Positions 1-64,000 of a DNA stretch of 64,000 nucleotides are shown one piece after another. The notes beneath the pieces were generated by a model. It ran no database searches. It was not told where the DNA came from and saw only the letters and a program-made list of their open reading frames with translations. The translations under genes and the position numbers were made by a program. Position 1 is the stretch's first letter. Every line of letters starts with the position of its first letter. Origin of the DNA: Bryoerythrophyllum caledonicum (Eukaryota; Streptophyta; Bryopsida; Pottiales; Pottiaceae); the NCBI GenBank assembly GCA_963971425.1, contig OZ020514.1:26586602-26650601 (forward strand). The letters run 5' to 3'.

Positions 1-2660
1 ACAAACACCCTCCCCTTGGACCCAACAAGGTGAAAAAACCCCTAGGAGTTGTCAATCACCACCACACGAGGTGTAATGGATGGCGTTTCAATTGTTGGTC
101 TAGCGGCCATGATCTTGACATGCATGGCTACCGAAAGCAGTCCCTCCACGTTGTCTTCATGACTCTCATCCTCTTCTTCCTCAATCACTTCTGTCTTCAA
201 AGCATTGACGCTCGTGAAGTTAGCCAACTCACATATCGTAGCCGCCATCTTGAAGACTGCTACCGAACTGAAGCCTTTTTGTGACATCAGCTTCGTAGAA
301 AATAGTGAAGCTTGACAAACCATGTTTGTCACTTCGGTTACCACTACTTCTAGTGGCTCTTCAACTCCAACCGTAGGACGTCTTGAAGGCACCCTCCGTT
401 AAATTGGAGGTACCATGGAAGATGTTGGCACCATCTCCTCCAACGTGAAGAATTGTGGCAACCGAGCTTGCCGGTTGTCCTTTCCATGTTGAGGATCCAA
501 AGTTGACCTTGCCCCACATGGTGTCTCTTTTATCACAGGTGTTTGGCTTTGTGTAAGGGCGTAAGCTTTCCACAAGCCATCCCTGGTAGCAAATGCTATA
601 CAACTCAACATGTAACGATCAAAATCATCATCATCAGGTCTAAACCCACCTCCAGCATGAAAACTAAGAGTGATCTGAGGCTTCTCACTCATTGAAGTGG
701 CGTTTGCACTCATAGCCTCCATCTTGGCCTCCAGTTCTCCATACTTGGCCTTCCAACTCTTCATCTCTCCTCTAGAAGCCTTCGACTCCTTGTGTTTGCC
801 TTCTATCTTGCCGTCTTTTCCTCTAAAAGGCTTCAACTTGAGGTGAAGCTTTCAACACTTAGCCTCGGAATGCCCTTTGGCACCCCAATCGGAGCAAAAT
901 CTACCTGCTTGAGGGGAAGACGACTTGCCTTTCTTGCAATCCTTCTTTGAATGCATTGGCTTGCCACAACCAAAGTATAATACCTCAGTGTTAGTGGCAT
1001 AGGAGGAAATAGCAGCCTTGGACACCTTTGCCTTTTGGAAACCTTCTCTTTACGTTTGGTAAATCCCATGGCTGTTTTCTCCTCCAGCAAATTAATCTCA
1101 ATTTGCTCTGAAGTCTTGAACACAAATCGCAAAGTTGGTGGCTCATCCAATCGCAATGCCTCATTGCAAATTAGGGTTTTCAGCTCCTTCTCAAGGATAT
1201 TATACCAATGTTGCACCACCTGTTGCTCCGTGACTCCATGAGTGGCAGAGATCAGTCTCCGCAATCTCGCATGAGCTTCCCGCAAGGACTCATCTCCTCC
1301 TCGTACAAATAACCTCAACGCCTTCAACTTGTCCACCCATTGATCCTGGTAGTCTTGGCAAAGTTATATGAAGAACATGGCTATAGGATTGAATGGAGGT
1401 GGGGCAGTCACCACGTTTAGTGGTTGATTCATCTCCCCGATAACATTTATGTACTCCTCTTGTTTTTCCTTGCCCACAAGTGATGGCACCCTCGGTGCCT
1501 CACGAAAGACATCTGCATAATTTGGTGCGTAGAATTCTCTCCATGCCAAGACTTCTATGAGGTGAGCCTCCTCAAATTCTCTGTATTCCATTAACGAAGC
1601 TCACTCCAGACATCCAAACAAGGCCCTCCACACCATGTACGGATTGAAGTTAACGTTACGAGACTTCTAGAGTTCACACCACATGGTGAACTCCCTCTTG
1701 AAATCATTGACCTCGATAGTGCTCATGGCATTTGAGAACCTCCGAATCCCACGCTCTCCACTTCTATATGGTAAAGACATGTCTTTCCAATCAAAATATG
1801 ATTGATGTCGCCTCTTTAGTAGCTTTGATTCTACAATACTCACGTCAAGCTTGCAAAATGGTTCTTCCTCCTCTACTACCGATTGAACCGTGTCCCCCAC
1901 TTCTTCCGATTGAGTGACGACTTCCTCCACCACTCTTTTACAAACGCCGACGGCAAAGGGAGTGTTTCTTCAAGTGATACCGGGCCCTTTCTACGACTCC
2001 AAATTGAGAATTGGATGGCTCAATCAAAGAAGCGCCATGCTTTATGAGTGCCTTTACCTCCGGAGTCTAGATAATGAGTAATGCTTCCCAATTGAGTAGC
2101 TCCAAGGTCAGTGTGTCCTACACACTATTGGCATGCCCTCGTCAAGTATCCACTTTCCACTACCACATAGTTTGAAATAGGAAGGCCTCATTCTCAAACT
2201 CTGTGAAGATAAGGGAGAACGTGGGCAAGTGGTTCCCTCGGCGGAAATCTTGCACCTCCACGGCGTACATTGACCCAACGTTCTTTAGGACAACAATCTT
2301 CTCTCCAACTACAAGATCCAGGACTTCAACTTCACCCCGCGCACTACAAAGAGGTGTTTGCACACCCTCTTTGGTTTGAAGTGCCTAAACCTTGCGTACA
2401 CCAGTAAGTGAGGTCCAATACTTCACAAAGTCCTCACTTAGCACCTTTGTGCCTGGCTTTCGCAAATCTTGGGGCCGAGTTCTAGACTTTGCTATGGGGG
2501 ATATCTCAAAACCCCTAATACTAGAGCTGGCTAGGGAAGGTTAAGATTTCACTTGCAAATTTTGGAGGCAAGAAATCAAATGACTACGTGTCTTGGTGCT
2601 AATCTCTACCATAGCTGCACTAGACTCTTCTGATTTTTTCGTCCTACTCCGACTATCCAT
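1..2660 (-). pseudogene. Ty3-like gag remnant, copy 1 (runs off window start)
   Basis: Reading right to left, broken frames give a gag polyprotein: N-terminal pieces at 2363-2160, 1933-1667 and 1591-1364, a capsid-like helical segment at 1336-833 (it contains the string HWYNILEKELK and ends in an ILE-rich helix plus basic tail), a lysine-rich coiled segment with the mark FRPDDDDF at 836-399, and an acidic linker at 392-42. The same order of parts occurs on the same strand at 24900-21750, where the zinc knuckles and protease are also readable, so the assignment rests on that better copy. Here the zinc-knuckle region is frameshifted. The remnant is truncated by the window edge, and its position 1 corresponds to about 21910 in the second copy. 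Stops and frameshifts make it non-functional. Confidence 0.75.
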
Positions 2661-3587
2661 TGTCCCATATCCTCGATACAACGGACTCTTTTCACGTGGT
2701 TGAATTAAGTGGACTTACAATGGATGTGCCTATGAACTATATTCTTATCTCAATACCTTCATTCAAACCACAAGTTTTCAAGAGTGAAAAGAGAGGACAT
2801 TGTCGTACAAAGGATTATATCATTCCTTTCCACAACGCTCCACCATAAAATCTTCTAGCCAATCAATGAATTCTTGATAGAATTTGGAAATCCAAGCCAA
2901 ACAACACTCATTGAATCAACCCTCAAATTGAAATGGATATGAAGTGAAGTTCTCAAACAAAGCAAACAGAGATTGAATTCCTCATCCTCTAAAAGCTAAC
3001 GCTCTAAGCCATGCGGAAAAGATGAACTTGTCATCTTCTAAACGCATATTTCAAGACTAGCCACGTGAGAAAGACGAAATCTCCATCTCTCAAATACATA
3101 TTACTTGTCATTCTTCAAACTCATTTTCATTTTGGCAAGAATGTTCTTGTCCAAAGACCCAACTTATCCACCGAGAAGTACATGAGCATCACAAACATGC
3201 CTTGCATGACAAGAATAGACCAATTTCTGAAGCACCAAACAATCCCCTTTTAATGTGACTTCAGATATTTCACCTGGTTGAAGTTGTTACAGATACTCAA
3301 ATAGCCAAATCAACCACAACTAGGCTATGAATGAAATTTATTTCCACCAAAGCCTTACAATACCTCGTACAAGAGGCTGGCCTTTTTCTAAAACTACCCA
3401 AGTTTCAGGATAGCAACCAAATATTTTAAATGATCAAAATCACTAAAATGTACAATTCTTGCACTAAATGTGCACAAAGCTACCCTATGTTCAAGCATGT
3501 GTCCTTCACACTAACAATACGTGCGCAACCTCAACACAATTTTGGCAACGCTTCCGCATCACCGAAATCACCGAAAAATTTACAAGA
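2661..3587 (-). other. 5' untranslated/leader region of gag copy 1
   Basis: No coding frame is convincing. Stretches match the region 24900-25700 beside the second gag copy, for example the passages around 3240-3420 and 25310-25500 that share the words ATGAATGAAAT and TGGCCTTTTT. This is therefore the untranslated 5' side (possibly LTR and leader) of the Ty3-like element. LTR borders could not be fixed. Confidence 0.5.
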
Positions 3588-3799
3588 CACTACTACACTA
3601 AACACTGAATATAGTGTAGAGGGATTATTGATGTAGATCACCCACACTAATTTCCATCAAAACATGTGCATGCCAAGTTTTGATTGGATATTTGTTCTCA
3701 AGCAAGTGTGTATTAGTCAACAATTGCATGTAAATTTTCAAACAGTGTACGAAATTTCAAATAGTCTAGTCTACACTATATTCAGGGAACGGTGTAGTG
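3588..3799. mobile_element. CACTA-like MITE
   Basis: The two ends form an imperfect inverted repeat of about 29 bp: ACTACAC at 3592 and its complement GTGTAGT near 3798, followed inward by the exact 16-mer CTGAATATAGTGTAGA and its complement TCTACACTATATTCAG. The outer right end reads CACTACACC in inverted orientation, as in CACTA (En/Spm) elements. The interior (about 150 bp) has no coding capacity. No clean 3 bp target duplication is visible. Confidence 0.5.
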
Positions 3800-3989
3800 A
3801 ATTCAATCACATTTGGAGGTCGGCATGTAACTTGTAAGAGCCAATTTACCTCTTTCCGCACTTTGCTCGACCCACTTCACGTAGTGCTTGAGATATGCCT
3901 TCACTTTTGCCTGGCTGCTCTCCGTGGCTATTAAAGACCACCATACGTTGCCCCAGTGAACCCTATACCTTCAGCTGCCACAGTTGTCC

Positions 3990-5250
3990 TTTGTGCCACT
4001 CCGGTGGTCGCCCTTAAGCGTCGAATCTGCTCTGAACCACCTCGTCCACCACCGCAACCGCTTCCTTGATCTCGCGCTCGGGGCTCAACTTCATAAATGC
4101 TTCACGGTGCGCGTCATCGGCAACATGCGGAACCGTCACCAAATGATTCGCCCTATTTCCGTCTCACCCAGAACGTCCTCTGCAGATGGAAGCTGAGACT
4201 GCAGGGTTCTGGAAGCTAACTCCAGTTCACAATGTTTGGTGGTGAAGCACCGCACGTCTTGCGTACACGTTGTGCAATGGTTGGTTAAGCACCGCACGTC
4301 AGAGCTCATAGCTGGTGAAGCACTGCACGTCGTCCGGTGTCAGGTGACTTGCAAAGTCTTGCGTCTGAACGATGTCTGCTACCTGCCTGCATGCTCGCTG
4401 AGCTTAATCCACATTGCTCAACATCACACCCCCCACCATAACTAGTGCCACACTTGCAGCTTCGGCATGCGCCACAAAGAGCTATGTGTGGCCCGTGTGA
4501 ACAATCAACTTATCCCACATACGCATCCCTCGCCTCAAAGGAGACCAATTGATCTGCAAAGTTGGGTCAAGGGCATTAGGTCTGCAGCGTGAAAGCTTTT
4601 GATTGTGTAACAGAAGGAGAACACCTGGAGGAAGGTGATGAAGGCAAGGCGATGATGCTGTGATCTATTGTCTGGTTTTGCAAAACCAGACTCGTCATTT
4701 CTTAACGTATTTTTTTTTTTAAATTCTACAAGAAACCTACAATATCACCATAGATTTATGTCAAGTTGGCCGAGATGACACCAGCGTCCACGGACCTTCC
4801 TTATGCGCGCACTTTTTTGCAAACTGACGAGGATTCCTTGTGAAAGCCCTGCGACGGGCGGCAGCTCGCCGAACCCTACCAAGCGCTTTACCGCTTCATC
4901 TCTCGCGGTAGCACTCTTGAGCAAGTCATCGAACCTTTGCGTTGTCATCTCCCCGTTCTGTACAAGGATAGAATGGCGTTAAGCAAGAAAAGGGTGTCGA
5001 AGCCTTTTGCGGCACTCTCGTCAGCCTTCAACAACAGCAGGTACGTCACCGTACCCACCAGCACCGGCACCGTCTCCACGCCAAGCGCCTTCTGTTGCCG
5101 TGCTCTGCTTGCGTTGACGTAGAGAACTTGGACACATTGAAGTAGACGTTGAGCCCGAACACCTGTGCACACTCACAAGCTGCACATTCTCGCCTCTCCA
5201 GACAATAGCCCCGGTGCCTCTCTTTCCGATTGAGAGCAAGTGCACACTTC
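3990..5250 (-). pseudogene. unidentified GC-rich coding remnant
   Basis: I do not recognise this gene. The minus strand has stretches that look protein-coding in base composition and residue use although the frame breaks repeatedly: 5245-4945 (includes FDTLFLLNAILSLYRTG), 4948-4745 (includes TARDEAVKRLVGFGELPPV and SLQKSARIR) and about 4140-4015 (includes EAFMKLSPEREIKEAV, ending in a stop). These could be exons or a decayed coding sequence. The pieces are helical and basic, and no catalytic motif is seen. Base composition is clearly richer in G+C than the flanks, which suggests a captured or recently coding segment inside transposon-rich DNA. The frame breaks and lack of clear splice sites favour a pseudogene. 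Confidence 0.35.
4244..4332 (+). repeat. three short direct repeats (AAGCACYGCACGTC)
   Basis: The 14-15 bp word AAGCACCGCACGTC or its CACTG variant occurs at 4244-4258, 4286-4300 and 4318-4332, spaced 42 and 32 bp. It lies between the two halves of the unidentified coding remnant. Its function is unknown. Confidence 0.5.
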
Positions 5251-5786
5251 CAACTGAAGCTCCAACTTAAGCAACTACTACACCGTGCTGAAATTTAGGT
5301 CTTTACCTCCACAATGATGTGCCTAGCACTACTACTCGAGTTTCAGAGCTATGGTCATCCAGTCCTTGCATTCAACCTCTAGTCCACCGGTGCACGCTTT
5401 CAGCATCCGTGTGTTGCTGCTCTTGCAAGTTGGCTCGCTCACCCGTAATTGCACCCCCTGCAGCACCCTCACCGCATCTCCAAGAACACTACACTCACAA
5501 GTTTCCAAATTCACACGCCACCTCTAGTTCTCGCTTCTAGCAACCGTAGTGTTTAGACTTGGATTTCAAGCAATGTCCCAAAACTCCATTAGATATACAT
5601 TAGTGTTGCGGTTACACCCATTTCCACAACATGATCTTTCTCAAGTAACAAACAAGTACAAAACACTTGTAACTTACCAAATAGTCAAGTCCATGCTATT
5701 CTTCAAGAATTGAAGCATGATCACAGTAAGGTTGTGGTGTGCAACACCCTCACCTCATCACGTAGGAGACTCAAAAATGCTCACAT
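5251..5786. other. noncoding spacer, nothing recognised
   Basis: Moderately AT-rich DNA with only short frames, between the GC-rich remnant and the inverted repeat. No motif or homology to other parts of the window was seen. Confidence 0.4.
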
Positions 5787-6393
5787 AATATCATAGCAAA
5801 AGTTTTTGGAATTGCCAGGAGTGCCCGCTCTTAGCAATTTTTTTGAAATGGAATACACTCTTTAAATGAAATCAAAATTTTTATAGCAAAAGGTTCAAAA
5901 ACATATTTTTGAAACTATATGGAATACGATACATGTTCAAAAAACCAGTGAAAAGTAATAATAAAAGGTGGAGAAATTAATATACAAATCAATGGAAGAA
6001 GTTTTAAAAGGATTAAAATATCTAACTTTATTGCAACAAAAACAAATTCCTCATATCAAAAAATAAAAAGATATCTTACAAAGTGGATATATATTCTATA
6101 TAACACCAAGAGAATTTAAGTAAATGAACAATATAAGTATAATTGATTCTTTCAAAATGGTCTTGAATTCAAAACCCATCCTTCTTTTGTTCACTTAGCA
6201 CACAATAAAAAAATTAATGCTATCCATAAATAATATTCACATACAAAAAAAGTTACTTTTAAAATTATATTAATTTTAATGTAGCTTTGTGATTAATTTT
6301 GATACTTTAGAATACACAATTACAACTTTAGTTCAACAAAAATCAATGATTCATACTTATGCATTGAAATGTATGTACACACATATATATATA
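5787..6393 (+). repeat. left arm of 600 bp inverted repeat
   Basis: Reverse complement of 8410-9027 over about 600 bp with moderate divergence. Shared words include GTTCAAAAACATATTTTTG, GGATATATATTCTATATAA and AGTATAAGTATAATTGAT-type passages read on opposite strands. Homology starts at the AAAGTTTTTGGAATTGCC passage near 5790 and stops at an AT microsatellite near 6390. The partner arm sits inside TTAA-family element B, so the left arm is a displaced inverted copy of that insert. Confidence 0.75.
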
Positions 6394-6904
6394 TATGGTC
6401 AAAATAAAAAGGGACATCAAGAAAGTGTGCAATATAATCAAATTATTTGTCTATAGGATTGGAAATAGAAAAGTGTGCAAAATATTTAAAGAAATACAAA
6501 AAGTGTATACTTTCATGATTTTAATTCAAGATAAAAAAATTGATATTCCACTTGCAAATAAATGTAAGAAAATGAAAATGTACTTTGACATTTTTCCTAT
6601 AAAGATATATATAGATAACAATATGTATATATTAACATGTCATGCCAAATGTCATTTTTCCCATGTAATCCATTATCAAATATAAATGTTAACATTACTT
6701 ACCATTTCTTGAAAATTAAAAAAAACATTGAAAGGAATTTAAATGCAAGTAAATAGTTGAATATACATCACATAGCAATTTGTTATATCCAAAGCCCCAA
6801 ATCTTTTTGAAAATTATCGAAATTGATAAATCTTCCAAAGAACATTCCTTAAAATGAAATTTGAATTTTAGATCAGAATTTGTAGTAAAATAAACTCTAA
6901 GCCA
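6394..6904. other. AT-rich spacer between inverted repeat arms
   Basis: A+T-rich sequence with lysine/isoleucine/asparagine-rich short frames typical of base composition alone. No supported gene. Confidence 0.4.
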
Positions 6905-7042
6905 CACATACACACACTCACACAGAATATTCACAAAACACACACAAAATACACACAAAATACACACAAAACGCACACAAAACACACACAAAACACACAC
7001 AAAACACACACAAAACACACACACAGACACACACTCACACAA
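6905..7042 (+). repeat. 11 bp minisatellite (ACACACAAAAY)n
   Basis: About ten units of ACACACAAAAC or ACACACAAAAT follow one another, flanked by simple CA repeats. The apparent cysteine/valine-rich minus-strand frame here is only the translation of the repeat. Confidence 0.85.
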
Positions 7043-7652
7043 AATATAAGATGACTAAAAAATAGAATAATGTGTAACAATTAAAGTAAATAATTGCCAA
7101 TGGATAAGATAGCTTTGGATTTAATAGAATGGATTTAATGGAATGACTTTTTAGTTTTTTCTTTGGTTTTCAAAAATCATAGCTAGGGATATAGAACTAA
7201 ATGATTTTTAATTTAGTTTTACCATGAACTTGAATAACTAAGCTAGTATAGAAGTTGCATTTTAGATTAAAAGTTGCATGCTTTAATTTTAAAAATAATT
7301 TAATGTATGATGAGATAACGCCACTTTACACACTATAATCTTTCAATCTGTGTAATCAAATGCTAAGAAACTTTGCGAGCATAGAGGCTTCATAGTAAAT
7401 ATTTAAATCCTAAGATTGATAGTAGAAACATGGACTTTGGTTTTACTTTTCCACACCATGCTTTAAGATGGAGAATTTTGAAGTAATTGAAGTTAGCAAC
7501 AATCAACAAATTTTAGACACTATCCTCATAAAGGACCAGATGCCACTGGTAGAGTCAGTTTTCATTTTGGACAGGTGCTTTAAATTAAGAAAATATTATC
7601 CATTTTTGTTTGAGTTTTTATACTTGATAGTCAATATTAAGAGCTTTGTAGA

Positions 7653-7694
7653 GATACATATATACATGTATATATATATGTATATATGTGTATA
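7653..7694. repeat. AT/GT microsatellite
   Basis: Alternating TA with interspersed ACATG and GTG units. A simple repeat. Confidence 0.7.
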
Positions 7695-7709
7695 ATTTTC
7701 TTCCAAAAT

Positions 7710-8102
7710 TTATGAAAGTTGTTATGACTCATGGGTTGAAAGATAGTACCACCCAAAGCAAATCTTAGATTGAGTTTGGCACCGATAAAATTTTGCTAGA
7801 AGTTTCTATCAACATGGACATTTTTCTAGAAGTTTCTATCGACATTGAGATTTTATACTTTTATATAAAATATATTGAGAGAGTATCATCTTAAATGAGA
7901 ATGAAAAAAATATTCTTGTCTCTAGTGTAGAAAAGCATTTAAGCCGAAGTCAAAAAAATTTGCAGATTTTAGGCAAGAGGGAAAAGACTTCATCTTTTCT
8001 ACCCTCAACCTAGAGATCTTCATATTTACACCGTTAATTTTTCAATAACAACACATTGTGCTGTTAATCTTTTATTTGACCGTTTGGATTCTTTTGGAGG
8101 GA
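7710..8102 (-). mobile_element. TTAA-family fragment F, interrupted by element B
   Basis: The reverse complement matches the middle of element A (about 11770-12090) in order: the AATCCAAACGGTCAA passage, GAAGATCTCTAGG, GATGAAG, then the AGTACCAC passage. Homology stops just before the TTAA at 8103 where element B begins, consistent with insertion of B into an older copy. No outer terminus is visible. Confidence 0.6.
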
Positions 8103-9718
8103 TTAATCCCCAAATGAAAAAAATCCCGAGGTCGACATTTGCAAAATTTGAGGCACGTATTCGTGGTTGCAATTTACATTAGCAATTCTTGAAAATCTGC
8201 ATCCAGAGGCAAGAAGACAAGAGGTACGTGCGAGTATAATTTTTATTCTCACTGGACATAAAAAATAAAGTTATGCCATCTGAAAGAAAAATTTGCCGAG
8301 TTCGGGCTCTTCCGGCAATTTCAAAAGCTTTGCTTAGACACACTAATATATTTGAGATTTCTATACTGGAAGTAACTTAATTTTCTTTCATGTTGTCAAA
8401 AAACATTCAACTATATGAATATATATACATACCTTTCAATGCATAAGTATAAATCATTGATTTTTGTTGAACTAAAGTTGTAATTGTGTATTCTAAAGTA
8501 TCAGAATTAATCATAAAGCTACATTAAAATTAATATAATTTTTAAAAGTAACTTCTTTAGTATGTGAATATTATTTATGGATAGCATTAATTTCTTTATT
8601 GTGTGCTAAGTGAACAAAAGAAGGATGGATTTTGAATTCAAGACCATTTTGAAATAATCAATTATACTTATATTGTTCATTTACTTAAATTCTCTTGGTG
8701 TTATATAGAATATATATCCACTTTGTAAGATATCTTTTTATTTTTTGATACAAGGGGTTTGTTATCGTTGCAATAAAGTTAGATATTTTTATCCTTTTAA
8801 AACTTCTTCCATTGATTTGTATATTAAAATCTCCAAGTTTTATTATTACTTTTCACTGGTTTTCTGATCATGTATTGTACTCTATATAATTTCAAAAATA
8901 TGTTTTTGAACCTTTTGCTATAAAAATTTAGATTTCAATCAAAGAGTGTATTCCATTTCAAAAATTTTGTTGAGTGCGGGCACTTCCGGCAACTCCAAAA
9001 ACTTTTCCTATGATACACTAGTATATATGAGATATTCAATACTAGCAAAAAACTTTATTTTTTTTCATATTGTCAATAAATATTTTTTTGTCTTCAATGA
9101 AAAATTGCAGTTTATCCCAAGTCAACGATTTTCACACCTTGCGACAAGTTGTCGAGCAAGGAACCTGAAAAAGTTCTTCTTTTCTACATATAACTTTGAG
9201 CCTTTATATTTCTCAGTTTTATGTTTTCTATTCCGAGACGTGGTGTAAACCATATTTCCCATTCGGATTATCATACTATAAAGCATACTTTGTTCCCAAG
9301 AAATCAAGACATGAATTGGCATTTTTTAACCTCCACTCCTTGCACAAATTTTTTTGAACATGCTACATCCCTTCTTTACCTCTAAAAATTGGTATACAAG
9401 AAACTAATATCATATTTAACATGATGTTAATTTCCTTAGGTCTGTGTAGTGTAAAAAGTGGACACTAAATGAGGTCAAAGTCTACTAAACGTTGGAATGA
9501 AAATGAACCAGTTTTTCTACTTCAAACCCTATTATCTTCCGATCCATGAGGTCAAAGTTGATGACATTTTGTGAGCATGTTGTTTATTAAGTCTTAAATC
9601 AAATCCTACGGTTGAAACTGGATATACAAATATTTGTTTCCTTCTTTAATTGTTGCACTAGAATTTACAACTTTGAAGTATTTTTGGCATGAAATTGTCA
9701 GAGAAATTTAGGGGTTAA
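8103..9718 (-). mobile_element. TTAA-family nonautonomous element B
   Basis: Bounded by TTAA at 8103-8106 and 9715-9718. The termini read TTAA-TCCCCAAAT on the left and AATTTAGGGG-TTAA on the right, giving an inverted YCCCTAAAT-like end. The interior matches element D (33389-34789) and, inverted, element A. Relative to A and E (about 930 bp) it carries an extra insert of about 600-670 bp (8400-9030). A passage of about 110 bp (GGGCTCTTCCGGCAA near 8306 and GGGCACTTCCGGCAA near 8978) is repeated on both sides of that insert. It has no transposase, so it would need one in trans. TTAA targets are used by piggyBac and Kolobok transposases. Which one applies is inference. Confidence 0.7.
8410..9027 (-). 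repeat. right arm of 600 bp inverted repeat (inside element B)
   Basis: Inverted partner of 5787-6393. It is the insert that makes element B longer than A and E, so the inverted pair arose by copying this insert. Confidence 0.75.
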
Positions 9719-11112
9719 ATTACAAATGATAGTAGGCATAAATTGCAAAGCTAAAGTCATTTAAAAGATGATTAATTTGTACCACTATTAAAAAGACTTG
9801 TTCAATGCATGCGTGGATTTTGAGTTAGTGACCTACTAAAATTAGTATGTAGGTCAAACCAAAAAAAGCTCTATGGTAGCTAAAAAATAGTACAGTGATT
9901 ACAATTTCCCGCCGTCCAAAAGTTGGAGCCGTTAGAAAGGAGCTTTCCCGTCGAGCACTGATTCTTTTGTTTTGCTTCACAGAAGACCTTTGTATGCTCA
10001 TTTTCAAAAGTTCATTTGCTACTCTTGCACCTCCTAGATTTTTTTTTCTCTCTCTACTCCGTTCAGTTTCTTGCTATTTTAGTGAACACACACGGTAGTC
10101 GGCAATGACATGTCTATGGTTGTCTAAAGCACATTTGAATTTCTTTTGTTTTGTGCATTCTTGTGGACAACTCGTTTTCTTCTCAAAGGTACTTATGTAT
10201 TTAGAGATTTGTTGTTAAAGGCGGTTCTTTAGCATTCTAGGTTTTCCCTAAGCCTTGCCCATAGGTCGTCCATCTCATCGCATTTTGTATATTGAATGCG
10301 TACATTGCATTTCGTTGTCGAAGTTATACTACTTAGTGAAGTACTTCTAATTTATTATAGAATTTTCATGTAGAAATGCAATAAAATGGACATTTGTTGT
10401 TATTGCTCCATTACATTCGAGGACATTGTAGCATTTCAATGAACTATTTTAAAACCAAGCTATTATCCTCAAGTTAAGGATAACCCTGACTCTTGCTAGT
10501 TCAGCAATTGATCTACAAATCCTATGAATGATATTCTTATTAAAGTGCTTAAAACTATATTTTATAAATTTATCCTAGACTCGAGGATACAACAAATTAT
10601 ATTAAACAAGACATACCAATATGGATTTGTAACATTTGTGTTTAATAAAATGCGAGAAGATGTCGTCTACACTCCAAATATCCTGGAGTTGAAAATAGAC
10701 TAAAAATTGTCGATACTCAACCTGAATAATTCTTAGTTTATCTTTGTATCTTATCGTGTATTTGGTAGTCTAATGTTTTTTGAGTACAATGCACACATGT
10801 CGCTTTTTTAGTTGGATCTATATTACAAGTATTTTGGACTCGAGGATGATATACAGAATAATTTTTAATATTATGTTAGAAAATATTCTCATTCTAATTC
10901 TCAAGTCAAGGACACACGGTGGAGTATTTGTTTATTGTCTTTGTGCTAGAATGTTCTTGTCCAAATTAATATTATAGAAGATCTATGGTATTACCTGCTT
11001 CTATTTTTACATATTTTGTTAAACTTCATTTCAGAATTAATAACCTTGCAAATTAAATATTTTGTATTTGAAAGGAGGCTCATTTGATGTCAAAGATTGA
11101 GTACCACCAACC
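9719..11112. other. AT-rich region, no gene recognised
   Basis: Only short frames, none with recognisable motifs. If the DUF7869-like gene that follows has upstream exons or a promoter, they would lie here, but I see no supported splice sites or TATA box. Confidence 0.4.
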
Positions 11113-14100
11113 TTGCTTCCTAATATTTCTGCTTGTGAGGATATCCCTCGCACATCCTGGTTTTCAAAGCGAGTTATCCTTCATAACACAACATGGAATA
11201 ATGTTGGAATCGGAGTATGTCAGAGTGTTGATTCCAGTTTAATTCCTGAAACTAAAGGCCTGCCAATTGAAGACAATCATGTTGCGATTTTGATTGTTAT
11301 ATCCTTAACCCCTAAAGGACCACGACCACTTTCGCTCTAAAACTAGTCCAAAACTGCCATTGCCAAAAAGAGACATGAAAATCACATTTTAAAGTGAATT
11401 TTGGATTTTCAACCGTAAGATCTTAAAAAAGACTTCTATATAAACATGCCATGAAATTTTGGTTGCAATCCACCGCACGGATTGATAGATTTTAGTATTT
11501 AAAGTCAAAACAATGGTTCATTTCTTCCCCGAGTTGACTAGATCAGCAGACTTTGACTTTACTTTGTATCAACTTTTTGCATTGTACAAGGTCTAAATCT
11601 TCTACCATTGTCTTAAGAATGATGTTATTACCCCACATACCAATTTTTAGAGGTAAAAAAGGGGTGTAGCATATTCAAACAAGTGTGCAAGGAGTGGAGG
11701 TTTGAAAATTGCCATTTCACATTTTATTTTTTTGTGAACTACTTATGTATTTAATTGATAATCCAAACGGTCAATAAGAAGGTTTTTACCACATATTGTT
11801 ATTGAAAAAATAAAAAGTGAAAAATATGAAGATCTCTAGGTTTTATGTAGAAAAGATGAAGTTTTTTTCCCTCGTTGCCCGACAATGTGTAAAAATGTTT
11901 GACTTGGAATAAAATGCCTTGTTACACTAAAGACAATTTTTTTTTTTGAAAATTTCCAAAAAAAGGAAATATTCTTTATATGTGTGAAAAATCTCAATGT
12001 CAAGAGAAACTTTTGTCAAATTTTTTGGAGGTACCCGGTGTCCCCACTTTTGGCTTTAAGTGGTACTAACTTTCAAACCACAAATCCAAAAAATAAAATA
12101 AAAATATGTCCACAAAGCTCTTATCAGAGGCAATCTAGAATAAAAATTTCAGAGTAAAAGGATTTTTTTTCGAATTTTAGGAACCTGCCCAAAATTAGAA
12201 ATCCCCTCGAAGGAGACTCTGGTCCTTTAGGGGTTAAATGAAGATGATATTCATTTGAATTGGATGTTTGCTCTCCCAACATGGCCAATTTGACAAGTCT
12301 TTCTTTGTAATGTGAGTTTTTATGACCAAGAGCAAACAAGCATTAACAATGTCGCTCTAAGGTTTTCCGTCGGGGTCTTAGAAATGGTGTTCGACGATAT
12401 GAGAGCAATCGTCATTGACAAGTGCTGCCATGTCTACCAAAGAAGGAAGTACTCCTTTCTGCACAATCGATCAACCTTGTTGCAAGCATTGTTTGTTGTC
12501 CAAGAAATTGTACTCGACAATTTCCAAGGTGTTCAATTTTTGTACTTTAAACACAAGTTTACAATGACATTGAAGGTGTATACTTTTGGAAACATGTTTT
12601 ACTTGATGTATATAGGAAAATGCACATTGATTCCAATGGCAACCATGTGGTGATGCTCGATGGAATTGATGTATTCCAAGATGCATGGTGTCCAATCATT
12701 GGGGTCAACCGAGCCACATTCTACCGATACAAAAGTGATGCGAAGGATGAAGTACGAGCGATGGCACACGCCAATTCTGGTACTAATAAGCCTTGCGCTC
12801 CTAACCTCCAAGCATTTGCTACATTGCACGACCTACTTGACGATGCTCCTGGTAGTAGTCCTAACAAAACTACTATATTTGGCACTGGGGAGAAGGTTGT
12901 CTCTAAACATCTTCTGTCCGTTTTTCAATGGAGTGCAGTGTTGTTCAAAGTAAATGAGGTGAATGCAAGATTTGGCCTCAAACCAATATCCTTGTCTGGT
13001 CTTAGTCAAATTTGAACAATATTGCACTAAGAAACTAGGTGACAACTTTGCTCGATGCCGTAGTTGCAACCTATTGAAGCAAATGAAGAAGGCGAGAATA
13101 CAAGGGTTCTTCGCATACACAACGTGGGATACCAAATTGAAGTTACATCAGGCCTTCCAACGGAGTCATTGTATTTTATATTATGGAAACCGGAAGAACT
13201 CGGAGGATAAACCAGATGACGTTATGTATCATCCGTGATATGAGTCATGAAATGCATCATCCATGGTAAAATGGATCACAACAAAAAAACATCTCCTCAT
13301 TTTTTCACAAGAATAAAGGAACAAAGTCCTTAAAACTTCTTATGGCTGTGACAAGACTGATTGCACATGGATATGGAGATGTCCGCTTTGCGCATCATAG
13401 TCTTGACATCTTCCCCACCGACTCGAATCACACCGTTGGATCCATTGTTAAGTTACTTTGGGATTTAGAGAGTCCACCGATGTATTCATCTTGTGAATTA
13501 TTTACAAGAGGAAGAGCTTCTCCTCTCTCTGAGGCTATGCTTCCGGATGCTAATGTGTGCCTTGGATCCCCTACGGCTCCACCGATTGAAATTGTTCATG
13601 CGAAACAATTACCACCAATTCTTGTAATGCAACTGGACAATGCTACATGGGACAATAAGAATAGATTTGTGTTTGTTTTCTTCTCCCTCTTTGTGCATAT
13701 GGGTATTTTCCGTGAAGTGTACGTCAACTTCTTGCTTGTTGGTCATACTCACAAAGATATTGATGCAATGTTTGGGAGGTAGAGTACCAAACTTAAGTCA
13801 AATAGCTACGCAACGATCTCACTCTTGATAAAGTCATTCATGGATGCTGAAAAAAAGCTAGTTTTACCACATTTCCATGAAGATGTGCCCGACTTTAAGG
13901 GCTTTCTTGAAGGATATTTGTACATTGGCAATGAGGCCCTTACGAGTCACACAAAGGGCCAACAGTTCAAGTTTTACAAGGATTCCGATGGTTTGCCAAA
14001 GATGTGGTACAAAATTCTTTGTATACGTAGGGATTGGTTGCCAATGGAGAATAGAGGAATTCAACCATGGAAAGAGACGGCGGATGGTAGGCCGATATTG

Positions 14101-14690
14101 CCTGGTCAACCACTTCCCCTCATTTCACAACGTCATGAAAATTATGATGAGGTTGTAAAGGGTACTCTGGGTTTCTAAGTCTTTCGAAGTCTATGGCAAA
14201 CGAGGATCTCTTGAGTGAATACAAGAGGAAGAATGAACATATTACGTACTATTGGATGGGTATTAAGGCTACTCTCGACGTGCCATTGGAAAATTGCCTT
14301 CCAGGCGAGAGGAATTTTGGCCACTTTCTAGATATGCTCCATCTATGGTGGATGAATACAAGATAGATGGTATATTAATGGAGGAGTATGTTGAAGACCC
14401 TCCATTCATTGTACAACAATATCATTGTCCGCCTCCATCGTTTTTATTAGCAGAGATGTGTACAACGGCTATGTATTTGCGGTACGTTCTGTAGATGGGA
14501 ATTTCCGCCTATTTTAGATTGCCTTGGCATCAACTAATCCACATCCGGGTCGTGAACATTCTTGTGAGATTAAAGTGCAATATTACAAACGTGCATCTCA
14601 ACGTCATGTGGATTTGGAAACATACCAAGGATGTTATTCTAATCATGGAAACAATTGGGTCGAAGAATTTGAATCAAAACTAATCTAGAT
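11113..14690 (+). pseudogene. DUF7869-like protein gene, copy 1 (broken, element-borne)
   Basis: Segments in order: 11113-11304 then, across inserted element A, 12238-12298 (the frame rejoins if one TTAA is kept), 12312-12653, 12620-13015, 13020-13240, 13342-13782, 13825-14178 and 14294-14690. The diagnostic part is 13342-13782 with QLDN followed by NKNRFVF and then LLVGHTHKDID, the signature I know from DUF7869-type proteins, which are multicopy and transposon-associated in plants and algae. The second copy at 63300-61080 on the minus strand matches across the whole length. A fragment lies at 29051-28290. Damage: several frameshifts, plus a TAG after the FGR at 13782 that the second copy shares. 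The biochemical role is unknown. The conserved Asp/His motifs would fit a nuclease-like or transposase core, but that is inference. Confidence 0.65.
11305..12237 (+). mobile_element. TTAA-family nonautonomous element A
   Basis: TTAA at 11305-11308 and at 12234-12237 flank perfect 14 bp terminal inverted repeats, CCCCTAAAGGACCA and its complement TGGTCCTTTAGGGG. The internal 925 bp has no coding capacity. Removing the element and one TTAA rejoins an open frame of the DUF7869-like gene from ...ILIVISL to NEDDIHLNW..., which shows both the borders and the target duplication. Element E at 31344-32276 is a close sibling of nearly equal length. Target choice fits piggyBac or Kolobok families. Confidence 0.85.
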
Positions 14691-15568
14691 GTATGCAGAT
14701 TGTATTGTAATTGCTTGGAAACGTAAGTCGCGTGGTACCATGAGCTCTTCTAGGGTCAAAATTCCAAAATCACATATAGACATAATTAAGGCATCTTTAG
14801 CCGAATATCAGATTTCAACAAGATTTGTGGTTTTTAGTGACAGGAGTTATCCTACCAATATGAAATAGGTGGGGGTGCATGTTCTTCTTTGAACTTGTGT
14901 TGTTCTGGATTGGATATCCTATTAAGTATGTACTGAACATGGGGTCTGCGATGGAATTGTAGACTTTGAATGTGCGCATAGCATGTTTATAGAGGAAATT
15001 AGATAAGAATTCATAGTTTCATATAGTGATGTGTTGTGTTGCTTTCAATATCATTCAATGTTGCCGTTATTTTCTTACATTATTGATGAATAAACTGTGG
15101 TACACATTGTGAGTTTGATTAATTGTGCATTTATCTTTGATGCATTGATATTTCATATTATATAAATTATTGAATGTATTTCTACAATATGTGCTAGCTT
15201 ATTAATGATTGGTATTTCAACGACCATGTTATTTGAAGATTGTATAGTCTCCTGAAATTGATAAATTCATTTCTCTTTCAAATGGGAAGACATGCATTCT
15301 AGGTGGCTTGTAAATGAGTGTATACGTGTATTTTAGTCCGATTTTGAAAATTACTATAGATGCTCAAATTTATTGCCGCTTAAATTTTCATGGAGTAATT
15401 TTATTTTTGCTATGATAATTTTTTTTGACGTATTAGGTGGTAATTTCGATCGAGATTAAGTCTCAATCTAATACATAGTCTCAAATTAATGAAATAAAAA
15501 AATAACTTTGATTAGACACCATGATAAATTGAGACTCTGAAATGTCTCATTTTAATAAATATGGCATT
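14691..15568 (+). mobile_element. right (3') end of DUF7869-bearing DNA element, copy 1
   Basis: Noncoding tail homologous to 61080-60083 read on the other strand, including the AATACATAGTCTCAAATTAATG passage. The last 45 bp contain GAGAC/GTCTC half-palindromes and end ATATGGCATT, matching ATATGGCGTT at the end of copy 2 (60083, complement) and ATATGGTGTT at 43735. Directly beyond, a Ty3-like reverse transcriptase frame resumes, so the border is well placed. The left border is not found. If the element is as long as the 15.6 kb relative at 28095-43735, it lies at or before the window start. Confidence 0.65.
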
Positions 15569-15976
15569 TTACTAGGGTGCAACTTGAAACCAAGGAGCCT
15601 TCATCTAGCAAATACTTCCATCAAGTGTAGCCTATGTTCCCTTTGATTATTTAATGTAGCATCTGACAAAGTCCAAGCTTGAGAATACTCGGTCCATAAC
15701 TCCGTAGATTTTGGCTAGCGCATTCTTAAATCCAAATGGTAAGAACTTCCATTGGAGCAATCGGTCCTTTCCATCTTTATCAATGCCTCAGAAAACAATC
15801 TTCTCCTTGTCTTCCTCTCTCTGTCCAAACATGTGGTATCCATAGCGCAAGTCCAACGTACTGAACACTCCAGCGTGAAAAATAACCTCAAAGTTCTCTT
15901 TTGACCTTGGCATGGCATAAAGATCCAACTTGGTGAATTTATTAATCCTCTCGTACTCCCCGCACATCCTCTTCTC
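15569..15976 (-). pseudogene. Ty3-like reverse transcriptase, central part
   Basis: Reading leftward from 15976: EKRMCGEYERINK, LYAMPRSKENF, HAGVFSTLDLRYGYH, QWKFLPFGFKNA, VMDRVF, FVRCYI and GFKLHPSK, i.e. Ty3 RT blocks from before the first catalytic Asp (STLDL) to just after the YxDD block. The YIDD block is damaged (YIK then stop). The upstream RT part continues at 20875-20621 beyond the inserted copia element. The downstream part is cut off by the DUF7869 element end at 15568. It is dead. Confidence 0.8.
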
Positions 15977-16214
15977 TGTTGAAATTTAGAGTTGCTTGTA
16001 GTTATTATGGCATTGTAATATGTTATTGATGTAGATTTAGAGGGGAATGTAAATGGGGGAAAATGAAGAGAGGTGAAAGGAACTTAAGAGGTACATGTAT
16101 GGCGCAAGGTCAAAGAGGTAGGACCAACCCACATCTCAATCCAAGCATTGTCTGTACTACCTTGTATGTCTTTCACTTGCTTGTGCTAACATCTCTATTG
16201 TTTTTTTAACATCA
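15977..16214 (+). repeat. copia left LTR (shortened)
   Basis: Starts TGTTG and aligns with the right LTR (20240-20620), sharing GTAGATTTAGAGGGGAA and GGTACATGTATGGCGCAAG. It lacks about 150 bp present in the right LTR (about 20395-20540). A TATATAAGG box-like word follows at about 16235. Confidence 0.7.
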
Positions 16215-16343
16215 ATAGGTTATAAACCTATTACCTATATAAGGCTCATGAGAGTAGCAACAATAAATTTTTGTTTCTAAGTTGTTTGCAGGAGGTCTTG
16301 AGTGAGTTTGAGTGTTTGAGTGCATATGGACCGATTTTGAGCT

Positions 16344-16540
16344 CTGAAGGTATACAAAGACGGCTTTTGGAGCTTTGAAAGTGTAGAAGGAAGGCTTTGG
16401 AGCTTCGGCATTGTACAAGGAAGGCTTTGAAGCTTCGATGGTGCACACGAGAGGCTTTGGAGCTTTGGTGGTGCACAACGGCTCATTTGAAGCTTAGTAG
16501 ATGCAAAAGAGCTCATTTAGAGCATCGGAGGCGATTTGGG
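16344..16540 (+). repeat. 30 bp tandem repeats in copia leader
   Basis: About six degenerate 30 bp units with the core GGCTTTGGAGCTT followed by a TGGTGCAC-like word, between the left LTR and gag. All three reading frames of the opposite strand remain open through it, purely because 30 is a multiple of three. Confidence 0.75.
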
Positions 16541-16916
16541 AAGGCACAAGGAGTTGCAAAGCGGTGCTTGTGCACATTCAAGCTTTTCAACCTTATAACT
16601 GTTCATTCATAGTGGATATGCTTGTTTGCTCTCTAAAGGTGTCGTTTTGAGTAGTTGAGGTGTTTAGTTGTACATTGGAGTCTACGTGAAGCTCATTGAG
16701 ATCATTGTAGTCCATATTTACGTTTATGCGCAAAGAACGGGCTCATTTGGCTGAATGAGGTGCAAGGATGTACATTTCACTATAAATGAATTCAAAAGGA
16801 GTATATGAGTTGAATCTGTGCACATTAGAGCTTAAAAGGGCTCAGTTAAGTGATTGAGGTGCATTAGTGAACATAAGAAGCATAAAAGGGTTGATCTTGG
16901 CCATTTGAGTGTCAAC

Positions 16917-17710
16917 ATGCCCACATTTGTGAATGAGAATGTTAGGATCATCGACACGTTCAAGCTGGATTACTTCAACCTTTGGAGAATCAAGATGGAA
17001 ATGGGGTTGGAGTCCAAAGACCTTTGGGAGATTGTTGAGGACGCCAAGGAATCTCCATCCTTTGACGATGATCCAAAGGTGATAAAAGACTACAATCAGC
17101 GAGTAATGAAGACCATGTCCGTCATTGGGCTCAATTTGGTGGACAACCAACTTGCCTACATCAAGAGTAGCAAAGGACCAACAGAAGCATGGAAGACTTT
17201 GTGCAACATCTACAAAATCAAAAGCTTGTGCAACATCCTCTTTATTCATTGCAAGTTCTTCATAATTCATATGCAAGAAGGTGATGACTTGTTGACCCAC
17301 ATCAACCAAGTGAAGGCACTTGTGAATAAACTCACTTGCTTCAAGGTCGGCGTGAGAGATGAAGATGTGGTGATGATATTGCTCGAGAGCTTGCCGCCGT
17401 CATTTGAGAACTTGATCATCGCCTTGGAGACGTTGCATTTGCAGGACCTCACCATGGAATTGTGGTTGCAAGGATGATGCACGAAATATCCAAGCTCAAA
17501 AAGAAAGACGCGCATGGCGATGATGCGGCCTTGGTCTCCAAGAAAAACAACGGTGGCAATTCATCCTCACGTGGCGATCCCATGGTATGTTACAATTGTA
17601 GTAAACCGGGCTATCTTGCACAAAATTGCTTCAAGCCGAGAAAAGGGGAGCGCAACAACGGAAACAAACAAATGGGAAGGAGATTGCCAACCATGGCAAG
17701 GAGGATGACG
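16917..17710 (+). pseudogene. copia gag (UBN2-type capsid and zinc knuckle)
   Basis: The frame from ATG at 16917 reads a copia capsid (FKLDYFNLWRIKME, DPKVIKDYNQ, AWKTLCNIYK, LLESLPPSFENLI). After about 17470 the reading shifts to another frame with ISKLKKKD and the zinc knuckle CYNCSKPGYLAQNC at about 17590-17630. The knuckle His is replaced by Tyr (CAT to TAT type change). This gag would package the element RNA. The frameshift and lost zinc ligand make it non-functional. Confidence 0.8.
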
Positions 17711-18830
17711 ACTACGCATTTGCAACTCAAGATGGACCTCATTCCAAGTCCATATATATGTGGATTTTGGATTTGGGCGCCACAAAACACATGACACCAC
17801 ATCAGACGACATTTCATTCGTATGAAGTAATTCCATCACGCAATGTGCATTTGAGTGATGATAGTGATGTGGATGCCATCAAAGTCGGTGCCATTGTTGT
17901 CGAAGTGCTCGGGAGGGGGCGTTCGAAGAGGATGACATTCAACGATGTCCTCCATGTGCCCAAGTTGCAAGCAAACTTGCTCTCGGTGAGCAATCTTGTG
18001 GTAAGTATTTTGAAGGTGCAATTCAATGTGGATGGGTGCTCAATGAGGTCACCAAATGGAGATGTACTTGCAATAGCACCTCGTGAAGACATCTTGTACC
18101 AAGTGGCCTTCACCACGGTGTATAAGGCGGATGCGACCAATCTGGTACAATCATCAAGTAAAAATGGCGCCATGGAGCTTTGGCATTGTTGACTTGGTCA
18201 TTTGAATACGAAAAGTGTGCATTTTCTCCAAAGCATGGTAAGTGGCATGATCCTTGGCAAGGAAAAGTCAACTTTGCCATTTGTGAAGGGTGTATGCAAG
18301 GCAAACAACACATGACATCATTTCCAAAGGATGGCAGGACTCGTGCCACAAAGCCTTTAGAGATTGTACATTCGGATGTGTGCAGCCCTATAAGGACCAC
18401 GTCCATTGGCAGTGCAAGGTACTTTGTAACCTTCATTGATGACTTTTTAAGGAAGGAGTGGTTGTACACGTTGAAGACGAAGAGGGAGTGCCTTGAGAAG
18501 TTCAAGGAATTCAAGGCGCTTGAGGAGAAGCAATTGGAGTACGAGATCAAGGTGTTTTGGTCGGACAATGATGGACAGTTCAACTCAAAGGCATTTCGAG
18601 GCTTTCTGAAGCATCACGACATCAAGAGACAACCATCAACACCGTACACGCCCAAACAAAATGGAGTGGCTGAGCAAGCAAACTGCACCACTGTGGATAT
18701 GGCAAGGAGTATGATCCATGCTCAACGACTCAAGCTTACTTTTTGGGCGAGAGCGGTGACCAATGCGGTGTACATCGGCAATCGGTATCTAACAAGGACA
18801 CTTGTTACCATCACAACACAAGAGCGGCCG
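17711..18830 (+). pseudogene. copia protease and integrase
   Basis: Protease block WILDLGATKHMTP near 17760 has DLG in place of the DSG active site. It is followed by NDVLHVPKLQANLLSV. The GAG-pre-integrase block LWHC-stop-LGHLNTKSV near 18180 and the zinc-binding CEGCMQGKQ precede the integrase core. The catalytic Asps are in VHSDVCSP (about 18370) and WSDNDGQFNS (about 18560), and the Glu is in TPKQNGVAEQ (about 18660). Frames switch at about 18180 and 18740. Enzymatic roles are polyprotein cleavage and insertion of the cDNA. The copy is dead because of the protease change, the stop and the frameshifts. Confidence 0.85.
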
Positions 18831-19520
18831 CAAGCCATGCATTGCTCACATGCGTGTGTGAATGCATTGCATATGTGGTGGTGCGGGATGCAAAGAGGAG
18901 TAAACTCGATGTAAAAGGAACAAAGTGTTTGTTTCTTGGATATTGCAAGGGAACCCAGGCATATCACCTCATGTGTATTGAGACGAAGAAGATTAATAGG
19001 AGCCGTGATGTAATATTTGTTGAAAATAGCTCAAGTGTTGGTTATGGTTTGGAGATGAGCCCAAGTAGGAGTAGTGAGAGGCCTTCATTGGTTTTGGTGG
19101 ACAAATCTTCCAAATTAGGTACTACAGGTTATAGGGATCTTAAGAAAAAGAAGAAGGTGAAACCATGGATTTTTCATCAAAGAGGGCTTTACAAGAAGTG
19201 AAGCAGGTCACTCATTATACATCAAGCGAATCAGTGAGTACTTGTTGATGGTGCTCATCTATGTAAATGACTTGATCATCTTGGCTAGCCTTCTAGCCAA
19301 ATTGACGTGGCTCAAACGCAAGCTCAACTCAGAATTTGGCATGATCGATCTTGATAAGTTGAAGTATTTTCTTGATGAAGAATTTGTGAGGGACCGCAAG
19401 GCACGCACCATCACCACAAGCCAAAAGAAGTACACCGAGGAGGTGCTCAAGCACTTAAACTTGGAATATGCAAGTCCATCGATACACCACTTGATACAAA
19501 TGTCAAGTTATTGAAGATTT
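18830..19520 (+). pseudogene. copia reverse transcriptase (large internal deletion)
   Basis: The integrase C-terminal part (KCLFLGYCKGTQAYHL) near 18930 jumps, after about 250 bp of serine/lysine-rich sequence, to VLIYVNDLIILA at about 19250. The RT fingers and first palm blocks are missing. The conserved YVDD is YVND, so a catalytic Asp is lost. The thumb-side part KRKLNSEFGMIDLDKLKYFL follows. Confidence 0.8.
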
Positions 19521-19552
19521 AGGAGGAAGAGTTTCAAGCCATTTAGGGTGAG

Positions 19553-20246
19553 ATGGAAGGCGTGTCATACAAGAGTAGAGTTGGATCATTGATATATGCC
19601 ATGGTGGCCACATGGGCTGACCTTGCTTTTGCGGTGAGCATGGTGAGCCAATTCATCTCTTGGGTTGGTCCATCTCATTGTAGTGCGGTGAAGCACATTA
19701 TGCAGTTCTTCCAAGGTACCAAGGACCACAAATTGTGGTTTGACAATAAGGACATTGCTTTTAGGTGCTATTGCTATGGAGATTGAGCTAAAGATGCAAA
19801 TGAGCATCATTCAACAACGGGTTATGTGTCTTTTGTTGGAGATGGTGCCATTTCTTAGATTTGCAAGAGGCAACCCACCATTACATTGACGACGACAAAA
19901 GTGGAGTACATGGCAACTAGCCAAAGTATGAAGGAGGCCATTTGGCTTTCCAAGCTCTAGGTGGATGTGGAGTTTGTTCAAGAAGGAGCAACAACCATCA
20001 TGTGCGGCAACTAAGGGTGCAGAGCCCTTGCAAAGAACTCTATACATCACTTACACACAAAGCACATATGCAAGATCACTTCATTTACGAGAAGCTGGAG
20101 TGTGCCGAAATTACCTTGAAGTATTGCCCAACAGAAGTCATGGTGGCGGATGTGTTGACGAAGACACTTGCAAGAGAGCGACATCATAATTTAGCTATGG
20201 CGATGGGATTGCGAGATGGCAACTATCGCAAAGTGGGAGTGTTGTA
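19553..20246 (+). pseudogene. copia RNase H and C-terminus
   Basis: Reads YKSRVGSLIYAMVATWADLAFAVSMVSQ-type sequence (in short pieces), then KHIMQFFQGTKDHKLWF, HHSTTGYVSFVGDGAIS, VEYMATSQSMKEAIWL and, in shifted frames, the C-terminal tail to the polypurine tract. Several stops (for example after FRCYCYGD) interrupt it. Confidence 0.75.
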
Positions 20247-20620
20247 GTTAAGAGTTGCTCGTAGTTATTACGACATTCTAAATAGTTATTGAGGTAGATT
20301 TAGAGGGGAAAGTAAGTAGAGAAAAAAAGAGGAGAGGTGAAAGGAACTTGAAAGGTACATGTATGGCGCAAGGCCAAAGAGGTTGGACCAACTGACATGT
20401 TTTGCATTGGATAAGCAAGGACATGTGGATGGCCATGAGCTGCCATAGAGGGACTTGCAAGTTGCTTGAGAAGCCATTTACAAGATGCATGAGACTCCAC
20501 GATGTAGTATGAGTAAAGGCCTTTGAACAAATGCAATACCTCACTTCAAGCATTGTTTGTTTTCCTAGTGTGTCTTTCACTTGCTTGTACAACTACCTCG
20601 ATATCTCTTTTACTATCAAA
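20240..20620 (+). repeat. copia right LTR
   Basis: Starts TGTTGTAG after the polypurine tract and aligns with the left LTR at both its ends. It holds about 150 bp more than the left copy. Its end is placed near 20618-20620 by the resumption of the Ty3-like RT frame. Confidence 0.7.
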
Positions 20621-20880
20621 TTTTTGGTTCAATTACAGTAGACATTACTTTTTAAATGGCATAACCATCGTCAATGCATGTTTACAATTCAGTGGAGCCA
20701 ACTCCACTAGCCGTGGAGCAACTAACTTTTTTGTAGGGGCGCATATCATCCTCCGTTCAACATTGCTATACTTGTAGGGCTTTTGGTGTATCATTGTTTT
20801 GTTTGTCAAGTTGGTACGTACTTTTTGCCACTTCAACACTCCATGATCTTTTAGACTAAAGACAAGATAATCCATGTACT
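20621..20880 (-). pseudogene. Ty3-like reverse transcriptase, N-terminal part
   Basis: Reading leftward: QKPYKYSNVERRM, TKKLVAPRLVELAP, ALTMVMPFKK, then after a one-base shift SNVYCN and T-K. These are the blocks that precede RMCGxYR in Ty3-like RTs, and RMCGEYER is found across the copia insertion at 15976. This joins the two RT pieces into one element. Confidence 0.7.
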
Positions 20881-21257
20881 CCTTCAGGAACTCATAACAC
20901 CAAATTCGTTATAATGGAAAATTCCATGATTTTGGGAAAATACAATTTAGGTCAAGTCGACCTAAATTGTACCCACGGATTGAGTACTTCACTGAAATTC
21001 AACAAAACATCCAATCGTCTAAATGTTCAAATGGCCATGACTTATTCAAATTTTGTTCATATTGGGCATATGAGGTGTTTTTTACATCTACTCTTTTGTA
21101 GATGTTGCAAGCGGGGATCAAGGTCAAATGCTACATCTATGTAGATGTTTACTTCCAATCCCGCAAAATAACTCCAACAACTCAATACCATGCTCTCGTT
21201 CTTTCAAAAATGGTGGAAGCATCCGAAGGTGGTCCTCAATCTTGGTCCCCTCCATCA
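20881..21257. other. noncoding, with one 13 bp stem palindrome
   Basis: No gene recognised. At 20941-20971 TACAATTTAGGTC and its exact complement are separated by 5 bp (AAGTC). This is a GGTC variant of the GCTC palindromes in 30.1-43.1 kb. Confidence 0.7.
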
Positions 21258-24200
21258 TCATTTTTTTACTAATAAGAGCATCACATGCTGCCAAGCATTT
21301 TTGATGACTTGCTCAGCATCCTTCTGAAGGTGAGTTGTGGTGCTTGACGCTGCTTGAATAGCAAGTTTATATCTCTCCTTATCTCCACCACTTCTGTCAC
21401 CCACGTAGGCATCCACCTCAATAAATTTAAGGGTAGCTTTAGAGAAATCTTCAACACCCTCTTGAAACCATGGTGGTTTTACATCCATACCTTCCAAGAA
21501 GGCAAACACATCTCTAAGGTTATTAGTCAAAATTGATACAAATCGAGCTGGCAATGGGGCATTCGGTCCATCTCCCGCTTGCTATTCTGGTGTATAACTT
21601 GTTGTTTTCTGCCAAAAATCCAAGGTGTATTCCATGGAATATAGCATTGCCGAGCTCACCAAGACATCATATAACTTGGCCTCCATGACTATAGTTTCCA
21701 CCTTCAAAAGTTTGCAACCTCGACGACATCTTTGTTAAGTTGCTTCATCAACTCCAAATTTGTGATGCTCGTAGCATGCTCTGTACCTCCATAGACGTGT
21801 TAATTGTCCATGGACACTTTTCCAAAGTATACCCAGTCAAGCCGAATCCCTCAATGTCAGATGCTCGCAGCATCAATAGTTGAGCTCCTGAATCAAAAAG
21901 CACTAATTGAGGTATAAAAACCCTTCCTTTAGGCCCAACAAGTTGGAAAATCCCCCAGAAGTTGTTAACCACCTCCACACCAAGTCTAATGGATGACCTC
22001 TCCATTGCAAGTCTAGCAGCCATGGTCTTGACACGCATGGCTCTTGAAAGCAACCTCTCCACGTTGTCCTCATGACTCTCATCTGCTTTTTTTTCAATCA
22101 CTTTTATCATCAACGCATTGACGTCCGTGGAATTGTCCATCTCACATCTTATGGCAGCCATCTTGAATACTTCTGCCGAACTGAAGACTTTTTGTGACAT
22201 TAGTTTAGCGAAAAACAATGAAGTCTAACAAACCATGTTTGTCGCTGCAATTACTACCGCATTTGTTGGCTCTTCAATCTTAATTGTAGGGCATGTTGAA
22301 GGAGCCAACCGTCGAGATATTGGTACCATGAATGATGTTGGCACCATCTCCACCAACATAAAAGACTCTAGAAATCGAGCTTGTTGATTGTCCTTACCAT
22401 ATTGAGGATCCAGAGTTGAGCTTGCTCCACATGCTCTCTTTGATCACTCGTGTTTGACTTTGTGTAACGGCATAAGCCTCTTGTAAGCCATTCTTGGTAG
22501 CTAGTACCATGCCACTGAACATGTCATCCTCAAATTCATCATCATCGGGTCTAAACCCGCCCCTAGCATGAAAACTTGGAGTAACTTCAGGCTCACTATC
22601 CACTGAAGCGGCGTTTGCGCTCATAGCCTCCATCTTGGCCTCTAGTTTTGAGAACTTGGCCTTCCAACTCTTCTTCTCTCCTCTAGAGGCCTTGAACTCC
22701 TTCTCCTTGCCTCCAGTCTTGCCTCATCTTCCTCTAGAAGGCTTCAACTTGGAGTGAAGCTTCCAACACTTAGCTTCGGAGTGCCCCTTGGCACCGCAAT
22801 TGAAGCAAAACCCAGTGGCTTGGGAGATAGAGGACTTGCTTTCCTTGCAATCTTTCCTCAATTGCTCTGGCTCATCACAACCAAAGCATAAGACCTCAGT
22901 GTCAGCGGCATGGGAGGGAATAGCAGCCTTGGCAACCTTTGCTTGTTGGAGAATGCCTTCTTTGCGTTTGAGAAATTCCATGGCCGCCTTCTCTTCTAGC
23001 AAATTGATCTCGATTTGCTTAAAGTCTCGAACACAAATTGCAAGGTTGGTGGCTCACCCAATCAAAACGCCCTATTGCAAACTAAGGTTTTCAACTCTAG
23101 GATGATGTACCAATGTTGCATTGCTTCTTGCTACGTGACTCCATCAGAAACAGAGATCAGTCTCTACAATCTTGCATGAGCTTCCGGAAAGCACTCATCT
23201 CGTCCTTGCGCAAAAGATGCCAACATCTTTATCTTGTCCGCCATCTTGTCTCAGGTAGTCTTGGCAAAATTATATTAAGGACCTAGATAAGGAATTGAAT
23301 GGAGGTTGGGCAGCGACCATCTCCACTAGTTGGATCATCTCACCGGCACCAACTATGCCCTCCTTCTATTTCCCTTTGCCCATGAGTGATGGCACCTTTG
23401 GTGCCCCATCCAAAACATCCATGTAGTTTGGTGTGTAGAAATCATTCCATGCTAGGACTTTTGCAAGTGAGCCTGCTTCAGTTCTCTAGTATCCGCTAAC
23501 AGGGCTGCCTCTTAACAACTAAACAAGGCTCTCCAAACCATGTACAGGTTGAAATTAGGGTTACGGGACTACTGGAGTTCACAACACCTGGTGAACTCCA
23601 TCTTGAAGCCATTGACTTCAATGGTGCTTGTGGCACCCGAAAACTCTATACTCCACACTCTCCACCTCCATTTGGTGAAGCCATGTATTCTTTATCAAAA
23701 TATGATTCATGTGGCGTCTTAAGTAGATTTGATTCTACAACACTCACATCAGGCTCCCCAAAAAGTTCTTCCTCTTCTACTACCAATTGGACCGTGTCCT
23801 CCTCCTCTTTCAGTTAATTGACAACTTCCCCTACCACTTTTCCACGAACATCTACCGCAAAGGGGGTATTTCATCGAGTGAAACTAGGCCCCTTCTACGT
23901 CTCTAGATTCAGAATTGGATGCTTCATGCGTGCCCTTCATCTCCAGAGCGTTGATAGTGGGTGGTACTTCCTAATTGAGTAGTTCCAAGGTGAGTGTGTC
24001 CTATACACTGTTGGCATGTTCTGGCCACATACCCACTTCCACTATCTTGTAGTGAAAAAGGAAGCCCCCACCAGGCCTTTTGTTTTGGTTAGAGAGTTTT
24101 AGCCAGATTTGGCCAAAGTGTCGACACAAACTTTTTGACGACCACAAGTTTGGAGACACAAAGTTTCTCTTGAAAGCATACAAAACCAAATTTTCTCCGT

Positions 24201-24900
24201 AAATATCCATTTTGGAGAATTCATCTTTATAAACATAGACTTGTACATCCTTTTTGGCGACAAGTTGGAGTCTCCATTGTTCATTAGTAGCAATATGGCG
24301 ATATGCCAACGGCCATTAATGAAGTTTTGGCGATATAAAATCTTAAAATCCCCCAAATTTTTGGGAATATTCTATTTTTGGAAATAAAAATTTGCTATTT
24401 GGCTTGAAGTCGCCAAATCCTAAAGTGAGGGCCTGTCACTCTCAAACTCTGTAAAGATGAGAGAGAACGTGTGCAAGTGATTTTTCCAATGGAAATCTCC
24501 ACCTCCACAACTTACCTTGATTCAATGTTCTTAAAAACAACGACTTTGTCTCCAACCACAAGATCCATGGCTTCAACTTTGCCTCGAACACGACAAAGAA
24601 GTCCTCGCATATTCTCCTTGACCCGAAGTGCTTGAACCTTGCGCGCACTACCAAGTCAGCTTCAATACTTCACGGAGTCTTCACTTAGCACCTTCCTGTC
24701 TGGTTTGTGTAAATCTTGGGGCCCGGTTCGAGTCTTGGCTATGGAGGATTGCTCAAAATTTCCTACTGCTAGAGCTGGTCTTGGAAGGTGAAGCTTTCAC
24801 TTGCAAATCTTGGAGGCATGAAATCAAATGACTAAGTGTCTCTGTGCTAATCTCTACTTTGAATGCACTAGGATCTTTTGATTTCTTCTTGTTACCACCT
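21258..24900 (-). pseudogene. Ty3-like gag-protease, copy 2
   Basis: Reading leftward: gag N-terminal pieces (24654-23300), a capsid end (LLEEKAAMEFLKRKE, about 23000), two zinc knuckles CFGCDEPEQLRKDC and CFNCGAKGHSEAKC at about 22890-22780, the coiled FRPDDDEF segment at 22633-22394, and a retropepsin-like block LVLFDSGAQLLML with GLTGYTLEKCPW at 22218-21748. A further frame at 21554-21258 (FLEGMDVKPPWFQEGVEDF) is of unknown role. The order fits a Ty3-like gag-pro upstream of the RT at 20880. The second knuckle is intact (CCHC), while the first has Lys where His is expected. Frameshifts and stops separate the parts. It matches copy 1 except for an extra 0.36 kb at 24066-24429. Confidence 0.75.
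24066..24429. mobile_element. 0.36 kb insertion in gag copy 2 (possible MITE)
   Basis: Copies 1 and 2 align continuously (GGAAG then CTCAAACTCTG) except that copy 2 has about 364 extra bp here. The extra DNA has CAGGCC near its left end and its complement near its right end, so short inverted termini are possible. A clear target duplication is not visible, so the family is undetermined. Confidence 0.5.
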
Positions 24901-25760
24901 ATATCCATATCCCATATCTTTCACACTCTACAATTTTTATATGATTGCGTGAAGTGAGTTTACAATGGTTTTTAACCTAATTTCAAAGGAAGAAAACTAG
25001 AATCTTATTGCCTTGGAGTAGAAGGTGCTACTCTTGTGGTTCAATTCATGTGATGCATATAACATTGATTTGCACAATTTTGAATGGAAACAATCTTAAG
25101 CCATAGTCAATCATATCCACCGCCTAAATTCCCATTGGAAGTGCAAGAGGAAAGCAACACTATCACTTATCATTCCATACTCCTACGAGTTACTCCTTTG
25201 GAGATGGTAAAGAATAAGTAGAGGGTGACCATAGCACCAACTATCCCTCAGCCTCACACCTTCACTCACACAAAACATAGTATGCATCAAAAGATTAGAT
25301 CAATCCCCCAAGTACCCAACAATCTTCTTCCAATGTGGCTTTGAATACCTTACCTTGTTAGAGTCGTCCTGGGCCTCCGGATAGATGTAATCTACTACAA
25401 CTTGGCTTTGAATGAAATCCTAATTCCACTTCAAGCCTTGTTATGCCACATAAAAATAGTTGGCCTTTTTTTAAAACCACAAAAGTCCTAGGATAAATGC
25501 ACTTAAAATTGCACAAGGCTAAGAACACAAGATTGCAAGAAGTGCTCGCACAACCCAAAACCGCAACCTCCAAATCACCGTCTCTAATCACCGAGAGCCA
25601 AAATCTCATGTGTCATTCACACCTCTTGGCAACTTTGTCGTCACTTTCAAGTGTCGTATTTGGTGCTCCCCAGCTCTGTACTTCTCTTCTACACGCGCAC
25701 ACGTTGCAAGCAATGAAACACACTAACCCTAACTCCGACGCTCATTCACTTAGCGCCTCG
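24901..25760 (-). other. 5' region of Ty3-like element, copy 2
   Basis: Noncoding, with patches matching 2661-3420 next to gag copy 1. Likely leader and LTR of the minus-strand element. Exact LTR limits were not identified. Confidence 0.45.
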
Positions 25761-25889
25761 TAGCAGCATCCATAAAAAAGCTCTATAGAAGCAATCCGCC
25801 AAAGCAAGGAGGCGGAAGAGCAACCAATTGCTCAATGTGCGCAGACCACTTTCTACGAGAGATAGATCACCAAATCCAAGGCCAATAGC

Positions 25890-28094
25890 TCTATCAACAA
25901 TCAAACTTATCAACTCGTAAATTTTGTAGTAGCGCTGCTCCTTTCCACGATAGATTGATTACAAATAATGGAGTTGACAAATTTGTTAGAAGCGTCCCCC
26001 ACCTCAAGGATATTGAAGCCCTCTTTGCACACTCTGCAACGGCCAAAGCTAGGCTTACTACTATAGTGCATGGATTGAGATTCTGCAACTTGATGACTTA
26101 AGCATCAACATCTTGTATGCACTTGGAATCTTGGCCAGTCTACACGTCATCTTCGAGTCCAGCAAGTTTTGACAAACCATTCCACCGCGTCATTCACGTT
26201 GAAGCCCACGTTGTCTCAGGATGCGCCTTCGGTATCGGCTGGTGGTGCATCTCCACCGACTTCATCTCGATCGTTGGACTAGTGGCCGCAAAGCTGACTA
26301 GCATGCCTGATTTGATCACTCTAGTTTCTACACGACCCACGGGCACATTTTAATACCGCCGATCTTGTACACGTCTTGGAGCGGAAGCCGCAACGGCTTG
26401 TCTGAGGATCTCTGTGACTTAGAAACATCGTCTAGCGCCTCTAGGAGAGTGGGGCCTTTGAAAATTGGACAGAGCAATTACTAATCACGCTCAATCATAC
26501 TCATGACCGCATTAGGTCTCAAAGTTGAACAACCTCTAAAACTTCGTCGACACGGGATTTTTCTTTGCGGTTATGCTCAAGCTCATCCAGTGGTGGATTA
26601 TCCACCTATCAACGTCACTTCGGTACATTTTTTAGAATGTACCTTCATTGGGGGACATTTGGACAAAGGAGCGTGAGGATAAGACATACATTCATCACAT
26701 TCCTGGTCCTCCAACTTTTGTGGATGCCGCCGCATTGGGCGCATACATCCAACCGCCACTTTGGATTTAGACCAACATGACATCATTGGCAACGCTCACC
26801 TTTGCACTTGCTTAAGTGCAATGGCCCGTGTGTCGTGAAATTGACGACATCTTGGATGATCACCGTGTTTCCACAAAGGTTACCAAGGATGATGAGCCAC
26901 CTTTGGAGGTGGTGAACGGCGTTGGTTTCACACGGGGGCATTTTCCTCATTGATGTGCTACTCAGAGTCCTTTGCCTTTAGGACACGCAATCTGGATAGA
27001 GTTTGTGATTATACTTTCTAAACTTACGAAGAACCTTTTGTTGATGAGAGGCAGCGGGCAATGGGACTTTTAATAGGCACCACCGCCGTATTGGATCTTT
27101 CTTAAGTCTAGCGTTGTTATATGTTGGGTCAAGCTATTAACCTCAACACTCTTGATTTGGTTTGTGGCCACTGTTTGCCATTCAGCGCCGTTTGTGTGAC
27201 CATCCACACGTGCTAGGGGCAGGCTTTAATGGTCGGGGGGCAGCAGCATTACATCTTACAGAGATCAAAAAAGCGAAGCTGTATTTTTGTGTGAAGAGGC
27301 ACGCAACTAAGGCGCTTCGTGCTTAGGGGGCCTTTGGAGCCTTGGTCAAGGACTTTGGTTGAGAGGATGCCGAGGTTTTTTTTCCCGATTTTATCATGAT
27401 GGCACGAGATTTTCTGTGGATTCTCTGAGTTAGGAGTTTGCGGGTATGAATGCCTTCTCTCCTACTAAGTAGCAAGCACCAACCGTGCCGTTATGCGGTG
27501 TTTTACAATGGGAAGGAGACTACAAAGTTTGGTAATTGGCCTTTGGATTTGGGGCTACATCCTATCGGTGCCAAGAAACAAAGGGTACGAGCATTCATAC
27601 GTTTGTATTGTAGTTGTTTTGCCTTTAGCCTCCATGATTTGGAAGGCTACAAAGGCAAAATCATTCACATTCAGTTGTAGGGCAATAATCTAATCTTTCG
27701 ACGACCGTACAAACTTTGTCTATTAAAAAAAGTCATGATTTAGACCTTTTTTCAGGAATTGTTGGCCGCCACTTTGATTAAGCTCTCGAACAGCAAGTAC
27801 GCTTGTGTTATACTTATGTCATCGAAGAAGCATATCTTTGGCAAGTAGAGAGAGAAGTGGATGTGTCGGGATTATAGGCCGGTTAATTGTAAGCCTAAGT
27901 CAGACCGGTATTCCAAGCCCACGTCGGAGGAGTTATTTGATGCAGTGGGACACGCTAGAGTATTTTGTACTTCAGATTTGCAGTCGGATTATCACCAATT
28001 ATCATTGATGGTGGATGACCGGGTGAAGATTGGATTTTGGGGAGTTGATCACAATGGGAGAGATCAATACTACCATTGGAAGTTTCTCCCATTT
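25890..28094 (+). pseudogene. plus-strand Ty3-like element, gag/pro region and RT N-terminal half
   Basis: The recognisable end is 27780-28094: YACVILMSSKKHIFGK, then a TAG where family members have Trp, MCRDYRPVN, EELFDAVGHARVF, TSDLQSDYHQ, FWGVDHNGRDQYY and WKFLPF. It stops abruptly at the CATTT of 28090-28094. The RT frame resumes with FGVKN-type residues at 43736. The preceding 1.9 kb should hold gag and protease but is full of stops, and I can only assign it by position. The SDLQSD block corresponds to the first catalytic Asp region (usually STLDLR). Confidence 0.7.
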
Positions 28095-28130
28095 ACATCA
28101 TCTTTGTTAATTTGGGAGACAAGTTGTCTC
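28095..28130 (+). repeat. left terminal inverted repeat of the 15.6 kb element
   Basis: Starts ACATCATCTTTG and contains the small palindrome GGAGACAAGTTGTCTCC. It pairs with 43700-43735 at about 21 of the first 25 positions allowing one terminal base of offset. Confidence 0.6.
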
Positions 28131-28289
28131 CTAAAATAGCTTTATAGTCATAATTTTCATAAGGTATAGAAAGTACTTGGATACAAATATCCTATAAACA
28201 TACCAACGATGGATCTAACCATACTACATGAAGTATTACGCATCACTATCCAACATTCCATAAAAAGGATAGTTTATTTCTTTGAGTCT

Positions 28290-29090
28290 ATTACAAGTTG
28301 GTCTCAACTAGTGCCTCAAAAGAGGCCTTGATAATCAACACTTGCTCCCTTGGAAGTTTTGTTGTTGAATCTTCTCCCCAACTTCCATTCCTCTTTGATA
28401 CCAATTTTGTATTGATAGCATGGAAACCTAGCATGAATCTTGAAAGTGCCTTCACCACCTCTGGGAGATGCCACATTATAGAAGGCTTCAATGCATTAGG
28501 TTGTCCACAAGGCCATAAAGATCTTTCTTCCACAATTTAATGCCATTGCCTTCTCTTCCTTTAAGAAGTCAATCCTTGTCTTGACAAACGATTTTATACT
28601 TCATTACCAAACAACCACTTGAGTCCAGATAGATCTTGAATTGATGAGCCTTTGTATGATCCTACAAAGCTTCACTATCATTCGCAATCATATCCCCGGT
28701 GAACTTCTTAAAGTCGGGAACCTCTTGGATGAGGTGCGGGATTGTGGTAACATTCTCATTTCTCATGAACGACCTCATAAGAAGAAAAATGGTTGGAAAT
28801 CTCTCCTTCCTCACCGTCATACTTCAACATCCAAACAACGCATCCATATTGTCATGTGTGTGACCAACTAGCATGAAATTAACATTTACCTCATGGAAGA
28901 TGCGTTTTGCAACAAAGAGAGACCAAAAACAGAAAACGAACCTATTTTTGTTATCACCTACAGCATTGTCCATTTGCACGTTTAGTATTGGAGGCGAAGG
29001 CCTCCTTGGAACTAGGATATTTGGAATCACGCCTAATGGATCCAAACACATCTCTGCACCTCATAACACCGTTGTGTGCAATAGATGAGA
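28290..29090 (-). pseudogene. DUF7869-like gene fragment, copy 3
   Basis: Reading leftward: PPILNVQMDNA, NKNRFVFCF, VNFMLVGHTHDNMDALFG, then in other frames PHLIQEVPDFKKF, which parallels VPDFKGFLEGY in copies 1 and 2. The GHTH motif is kept but the following DID is DNM. Only the core and part of the C-terminal region are readable. It lies close to the left terminus of the 15.6 kb element, with the same polarity relative to that terminus as copies 1 and 2 have to theirs. Confidence 0.7.
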
Positions 29091-30170
29091 ATTAGATTCT
29101 GGAAAAAGTTGTCGGGACGAAGACTTCGGAGGCGCCTTAAGGTCATGCAAGAGTTTTGCAAACGACCTAACCAAGTTATTGGCATCATGGAAGTATAAAC
29201 CAAGGCCGTAATGCAAGTAATGTGGTCCGAATCTTACTCAAGCTTGAGATTGAGATTGGCTGCAACCATCAGTCTGCGAGGTGCTCATCAAGAAGCGGTA
29301 TTTGATCCTTCCACTAAAAACTTGCAGGAAGTACCTTTGCCACGGCCTTTTCAACAAAGGGTAGAACACAAGACTTGTGAGGCATGTGGTTTGCATGTCA
29401 ATTGAGGATGGCTCTAAGAGCCGTAGTAGCAACAACCGTATGACCTTGAGTACTATGCCTCACAAGTCTCGTATGACCTCTAGGCTTACATAAACCAGCA
29501 TTCCGGTGGTGTTAAGCCGCATTACAATAGAGAGTACTCAAAGTGACACCCATTAATTGATCCTTGCATGCGCGCAAACGTCTATACTGTGTAGAGTCAC
29601 AACCCTCCTATCCACAGTTATTCTATGAAACTATCTGTGAACGTCAAGTTTGATATGATTTCTAAACTGCACAAAGGTCTTATCGTACTTGCTCGTCCAA
29701 AAACTTTTATTTTATCTCTAGGGTAGTATTGGACACAATTTTGACTGTAGCAACTATTGCTTGCAACTGTGTTGATGGACAACATGGTCATGAGAAGTTG
29801 AACATTTCTAGACACTTCTAGAGGGGTATTTCTTGAAGAATTGTTGTACGGACGGATGCTTTCACCTAGAGGTCTATTACACTCAACCATTTAGTTATTG
29901 TAAACGTCTCTAAGGCAATGATGAAAGAAACTGACATCGTTCATGAAAACTTGTTGAATTGCCTAGAACTTAAATGAGTACCTCCATTCATGTGCAGCTT
30001 CCTCCTCAATAAAAGTACTAGACAGTTGCACTACAACATCCAATTGCGAAGACCCCAGAAGAACCAAGAATTGCACTAGACATGACGTTGCAAACCAATC
30101 CCTTTGCAATGCGCACGCGAGAACCGATGCGAAGCAAAACAGTCATCATGACCCAGAGGCAGTGAATAAT
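29091..30170. other. degenerate sequence, upstream part of copy 3 not resolved
   Basis: Short frames only (for example a cysteine-containing stretch at 29211-29405 plus). It may be the decayed N-terminal half of the DUF7869-like gene. No motif supports this directly. Confidence 0.3.
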
Positions 30171-30177
30171 ACCATCA

Positions 30178-30453
30178 AAACTCAAGTAGGCTTGAGTTTA
30201 CGGAAGTTTAAATCAAGCTAAAGTCACAAAATCAAAAGGAATGACAATTTAGCTTGATTTGAGCTAAATTTTCACAACATTTAAGTTTGACAACTTAGCG
30301 CGGATTGAGTGAAACACATACACTAAAAGGATCGACAATTTAGCTCGATTTGAGCTAAACAATAGTATTAAACATGTGTGGCAAAGTAGCTCAAGTCGAG
30401 CTAAACTATCGTACAAAAAAGATATGACAATTTAGCTCCACTTGAGCTAAACA
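30178..30453. repeat. array of AGCTC...GAGCT palindromes
   Basis: Five palindromes in 276 bp: AAACTCAAG/CTTGAGTTT at 30178-30200, then AATTTAGCT...GAGCTAAATT (30246-30270), and TTTAGCTC...GAGCTAAAC-type units at 30337-30360, 30385-30407 and 30428-30453. Most are preceded by GACAA. The same stem recurs at 36.2-43.1 kb. Confidence 0.85.
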
Positions 30454-31343
30454 GTTGTTCCAGAATTGTCACCGTCATTTTGCCCATGATTTGGCCCAAA
30501 GCTTCACAATATGAATGTACAATTCATTACACAAGAACCCTAATCCTTGCGAAAGTCAATCGAGAAGCTGACAGTGATGCTCATAAGTCGACTAGAAACT
30601 AGAACTACATCCAGAAGCATCAAAATCAAACCCTAAATACTATGATACACGGAAAATGCAAGAATTTTACTTCATTTACCTTCTGAAGTATAAAATCGGT
30701 GCGTTGTTGCCTCGCGCAAGGGCCCTGCTCAACCTTGCGCAACCTTAATTTTGCCTTCCTCAACCTTTCGCAATTGTACCTCTTCCAAGCTTCGCACCCG
30801 CCACACTTGTATAGAAAACAAACTGAGGAGAAAATAAATTAAAAAGCACGGTGAGGTTCATTGAGGTCACTCACGCACAAATAATTGTTTCAATCAGGGA
30901 CGAGGGTTTCAGATATGGCAGGAAAAACTTTTCAAAAGTCCTTTAAATAGTGAGTATTTGAAATCTTGGCAGAAAATTGAATCTTCCATTCCGTGCTCGA
31001 CCTAATTTAAGAATGATTATCCTCCTCGAATATACTCGTAAGTAGGCCCAGTGTTTTCATAATCATGAGACTGAGGATTAGGGTTTTGGGTTAGGATAAG
31101 GTTTAAGGTTAGGATTAGGATTAAAGATTTAAGGTTTAGGGTCCATGGTTCAAAGTTGATCCTTGTAATGATATTCCTAAGCAATTTAATAATAGTTTGA
31201 ATATTCGGGATAGTCACAATACGACTAAAGACCACAAAAATGTAGATATTAACATATTGAAATGATTAGCATGAATTTGTATTACAACCTAAATAGGACT
31301 CATCTATCAATTTGAAAGCAAAGTTTTTAAGAAATGACTTGCA
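30454..31343. other. noncoding, with a degenerate telomere-like stretch
   Basis: At 31070-31145 TTAGGGTTTTGGGTTAGG, GGTTAGGATTAGG and GGTTTAGGG follow one another, resembling decayed TTTAGGG-type telomere DNA. The rest has nothing recognisable. Confidence 0.45.
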
Positions 31344-32276
31344 TTAATCCCTAAAAGACCACAACCTAATTCGCTCTAAAACCAGTTTAAAACTGCCACT
31401 GTCAAAAAGAGACATAAAAATCACATTTTAAAGTGAATTTTGGATTTTCAACCGTAAGATCTTATAATAGACTTCCATGTAAACGTGCCACAAAATTTTG
31501 GTTGCAATCCATTGCACGGATTGATAGATTTTAGTGTTTAAAGTCATAACAATGGTTCATTTTCATCCCTGCGTTGAGTAGATAAGATGACTTTGACTTC
31601 ATTTTGTATCAAATTTTTGCATTGTACAAGGTCTAAGTCTTTAACCATTGTCTTAAGCATGATGTTATTTCCCAACACACCTATTTTTAGAGGTAAAAAA
31701 GGGGTGTAGCATATTCAAAACAAGTGTGCAAGGAGTAGAGGGTCAAAAATTGCCATTTCACGTTTTATTTTTTTGTGAACTACGTATGTATTCAAATGAT
31801 AATCCAAACGGTCAATAAGAAGGTTTTCACCATATATTGTTGTTGAAAAAATAAAAACTGAAAAATATGTAGATCTCTAGGTTTTATGTACAAAAGATGA
31901 AGTTTTTTTTCCCCGTTGCCCGACAATGTGTGAAAATGTTTGACTTGGAATAAAATGCCTTTTTACACTAAAGACAAGATTTTTTTTTGAAAATTTCCAA
32001 ATAAATAAATATTCTTTACATGTGTGAAAAATCTCAATGTCAATAGAAACTTTTGTCAAAAATTTTCGAGGTGCCCGACGTCCCACTTTTGGCTTTAAGT
32101 GGTACTAACTTTCAAACCACAAGTCCAAAAAAAATATATATATATCTCCACGAAGATCTTATCACATCCTATCTTGAAAAAAAATTTTGAATTAAAAAGG
32201 ATTTTTTTTCGAATTGTAGGTACATGCCCAAAATCCAAAATGACTCGGAGGGGATGTTTGGCTCTTTAGGGGTTAA
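31344..32276 (+). mobile_element. TTAA-family nonautonomous element E
   Basis: TTAA at 31344-31347 and 32273-32276 flank 925 bp closely related to element A throughout. The ends are TCCCTAAAAGACCA on the left and GGCTCTTTAGGGG on the right. No coding capacity. Confidence 0.8.
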
Positions 32277-33388
32277 ACAACCAGTTTATTTCATAAGTGC
32301 TAATTTATTAGGGATAAAAATTAAAAAGAATCCAAATATGGTTGATGACACCTTTTCTTTGGTTCAAATAATGTGCATAATGTTGTAATTTTGTGAGCAG
32401 TTTACACTGTAAACTATTTAGAAAAATCCACAGTGTCCACGTTTTATGTATTTGGAATTATTTGATTATGCCCCTCTAGGTATTCAAAGATTGAAAATGC
32501 TAAAAAATAACTCTTAGTAGGATTTAAATATTTTGTTCTTGAGTTTACATTGTTTTATCATGAGTTTACTTTGGGACAGTGTAAGCAATAATTTTCTTTC
32601 TAAATTTCTTTCTTGTATATTTTTATGACCAATGCAATTTTATACAATATTAAAGTGATACATTTAAAAAGATATTTAATCTATTTAATTAGACGTCTAA
32701 TTCTATGTTTCCTTAACATTAATGAATTTTTAAATTAAAAATCAATACTAGTAAATTAAAAAAGGCTTACAAGTCTGGCCAATCTTTTTATGTTTTTCAA
32801 ATTTGATTATAGATATACATTAAATGCATCAAGCGTAATTTTGGATTGATAATGAAAGTAACCTTGGATTCATTTGTACATTTCATAGAAGAATATTTAG
32901 TTCTTCAAAGTTTAGTTTTTTATTATCTTGGGAATTAAATTTTGTAAATTGCTATTCTGAATCATTAGTAAGCTTTTAGCGCCCAAGTCATGTTTCTCCA
33001 AAACCAAGATATGTTTAGATCTTTTTTTTTGAACAAATCATTATAGAAATATAGTGCCTATTTTTAGTATCTTATCTTACAAACTTGAATTCCAACCATG
33101 ACCTTAATTTTGGAATAATATGCACAACTTGCAACATGAGAAAGATTGGACTATAATGTTTGCAAATGCCCTATAGTGGTAATAATAAGTGTGGACTTTG
33201 GAAGGAATACCATTTTATCCATCAATAAATTTGGTGCTTTGAAGAAAAAAGGTTCACATGTATACTACGTCTGTAGCTTTGTATTGATATATCATATGTG
33301 AGGAAAATATTAATACATAAATATTGATGTCTTTTTCCACTTTTTCCTACTTGATTTACTAATTCAATCGTAGCATCTCATTCAACCC
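32277..33388. other. AT-rich spacer, nothing recognised
   Basis: Over 1.1 kb of A+T-rich sequence with no frame above chance and no match to the repeat families described here. Confidence 0.4.
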
Positions 33389-34789
33389 TTAACTCCAAAA
33401 TGAAAAAAATCCCAAGGTGGGACTTGCATATCTCTGGCATGTTCCTATTGTTGCAAATTATACTTTAAATTCTTGAAATTTTGTACAACAATGCAAGAAA
33501 ACATGAGACACATTAGAATGCTATTATTTTCTCATTGAATCTCTTGAATAAAAGTTATGTTTGTTTCAAGAGAAACTTCTCGACTGCGAGCACCTTGGGT
33601 AATTAGAAAAGCTTTTGCTAGGACACTCTATTGAATGTGAGGTTCTAAATACTAGAAAGTACTATTAAAAAATTTCATATTGTCTTTAAATATTTCTTGT
33701 GTTGAGTGAAAAATAACATTTTGTCCCAAGTCATGAATTTTCACACATTGTCAGACATTTTCGGGCACAATATCAAGAAAACTTCTTCACATCCACATAA
33801 CACCAAGAGATCGTCATATTTTTCACTTTTTAGTTTTAGTATTGCAAATTTAGCTTAACATATTTTGAAAACCGTATTAAAATTCTAAAGAATTCTAGAA
33901 CACCTTGGGCAATACATGACTATACAGAGAAGTTACGAGTTTCAAATAATGGTGTTGAAAAGTTTAAAAACACATTGCACAAACATCTGCTCGGTTCGAG
34001 CTAAAGTGTGTCCTATCACTGAGTGCACTGAACTAAAAAGAGTGTTTGTACAGACTAGAGCTAAAGTGTGCACCATCACTAACTACGGTCAACTAAAGAG
34101 AAAAATATGCACACTTAACTTCTACTAGAGCTAAAGTGTACACCATCACTAGTTACTGCAATCATCCAAAGCTACGCCTATGCACTAACTAGAGCTAAAG
34201 AGTGCATCATTACTAACTAAAGTCAATTAAAGCAAAATTCTGCATACACTTTAGCTTTACTACTGCTAAAGTGTGCACTGGCATTTTCTATATAATTCAA
34301 CTTTTGCAAGATGTGGTATAAATTTACTTATTGACCGTTGAATTCTCATTCTAAAACATATTAATTTCATAAAAAACCAAAACTTGAATTTGAAATTTGA
34401 GAACCTTTAATTGTTGCACAATTGTTCTAATTATGCTTCATTCCTCTCCAACCTTTCAAATTGGTGTACAAGCTATGTATTTCATGCTTCACATGCACGT
34501 AATTTAGACCTTGTGTAGTGCAACAATTGAACAAGAAGTGATGCTGAAGTCAGCTGATCCATTCAACGCAAGGAAGAAAATTGATATTTTTCCAACATTA
34601 AGCACTATAACTTTTCAATCCGTCCCCTCAAAGTTAATGAATTATTGAGAATATGTCAATTTATAAGACTTAATTGAGATCCTACGGTTGAAATTGGATT
34701 TTTTTTTCTTTCCTTCTTTACTCATTGCACTTGAATCAACACTTTCGAAGTGTTTTAGAGTAAAAATGTCTACAAAATTTAGGAGTTAA
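33389..34789 (-). mobile_element. TTAA-family nonautonomous element D
   Basis: TTAA at 33389-33392 and 34786-34789. Ends CTCCAAAATG and TTTAGGAG. Its left part matches element B (TGAAAAAAATCCC), and its right part matches B and inverted A. It is about 470 bp longer than A or E because of an insert at about 33840-34330 that carries a 60 bp tandem repeat. Confidence 0.75.
33989..34280 (+). repeat. 60 bp tandem repeat containing GAGCTAAAGTGTGC
   Basis: GAGCTAAAGTGTG occurs at 33998 and 34058, a one-base variant at 34118, and a degenerate unit near 34192, followed by inverted copies (CACTTTAGC near 34250). The unit also contains CACCATCACTA. The 13-mer is one arm of the palindrome family found in 30.1-43.1 kb. 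Confidence 0.75.
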
Positions 34790-36140
34790 TAAATATTGTA
34801 CTCTCACAATCTCATGAAATTAAGATAGAGTGATTTAATTCCCTTCTTTAAATTGCTGGTATCAACCCAAAATATCAATGATGCATGGTGAATCCACCGG
34901 TTATATCCAGAGGCATTTCCCTAATATTTCAAGCATCATCCCAAAGGTTTTGCATGTGCACTACACGGCTTTAGGTGCTCGACCATGACACGACTATAGG
35001 TTTCCAAGGGAGGTCACCCACAGGTTGAGTCGCGAGTCTTTTCTCTCATTCTTCTAAGCGTTGCTAGGGTTTGTTGCTCCTTGTCTTTTTTGTATTCGTA
35101 TTGCATATTGTGTCCCCTGTTGTTTGATCTGGGGTTTGTTGAGTTTTGTATTTGTAGTAGCTCATTCGTTAAGGGTTTATTGCGCGTTCTTATTAGCAGC
35201 GCTTTGGTTTCCAAGGCATAGAATTTTGTAGAGATTGAGTATAGGGTTGCGTGAGGTTAGTAGCGCGTAGAGATACAAGCGTCTTTGCTCAAGATTTTTT
35301 GAGGAGAACCAACGTGAACGTGCAACAGAGGAGTCCAAAATTCCAATACTTGAGGTATGTGCACACATTGACGTTTGAATGCATTGTTTTGCATTGCTTT
35401 TGGTATATGTAACCAAAAGTTGAGGTACATGTCAGCTAATTTTTTTTGTTTTGTAGTTTAGTTTGAATAGTTAATTCTATAGCAGTTTGGAGGTTTGATT
35501 TTTTTTTTTTTTTTGTAGTTTGTGTGAGGATTTGTATCTTCCATTCATGCTACTGAGTTGAGATTGGTTTTTTTTTCATTTTCATTCACCGCTTTTTGTG
35601 TGTTTTAGACAAGTTTGTGTACCTTTAGTTTTATTTTGTGTGTATTATTTGTTCATGATAGTGTGGTTTTATGGTGTTGGTGTTGTATTTCGTGGTTGTG
35701 TTGATGTTAGATTTGTATCCGTTATTTTTGTGGTGAATTTGGCAGAGTGGCCATTAATTTTCTATTTGTTTGTATTCGAATAGGTTGTGCGTGCATGTGT
35801 TGTTTTTAATGTTCAATGTGTTGCTTGGTGTTTGTGTTAGTGTCACTTTTTGACTTTATAAAACGACAAATTATTTGTGAATGATGTTTTCTTGTTTTTT
35901 GTGCTCAATGCATGTTGATTGTGTGTGTGTTATGGTTTGGTGTTGTGGTTTGGTTGGTTGTGTGTGATGTAGTTGGGCTGCGTCAATGTTTCTTTCATGT
36001 TATACCGTTTGTCTTCATGATTGATTAGTTGTTTGAGTTTGTGATATGGTTCATGAGTAGGTTTTGTTGCTTATAGTTTGCAATGTTATTTTTATTGCAA
36101 GACGCCAAGTTCTAGCTTGAAATAACTGTGGTTGAAGTTC
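34790..36140. other. noncoding region with strong T+G strand bias (35440-36090)
   Basis: From about 35440 the plus strand is dominated by T and G with poly-T runs and few C or A, ending shortly before GAGGTAAATT at about 36157. It could be the 5' leader or first intron of the decayed gene that follows. No TATA box or ATG is supported. Confidence 0.4.
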
Positions 36141-36268
36141 AGAAGAAATGTCACTGAGGTAAATTCAATACTTTTGTCATTCGACACTAAATCCTAAGCC
36201 GTGAACCCTGAATGTACAAATGAAAAAGTTTTGCATAATTAGGATGAAGTCTGCCATTCTGTCACAAT

Positions 36269-37165
36269 ACTTTAGCTCAAGTTAAGCTAAAGTGTGGTCT
36301 AGAGCGTTCACTGATGGCTTCACTTTAGCTCAAGTCGAGCAAAAATGTCGCCAAAGACGTACTAAATCATTACACTTTAGCTCAAGTTGAGCTAAAGTGT
36401 ATAATTATAGTGCATCTTTGGCCAAACTTTAGCTCGACTTGAGCTATAGTAGAGCCATCAAAAAATCTAGAACCAAAATGATTGACAGAGTGATACCTAA
36501 ATTCTTACGTACTTTAGCTCGAGTTGACCTAAAGTTTCACAATTAAACACAATACCAAGAAAACATGTATAAGTAATGAAGCTAGATTTTCCAACAACGA
36601 CTCATGAATGCTTTAGCTCTTAGCAAAGAATACTTTATAATATTGCTCGTATGTACATCTTGTGCAATTTCAAGAACCGTGGAATAATATTCTTCCCAAC
36701 TAAACCACTTGAGAACCTCAACACAAGGACTTTGTGAGTGATTTGATTGAGCAAAATGTCTCTGCTCGGTTTTAAGGATCGCTCAAGTGTAGCTGCAAGT
36801 TAAGCCGTAGGATCCATAGATGGTCTTCTTCAATAACTTTGTGAGTCGTTTATATAGAGAACCAATATTTTTCGTCTAGGCCACACTTTAGCTCGACTCA
36901 AGCTAAAGTGTAAATCTTAGCTATACCAGGATCTAAACAACGGGGCCTCTTTAGACGTGGCTTGTGCTTCATCCAACTCTTTAGCTTGACTCAATCAAAA
37001 GGGTTATCTATAATTACCAAAGCATAAATCAATTACCTAGACAAATAAAATCTTTCAACTGCAGATTAGCTCAATTTGACGTACACTGTCAAGAATGAAA
37101 TCACGAAGAAATGCCTGCAACCTGGTCAACATGTAACATTGCTTTAGCTCGATTTAAGCTAATAA
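36269..37165. repeat. cluster of ACTTTAGCTC palindromes
   Basis: Units at 36269-36296, 36321-36344, 36372-36400, 36425-36449, 36510-36536, 36883-36911 and weaker ones at about 36978 and 37143. The unit at 36372-36400 is a perfect 14 bp stem (ACACTTTAGCTCAA) around one base. The unit at 36883-36911 is nearly perfect. The spacer DNA between units is unrelated. Confidence 0.9.
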
Positions 37166-38733
37166 ATATTTACTAAATCCTGCACTTCCATGTAACAAAC
37201 CCACATTTTTGCCTTGGTTGTCCTTTAATTTCATGATGCACTATGCTCACATGAAATTTGATATTACTGGCTTGTTCGATGCAAGAACAAGAGACTGGAT
37301 TGAAAATGAGTTGAAGCATTTCTTTCAACCAAAGGGCATCAATCTAGATGACGACGATGGAGATGACAACAACTCTCTTGACTATTGGGAGCTAAAGGAC
37401 CCTTCCAAGACCACAAAATGGACGCTTTTCTGGTCTCTATGGAGTGACGATTTGATATTTGGGCAATCAATCAGTGGTGATGTGCCGGAGCCACAACACA
37501 TAGATTTTGGAACAAGAGTTAAAGACATTGTTCATGAGAATAACGAGGTCGTCAAGGTGTCTTGCGTGACAACCGCCTAGATTTGGAACCATATATGTTC
37601 ACAATAGTTGTGATCAGAGTATCGTCTTTGTTTAGCATAGAAGGTTGTGTAGCAAGTCTTAGAGGTTCCAAGTTCGATAATATAGTAGCTCAATTAGAGC
37701 AGGAAATCCCCCCAGTAAATGAAAGACCAATAACGGACAACCCTTGAAAGCAAAAGTTGTAGCAGATAAATTACGCATTGTTCTATCTTGAATGAGTACC
37801 TTTGCGGCACTAGAGAAGACAAATACCATCGCAAAAAGGTGCCCAATTGCACTTTCGGCCGCCACGGCGACAAAAAGCCAGGAATTGAGCCAAGCTTTTA
37901 TACTTGCTCAGACACTAGGCTATGCACGAGCATAAATAATCTGCGTAATGCGTTGTCAGCTTCACCTGCAAAGAAGCGCGCGGCTAGAAAAAATGGCAAG
38001 AACTCGTTGAGGAAGAAAAGTATGTTGAGAACCAAAGAGGACCTATCGAATAGCATGGCTTCGGTACTCTCGGAGCTTCCTTAGGTGCTCAAATATGAAG
38101 AGAAAGTAGACTACGGCAATGTCCAACAGATTTATGAGAAATTTTGGACTGACTATCAAGAATGCTACTGCTTACAAAATCGGAAGAGCAAGATGGAGCT
38201 TGACGTGATGAGGCTGTAGAGCGCGCTGCCTGAATGGACTATCCGTACATTCGAGCCATGACTCACGAGGGATGGAGGAGTTGATGCACTACTACATCTG
38301 ATGCCCGAGAAGACGCAGAAGTAGACCCTTTGTGTCATGCTAAAGTTAGATTTCAAGCCATCAAAACTAGAGGAGATGAACAATTGTGACTTCTATATTA
38401 TGATATCATCAATGGCCAGCACAACGTTGTTGCATCCAGAGAGATGATCAACAACGATGTTCCCAAAACTATCAGGAAGTATTTCCGGACCTAGGATTGT
38501 TTCATTGTGTGGACGGACGACCCAAAGAAGTTGAAGAAGATTTTCGCGTATTATAATCGCGTGAATCACTTGACTCACTTTTAATCAACCTAGGCAACCA
38601 TCCTCTTTTGAGCACAATCCGTAAGGCGGCATTTGGGTAAAACAATGCCCAAACGCAGTGTTGTCGGCGTGAGGGGATCCATTGAGGAAGGAGAAGAAGC
38701 CCACTAGAAGTTGAGAATGACAAGATGTACGAG

Positions 38734-38833
38734 GTAAGTCACCATAATCAACCCCCAACTTTAGCTCAAATCGAGCTAAAGTGTGACTTACGATTATATG
38801 TTTCATTGACTTGTTCCATGTCCTGAGTTCTAG
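38734..38833 (+). other. predicted 100 bp intron with a perfect palindrome
   Basis: Donor GAG|GTAAGTC at 38734 and acceptor TTCTAG at 38833 flank an ACTTTAGCTC...GAGCTAAAGT stem (38758-38784). Coding-like sequence lies on both sides. Confidence 0.5.
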
Positions 38834-40527
38834 AAAAGGATGGAATTCTTAATTGCAAAATCTTTAAGTTTCTCGGCAATATGTCCAAAGCTGAGGACGC
38901 GATGATGTGCAAGCACATGTTGAATCAGTTTGGACCATTGAGAGACTTGAACGTACCCAAAGGTCGTTATCAAGCAGCCTTTGAATGTCGTCGTGGAGTG
39001 CTATTCCGTGAAAGACTAGGCTGAACGGAGGAAGAGGAAAGAGGTTGTGCGCACGGATCTCAACATCATCAACCTGGAACTTAAATTGTACAACGCCCAC
39101 GGGGAATATAGTAAGTCGAGATGGAAGAAGTTTTAGACTAACTACAACGTGTCTAAGGCTTTGATGCATGCCCTATTGGAGAGCAATCCGCCGGATTTAT
39201 ATTATGCAAATGCCAAGCAGACATATTTTTGGAATTGCACATGTGAGGACCCCTCTCCGTATGCCAAGGAGTTCTTTTGAGTCTTTCTTTGTGAGAGGGC
39301 GTAGTTTATGAAAGCGCAAGAGGCTTTGCACTTCCGTAGCTATAAGTCGGACACAAAATCCCTTGGCACGTGACCTTCCAATTCGTGCCTCAACCTCGAC
39401 TGTAATGTCAAGCTTGGAGTTGTTGACTTTCAAAACATTCTGGGCTTCCGGGGAAAGCAAGGTCGTCTCTATCAAAGTTGTGCTTTGAGGAGTTCATGAA
39501 TATGTTCTCCTTCGTAGGGTAGCTGTCCCTCACACAACTTTCGGCGTGGCATTTCATCTCCGGGGATTTAGAGATGTCTAAATAAGTCAAAGCGTTTCCA
39601 AGGGGAGAGGATCTTGGTTGACTAAACTAGTATGAAAAACCTGTCACAAAGGGTGTAGGCACAAGTCACAAGCCTTTGTTTGCTACCTAGTTCTAATGTA
39701 GGTTTGATTTTGGAATTTTTTTAATGGAATGAAAGTTCTTACTACAATAGCAATATCAGAATCCAAAAAAATTAGAATTTTGGCTCATGGTTTGGCGAGT
39801 AGAAGTATATTTTATATTTACTACATACTTGTCATAAGTATCTCAAATCAGACAAACCTAGTTTTAGTGCCTTGATTCAATATACATATTGTATAGTACA
39901 TTTGGTATATTTTCAAGCTCTGCAGTATGCAATATACTCATCTTGGGAAAGGGTTAGGCTACCTATAAAATGACATGTGATATGACAATACAAAGTCCAA
40001 AAAAATAGCACCTTCTTCAAAATACTTTTTGTTCACCTAACATTTTATTGGCCCTGATTTTTTCACACCTAATTAATGGATGGTTGGCATTTAACAACAA
40101 TTTAACAAAGGGCTCCAAAAAAAATATACTACGGAGTATATGTTTTTAGTCCAAAAGTGGGTAACCTTAGTGGACTTCTACCCGAGAGACGTTCCTAGCC
40201 GTATACGACTATCTTATATTAGAGTACATCTTCGCATTCAATGAGTGACTTGGTGGACATGCAATCAAGAGCAAACTTGCGCTAGATTTAGTGCAAATGC
40301 TCTTACTTTTCAAGGAGGAGCTCACTATAATTCCCGCTGTGAAGAAGGTCTACAAAGCTCCAAAGCACGTGTTGTACTAAGAGCATCAAAAATACAACGA
40401 GCTTGTGTATTCCATGCATATGAACAAGCTCACAATGGAGTTCATAAAATTGCTAGAATTCTTCTGCAAGCTCAAGGAAGTAGTGTTGCAGATACATGCG
40501 GGGACAACGTTGTTGAGCGCCTCCGTG

Positions 40528-40805
40528 GTAAGTCAACTTGCACTTTAGCTTGAATTGAACAAAATTGCACTAGTCTTTTTATCATGAAATGCCTAGCAAT
40601 CTGACTAACCATGTTTTCTTTTGTATTTGTTTTTGTTCTTGAGATTCTTTTCTGAGTTGTTGTGATTTGAGGCCTTTCTCTTTTGGTTGTTAATTCTGCA
40701 CTACTTTAGATCAAATTGAGCTAAAGTGCAACAAAAACCCCGACTATAATTTGCAAGCATAAGTCAATTAGAGGTTTAACATGTGTTCCAATTTTTCTTG
40801 TGCAG
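40528..40805 (+). other. predicted 278 bp intron with two palindromes
   Basis: Donor CGTG|GTAAGTC at 40528 and acceptor CTTGTGCAG at 40805 follow and precede good coding blocks. The intron contains a degenerate stem at about 40540-40570 and GCACTACTTTAGATC...GAGCTAAAGTGC at 40698-40730. Confidence 0.55.
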
Positions 40806-43699
40806 ATGTTGAACTTGGAGGCTTTCCTCATTGCGCACACTAGCGAGATGTCGGATTTTGACAAAGCCGCAAAGGTTGGGTTGACGCTTGACCGGAAAGA
40901 TTTCCTAGTCGATGGATATCATGTCAGCAAGAAGGTGTCCGTGCTCCTTAGAAAGACACTTTGAAGAGGAAATGGAAGAGGGCTATGGCAAGGAAAGGAT
41001 GACAAGACTCGGAGCACTATCGATGGGACTTCAAGCCCAAGCGTAAGAACCTTGGCACCTGAGTCAGCTAATGACTTTGATGACATTGCTCCTCTGGAGG
41101 TCGATAGCCGGACGCATTTCAAATCCGGTGATACCATAGGTGTCACTCGACTGCACATGTCCCCTCATTGTCTGGACTTCCCAGAGTTGGATACGCCGGT
41201 TATATCTGATAGACCTCATTCGTGTTGGGCGAGTCATTTGCCCAACCTCACTCAAAGAGAAGGAAGGTCACCAGTATGAGTGCCCGCTCTTTGCTAGCCT
41301 CTGCAAGCACCATTGGAGAGGACACCAAGTTTAGCGTCCTTAAGAAAAAGCTAGAAAAAAAAGGCCCTACTATAGAGATGGATGGAGGAGCGTCTGGCAT
41401 AGCGGGACGGAGAGATGAGAAGAGGTTAGGCGAAGTGGGACGAGGACATCAAGAATATGCAAGCGAAGAAATATGAGGAGATGATGATGATGTTGAAAAA
41501 TTTGATGGCAGGAAAGTCGCCTCAGTCCGAGCTTCCACCTCCAGTACAACACTCTTCCATTGCCGAGCCTGCACAGTGAGCAGAAAATGGGAGCGATAGC
41601 CAGTCCCAGGGTTCTCTTTACCACTCCGTTGCAATCTCCTCAATGGCACCTCCAGCTGCTCATTTTGTACAGCGGCATCGCTTGTTCGCCCTTCCTCTTC
41701 AACATTGCCCTCGCCCGCTCTACCACACGGAGATATGCCGGACTCATCGTCAAGTTCATGCCTCCCTAGATTTAGTATAAAATAGGCTCAATTTTTCCAG
41801 AAGAGCTTTTTCGTAAATGTCAAATTTTGTACAAACATTTATTGTGAATATTAAAGCAAAATCGCTGAGCACTTTAGCTCCGCTCGAGCTAATCTGCTCC
41901 AAATTTTAACTTTCCTTTGTGTTTGCCTCTTCAATGTACTTAGAAGGACGTCTTCTTGAAGACGTTATCAAACCAAGTCTTTAATAGGTTGGATGGTGAA
42001 TATACTCCGACAAATACTCTTGTTATTAATAATAGTCCAATTAAGCACATGCTTAATTTGCCGGAGAACGTCCTTTTCTTCCATCTTGGTCACACAACCA
42101 TGATGGTGCAAGAGAGGATTTAGTTCTAGTAGATGAATTGTTGCCATATCTCTTTGATCTTCACCTGTTTAAGCGTGGTCTAGCTCAATATCGGTCCAAA
42201 CATCCCTTCGGTCGGAACATGTTCAATAATGATCAAAAGACATGTAGCCAATACACAGTTATCTCAAGTGCAATTGAAGCCTTTAAGAATCTCCGCTCAT
42301 ATTCTCGTTGGGACCGCATGATCTCTCTTACAATTTAGGTCGAATAGAGCTAAACTGTATCACTTGACTCCAGCTTAATTTTATAATGATTGTTGTATCA
42401 TTCTTAGTGCATCACATTAATACATTCTTTTATAATATATGTGGAGATGTTTCACCATTTTTTTTTAATTTTGCGGATTGAAATTTTGCTGCTGATGGAA
42501 TGTGCAACTATTTTTGAATGATTTGATTTATCATCTATTGTATCAAAGATGTATAGGTATTGGGCATCACTTTTGTTTAAATACTACAGGACTATGATAG
42601 TCGGGCGTCGGTGGATTCCTTTCTGAATTTGGAGGAGTATGCTCTTTCCCTTCAAAGTAAAGGGCTTTTATTGCACTCCGCTGCAATAGTGCAGTCAATC
42701 ATGGATTATTAAACATTGGCAGTGGACGAGGAAGTTGTCGAAAGCCTTGTCGCTTAGAAGCCAGTTCGAGATCGGGTCAACTCTCGTTTGCCACTTTGGT
42801 AGCCTTGAGTCCACGAGTCTCCGCGTTTAAATCCCAAGAATTGTACTCCTGCAAAGCGCATTTTCTATGACGGTTTGAGGGATGCTCCTTACTCACGCTT
42901 GCTGACGGTGTGTTTGTGTGCTCACCTTCTTAATGTATTGTTGAGTCGTTTCTTTGCCTAGGCAGTTTTGATCAATGTCAAGCGGCATTGCGCTTGTACA
43001 ATTAAGCTTCATTCGAGCTATTTTTTATTTGGATGGATGGTAAATTTTCTTTGCAAATGTACCATTAAACATTTTAGCTCTATATGACTTAAAGGGCACT
43101 TGGCTGGATCTTAATGCTTTTGACGTAAGGTGTGCCTTGTAGCGCTTTTCGACCTAACTAGTATATTTGTCTGGATTATATGTCGCATCTGTCGTGGAGG
43201 AACCCTTGGCCAAACATCTTTGCCCTCGCATTCTCTCGGACAATATTGTTGAAAACAAATTGTCCCCTTCGGATCCTAATCGCTGCAACTCGCTGTCTAA
43301 ATCAAATGTTGATGAGGTGCGTAGGCGGAGGTTGCTATGTCTTCTAGACAGTCCACTAATACAAGTGAATTGGGCAACATGGACTTGTCAACTTCAAAGG
43401 GTTTTTTTGAAGTTTTGTACAGAGGCTTATGGAGGAACTCCTTAGACAATTTTATTAGTGATAGTACAATTGTGTTTTGCCAAGGAGTAATGAGTGTTTT
43501 GAGTGAGTTTCTTTCATGAAGTTTTGAATAAAATTTGGGTGAATACAAATATGCTTTTATTCGTGTTACCGATTTCTGTAATGTTTGGCTTATTTGGTCC
43601 CGGCATGGAATAAAATATAGTATTAATGCATTGTTTTCATGCTTTGCACGTGCTTAATATCTATTAAAATTGATATTTTGAAGAGCATATATCCTCATA

Positions 43700-43735
43700 G
43701 TCGTGGAAATCTCCCAATATAACAAATATGGTGTT
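43700..43735 (-). repeat. right terminal inverted repeat of the 15.6 kb element
   Basis: Ends ...CAAATATGGTGTT. Complement pairs with 28095-28120. It is immediately followed by CATTT and the resumed RT frame. Confidence 0.6.
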
Positions 43736-45902
43736 CATTTGGCGTTTAAAACAAACACATTGAGTTTTAGTGGGTGATGGACCGGGTATTGACGGGTTTT
43801 ACATTTTCCCGATGCTACATTGATGATGTTATCATTTTTGATAGCGCCCTACATGAGCATGTGAGGCACCTTTAGGCGGTGTTCGAGAGATTATGACAGT
43901 AGGGATTGCGCTTACACCATGGCAAGTGCAAGTTCTTCTACAATCGGTTGCCATAATTAGGACATATGATTGTTCCAAGGGGTCTTGACGTGACGCATAC
44001 CAAGGTAAATGCGATGCAGAAGATTCTAGCCCCAACCGCCATGCCATGGCTTCAAGCTTTTCTTGGCTTGGCATATTACTATCACCAATTTGTTAAGAAC
44101 ATTGGCTTAATTGCCAAACCGTTGACTATTCTCACCGGGATGGATCACCCATAAACTTGTAGACAAGACTACTAGCAGTCGTTACTAGTTTGAAGCTACA
44201 GCTCTCTTTAGCACCTGTGTTGCAGCGTTTGGATGCTACACGATCCTCTTAGTTACACACGAACTAGAACACTATTGCATTGAGGGCAGTGATGACTTAG
44301 AAAGATGATGAGGGACAAGAGTACGTTGTGGCGTTTGCTTCTGGGTGCAACAAAAAGGCGGAGTCCAAGTGTTTTATCCTATGAGGAGAGGCTTTGGCCG
44401 CGATTTGAGCCATAGCTCATTTTAGGTCCTATTTGTATAGGCAATATCTTATGTTGGTGACCAACCATCAGCCTTTTTGAAGTAGCTCATGGAGTCTGAC
44501 AATTTTACTAGCAAGCTCGTCAGGTGGGCTTTCTTGCTTCAGGAGTATGACTTTGAGATTGTACATCGGGCGCCCATACTAACTTGGATGCAAATGGTCT
44601 ATCTTGCACTCGAAGTCCTTCAAAGATAGATCTCACTCGTGCTAGGTGGCATGAGGACTATGACAAGGAGTCAGTCTCTGGGTGGCATGCTTAACTTACA
44701 CACGTTTATGTCTCGCTCTACATTGACGTTGCGTGATTACAAACGGTTAAGGAACTAGATAGGGCCCAAGTTGTTAGCAATGTCTAGGAAGACAGTCTAG
44801 TCTTGCACAAGCTACAACATGGGATACTTCCCCAACTCTTTCTGCTATGGTGCATGATTGAGTTGGGCACTGAACAACAAGGTATTGTTGGGAGAACGGC
44901 CTACTATTTCGGATGTGGTCAAATGGGACTAGGCGCATGATTCTTAGGCCAAATCATAAGGCTTTGTAGATACGACAAGTACACAAAGACCTAGGACATT
45001 TTGGTGTGCAACAGACTTATTTGATGTTGCATAGCTAGTATTGGTGGACCAGCATGTATCCAAAAGTCGTCATTTATGTTTCTCGGTGTAAAGTGTGTGA
45101 TCGAATATGATCCAACTTCAATAATTTGTTACCACAGCTGCAACCTCTGCCCAGTATGAGATTGAGCTACCGTTGGTCCTTGGATTTTGTCAGGCCGCTT
45201 GTTGTCACCACAAGTAGAGCCAAATACATGTTGGTGATAGTGGAGCATTTCAGCAAGTGGATTGAGCTAGTGGCACTACCACAAATCTCTTTTAAGTTGG
45301 CGGCTAAGGCATTCCTTGATTGGGTGTTGGCTCATTTTGTAGCCCTAGCTAAGGTTTTGATAGACCAAGGGCATGAGTTTCTAGGGGCTCTCAAAGCTTT
45401 GTGTACCAAGGCTTTGAGAGACCAACGTACCACTTCTTGGGATCACCCAGAAGCGGACCGTTTGGCGGACCGTTTGGCGGACCGTTTGGCGGAGCGTGTG
45501 GTTCAGACCATGAAGCGGGACCTATGGAAGTATGGATTATTTCAGGGTGGTCACCGCAATTGAGATTTGATGATATTATAGATGGCCAGAGAGTACTCGT
45601 TTAGCCGGCAAGCTTTACTAGTTGCTTCTAGTCTGTTTCAATTGTTGTAGGACGATGAGCTAATTTTACCAAATTTCATTAAGGAAAAGTTGGCTCCGGT
45701 TGTGGATTTAGACGATTTAGAGGTGTGGATCCAGTGTCTATGGGATCACGCAAAGTTCTTCAAGCGGAATATGCTTATGGCCGTGGATAAGTTATCTATT
45801 GCTCAACACCGTGATACCTTACGGTGTGCTCGTATCTGTAGAGGTGCCTACCAACTTCTACTACAACCTTTTTCCACGGAAGATTACATTTGTCTATAGG
45901 GT
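43736..45902 (+). pseudogene. plus-strand Ty3-like element: RT C-terminal half, RNase H, integrase
   Basis: RT resumes with E-F-stop-WVMDRVLTGF, RCYIDDVIIF (intact YIDD at about 43810), RLHHGKCKFF, LGHMIVPRG and FLGLAYYYHQFVKN. RNase H-like residues EYVVAFASGCNKKAE and LVTNHQPF follow near 44320-44480. The integrase has the zinc-binding region (DLGHFGVQQTY, CKVCDR) near 44990-45100 and the core LSYRWSLDFVRP, VEHFSKWIEL and VLIDQGHEFLG at 45126-45400. The usual catalytic Glu region ADGxxERVVQTMKR is altered by a 12 bp repeat expansion. The tail MAVDKLSIAQHRDTLRC at about 45780 matches the C-terminal region of such elements in algae. Stops and shifts throughout. Confidence 0.8.
45453..45500 (+). 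repeat. in-frame 12 bp tandem repeat in integrase
   Basis: GCGGACCGTTTG three times exactly and once as GCGGAGCGTGTG. Translated ADRL-ADRL-ADRL-AERV beside the integrase catalytic Glu, where family members have a single ADGQAERV-like segment. Confidence 0.85.
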
Positions 45903-45985
45903 CAGGGTTGTCATACTGGACGGACGTCCGGTACGCCCGTCCGTCCGATTCGCCCGTCCGGTAGAGCTCTCGCCCGTCCGGGTAA
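45903..45985 (+). repeat. hAT left terminus and CGTCCG subterminal motifs
   Basis: Inverted terminus followed by GGACGGACGTCCGG and four CGTCCG words up to 45980. hAT transposases bind short repeated subterminal motifs, so these are candidate binding sites. Confidence 0.75.
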
Positions 45986-46112
45986 GTCAACTGAGGGTTG
46001 ATTTACCCACTAGGTAAAAAATAGGCGACGTGGCAGCCATGTTGGCACCACATAGCTGCCACGTAGGAGAGGGTCATGTTTGAGTAGGATCAGGGACTAA
46101 TGGCAAGAGGGA

Positions 46113-46233
46113 GGTGGGGCGGAGACGTCCCCGCCCCCACACGGGCAAGGGCGGGGACGTCTCCGTCCCTGCCCGTGTGGGGCGGGGACGTCTCTGCCTC
46201 TACTAGTGCAGGGGCGGGGACGTCTCCGCCCCT
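46113..46233. repeat. GACGTC cluster 1 (left end)
   Basis: Four GACGTC cores at 46124, 46156, 46187 and 46219, spaced 31-32 bp, each in a GGGCGGRGACGTCYCCGCC-like palindrome. It lies about 0.2 kb inside the left terminus. Confidence 0.9.
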
Positions 46234-46645
46234 TCATGAGTTAGTTAATAGTGTTTAACTATTGACACTATGTTGGTAAACTAAAATTTATGTTTACTGT
46301 AGTATACACTAAATGTGAACCCATACACCAATTGCAAATGAGGCACTTAGTGTAGTGACATAACTGGACACTAAATGCCACTTACTACACTATGTATCAA
46401 TTTTTGTAGAAATAATAAATTTATATCTTTCACTTGTGCACATTTAGTGTATCAATAGTGTATCAATTGTTATTTGTGCTTGAACAAATGCAAATCTCGG
46501 ATTTAGAATTTAAGATTTGGACGTATCCAATTTTGATTAAAATATAACGTATGGCAATTGCCAATTACACATATTCTTCTACGAAGATGCCGTATTGCCT
46601 ATTTAACCACCACATGCGAAACTAATGCAGCTAATTAACAAAAAA
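46234..46645. other. AT-rich spacer with TAGTGTA/TACACTA words
   Basis: No gene. Repeated TACACTAAATG and TTAGTGTA words in both orientations occur at 46300-46460. They resemble, but do not clearly match, the MITE at 3588. Confidence 0.4.
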
Positions 46646-48221
46646 CTATTGTCGGTAACAACATAGAGGCATAGTCCAGTTGTGGGGGGGTTTCATTAAT
46701 GTGTCTAAAACATCTGGTACAGAAGACCGTTCTTCGAGCAGTTGTTTTTGCAACGCTGTAAGTTTTAGCTTCAAGTTTACATTTTGCTCCGTGTTTTTGC
46801 TGGTGAAATACAAAGTGTCCCAATCTTCTTTCCAAATTTTTTTACAAATCCAACCCACCGCAAATGCATCTGCTGCCTTGGAGTAGAGGTGTGACCGTTG
46901 CAACAAGCGAGTTGGTGGAGTCCTGCGGCCCAAAATTATAGAACAGTTATGGTGCCACAAACCGTCGCCGCTCTCTCTCTTGTTGAAGCTCCTCCTTGAA
47001 TTGATAACCATACCTTGATGGCTCATTCTCCACTACCCGACTAGAAAGCCCCCAATCGCAAATTCCGATGTACACCGTATCGGGTTTCCACTCATCAAAG
47101 TGGAGCAAAACATTCGATGGAGAGATGTCATTGTGTATATAATTTGCGTCGTGGCATTTTCCCACAATGACAAGCAATGATAGCGTGAGGTTCACTCGAT
47201 TTTGGCGGTAAGTTTTTACCCACCGAAGCTCTTGGATTGACAACCCGCTATTCGAATGCATCTCAATCCGTTCAAATGGCAATGCTTCGTCCACTTTCGA
47301 GTCAAACTTGGACCAAAAAGAAGCTAGAGATCCCCCATTCCACTAGAGCGTGTACCCTTCCATAGTTTTCGGGTGGATGTACGCAAGTCTAATGATCCCT
47401 GGATGCACTACCGGACACCCTCCAGCCTCGTTGATGATGTTTCGGCGCTTCTCCCTCTCGTTGGTGTTGGTCAGAGTCTTTCCGGCGAAGTAAATCCAAC
47501 TTGGAACGTTTTCCAATTTGGTTATCATCACCTTCCGTACAGCCCCATAGCCACCCACCGCGCTCTGCCCTGGCATTGGAATCACTTTAGCGCAACTTTC
47601 AAGCCACTTGAAAGTTCCACCAACGTAGTGAGCCAAAATTTGTTCCTCAATAGTCGCTTTCCAGGGAGCTAGTTTCTTCTTACGGGTAGAAGAGTATTGT
47701 TGAACGAAGCCCTGGATCATCCTCATCTTCGCCACTAGTGGGCGCTCCTCCAGGTTCCAGGTGCTCTCATCCTCCTTCTTCCCTGTGACGTAACACCAGT
47801 TCGCAACGATATTGGTGGTCAGTGCGGTCACTTGTGTGTCCAACCACTCCGAATGCAACCAATAATCTGAGAAATGATTAAATTTCTCAGATTTATCAAG
47901 GTTTGACATTAATTCGTGTTGCATGTCAACCGTCAACTTGTGGTATAACTCTTCGTTGTGGGTCAAATAGCTCCTCGTCAACGCCCCTGTCGTCCGACGC
48001 TTGTAAAACTCGACGGCAATCCCTCTACATTCAACCATGTATTCGTGCGGGGGCATATCCAGATTTGGTGACTTCTTCCGCCTCTTCCCGCTCGATGATG
48101 ACGGATTCAATGATCCCGAAGTCAACTCCGTGTTGGTGGACGGAAGAACCGTCTCATCAACATCATCCAAGTCCATAAATACTGGGCACTTCTCCATCGA
48201 CCTACTTCCTACTCCCGCCAT
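46646..48221 (-). pseudogene. protein kinase-like cargo gene (broken)
   Basis: ATG at 48221. Residues 1-200 are a helical N-terminal region with a basic SGKRRKKS patch and no recognised domain. The kinase fold starts near residue 222: glycine loop GGYGAVRK, AGK lysine at 248, and Glu of helix C at 265 (NIINEAGG). After a TAG at 47345-47343 the same frame continues with WNGGSL, then the catalytic loop YIHNDISPSNVLL (HND for HRD), CDWGLS (DWG for DFG) and RRRFVAP. A TAA replaces the Glu of APE at 46949-46947, and after a frameshift the C-lobe continues with HLYSKAADAFAVG and IWKEDWD to about 46700. Two nonsense changes and one shift inactivate it. It is divergently transcribed from the 754-residue gene. 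Substrate unknown. Confidence 0.75.
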
Positions 48222-48694
48222 ATGTGATAGTCAACTCCCTACCGTGGTCAAAATTCCAAGTTGATGGTTTTAAAAAAAACCGCAAAGAGTCTGGGTACAA
48301 TAAATGGGCCAAGCCCGATCACCCACCAAACTCACTTTCAGGCCGCAAAGCGAACTGACACGTGAGGCCTAGGGAGTGGACTTGGCAGAGAATAAAGACA
48401 AAATGTCCCCTATTTATATGGTGTAGGGTTCCTTTTGCGAAGACGTCCCCGCCCTACCTGGGCAAGGCGGGGACGTCTTCTCCCCTGCTCGGTAAGGGGC
48501 GGAGACGTCCCCGCCCCTGCCCGGGGACCCTAGACCAGTGCTTCGTCTATCGGCTATATAATATCGGGCACACCCCTAATTGTCCCCGCCTCACATACTC
48601 CCTCTTCATCCACCTCTTAATTGAGTTGGTTGTGGGCGTCGTGTGAGGACTTCATCCATTCGCATCACATACATTATTCAGATTTTCCCCACTC
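48222..48694. promoter_or_regulatory. divergent intergenic region with TATA box and GACGTC cluster 2
   Basis: Lies between the kinase-like gene (minus) and the 754-residue gene (plus). Three GACGTC cores at 48442, 48472 and 48504 (30-32 bp spacing) in GC-rich palindromes. TATATAATA at 48555-48563 is 132 bp before the plus-strand ATG. GACGTC is a bZIP-type core in plants, so an enhancer role is plausible. A related leader (CGCCTCACATACTCC and GTGGGCGTCGTGTGAGG) precedes the second gene copy at 52240. Confidence 0.65.
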
Positions 48695-50959
48695 ATGGCC
48701 ACACCGGTAAAAGTGAATAAAGAAGAACGAGACAAGGGTCGACTACGATCGGGAAACAAGCAGCGGAAGAGGTTGCATGTGCTTCGGAATCTTGTTAAAT
48801 TGGCTTTTGAAGGTTGGGAAGAAGATCTGGAGCCATGGAGTTTCGAGTGGTGCCATATCGACAAGGCTTTCCCGCAGGAGCGACACAATTATCACCGACA
48901 CTTTCAGAAGGCAAATTTATGGAAGTGCACAGACGAGGCGTTCAAAAATCGGTGCATTGAAGTATACCAGGTCTTGTACGACATCCCTTATATCAAACGC
49001 AACGAAGTAAATCTCTTCCTTGCGCGAGGTGTCCATGCGGAGGTAAAGTTGGGCAAGAGGGTGGATTGGTCCACCTTGAAAGCCATGGGAGATAGCATAA
49101 GAGTTCCTTCTCCGGCGAATGGATTGATTCCAATGGGGACACGGAGGTATCCAGAAGGCGGATTGGGCAAATCGATGGCGAAGACTGAACTGGTCGACAC
49201 GTACGAGACCGATCCCTCAAACACGGATACAGACTCTGACGGATCCCACGTTCCAATCACAAGGAGCCAAAGGACACAAGCGCACACCAAACAAAGGAGG
49301 GCGGAACAAACGGTTAACGTAGTCGTTAACAATACCGTGAATGAAGTTGGGGCTCAGGTACAATCCCCCGCGGTTGTTGATCAAACATTAGAAGCCTCTA
49401 TTGGTGCTATTTTTGCCAACACTATCCAAACCTTGCTGAACCAATTGGAAGGGAAGACAACAGAACTATTGTCATTGCGCGATGAGGTTCGCAAGTTGAG
49501 AGTTGAAGTCAATGATAAAAACATTATTATTGACCAGCAACGACATGATATGGAGGAGCTCCGACTTGCCCTTCAAACTAGTACAATGACCACAGAAGAT
49601 CGGAATCCACGACGGGAGGAAGAAGTGATTGTACACGTGTCAATCCAAGACGATTCATTGTCGTTTGATGAGGCCCCTACCAACGCAGACAAAGCTATGG
49701 TCAACAAAGAAGAGGGTGCGGGGGGTGACGGCGACAAAGAGCTCGCTAAAGCGCTTGAAGAGAATTCAAGACTACAAAGTCGCTTGGATGTGTTGGTAGA
49801 ACATTACTATCAATGGAAGTTGGCATGCGTCTTCACGGTCGATCGGTCCCGACAATTGGTGGCGGAATTCCAAAAAATCAACAACAACTATACCGAAAAC
49901 AACCAGGAGAGGGTGTTTGGTTTGACATCGTGGGCCCTCGTAGATGATCTTTTCAAGATGGATGAAATGGCGATGGTGAAAACCGCTGGTGGGCAAACAA
50001 CCATCGATTGGTCCCGTTACAAATGGGATTTCAAAAACGAGGTTTCATCTACCCTCGATCATCGGGGCAAACCCATGTTATTGTGGCCACAACCTTCGAG
50101 CTTTGTATCCGACGGTACGACTTGCTCAATTTGTCTAAACCCATTTGGTCTAGAAGGTGGGATGCATCTAGGCACTTATGAGCACTTGTACCATCCATTT
50201 TGTTTGATTAGCTTGATGGTTGTACGCCGGCGGTGCTCATTGTGCAAGGCCCCTTTTCACGAGCGATTGTACAAACTTTTTGGATTAGTTCCATACATGC
50301 CCCCGCATTGGGAGTTCAATGTGACGAACGCTTATGATCAATCACATATGTGGGGAAAGGATTTGGTGTGGAGCTGGAAACTGAAGATGCACTCGTTGGA
50401 TAAGATGCACCTTTCAAACGAGTGGGGTTGGGAAAGGGACCCGGAGCAGATTGTCCGGGTGTGCAAGAATTTGATCCCGTTAAAGGACAAATACGGTCAA
50501 GGAAAACGAAATTTCTTCTACCAATGCTTTAATGGCCATTGGGACGAGAACGGGGAGCAATTTTGTTTCGGACCTCATCCACGGCAATGGTTGTGGGCCG
50601 TTGACGGAGTTCGCATCACAGACGACAACGGGGAACGCATTTCTCACGACGTTGACCAACCAGACCCGCAAGAACTAAGACAATTATCGGAATTAGAGTG
50701 GAAAGAAATTTTCCGAAATGACGGAATCGACTTCTTGCTCGATGTGCACAGTCCAGGGACACGGCAAGCGCTCGACCAGCTCATGCAATCCCAAATCCTA
50801 AGGGCCGTGTTGGATGAAGATGGACCAGCGAGGAGAACACGATCGGCGTCTCGTAGACTTGTATTGGGCTCAGATGAAGACCTCCCTATGCACGTAGGGG
50901 CACACGACAACGAGGCAGGGGCGAGTGGCACTACTAATAGCCCGATGAATATTGACTAG
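48695..50959 (+). CDS. 754-residue RING-like/coiled-coil protein, hAT cargo
   Basis: An intact frame. The ATG at 48695 follows a TATA box and leader and corresponds to the start in the second copy. Residues 1-160 form a conserved helical, basic/aromatic domain (FEGWEEDLEPW, HIDKAFP, DEAFKNRCIEVYQVLYD, RNEVNLFLARGVH, VDWSTLK) also found at 52354. 165-205 is acidic then basic. 240-300 is a predicted coiled coil (LEGKTTELLSLRDEV, VRKLRVEV). 477-517 is RING-like: C477-x2-C480, H497, H500, C503, C514-x2-C517. The third ligand, normally Cys, is Tyr495, with His491 nearby. 535-640 is Trp/His-rich, and the tail is Arg/Ser then acidic. A ubiquitin ligase or protein-interaction role is inference. It may be an accessory transposition factor or a captured gene. 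It is the only long undamaged cargo gene. Confidence 0.8.
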   Translation: MATPVKVNKEERDKGRLRSGNKQRKRLHVLRNLVKLAFEGWEEDLEPWSFEWCHIDKAFPQERHNYHRHFQKANLWKCTDEAFKNRCIEVYQVLYDIPYIKRNEVNLFLARGVHAEVKLGKRVDWSTLKAMGDSIRVPSPANGLIPMGTRRYPEGGLGKSMAKTELVDTYETDPSNTDTDSDGSHVPITRSQRTQAHTKQRRAEQTVNVVVNNTVNEVGAQVQSPAVVDQTLEASIGAIFANTIQTLLNQLEGKTTELLSLRDEVRKLRVEVNDKNIIIDQQRHDMEELRLALQTSTMTTEDRNPRREEEVIVHVSIQDDSLSFDEAPTNADKAMVNKEEGAGGDGDKELAKALEENSRLQSRLDVLVEHYYQWKLACVFTVDRSRQLVAEFQKINNNYTENNQERVFGLTSWALVDDLFKMDEMAMVKTAGGQTTIDWSRYKWDFKNEVSSTLDHRGKPMLLWPQPSSFVSDGTTCSICLNPFGLEGGMHLGTYEHLYHPFCLISLMVVRRRCSLCKAPFHERLYKLFGLVPYMPPHWEFNVTNAYDQSHMWGKDLVWSWKLKMHSLDKMHLSNEWGWERDPEQIVRVCKNLIPLKDKYGQGKRNFFYQCFNGHWDENGEQFCFGPHPRQWLWAVDGVRITDDNGERISHDVDQPDPQELRQLSELEWKEIFRNDGIDFLLDVHSPGTRQALDQLMQSQILRAVLDEDGPARRTRSASRRLVLGSDEDLPMHVGAHDNEAGASGTTNSPMNID

Positions 50960-51215
50960 GTATATTTTTTGTTTTTGCGGTGCCAAGAGACAATTTTCTT
51001 ACAATGCTTCATCTTTTAGCGTTTAATGTATTTTTTTCCACTTTCGTATTACATTATGGATACTAAAAAAATATATATGAATAGTACCCGTCTACATTCT
51101 ACTTGATAATAGTGGTGTTAATCCGTGTGATTATGGATGTACTTAAGCCTCATAAGAATTTGTGCGTTTGTATAAAAAAAATGGTGTGGACCAAGTTTTA
51201 AACCTCCAAACATTT
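50960..51215. other. 3' flank of the RING-like gene
   Basis: T-rich downstream sequence. The words GACTAGGTATATTT after the stop recur after the stop of the short copy (53008), which shows that both genes share a 3' end. Confidence 0.5.
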
Positions 51216-51860
51216 TTAATCCCTAGAGGACCAAGGCATTTTTGCACCAAAAACACTTCAAAACTACGAGGCTATAGTATAATGCCTAAGAATGGAGACA
51301 AAACCTTTTTATTTCTACATCTAACCGTAGGATCTCAATAAATACTTCTTTGTTAATGTCCCTACAAAATTTCATAAATTTTAACCATACGGATTGAAAG
51401 GCTTGCATAGCTCCCATGCTATTCACTACTTCGTATCAAATTTTTGCACTAGATAAGGCCTAAATCCATTACTAATGGTAGTTTAGGATGATGTTAGTTC
51501 CTTATACACCAATTGTTAGAGGTAGAAAAAGGGTGTAGCTTATTCAAGTCAACTATGCTAGTAGTGGAAGCTAAAAAATGGGCAAGTAACGTTTTAGTTT
51601 TTAGATACTTGATATGTTTTAGATTGATGTATATTTATGGTTAATATGAAGGTCTACACCACATATTGTTGTGGAAAAAATCAAAAGTATAAAAAGTTAA
51701 AATCTCTAAGTTTTATGTGGTAAGACGTTTTTGTTTTTGGTACCTTGCCCATTATATTTTTGGCAATATGTGAAAATCTTTGACTTGAGTTGAAGCGTTA
51801 TTTTCCACTAAAGACAAGGATTTTTTTTTTTATTTGGAAGGAAATTATTTTCTACACTCT
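51216..51860 (+). mobile_element. TTAA-family element C (truncated right end)
   Basis: Begins TTAA-TCCCTAGAGGACCAAGG, close to the ends of A and E, and follows their internal order (AACCGTAGGATCTC, GTTAGAGGTAGAAAAAGGGTGTAGC, AAATCTCTAAG, CTAAAGACAAGG). The right end is missing where tandemly duplicated hAT DNA begins. It shows that this family entered the cargo hAT or its source. Confidence 0.65.
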
Positions 51861-52353
51861 TATGTTTGCTCCAAAACTAATAGGGAGCTAATAAAGGTGT
51901 TCCTTATTCGAGAGCATGCCGACATAGTACAAAAGTTGTACTTTCCATTTCGCCTTCCTCCCTAGAACTAGAGAGAGACATAATCTGCATGTTATTTTAA
52001 GTGCATTAGGATCTTGTCGGAACCAAAAATAAATCACCCCATATTTAATTGTGCACCCGCCTCATGGAGATGAGGAGTACCTCGGCCAAGCAAGAGTGGC
52101 CTCAAACGCCTCCTTGGAAAGTTTTGTGGGGACGAACCCCCCCCCCCAATTTACAAGCAAACATCCCCGCCCAGCCCTGGTGGGGCGGAGACGTCTCCGC
52201 CCCCACCGGATTACTATTTTAATGGAGGGGGACCTCATTTGTCCCCACCTCGCATACTCCTATCCACCATCTCTTCATTGAGCTGGATGTGGGTGTTGTG
52301 CGAGGTCTCATTCATCCATCCACGCCAGAATTTTGCATTCAGACGTGCACACC
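51861..52353 (+). promoter_or_regulatory. upstream region of short gene copy, GACGTC cluster 3
   Basis: 51880-52130 is a unit (GGGAGCTAATAAAGGTGTTC to ATGGAGATGAGGAG) repeated at 53383-53580. The cluster holds one intact GACGTC at 52190 and one decayed unit (ACATCCCCGCC) about 30 bp before it. The leader at 52245-52320 matches that of the 754-residue gene. Confidence 0.55.
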
Positions 52354-53010
52354 ATGTCTTCATCCGGACAATTGGCTAAGGAGGAGCGTGACAAGACCCG
52401 TGCAAGAGCGGGGAACGTCCATCGGAAGCGGTTGCACGATCTTCGAAATCCCGAGAAGTTGGCTTTTCGAGGTTGGGAGGACGTAGTGGAGCCATGGAGT
52501 CTTGATGATTGCGCGAACTACATTGAGTGGTGCCACATCGACAAGGCTTTCCCAGAGGCGCGAGACAACTATCACCGGCGCTTCCACAAGGCAAACTTGA
52601 AACATTGCATCGACGAGGCGTTTAAAAACCGATGCATCGAAGTTTACCAGGTGTTGTATGACGTCCCATTCGTCAAACGCAACGAAGTAAATCTCTTCAT
52701 TGCGCGGGGTGTTCATCCAGAGGTGAAGTTGGGCAAGATAGTAGATTGGTCCACTTTGAAGCCGATGCCGGGGAAGGTAAAAATTCCTCGCCCTGAAAAT
52801 GGAATAATTCCAATGGGATGGCCCAAGTATCCGGAAGGTGGATTGGACAAGTTCATGACTGTGATGGACGACACACCTAGCTATGATACTAACACGTCAA
52901 GTTCAGATGATGACTCCGACGGAACCCACGTCCAAGTCGCGAGCGAAAAGGCACAAGCACGTGGTAGGCTGAGGAGGACCGAACGAGCCCTTCACCAACG
53001 TTACTATTGA
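52354..53010 (+). CDS. 218-residue internally deleted copy of the RING-like cargo gene
   Basis: An open frame matching residues 1-200 of the 754-residue protein (EERDKTRARAGN, HIDKAFPEARDNYHR, DEAFKNRCIEVYQVLYD, ARGVHPEVKLGK, VDWSTLKPM) with a short insertion (LDDCANYI) near residue 50. The ATG at 52354 aligns with the start of the long copy. An in-frame ATG at 52333 is less likely. After about residue 205 the coiled coil, RING-like domain and tail are absent and the frame ends directly at the shared 3' sequence ATTGACTAGG. This is therefore an internal deletion of about 1.6 kb that kept both ends. It could yield the N-terminal domain alone, perhaps as a competitor of the full protein, or be a neutral remnant. 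Confidence 0.65.
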   Translation: MSSSGQLAKEERDKTRARAGNVHRKRLHDLRNPEKLAFRGWEDVVEPWSLDDCANYIEWCHIDKAFPEARDNYHRRFHKANLKHCIDEAFKNRCIEVYQVLYDVPFVKRNEVNLFIARGVHPEVKLGKIVDWSTLKPMPGKVKIPRPENGIIPMGWPKYPEGGLDKFMTVMDDTPSYDTNTSSSDDDSDGTHVQVASEKAQARGRLRRTERALHQRYY

Positions 53011-53400
53011 CTAGGAGTATTTAAAGGTTTAGGACGTAGCAAATCAATTTTGTGAACAATACTTTTGCTCTAAACATTATATGGTTTTAAATATCCTTTT
53101 TGTTTGTAATGGTACAATTTATTTAGAGAACTTGCACATTACATTCTACTAGAGGCTTATAATACCCGTTATGGATGGGGACTTGCATAGCTCCCATGCT
53201 ATCCACTACTTGGTTTATTTTTTTGCTTTCATGGTATGTGGTACATTCCTACTCTTTCGTGGGGCAATTGTATTTAAATTATTTATTTAGAGAACTTGCA
53301 CATTACATTCTACTAGAGGCTTATACTACCTGTTGTGGATGGGGACTTGCATAGCTCCCATGCTATCCACTACTTGGTTTATTAGGGAGCTAATAAAGGT
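53011..53400 (+). repeat. direct repeat of about 106 bp, two copies 163 bp apart
   Basis: The block beginning GAACTTGCACATTACATTC at about 53119 and again at about 53282 continues through GCTTGCATAGCTCCCATG. The last word also occurs in element C at about 51405, so the repeat derives in part from a TTAA-family copy. Confidence 0.75.
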
Positions 53401-53892
53401 GTTCATTATTGGAGAGCATGCGGTCAAAGGACAAAAGTAGTACTTTCCCGAAAGCCTTCCTTCGTAGACATAACCTGCTTCTAATTTTAAGTGCGTCGCA
53501 ATCTTGTCGGAACCAAAAATAAGGTACCCTATATTAAAACCTCTTCCCTCATGGAGAGGAGGAGTGCCTAAGCACCTAAAATGCCCCAAAGGCCTCCTTC
53601 TCCTAGGTTGGGGAGACGTCTCAGCCCCTGCCCAAGTAAGGCCGGGGACGTCTCCGCCCTGCCCTGCCCACGATTGTCACCTTGGCCTCTTTCCCTTGGA
53701 CCTCAATTCAGTTTGAGCTCCTTGCGAGTCTACTTGGGTGGCAGGCGGCACTCGTGTGCGGGTGAGGTGATGTAAAAATTGGTTCAAGCAATGCACCAAC
53801 GCTATCAGACCTCACATTTTCACCTGATTCTATACTATAACTAGCCCCGGATTTTGGCTTAGATGGGACTTGCACATTATTTGGCATAAGCC
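53401..53892 (+). promoter_or_regulatory. upstream region of transposase, GACGTC cluster 4
   Basis: 53383-53580 repeats 51880-52130. Two GACGTC cores at 53615 and 53647 (32 bp apart), 240-280 bp before the transposase start at 53893. Confidence 0.55.
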
Positions 53893-56800
53893 GTGAATGC
53901 AATGGGAAGTCAAAGGAAGCAAACAAAAGAATGGGAACCTTGGTACAATTTTGGTGACAACGGGGGCAAAGTGAGTTGTGTTTTCTGTAACTATACTTTT
54001 AGCTACAAACGTGAGCGTGCGTTCGCTCACTTTGGATACGGCGCCAAGTCAGAGAGGTCGATTTGTCGCAGCCTACCTCCCTATGTGCGAAGTCGATTTG
54101 CCAATTGTGGAAACATTGTTCCGCAACGAATGTCGGGCGGGGACATGTATGGCGGAGATTCAGGCCCGAGTGGTCTATTGAGGGCACCAACTATTGACAC
54201 TTTAAGCCAATCCGATGCTTAAAATAATGTGGCGGGTGGGGTAACAAGTGGGCCTCTGGAAGGAGTGCCTAATCTCTCTGAAGGAAACGACTGCGAACAT
54301 GTGTCGGGTGGTCTTACCGCCTCGAATTCCACTAGATCTGGGCAACTACATCAACAACGGATGCTTGATGCTTTTAACATTGCAAAGGGGAAGGAACTTC
54401 ATGAGAAGTGGGCGACTTTTTTCTATCAAGCGAATGTGCCTTTTAATGTGGCGCGAAATCAAGCATTCATCGATGCAGTGAGGGCGACATCTGTGGCAAA
54501 GTTTGAGTACACTCTTCCTACATATCACCAATTGAGGACTAGATTGATTGAACCTAAGAGGTTGCATCGATGAATGCAATTGAGAAAGAGATTGAAGCCA
54601 AAGTTGGTTTTGCAATCAAGAATTATGGGGTGTCGATATGCACGGATGGTTGGGATGATGTCCATCGGAGGCCCCTCAGGAATTTAATGATGTCGTGTCC
54701 CACTGGTGACGTATTCTTGGGGAGCATAGACACCAGTGGTGAGAAGAAGTCCATGCGGTACATAGCGGACCAAGTAAAAGTTTACATTGAGAAGGTGGGT
54801 TCCAAGAATGTGACACAGATTTGTACAGACAATGCTTCCAACATGCTTGGAGCGATGGATGATATTATTCTCACATACCCGCACATTCACAAGCAGGGGT
54901 GCATGGCACATGCATTGGATCTCATGTTGGAAGATTGGGCGAAGGTCCAAGAATTTAAAGATTTAATAGAGAGGGCAAAGAAATTGTGCAAATATATTAG
55001 AAACCATCATTCGACAATGGGGACACTTCGTGAGTTGAGTCCAAACCTGCATATTGTAGTGCCCACTCAAACCCGCTTTGCTTGTAATTTCCTTATGTTG
55101 GATCGATTGGTGAGACTCAAAGGACTGTTGGAGCAGTTGAAAGACCACCTCCGTGTTGTAAACTACTTTGCAACCCAACGGAACAAACAAAATGGAGAGC
55201 AAGCAGCAACCGCAGCGCGTAATGTGGTGCAAACCATCGAAGATGTGGCCTTTTGGCAACGATGTCAGAATTACGTGCACATGACTGGGGATGTTTTGAA
55301 GGCATTGCGTGTGTTTGATGGCCGCGAACCAGCCATGGATCGTGCTTGGCTCGTGATGCATAATTTGCGAGAACACGTGTACTCTTTGAGAGAGTCACCC
55401 TTTACTCTACGAGCTGACATAGCATCCACTCTTGAGCAATCTTTTGATGCCCGGTGGCAAATGGTTTTTAGCGATGTTCACTACGCCGGGGCTCTTTTGA
55501 ATCCGTACCTCAAGGATAATGTGGCGTTTAGGGCTGACGAAATCGCACAAAGAGCATTGAATCGGGTTGTTCGCAAAATGATGGAGGTATTGGAAGTCTC
55601 ATATGAGGACGTCCAATATGAGTTAACACAATACGAGGAGGGCACAGGACCATATGGCCCTACCGAGGCATCTAACATCCGCCCGACAAAGCTTCAACTT
55701 CACCAATGGTGGGCTAGGATCGCAGACAAGGCATTGTCTAAAATAGCTGTTCGTATTCTAGCCCTTACGTGTTCAGCTAGCTCTTTCGAACGAAATTGGA
55801 GTATGTACTCGTTTGTCCACAACAAGAGCCGAAATCGATTAGCGGCAGAAAAGGCTGAGTCATTGGTGTATATTTATACCAATAGCCGATGCCTTCAACA
55901 AAGACCGGGGGCCGATCCCGTTCGATGGTATGATGCGAATATTCACTCGGAGGATTCCGACCCAGATGCCCTAGGGCCGGTCCCGGTGGGTGAACCTAAT
56001 CGTGAATTTGATGTGTTGATAGCCGAGGAAGAGGAGGAGCACAATATGGCAGCTCTCCGCACTCCGCTGGAGTACCGTGGACACCCTAATCTTTGGGCAG
56101 AAGGCGCCGATCATCTAAAGGAAACAAGAAACTATTACGGAGATGATGACGATGTGCAAGAAGAATTGACTCAAGGTCGCTGGGGACCTTGGAATCACAG
56201 TCCTCGTCGCAGTCCTTCGCCTCATTTTCATCAAAATGAGGGCATTCATGAAGTGCAACCTTTGTTTACTTCCTCAGAGAGCGACATCCCAAATGTGACT
56301 AACCTTGAAGAGCCTGAAACGGGGGGGGGCAATGTCGGGAATGTTCGCGACGAGGACAATTCCCCAGCAGACTATGGAGGTGGAAATGGAGATGGCGACA
56401 ACAACGGAGCGGGAGAGAACGCAGTAAATACTGCGACTCGAAACAACCAAGCATCGGTTGAGAACCGGTATGGCCAAGAGAGCCCTATTGGAATGGGTGC
56501 ATCATTTCATAGCACTGGAGTCGTTCAAGGAGACTCTAACGCAAATGTTGTAAACACAACAATTGTAGGGACGATTCGAAGAAGTGAAAGGGTTGTTAAT
56601 CAGCGAAAGCGTTTTGACCCGGAATATGTAGACCCCGATGATGCTTTTGCATTCACAGAGGACCTTGAGCCACAACCATCTCCGGTTGTGGTGTTGCCTA
56701 CGGTTATCAATGACCAGAATGTACCAACGCCGCCTTCCCGGAATTCCTCTTCTTCTAGAACGGGGAATGCCATGTATGGACCTTTTCAACGAAGTGTAGG

Positions 56801-57383
56801 CGTTGAGGGGATGGGTCTAAACACTTCCGCTACTACTACCAGAAATGGCAGACCCCCTTTGGCCGCTACAAGGACGCCTCTTCATCCAATGGGTCAATAT
56901 ATACAACCGAGTGCAAGGACTAATGCTCGTGGAGGGTCTAGAGGCCGTGGAGCGGCTAGAGGCCGTGAAGGAAGAAACAACGGCAAAGCATCCTCCTCAA
57001 GGCATCGTAGACGTCCCCTCCTTGGAATAGGGGCACGAGATCCAAACGTGGTTGTACAACCGTTTTTGGACACGTATGTTCCAGGACGCTCTTCAACAAC
57101 TCCGACGTTTGTTGTTCCGAATCGAGAAATTCATCCTACCAGCGGCCCAACCATAAATTCTGACGGCGATGATCCTCACGCACATCGACAAAAGAGATTC
57201 AGACGCTCACGTTGCGATGGTGAAACAGTCGTAGAGCTTCGCAATGACAATTCTGAAATAGAGGGCTTTTGGACTACGGATAATAGCAATGGAGAATTCT
57301 TAGATGAGAGCGGTGAAGGAGCTAGTGATGACAACCGTCCAGATTGCGATGAGGCACCAGATGATGATGATATCGTCCTTTGA
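53893..57383 (+). pseudogene. hAT transposase (BED finger, hATC) with long C-terminal extension
   Basis: 53893-54222 encodes a BED-like finger (CVFCNYTFSYKRERAFAHF then C) followed by RSLPPYVRSRFANCG. A TAA at 54220-54222 interrupts it and the same frame continues to 54573, then a one-base shift leads into a 937-residue frame from 54570. In that frame the catalytic residues fit hAT: Asp26 in ICTDGWDD, Asp87 in ICTDNASN, CMAHALDLML at 111-120, and Glu407 in SSFERNWS within the hATC dimerisation region (about 370-440). Residues 450-937 are an unusual acidic and Asn/Ser-rich extension with an Arg-Gly tract (GGSRGRGAARGR) near 800. Cut-and-paste of its own ends is the expected role. Introns instead of lesions cannot be excluded, since the 937-residue part is intact. 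Confidence 0.85.
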
Positions 57384-57887
57384 GATGCGGTTATAGGTGG
57401 CCCGTCCACCGAAGGAGTGCGCAGATCGGGCCGTTTGAATAATTAAATGACAAGAAAAGTAACTACATATATGTATGCGAAATCAAGAGAGTTGTGATAA
57501 TTCATAGAAGAAGCTAGGAGAGAAAAAGGTTTCTTAGATAACTACAAGATATTACTTGGTTTGGAAGTATGAGATTAGCGAATTGTTGTTTTATCATGAA
57601 ACTTTTTAATGTAATAAACAGATTTTGCTTCCAGACATTAAGGCCTATCCGCTCAATGATGCAGGGACGTGGACGCCTACATAAGGGGCGGGGACGTCCC
57701 CGCCCTAGGGGGTAGACGTCCCCGCCCTAACGGAGGCGTCTCCGCCCTTCATGGTGACATCCCCGCCCCTCATGGAGACGTCCCCACCCTAGTGCCACGG
57801 TGGCGTGACACGTCCGTATGTGACGTGGCGATCATAGTAAAAATTTCTTACTTGCAAAAAATTATTGGGCGCACTTTGGGCAATCCG
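57384..57887. other. 3' flank of transposase and GACGTC cluster 5
   Basis: No gene. At 57690-57785 GACGTC cores or one-base variants occur every 20-22 bp (57693, 57715, 57736 variant, 57756 variant, 57777) in CCCCGCC context. The period is shorter than in clusters 1-4. Confidence 0.75.
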
Positions 57888-57971
57888 TCCGAACCGTCCG
57901 TCTGTGCCGTCCGGACTGCCCGTCCGGTTGTCCCGTTCGATCACCTCAACCCGTCTGTTATGACAACCCTG
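57888..57971 (-). repeat. hAT right terminus and CGTCCG subterminal motifs
   Basis: CCGTCCG words at about 57887, 57895, 57908 and 57920, then ...CCGTCTGTTATGACAACCCTG. It mirrors the left end. Confidence 0.75.
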
Positions 57972-57979
57972 TATAGGGT

Positions 57980-58200
57980 GATGCGCTTACAACGTTGGAT
58001 GCCAAGGTAGGGCACACTAATCTTTGCATGAAGGATGTTTTTCCCAATGGCATCTTGTTCTTGGAAGGCAAAGGATGGCTTGGAGCGTCTACATCACTCT
58101 TAGAATTGTGCTCCATGCAATATATGCATTGATGGCACCGTTCATCTGGAGTTGGTCGTTCTGCCAGACAATCTGTTGTGTTTTCTAGTGTGGTGAGAAG
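57980..58200 (+). pseudogene. Ty3-like element, C-terminal tail resumed after hAT
   Basis: Reads ALTTLDAKVGHTNLCMKDV, FPNGILFLEGKG, then after a shift NCAPCNICIDGTVHLELVVL. This is the tail that in related elements follows the YVYLQQTAPTTLDV block and leads to a small zinc-binding domain. It joins in frame to 45902 through one TATAGGGT, giving independent proof of the hAT borders. Confidence 0.75.
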
Positions 58201-58222
58201 AAGGGCCCGGTGTTTTTCTAGT

Positions 58223-58990
58223 ATGGTGTACTACGTATACTTGTTTTAGCGTTTGTTTTTTGTTTATTTGATATTGGTTAGGACTCTCAATCTGTTGTGG
58301 TTATCGATCTTTCTTTACATAATAGCTGCCACAGGACGTAGCCTCGAGGGCCTTTCCGTATCGTAGTGTTTTAGCATAGATTAGTTTGTTGGTGATCTAC
58401 GGGTTCAGTAACCTACGGCGGCGCACTACATTCATTGGTGGATGTTTTCCATCTACTTAGGATTGTGTGTGTGCGTGTAGAGCATCACACACATCCTTGA
58501 CTTGACGTTTTTGTCAAGTCTAGCTTTGTGAGTGAGAGTGGAGTGTAATTAATTGAGAGTTGCTTGTAAGTGGTGGTTTGAGTCATAGGTAAAGTCTAAA
58601 TGCTTTCTTTTTCAATTCACTCTCGTTGATTCATCCATTGTGGTATGTGTGACGCTTGACTACTCTTGTGATATACAACACTTTCCTTGAGGGCATACTA
58701 CGTATACTAGTTTTAATGTATGTGATTTGTTTAATAGGTTAGAACTCTCGATCTCTTGTGGATATCGATATTTCATTACACAAGACATGGGTCAAGTATA
58801 TCAATATCAGGCGAAGTTTTGTAAGTCGGTGATGTTCATGGCATTAGAAAACCTCTCCACTGCTCAACATCAAGATACGTTGCCCTATGCTGCAATATTG
58901 AGAAGAGTAGGACGTTTTATGCTTAGAGACTATGGCTTTTTGTAGCAAGCAACGCCTACCACTTCAGATGTGATAGTAGGGTGGATAATC
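58223..58990 (+). repeat. direct repeat of about 100 bp and second Ty3-like tail fragment
   Basis: TACTACGTATACTTGTTTTA at 58230 and its near copy at 58697 each start about 100 bp of similar sequence (GGTTAGGACTCTC/GGTTAGAACTCTC). The second is followed by YQYQAKFCKSVMFMALENL and STAQHQDTLPYA (58790-58900), another copy of the tail seen at 45740-45830. The 58370-58650 interval resembles LTR-type noncoding DNA. The copies could be LTR pieces or a duplicated segment. Confidence 0.55.
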
Positions 58991-60082
58991 TTGTAAGTTT
59001 GTGAGGTATAGGATACGGATTTATTACTATTAAAAGGGCATGATGGTTGTGAGCGCTGTCATCACTCCATACATTCAGTAGTGTAGATTAGAGAAGAAAC
59101 TAAGAAATTAAATACAATTTAGATTGTAAGTAGTTTATTTGATGTTAAAGTTTCAGTACAACATTTAGTATAAGAATAACATCACTTCTGATTAAATAGA
59201 AATTAGAATTTAATTTATTATTGAAATGACCAAAATTTATACAAGGTTATCTATTCTGTTGCGAAAGATAAAAAAAATTTAATATTATTTGCAAGTAGAA
59301 ATTAGTTAGAGTTAGAAGTTGGAATTTTTCATGTTGAGTGAAAGTGATTTATAAAGAAAAAAAAGTTGAAGAAAAAAAAATGTGATATATTTAGTATAAT
59401 CCAAGATAGTACTTAGGTGGAAATATCCACTTGTACATGTTACTGAAAAGTAACTATAATAGAAAGTAGAAATTTCAAGTAAGAAAAAAAATACTTGTAT
59501 CTGAAAAAAAATTATATATATATATATATATAAAAAAATCCAAAAGCCTTGTAGAGGCACGCAAAAAAATTCGAGTATTTTAGGAGACTTTTTAGATCGT
59601 GAACGATTGCATTTTGGAAATTAAAGAAATCTTTGAAAATAGTAGAAATAAAGATTTATCTTTGAAATCTCGGATAAAGATATCCTTTGAAGTTGTGTTA
59701 ACTTAAATGAAAATTCTTAGAGGAATTGAAGGTGCAGTATGGGATTAATTTGATATTAAAAACCTACTTCTGAAGGCCCTAAAATTGCTTCAGGAGTTTT
59801 CCGGCGTCAAATTGAAGTGAACGGGCTATATTTCTAGTATTTTTGGACATTTTAAGATCATTGATGAAAGAAAATTTACCAAAGGATGCTAAAGATGAGG
59901 TGAATAAGTGCCCAAGCGGCACCAAAATCTCAAGTATCATACGATGGCCAAACTTGCTAAAAATAGGAAGTTGGGAGAGCCTAAGATAAAATTCGGCATT
60001 TTGTACCCAATGACGGAATTTGTTTGTTGATCCGACCTTTGAAAATAGTTAGAGTAGAGGACCAACATAGAAAAGAGTTAAA
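58991..60082. other. AT-rich spacer, nothing recognised
   Basis: Includes an (AT)n run at about 59513-59533. No supported gene. 59700-60080 has modest coding-like composition but no motif. Confidence 0.4.
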
Positions 60083-61079
60083 AACGCCATATTCATTGAA
60101 ATGAGACATTTTAGAGTCTCATTTTATCACACTGTCTAATTTTAGGGATTTTATTATTTCATTAATTTGAGACTATGTATTAAATTGAGACTATGTATTA
60201 AATTGAGACTCAATCTCGTCTCAAAATCTTGAAGTATTTAGACATAACATGGATTGTTAAATCATTTTTGTATGAATTTGAGTAGGCCCTTTAATATGAT
60301 TTTGTATGTGAGGATATTAGATTATCAAAAAAGTATTAGAATATGGAGCATATTATCTAAGAAAAAATAATACATCATAAAAAAAATAGCTTAGCAAGAA
60401 TGAGATTGATCCCATGAAAACATAAGTGGCAATGAATTTGAGCAATCTTAGCAGGGCTCAAATTTGGACTGAAATACAAATATACAGTCATTCCCAAACC
60501 ACCTAGAATGCATTTCTTCTCACTTGGAAGAGAAATAATTTCAGATTTCAAAAGATTATACAATTTCCAGAGAAAATGGTCATTGCAAAGATAACATATA
60601 TTGTAGCAATTCATTAAGAACTTATTATTGATAGGAAATATCTACGCATCAAGGTTAAATGAAGAATTAGTGACACTCACAATGTAAACCAAGGTTCATT
60701 TACTAACACTATAATAATATAATGGGAACGTTGTATATTATGGAATGCAACACAGTGATCACTTGGTGAAACAGCAACTTGTTATCAAATATTGTCTGCA
60801 ATTATGCTATGCACGCAATTGTCTATGATTGCATCACATATTAGATACAAGTTTGTTAAAACCCTTAAAAAGATATGCAATCCAACGGCAACACTAATTC
60901 AAATAATAACAACACATACTCCCACTTATTTCATATTAAGGTAACATCTTCAATCTACAAAAACCATTGACATCTGATATTTAGCTAAAGATGCCTTGAT
61001 GATGTCCAAATGTGATTTTTTTAAAAATGCCCAGAAGAGCTTATGGTACCACGCAACCTACGTTTCCAAGCAATTACAA

Positions 61080-63500
61080 TACAATCTGTATACATCCAGA
61101 TCAGTTTTGATTAAGATTCTTCTACCCAATTGATCCCATGACTAGAATAACACCCTTGGTATGTTTCCAAATCCACATAACATTGAGATGCAGGTTTGTA
61201 GTATTGTACTTTAATCTCACGAGAATGTTCACGACCCAGATGTGGATTAGTTGATGCCAAGGCAATCTAACATAGGTGGAAATCCCCATCAGCAAAATGT
61301 ATCGCAAGTACATAGCCTTCGTACACATCTCTACTAACCCATAACAATGGAGGCGGACAATGATATTGTTGTACAATGAATGGAGGGTCTTCAACATACT
61401 CCTCCATTAATATACCATCTATCTTGTATTCATCCACCATAGATGGAGCATATCTAGAAAGTGGCCAAAATTCCTCTTATCTGGAAGGCAATTTTCCAAT
61501 GGCACGTCGAGAGTAGCCTTAATACCCATCCAATAGTACGTAATATGTTCATTCTTCCTCTTGTATTCACTCAAGAGATCCTCGTTTGCCATAGACTTCG
61601 AAAGACTTAGAAACCCAGAGTACCCTTTACAACCTCATCATAATTTTCATGACATTGTGAAATGAGGGGAAGTAGTTGTTGACGAGGAAATATCGGCCTA
61701 CCATCCGCCATCACTTTCCATAGTTGAATTCCTCTATTCTCCATTGGCAACCAATCCTCACTTGTACAAAGAATTTTGTACCGCATCTTTGGCAAACCAT
61801 CGAAATCCTTGTAAAACTTGAACTGTTGGCCCTTTGTGTGACCCGTAAGGGCCTCATTGCCAATGCACAAATATCCTTCAAGAAAGCCCTTGAAGTTGGG
61901 CACCTCTTCAATGAGATGTGGTATAATTGGCTTTTTTTCAACATCCATGAATGACTTTATCAAGAGTGGGATCGTTGGATAGCTATTTGACTTAAGTTTG
62001 GTACTCTACCTCCCAAACATTGCATCAATATCTTCGTGAGTATGACCAGCAAGCAAAAAGTTGACGTACACTTCACGGAAAATACCCATATGTACAAAGA
62101 GGGAGAAGAAAGCAAACACAAATCTATTCTTATTGTCCCATGTAGCATCGTCTAGTTGCATTACAAGAATTGGCCTGATCGTTTTGCATGAACAACTTCA
62201 ATCGGGGGAGCCGTAGGGGATCCAAGGCACACATTAGCATCCGGAAGCATAGCCTCAGAGAGAGGAGAAGCTCTTCCTTCAGTAAATAATTCACAAGAAG
62301 AATACATTGGTGGACTCTCTAAATCCCAAAGTAACTTAACAATGGATCCAACAGTGTGATTCGAGTCGGTAGGGAAGATGTCAAGACTATGATGCGCAAA
62401 GCGGACATCTCCATATCCATGTGCAATCAGTCTTGTCACAGCCACAGGGAGTTTCATAAAAATCTCTGATACTTTATTCTTGTGAAAAAAATGGGGAGAT
62501 GTTGTTTTGTTGTGGTCCATTTTGTCATGAATGATTCACAAAACCTCATCTGGTTTTTCCTCTGTGTTCTTTTAGTTCCTATAACATATGATACAATAAG
62601 TCTGTTGAGAGGTTTAATGTAACTCTAATTTGACTTCACACGTTTGATATGCAGAAGATCATCACTAGTAGCCTTCTGTAATTGCTTAAGTTGGTCGCAT
62701 GTTCGCCAGCAAGCAATTTTATCACCAGGCTTCCTACTGGAGTCTTGTTCATTTTTAGAGTTTTGAATTTGACTAAGACCTGACAAGCATATTGATTTGA
62801 GGCCAAATCTTGCATTCACCTCATTGACTTTGTGTAACACTGCACCTCACTCAAAGCAGGATGGAAGATGTTAATTGATGACCCGCTCCTTCGTGACAAG
62901 TGTAATAGTCTTGTTGGGACTATGATCAACAGCATCGTCAAGTATGTAAAGCAAAGTAGAAATTGCGTGTTGGATATGAGTGTGGAGCTTCGTTTTACGA
63001 GTATTGCCAGGAGGCCCTACTTGAAATTCATCCTTTGCATCACTGATGAACCGATAGAGTATAGCACGGGTCACCTCCATGATAGTACACCACGCACCTT
63101 GGCAAATATCAATTCAATCAAGCGTCACCACACGGTTCTGATTGGAATCCATGTGCGTTTGCCTATGCACATAAAGCATAACATGTTTTTGAAAATAAAC
63201 ACCTCCAAAGTCACGGTAAACTTAGGAGCAAAGTACTGAAATTGTACACGATAGCAATTGTTGCGTACAATTTTGCTGACAACAAACAGTGTTTGCCACA
63301 AAGTTGATCAACTATGTAGTGAGAAGTACTTCATTTTGCGATGGGCAATAATCCTCTGTCCTTTGACAATTGCTTTCTGTTGTAGTTTGTAGAGACAATA
63401 TTCCACCGGAATGCACCTAATTGTCACTAAATGCTTCCAAAGTAACCGCTCCGGTTTCATTCCCACAGAGACTTGATGTACTTCTCCGAATACTCCCCAA
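61080..63500 (-). pseudogene. DUF7869-like protein gene, copy 2
   Basis: Collinear with copy 1 over its length: an upstream frame near 63430-63240 (the strings STLWQTLFVV and KFTVTLEVF match STLLQALFVV and KFTMTLKVY), 63080-62871, 62840-62625 (LHKVNEVNARFGLK), 62520-62161 (LIAHGYGDVRFAHHSLDIF), the QLD-NKNRFVF and GHTHEDIDAMFG core near 62160-62017, 61963-61607 (VPNFKGFLEGYL) and 61397-61122. It has frameshifts between blocks and the same TAG after FGR as copy 1. The QLDN motif is damaged (CAACTAGAC with a shift). It is less complete at the N-terminus. Function unknown, as for copy 1. Confidence 0.65.
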
Positions 63501-63540
63501 AACTAAACTATCACATCAATCGTTCATGGATTAGCTATTC

Positions 63541-64000
63541 TCTTCACTTATGTATTATGGATCCGGATCCTTCCGGAGTCCGGAATTTATACTATGATTT
63601 CCAGAACTAGGTTCCGAACAACCGGTGGGTAGTTTGATTATTCTTTGATTCCCCTCAAAAAGTCTTCCAGACGGTTTAAGCGAGTGACCTGAAGGCCACT
63701 GATCATGTTTTGTGTAAGTGGCCGGATTCGCCACTGCCTTGTGACTTTGAGTGGCTAGACACCCACTGCCCGGAACTTATAGTGACCGGATACTACTCTC
63801 CCTACTCTGTCAACCGGTAATTTGATTGTAGCTGCTAGACATAGACTCTCACAACATCCAGATGGCCTTCCGGAGGCGGTCACACAGAGACAAGTCTGGA
63901 CTACAACGACATTCCGGTAAGTACTGTTGCGATTCTCCGGAGCAGATGTTACCATACGCCAGAGGTATTCTCTCTAGACCTACGCATCAGGCTTTTTCCT
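63541..64000. other. CCGGA-rich noncoding stretch
   Basis: CCGGA/TCCGG words occur about ten times in 420 bp (near 63558, 63568, 63576, 63720, 63768, 63784, 63872 and 63937), far above the surroundings. It may be a subterminal motif array of copy 2 or another element. No gene is supported. Confidence 0.5.

Follow-up and report, generated by a model that had tools for sequence, protein, structure and literature searches.

In the 64,000-nucleotide window of moss DNA analyzed here, positions 45903-57971 are occupied by a hAT transposon of 12,069 bp, which we regard, with a probability of about 0.7, as a defective member of a moss hAT family that moves by cut-and-paste, carries four genes and has reached a high copy number. 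The assignment of the host to the mosses is based on its LEAFY gene. The part of this explanation that concerns the family and the selection acting on its genes is very likely in our view, and the three accessory genes look like working parts of the transposon rather than stowaways. At the level of the sequence, this is carried by the ends, the 8-bp duplications, the gene set and its order, the shared inheritance of the four genes, signs of selection in the accessory ones, kinase and RING-H2 domains whose key residues persist in many copies, and the placement of a palindromic motif. The features of the window copy are as follows (those given without a sign have no assigned strand).

45895-45902: target site duplication, left copy TATAGGGT, identical to 57972-57979
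45903-45915 (+): left terminal inverted repeat CAGGGTTGTCATA, with exact copies genome-wide
45920-45985: left subterminal CGTCCG/GGACGG repeats, recognized by pentamer density
46116-46232: left-end array of four palindromes GGGGCGGRGACGTCYCCGCCCC at about 32-bp spacing
46646-48221 (-): kinase-like gene, about 526 aa in open copies, frame broken in the window copy
48434-48517: array of three palindromes in the divergent kinase/RING promoter region
48695-50959 (+): gene for the RING-H2 protein, one open frame in the window copy, third zinc ligand lost
52182-52203: palindrome 5' of the RINGb gene
52354-53010 (+): RINGb, a short gene related only to the N-terminal domain of the RING protein
53607-53660: two palindromes 5' of the transposase gene
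53902-57383 (+): hAT transposase gene with DUF659 and hATC, frame broken in the window copy
57685-57728: right-end palindromes, two at ≥17/22 and three at ≥16/22
57880-57950: right subterminal CCGTCC repeats, recognized by pentamer density
57959-57971 (-): right terminal inverted repeat, reverse complement of CAGGGTTGTCATA, with exact copies and as part of a 29-bp right end
57972-57979: target site duplication, right copy TATAGGGT, identical to the left copy

Element ends and target site

The element is bounded by 13-bp inverted ends and a perfect 8-bp duplication of TATAGGGT, and the first-pass annotation was right in describing a large hAT element with precise ends. CGTCCG/CGGACG arrays lie directly inside both ends, where five GACGG/CCGTC pentamers were counted in the outer 120 bp on the left and six on the right, compared to 0.18 per 120 bp in the remaining element, which agrees with the mirrored subterminal arrays reported by the same annotation. 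Of 17 copies, 16 show dense pentamers at either end, and one lacks them on the right. By analogy with Ac, the left subterminal CGTCCG/GGACGG repeats are probable transposase binding sites.

Directly to the left of the element, an rve-like integrase fragment was recognized at 45111-45563 (PF00665, E 2.4e-6, 28.2 bits, below the cut-off of 32.6). A 103-nt empty-site query, consisting of the two flanks joined with one TATAGGGT, produced 22 matches. Apart from two that correspond to the half-sites of the window itself, all of them (20, at 72-82% identity) were copies of the host retroelement aligning across the junction without the insert, confirming the earlier observation that the host retroelement rejoins once the insert is removed.

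Size and composition of the family

Exact matches to the 13-mer end CAGGGTTGTCATA were found 381 times in forward and 417 times in reverse orientation in the whole genome (798 in total), compared to 1 + 1 for a reversed control, and the 29-bp right end gave 531 genome copies with up to three mismatches, the control giving none. Among the places listed, all ten other end pairs spaced 11-14 kb apart had different target sites but enclosed one and the same series of genes, namely the kinase (-), RING-H2 (+), RINGb (+) and DUF659/hATC transposase (+) genes. Copies with the same gene set and different flanks, proposed as a check by the first-pass annotation, are therefore present many times over. 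The target duplications of these ten spacing-chosen copies matched at 8/8 positions in six, 7/8 in three and 6/8 in one, and at 8/8 in the window copy. Altogether, 21 copies were examined, ten of them selected by their RING gene, and the kinase and RING genes were present in all 21. This constancy, together with the selection signal described below, speaks against the previous view of the extra genes as cargo.

At an identity of ≥92%, we scored at least 58 places for the RING gene (from 3461 first-look candidates) and at least 82 for the kinase gene (from 2336 candidates), with open frames in 16 of the 58 listed RING places and 27 of the 82 listed kinase places. No unlinked host copy of either gene occurred among the best-scoring places listed. 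Relatives of both proteins with up to 65-69% identity and retained domains are present in other sequence sets.

Properties of the four genes

The transposase matched PF04937 (DUF659, 7.8e-33) and PF05699 (hATC, 1.8e-6) in Pfam, both above the cut-off; its gene in the window copy contains an in-frame stop at 54220-54222 and a frame shift near 54560. The D-N of TDNA, the C, A and H of CxAH, and the E-R-N of ERNWS were invariant in all 16 aligned transposases, and the TDGW aspartate was absent among the invariant or nearly invariant columns listed for this alignment. The N-terminus contains a Cys-x2-Cys motif which appears BED-like by eye, and Pfam gave no zf-BED match. No recombinase was detected by Pfam in the eight frames scanned.

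The kinase-like gene described before is indeed present, but its frame in the window copy is interrupted twice by stop codons (293 and 425), and it shifts close to the second of them. By its kinase fold and catalytic residues, the protein belongs to the protein kinase superfamily, with all ten scored kinase residues kept in only 12 of the 21 copies. The nearest solved kinases in a single-sequence search were VRK1/2, with an E-value of 0.002 and a coverage of only about 60-75 residues; fold comparison put other kinases first, and VRK kinases were absent among the fold matches listed. Unlike VRK1/2, the element kinase shows HND/DWG variants of the motifs and has a distinct helical region at its N-terminus. 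We therefore assign it to no kinase subfamily.

The RING-like gene of the first-pass annotation proved to be one open frame in the window copy, but its product has lost the third zinc ligand by a change from C to Y. All eight C3H2C3 ligands are conserved in 16 of the 21 copies, the window copy not being among them. The protein consists of a conserved N-terminal domain, predicted long helices, the RING-H2 domain and a conserved C-terminal part. Pfam detected zf-RING_2 at E ≤0.01 in 10 of 12 RING proteins, the other matches in this protein family being RING types and single weak others, and a profile search matched the RING of RNF24 (8.9e-7); the structure prediction was poor (pLDDT 52). By its zinc ligands and RING fold, the protein fits the RING-H2 E3 ligases, with a putative ligase activity.

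The fourth gene, RINGb (52354-53010), had not been named in the first-pass annotation. Its product is about 60% identical to the N-terminal domain of the RING protein and contains no RING. A DNA-binding role of this common domain may be proposed from its duplication only.

Selection, decay and age of the copies

The four genes of the element have one common divergence history. Selection was assessed by variant counts rather than by a tree-based method. Among the variants common to at least four copies, amino-acid changes were depleted in the kinase, RING and RINGb genes, the RING test being biased because 10 of the 20 copies had been chosen for open RING frames; the depletion in the transposase gene was not significant at the strictest cut. 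Because private variants were also below the neutral expectation (RING, p = 8e-4; RINGb, p = 0.02; transposase, p = 0.004), the baseline of the test is not perfect. Variants common to at least two copies include eight stops in the kinase gene, which per amino-acid change equals the neutral prediction.

In the ten spacing-chosen copies, in-frame stops were present in 10/10 RING, 9/10 kinase and 7/10 RINGb genes, and in 8 of the 9 transposase genes measured. The window copy carries 0.8-1.4% private changes, ranking from the lowest among 17 copies as 4th for the kinase, 10th for the RING, 13th for the RINGb and 10th for the transposase gene. These ranks, the broken kinase and transposase frames and the lost zinc ligand leave little weight for the earlier proposal of a recently moved element.

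Palindrome arrays

Within the copies scanned, the 22-bp palindrome GGGGCGGRGACGTCYCCGCCCC forms arrays at 30-32 bp spacing only at the two element ends and 5' of the genes. Because the motif was defined from the element's own repeats, its enrichment is given by construction, and the findings consist of its placement and spacing only. A host factor could be the protein binding to it.

Proposed function of the accessory genes and alternatives

We read the moss transposons as autonomous hAT elements with several genes and a regulatory module of their own, whose role might, by analogy with VANC of VANDAL elements, be anti-silencing. The transposase would bind the GGACGG subterminal repeats and move the element, while an element protein, most likely via the domain common to the RING protein and RINGb, would bind the palindrome arrays, joining every end and promoter into a single regulon. 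E3 ubiquitin ligase activity of the RING protein, together with the kinase, may then modify silencing factors or chromatin of the host, or else the transposase, and in this way permit expression and movement of the family; RINGb, sharing the domain without the RING, might be a partner or a competing brake. We regard an anti-silencing role of the kinase, RING and RINGb module as a tentative proposal. A complete control circuit, in which a DNA-binding domain of the RING protein and RINGb recognizes the palindrome, arrayed along one face of the helix at each gene and at the two ends, and brings the activities of a ubiquitin ligase and a kinase to these sites to defeat host silencing or license transposition, appears rather unlikely in this specific form. 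If true, transposons would have invented sequence-specific anti-silencing a second time and independently, here via ubiquitin and phosphate signaling. With several hundred ends in one genome, three extra genes that show a selection signal (two of signaling type) and one motif linking promoters and ends, the family offers a testable case of transposons controlling or evading their host. Because laboratory mosses are easily transformed and edited, the module is directly testable.

It is conceivable, if short of probable, that the kinase and RING protein instead tune the activity or turnover of the transposase by phosphorylation and ubiquitylation, with RINGb as a repressor, thus controlling dosage rather than silencing. 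This would involve the same anatomy, with palindromes arrayed at promoters and ends in a way that would fit autoregulation; the data presented here do not separate it from anti-silencing.

We consider it improbable that an ancestral hAT element engulfed host kinase and RING genes which hitch-hiked to high copy without serving it. Plant DNA transposons are well known to capture genes (reviewed in PMC13317346), and most spacing-chosen copies contain broken frames, but amino-acid changes are depleted among the shared variants of all three accessory genes, the kinase and RING relatives in other sequence sets have kept their domains at up to 65-69% identity, accessory promoters share their palindrome arrays with both element ends, and the best-scoring places listed include no unlinked host copy. 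A kinase/RING block inserted as a separate element into an ancestral hAT and now carried along appears very improbable: the RING/RINGb duplication, like the palindromes arrayed inside the element, might derive from former internal element ends, and ToxhAT is a composite of such a kind (PMC6737239), but the layout is constant in the copies examined, the same palindromes occur at both outer ends, and an ancient fusion would by now still be one unit. A benefit of the kinase and RING genes to the moss host, as domesticated cargo, appears most unlikely despite the open frames in 16/58 listed RING and 27/82 listed kinase places, because such a gene would be expected at few loci, and the genes in the examined copies are dispersed, largely decayed and linked to transposon ends, with no unlinked host gene among the places listed.

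In the gene sets of mosses, some of the genes listed for kinases and RING proteins may in fact belong to transposons.

Comparison with known systems

The Starship elements of fungi move by a tyrosine recombinase and carry variable host cargo, for which a host-beneficial, domesticated role has been proposed. The moss element is likewise large, with genes beside the mobility gene, but its gene set is fixed, and membership was rejected because its mobility gene is a DUF659/hATC transposase instead of a tyrosine recombinase captain.

Elements of the hAT type are mostly known as one-gene transposons. Maize Ac comprises 4.6 kb with a single transcript for the transposase, and, as described in PMC3260210, the moss family shares with Ac/Ds the 8-bp duplication, short inverted ends starting with C/TAGGG, hexamer arrays ending in ACGG within the outer 200 bp, and a hAT transposase. 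Unlike Ac, it is about 12 kb long, contains four genes and has the 22-bp palindrome as a second motif system at ends and promoters.

As in the VANDAL/VANC system of Arabidopsis (PMC5735166), a plant DNA transposon combines its transposase with a further gene, and motifs arrayed in tandem were found in non-coding parts of the same element. In contrast to VANDAL, the moss element is a hAT rather than a Mutator-like transposon, and its extra genes code for a kinase and a RING-H2 protein. The Pfam scans of the element's proteins gave no VANC-like or Ulp1 match, and a VANC-type protein in a Mutator-like element was rejected in view of the hAT transposase and Pfam matches to RING types and single weak others.

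Another large hAT-associated element with several genes is the 14-kb, hAT-like ToxhAT of fungi, which PMC6737239 describes as a composite with 74-bp ends, no target duplications found and annotated instances that are mostly fragments. The moss family differs in that its ends number in the hundreds, its target duplications are clean and the copies read do not vary in their gene set.

Boundaries and insertion site of the element

The hAT element is 12,069 bp long, carries perfect 13-bp ends and is flanked on either side by its 8-bp target duplication, TATAGGGT. The flanking DNA is a retroelement, and the features at this site are as follows:

45111-45563: rve-like integrase piece in the left flank of the element (E 2.4e-6, slightly below the curated cut-off)
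45453-45501: about four in-frame repeats of a 12-bp unit, lying in the flanking retroelement's integrase-like frame
45903-57971: hAT element

The first-pass annotation had claimed that the host retroelement rejoins once the insert is removed. Using a 103-nt query made of both flanks joined with a single TATAGGGT, we retrieved the two half-sites of the window and 20 related places with 72-82% identity. All 20 aligned continuously through the junction without the insert, as expected of empty sites, which bears the claim out. The window seems rich in retroelements. The 250-aa frame at 18162-18914 (forward strand) resembles, by eye, the integrase region of copia-type retroelements, and a 30-bp unit is repeated 4.4 times at 16335-16467, its length being compatible with a kept reading frame.

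Copies of the element and linkage of its genes

In the searched genome (437.4 Mb, 894 contigs), we counted 381 + 417 exact copies of the 13-mer end (1 + 1 for the reversed control) and 264 + 267 copies of the 29-bp right end with up to three mismatches (control, 0); both counts are of element ends. From 100 listed end places, all on one contig, we obtained ten facing pairs at 11-14 kb besides that of the window, and all ten were taken blind to their content. Seven further facing pairs within 30 kb on the same contig were spaced at 3.7, 6.3, 9.9, 10.5, 17.3, 18.9 and 25.8 kb; these pairs, of shorter or longer spacing, might represent copies shortened by deletion or lengthened by nested insertions. 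Ten additional copies were chosen as matches to the RING-H2 gene (RING) with open frames, the outermost pair being used where several end candidates were present.

All ten spacing-chosen copies hold the seven query pieces (three of the kinase gene, RING, the short RING relative RINGb, and the N-terminus and body of the transposase) in constant order and relative orientation. The two target duplications of each copy agree at 8/8 positions in six copies, at 7/8 in three and at 6/8 in one. No two copies share a target sequence, and none has that of the window. The earlier proposal to test whether the RING-like and kinase-like genes travel with the transposase finds a positive answer in the same gene set at differing target sites in ten blind-chosen copies. 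Both ends were located in six of the ten RING-chosen copies (8/8 in two, 7/8 in three, 6/6 readable bases in one), and were absent, degenerate or beyond the stretch in the other four. Among all 21 copies including that of the window, kinase and RING were present in 21 each, RINGb in 20 and transposase sequence in 19, one of these being only 36% long. We scored the best 58 RING places of 3461 first-look candidates and the best 82 kinase places of 2336, all with at least 92% identity; within these two lists, at least 31 of the 58 RING places are paired head-to-head with a kinase at 354-545 bp, and one further has a kinase about 8 kb away.

Because the distance matrices of the four genes correlate (0.87-0.98 for the 17 copies holding all of them, 0.73-0.92 with each copy's age removed, reached by at most 1/2000 permutations), we conclude that kinase, RING, RINGb and transposase genes move as a single unit. 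Internal direct repeats of the element lie outside the genes at 53104-53383 (92% identical) and at 51878-52048/53380-53538 (81-83% identical), around RINGb, suggesting that non-coding DNA was duplicated there.

Selection and decay

Most frames of the spacing-chosen copies have decayed: stops were present in RING of 10/10, kinase of 9/10, RINGb of 7/10 and transposase of 8/9 measured copies. No internal stop was found in 16 of the 58 listed RING and 27 of the 82 listed kinase places. We compared amino-acid-changing with silent variants in 21 kinase, 21 RING, 20 RINGb and 17 transposase copies, with the expectation derived from private mutations between the genes of the element itself.

Ratios of amino-acid-changing (N) to silent (S) variants, the first three values of each row being relative to that expectation, counted without a tree, with several cut-offs tried, an imperfect neutral baseline and half of the copies picked for an open RING frame. 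Order: private; common to ≥2 copies (all p ≤0.003); common to ≥4 copies; ratio of means from a plain Nei-Gojobori calculation on all pairs
Kinase: 0.84 (p 0.12); 0.52; 0.35 (23 N, 24 S, p 4e-4, stops 0); 0.45
RING: 0.72 (p 8e-4); 0.58; 0.41 (21 N, 18 S, p 0.006, stops 0); 0.46
RINGb: 0.68 (p 0.02); 0.44; 0.09 (2 N, 8 S, p 6e-4, stops 0); 0.37
Transposase: 0.77 (p 0.004); 0.55; 0.54 (16 N, 10 S, p 0.17, stops 1); 0.57

Private variants are mostly post-insertion decay and nearer neutral than shared ones. The kinase variants common to at least two copies include eight stops, which is the neutral proportion.

In the window copy, the kinase gene contains two stops and one frameshift and the first part of the transposase gene one stop and one frameshift, RING is open with its third zinc ligand lost, and RINGb is open. 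With 0.8-1.4% private divergence, this copy falls in the ordinary range of the sample, and it would probably need an outside transposase to move.

Palindromes and subterminal arrays

Since the 22-bp palindrome GGGGCGGRGACGTCYCCGCCCC was defined from the element's repeats, it is bound to occur there, and the finding is its placement. At ≥17/22 matches, 12 sites were found in the window element and none in the remaining 51.9 kb of the window (shuffled motif control, mean 0.025 hits). None of the 12 lies inside a gene, although genes make up 66% of the element. At ≥16/22, each of 17 copies showed five clusters of 1 to 15 sites, except for one copy without the left cluster. The clusters lie at the left and right ends, in the divergent kinase/RING promoter, and upstream of RINGb and of the transposase gene, the positions in the other copies being assigned by eye relative to where the genes start. 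Of the 232 spacings that fall into the 15 commonest classes, 181 place neighbouring palindromes at 30-32 bp, or about three turns of DNA, and judged from this sequence pattern the arrays look as a protein-bound array would. The GGACGG arrays, analyzed in the outer 120 bp of the element ends, are a separate system. They resemble the AAACGG sites of Ac, which are bound by the Ac transposase (PMC3260210).

Proposed mechanism and related elements

The simplest reading would be an autonomous hAT carrying a regulatory module. The transposase would act on the GGACGG arrays and an element-encoded protein would sit on the palindromes, while the two signalling enzymes might act at the palindromes or on the transposase; the module would either fight silencing or tune transposition. 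The closest functional parallel is VANC, the second protein of Arabidopsis VANDAL elements, which binds tandemly repeated motifs of its own element and lifts silencing (PMC5735166). This amounts to "works like" at most: the moss element has a hAT transposase and hence is not a VANDAL, and we found no VANC-type protein in it. Among the titles and abstract openings surveyed, none described a hAT with kinase, RING-H2 and RINGb genes; ToxhAT is an already-known large hAT-related element with several genes.

Other observations

One kinase relative, P0083, is labelled as a 'Bacilli bacterium' metagenome-assembled genome and lies on a 2-kb contig. Plant sequence that contaminated a metagenome bin may explain this, because no kinase relative was found on prokaryote genome contigs of at least 3 kb. 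Searching the moss genome with PF01698 gave one strong LEAFY match and six weaker ones above the cut-off on five contigs, which may be further copies, pseudogenes or chance matches. The LEAFY gene identifies the host as a moss: for its DNA-binding part, the best PDB match was 4bhk, the LEAFY protein of the moss Physcomitrium patens (240.7 bits vs. 172.4 for the next).
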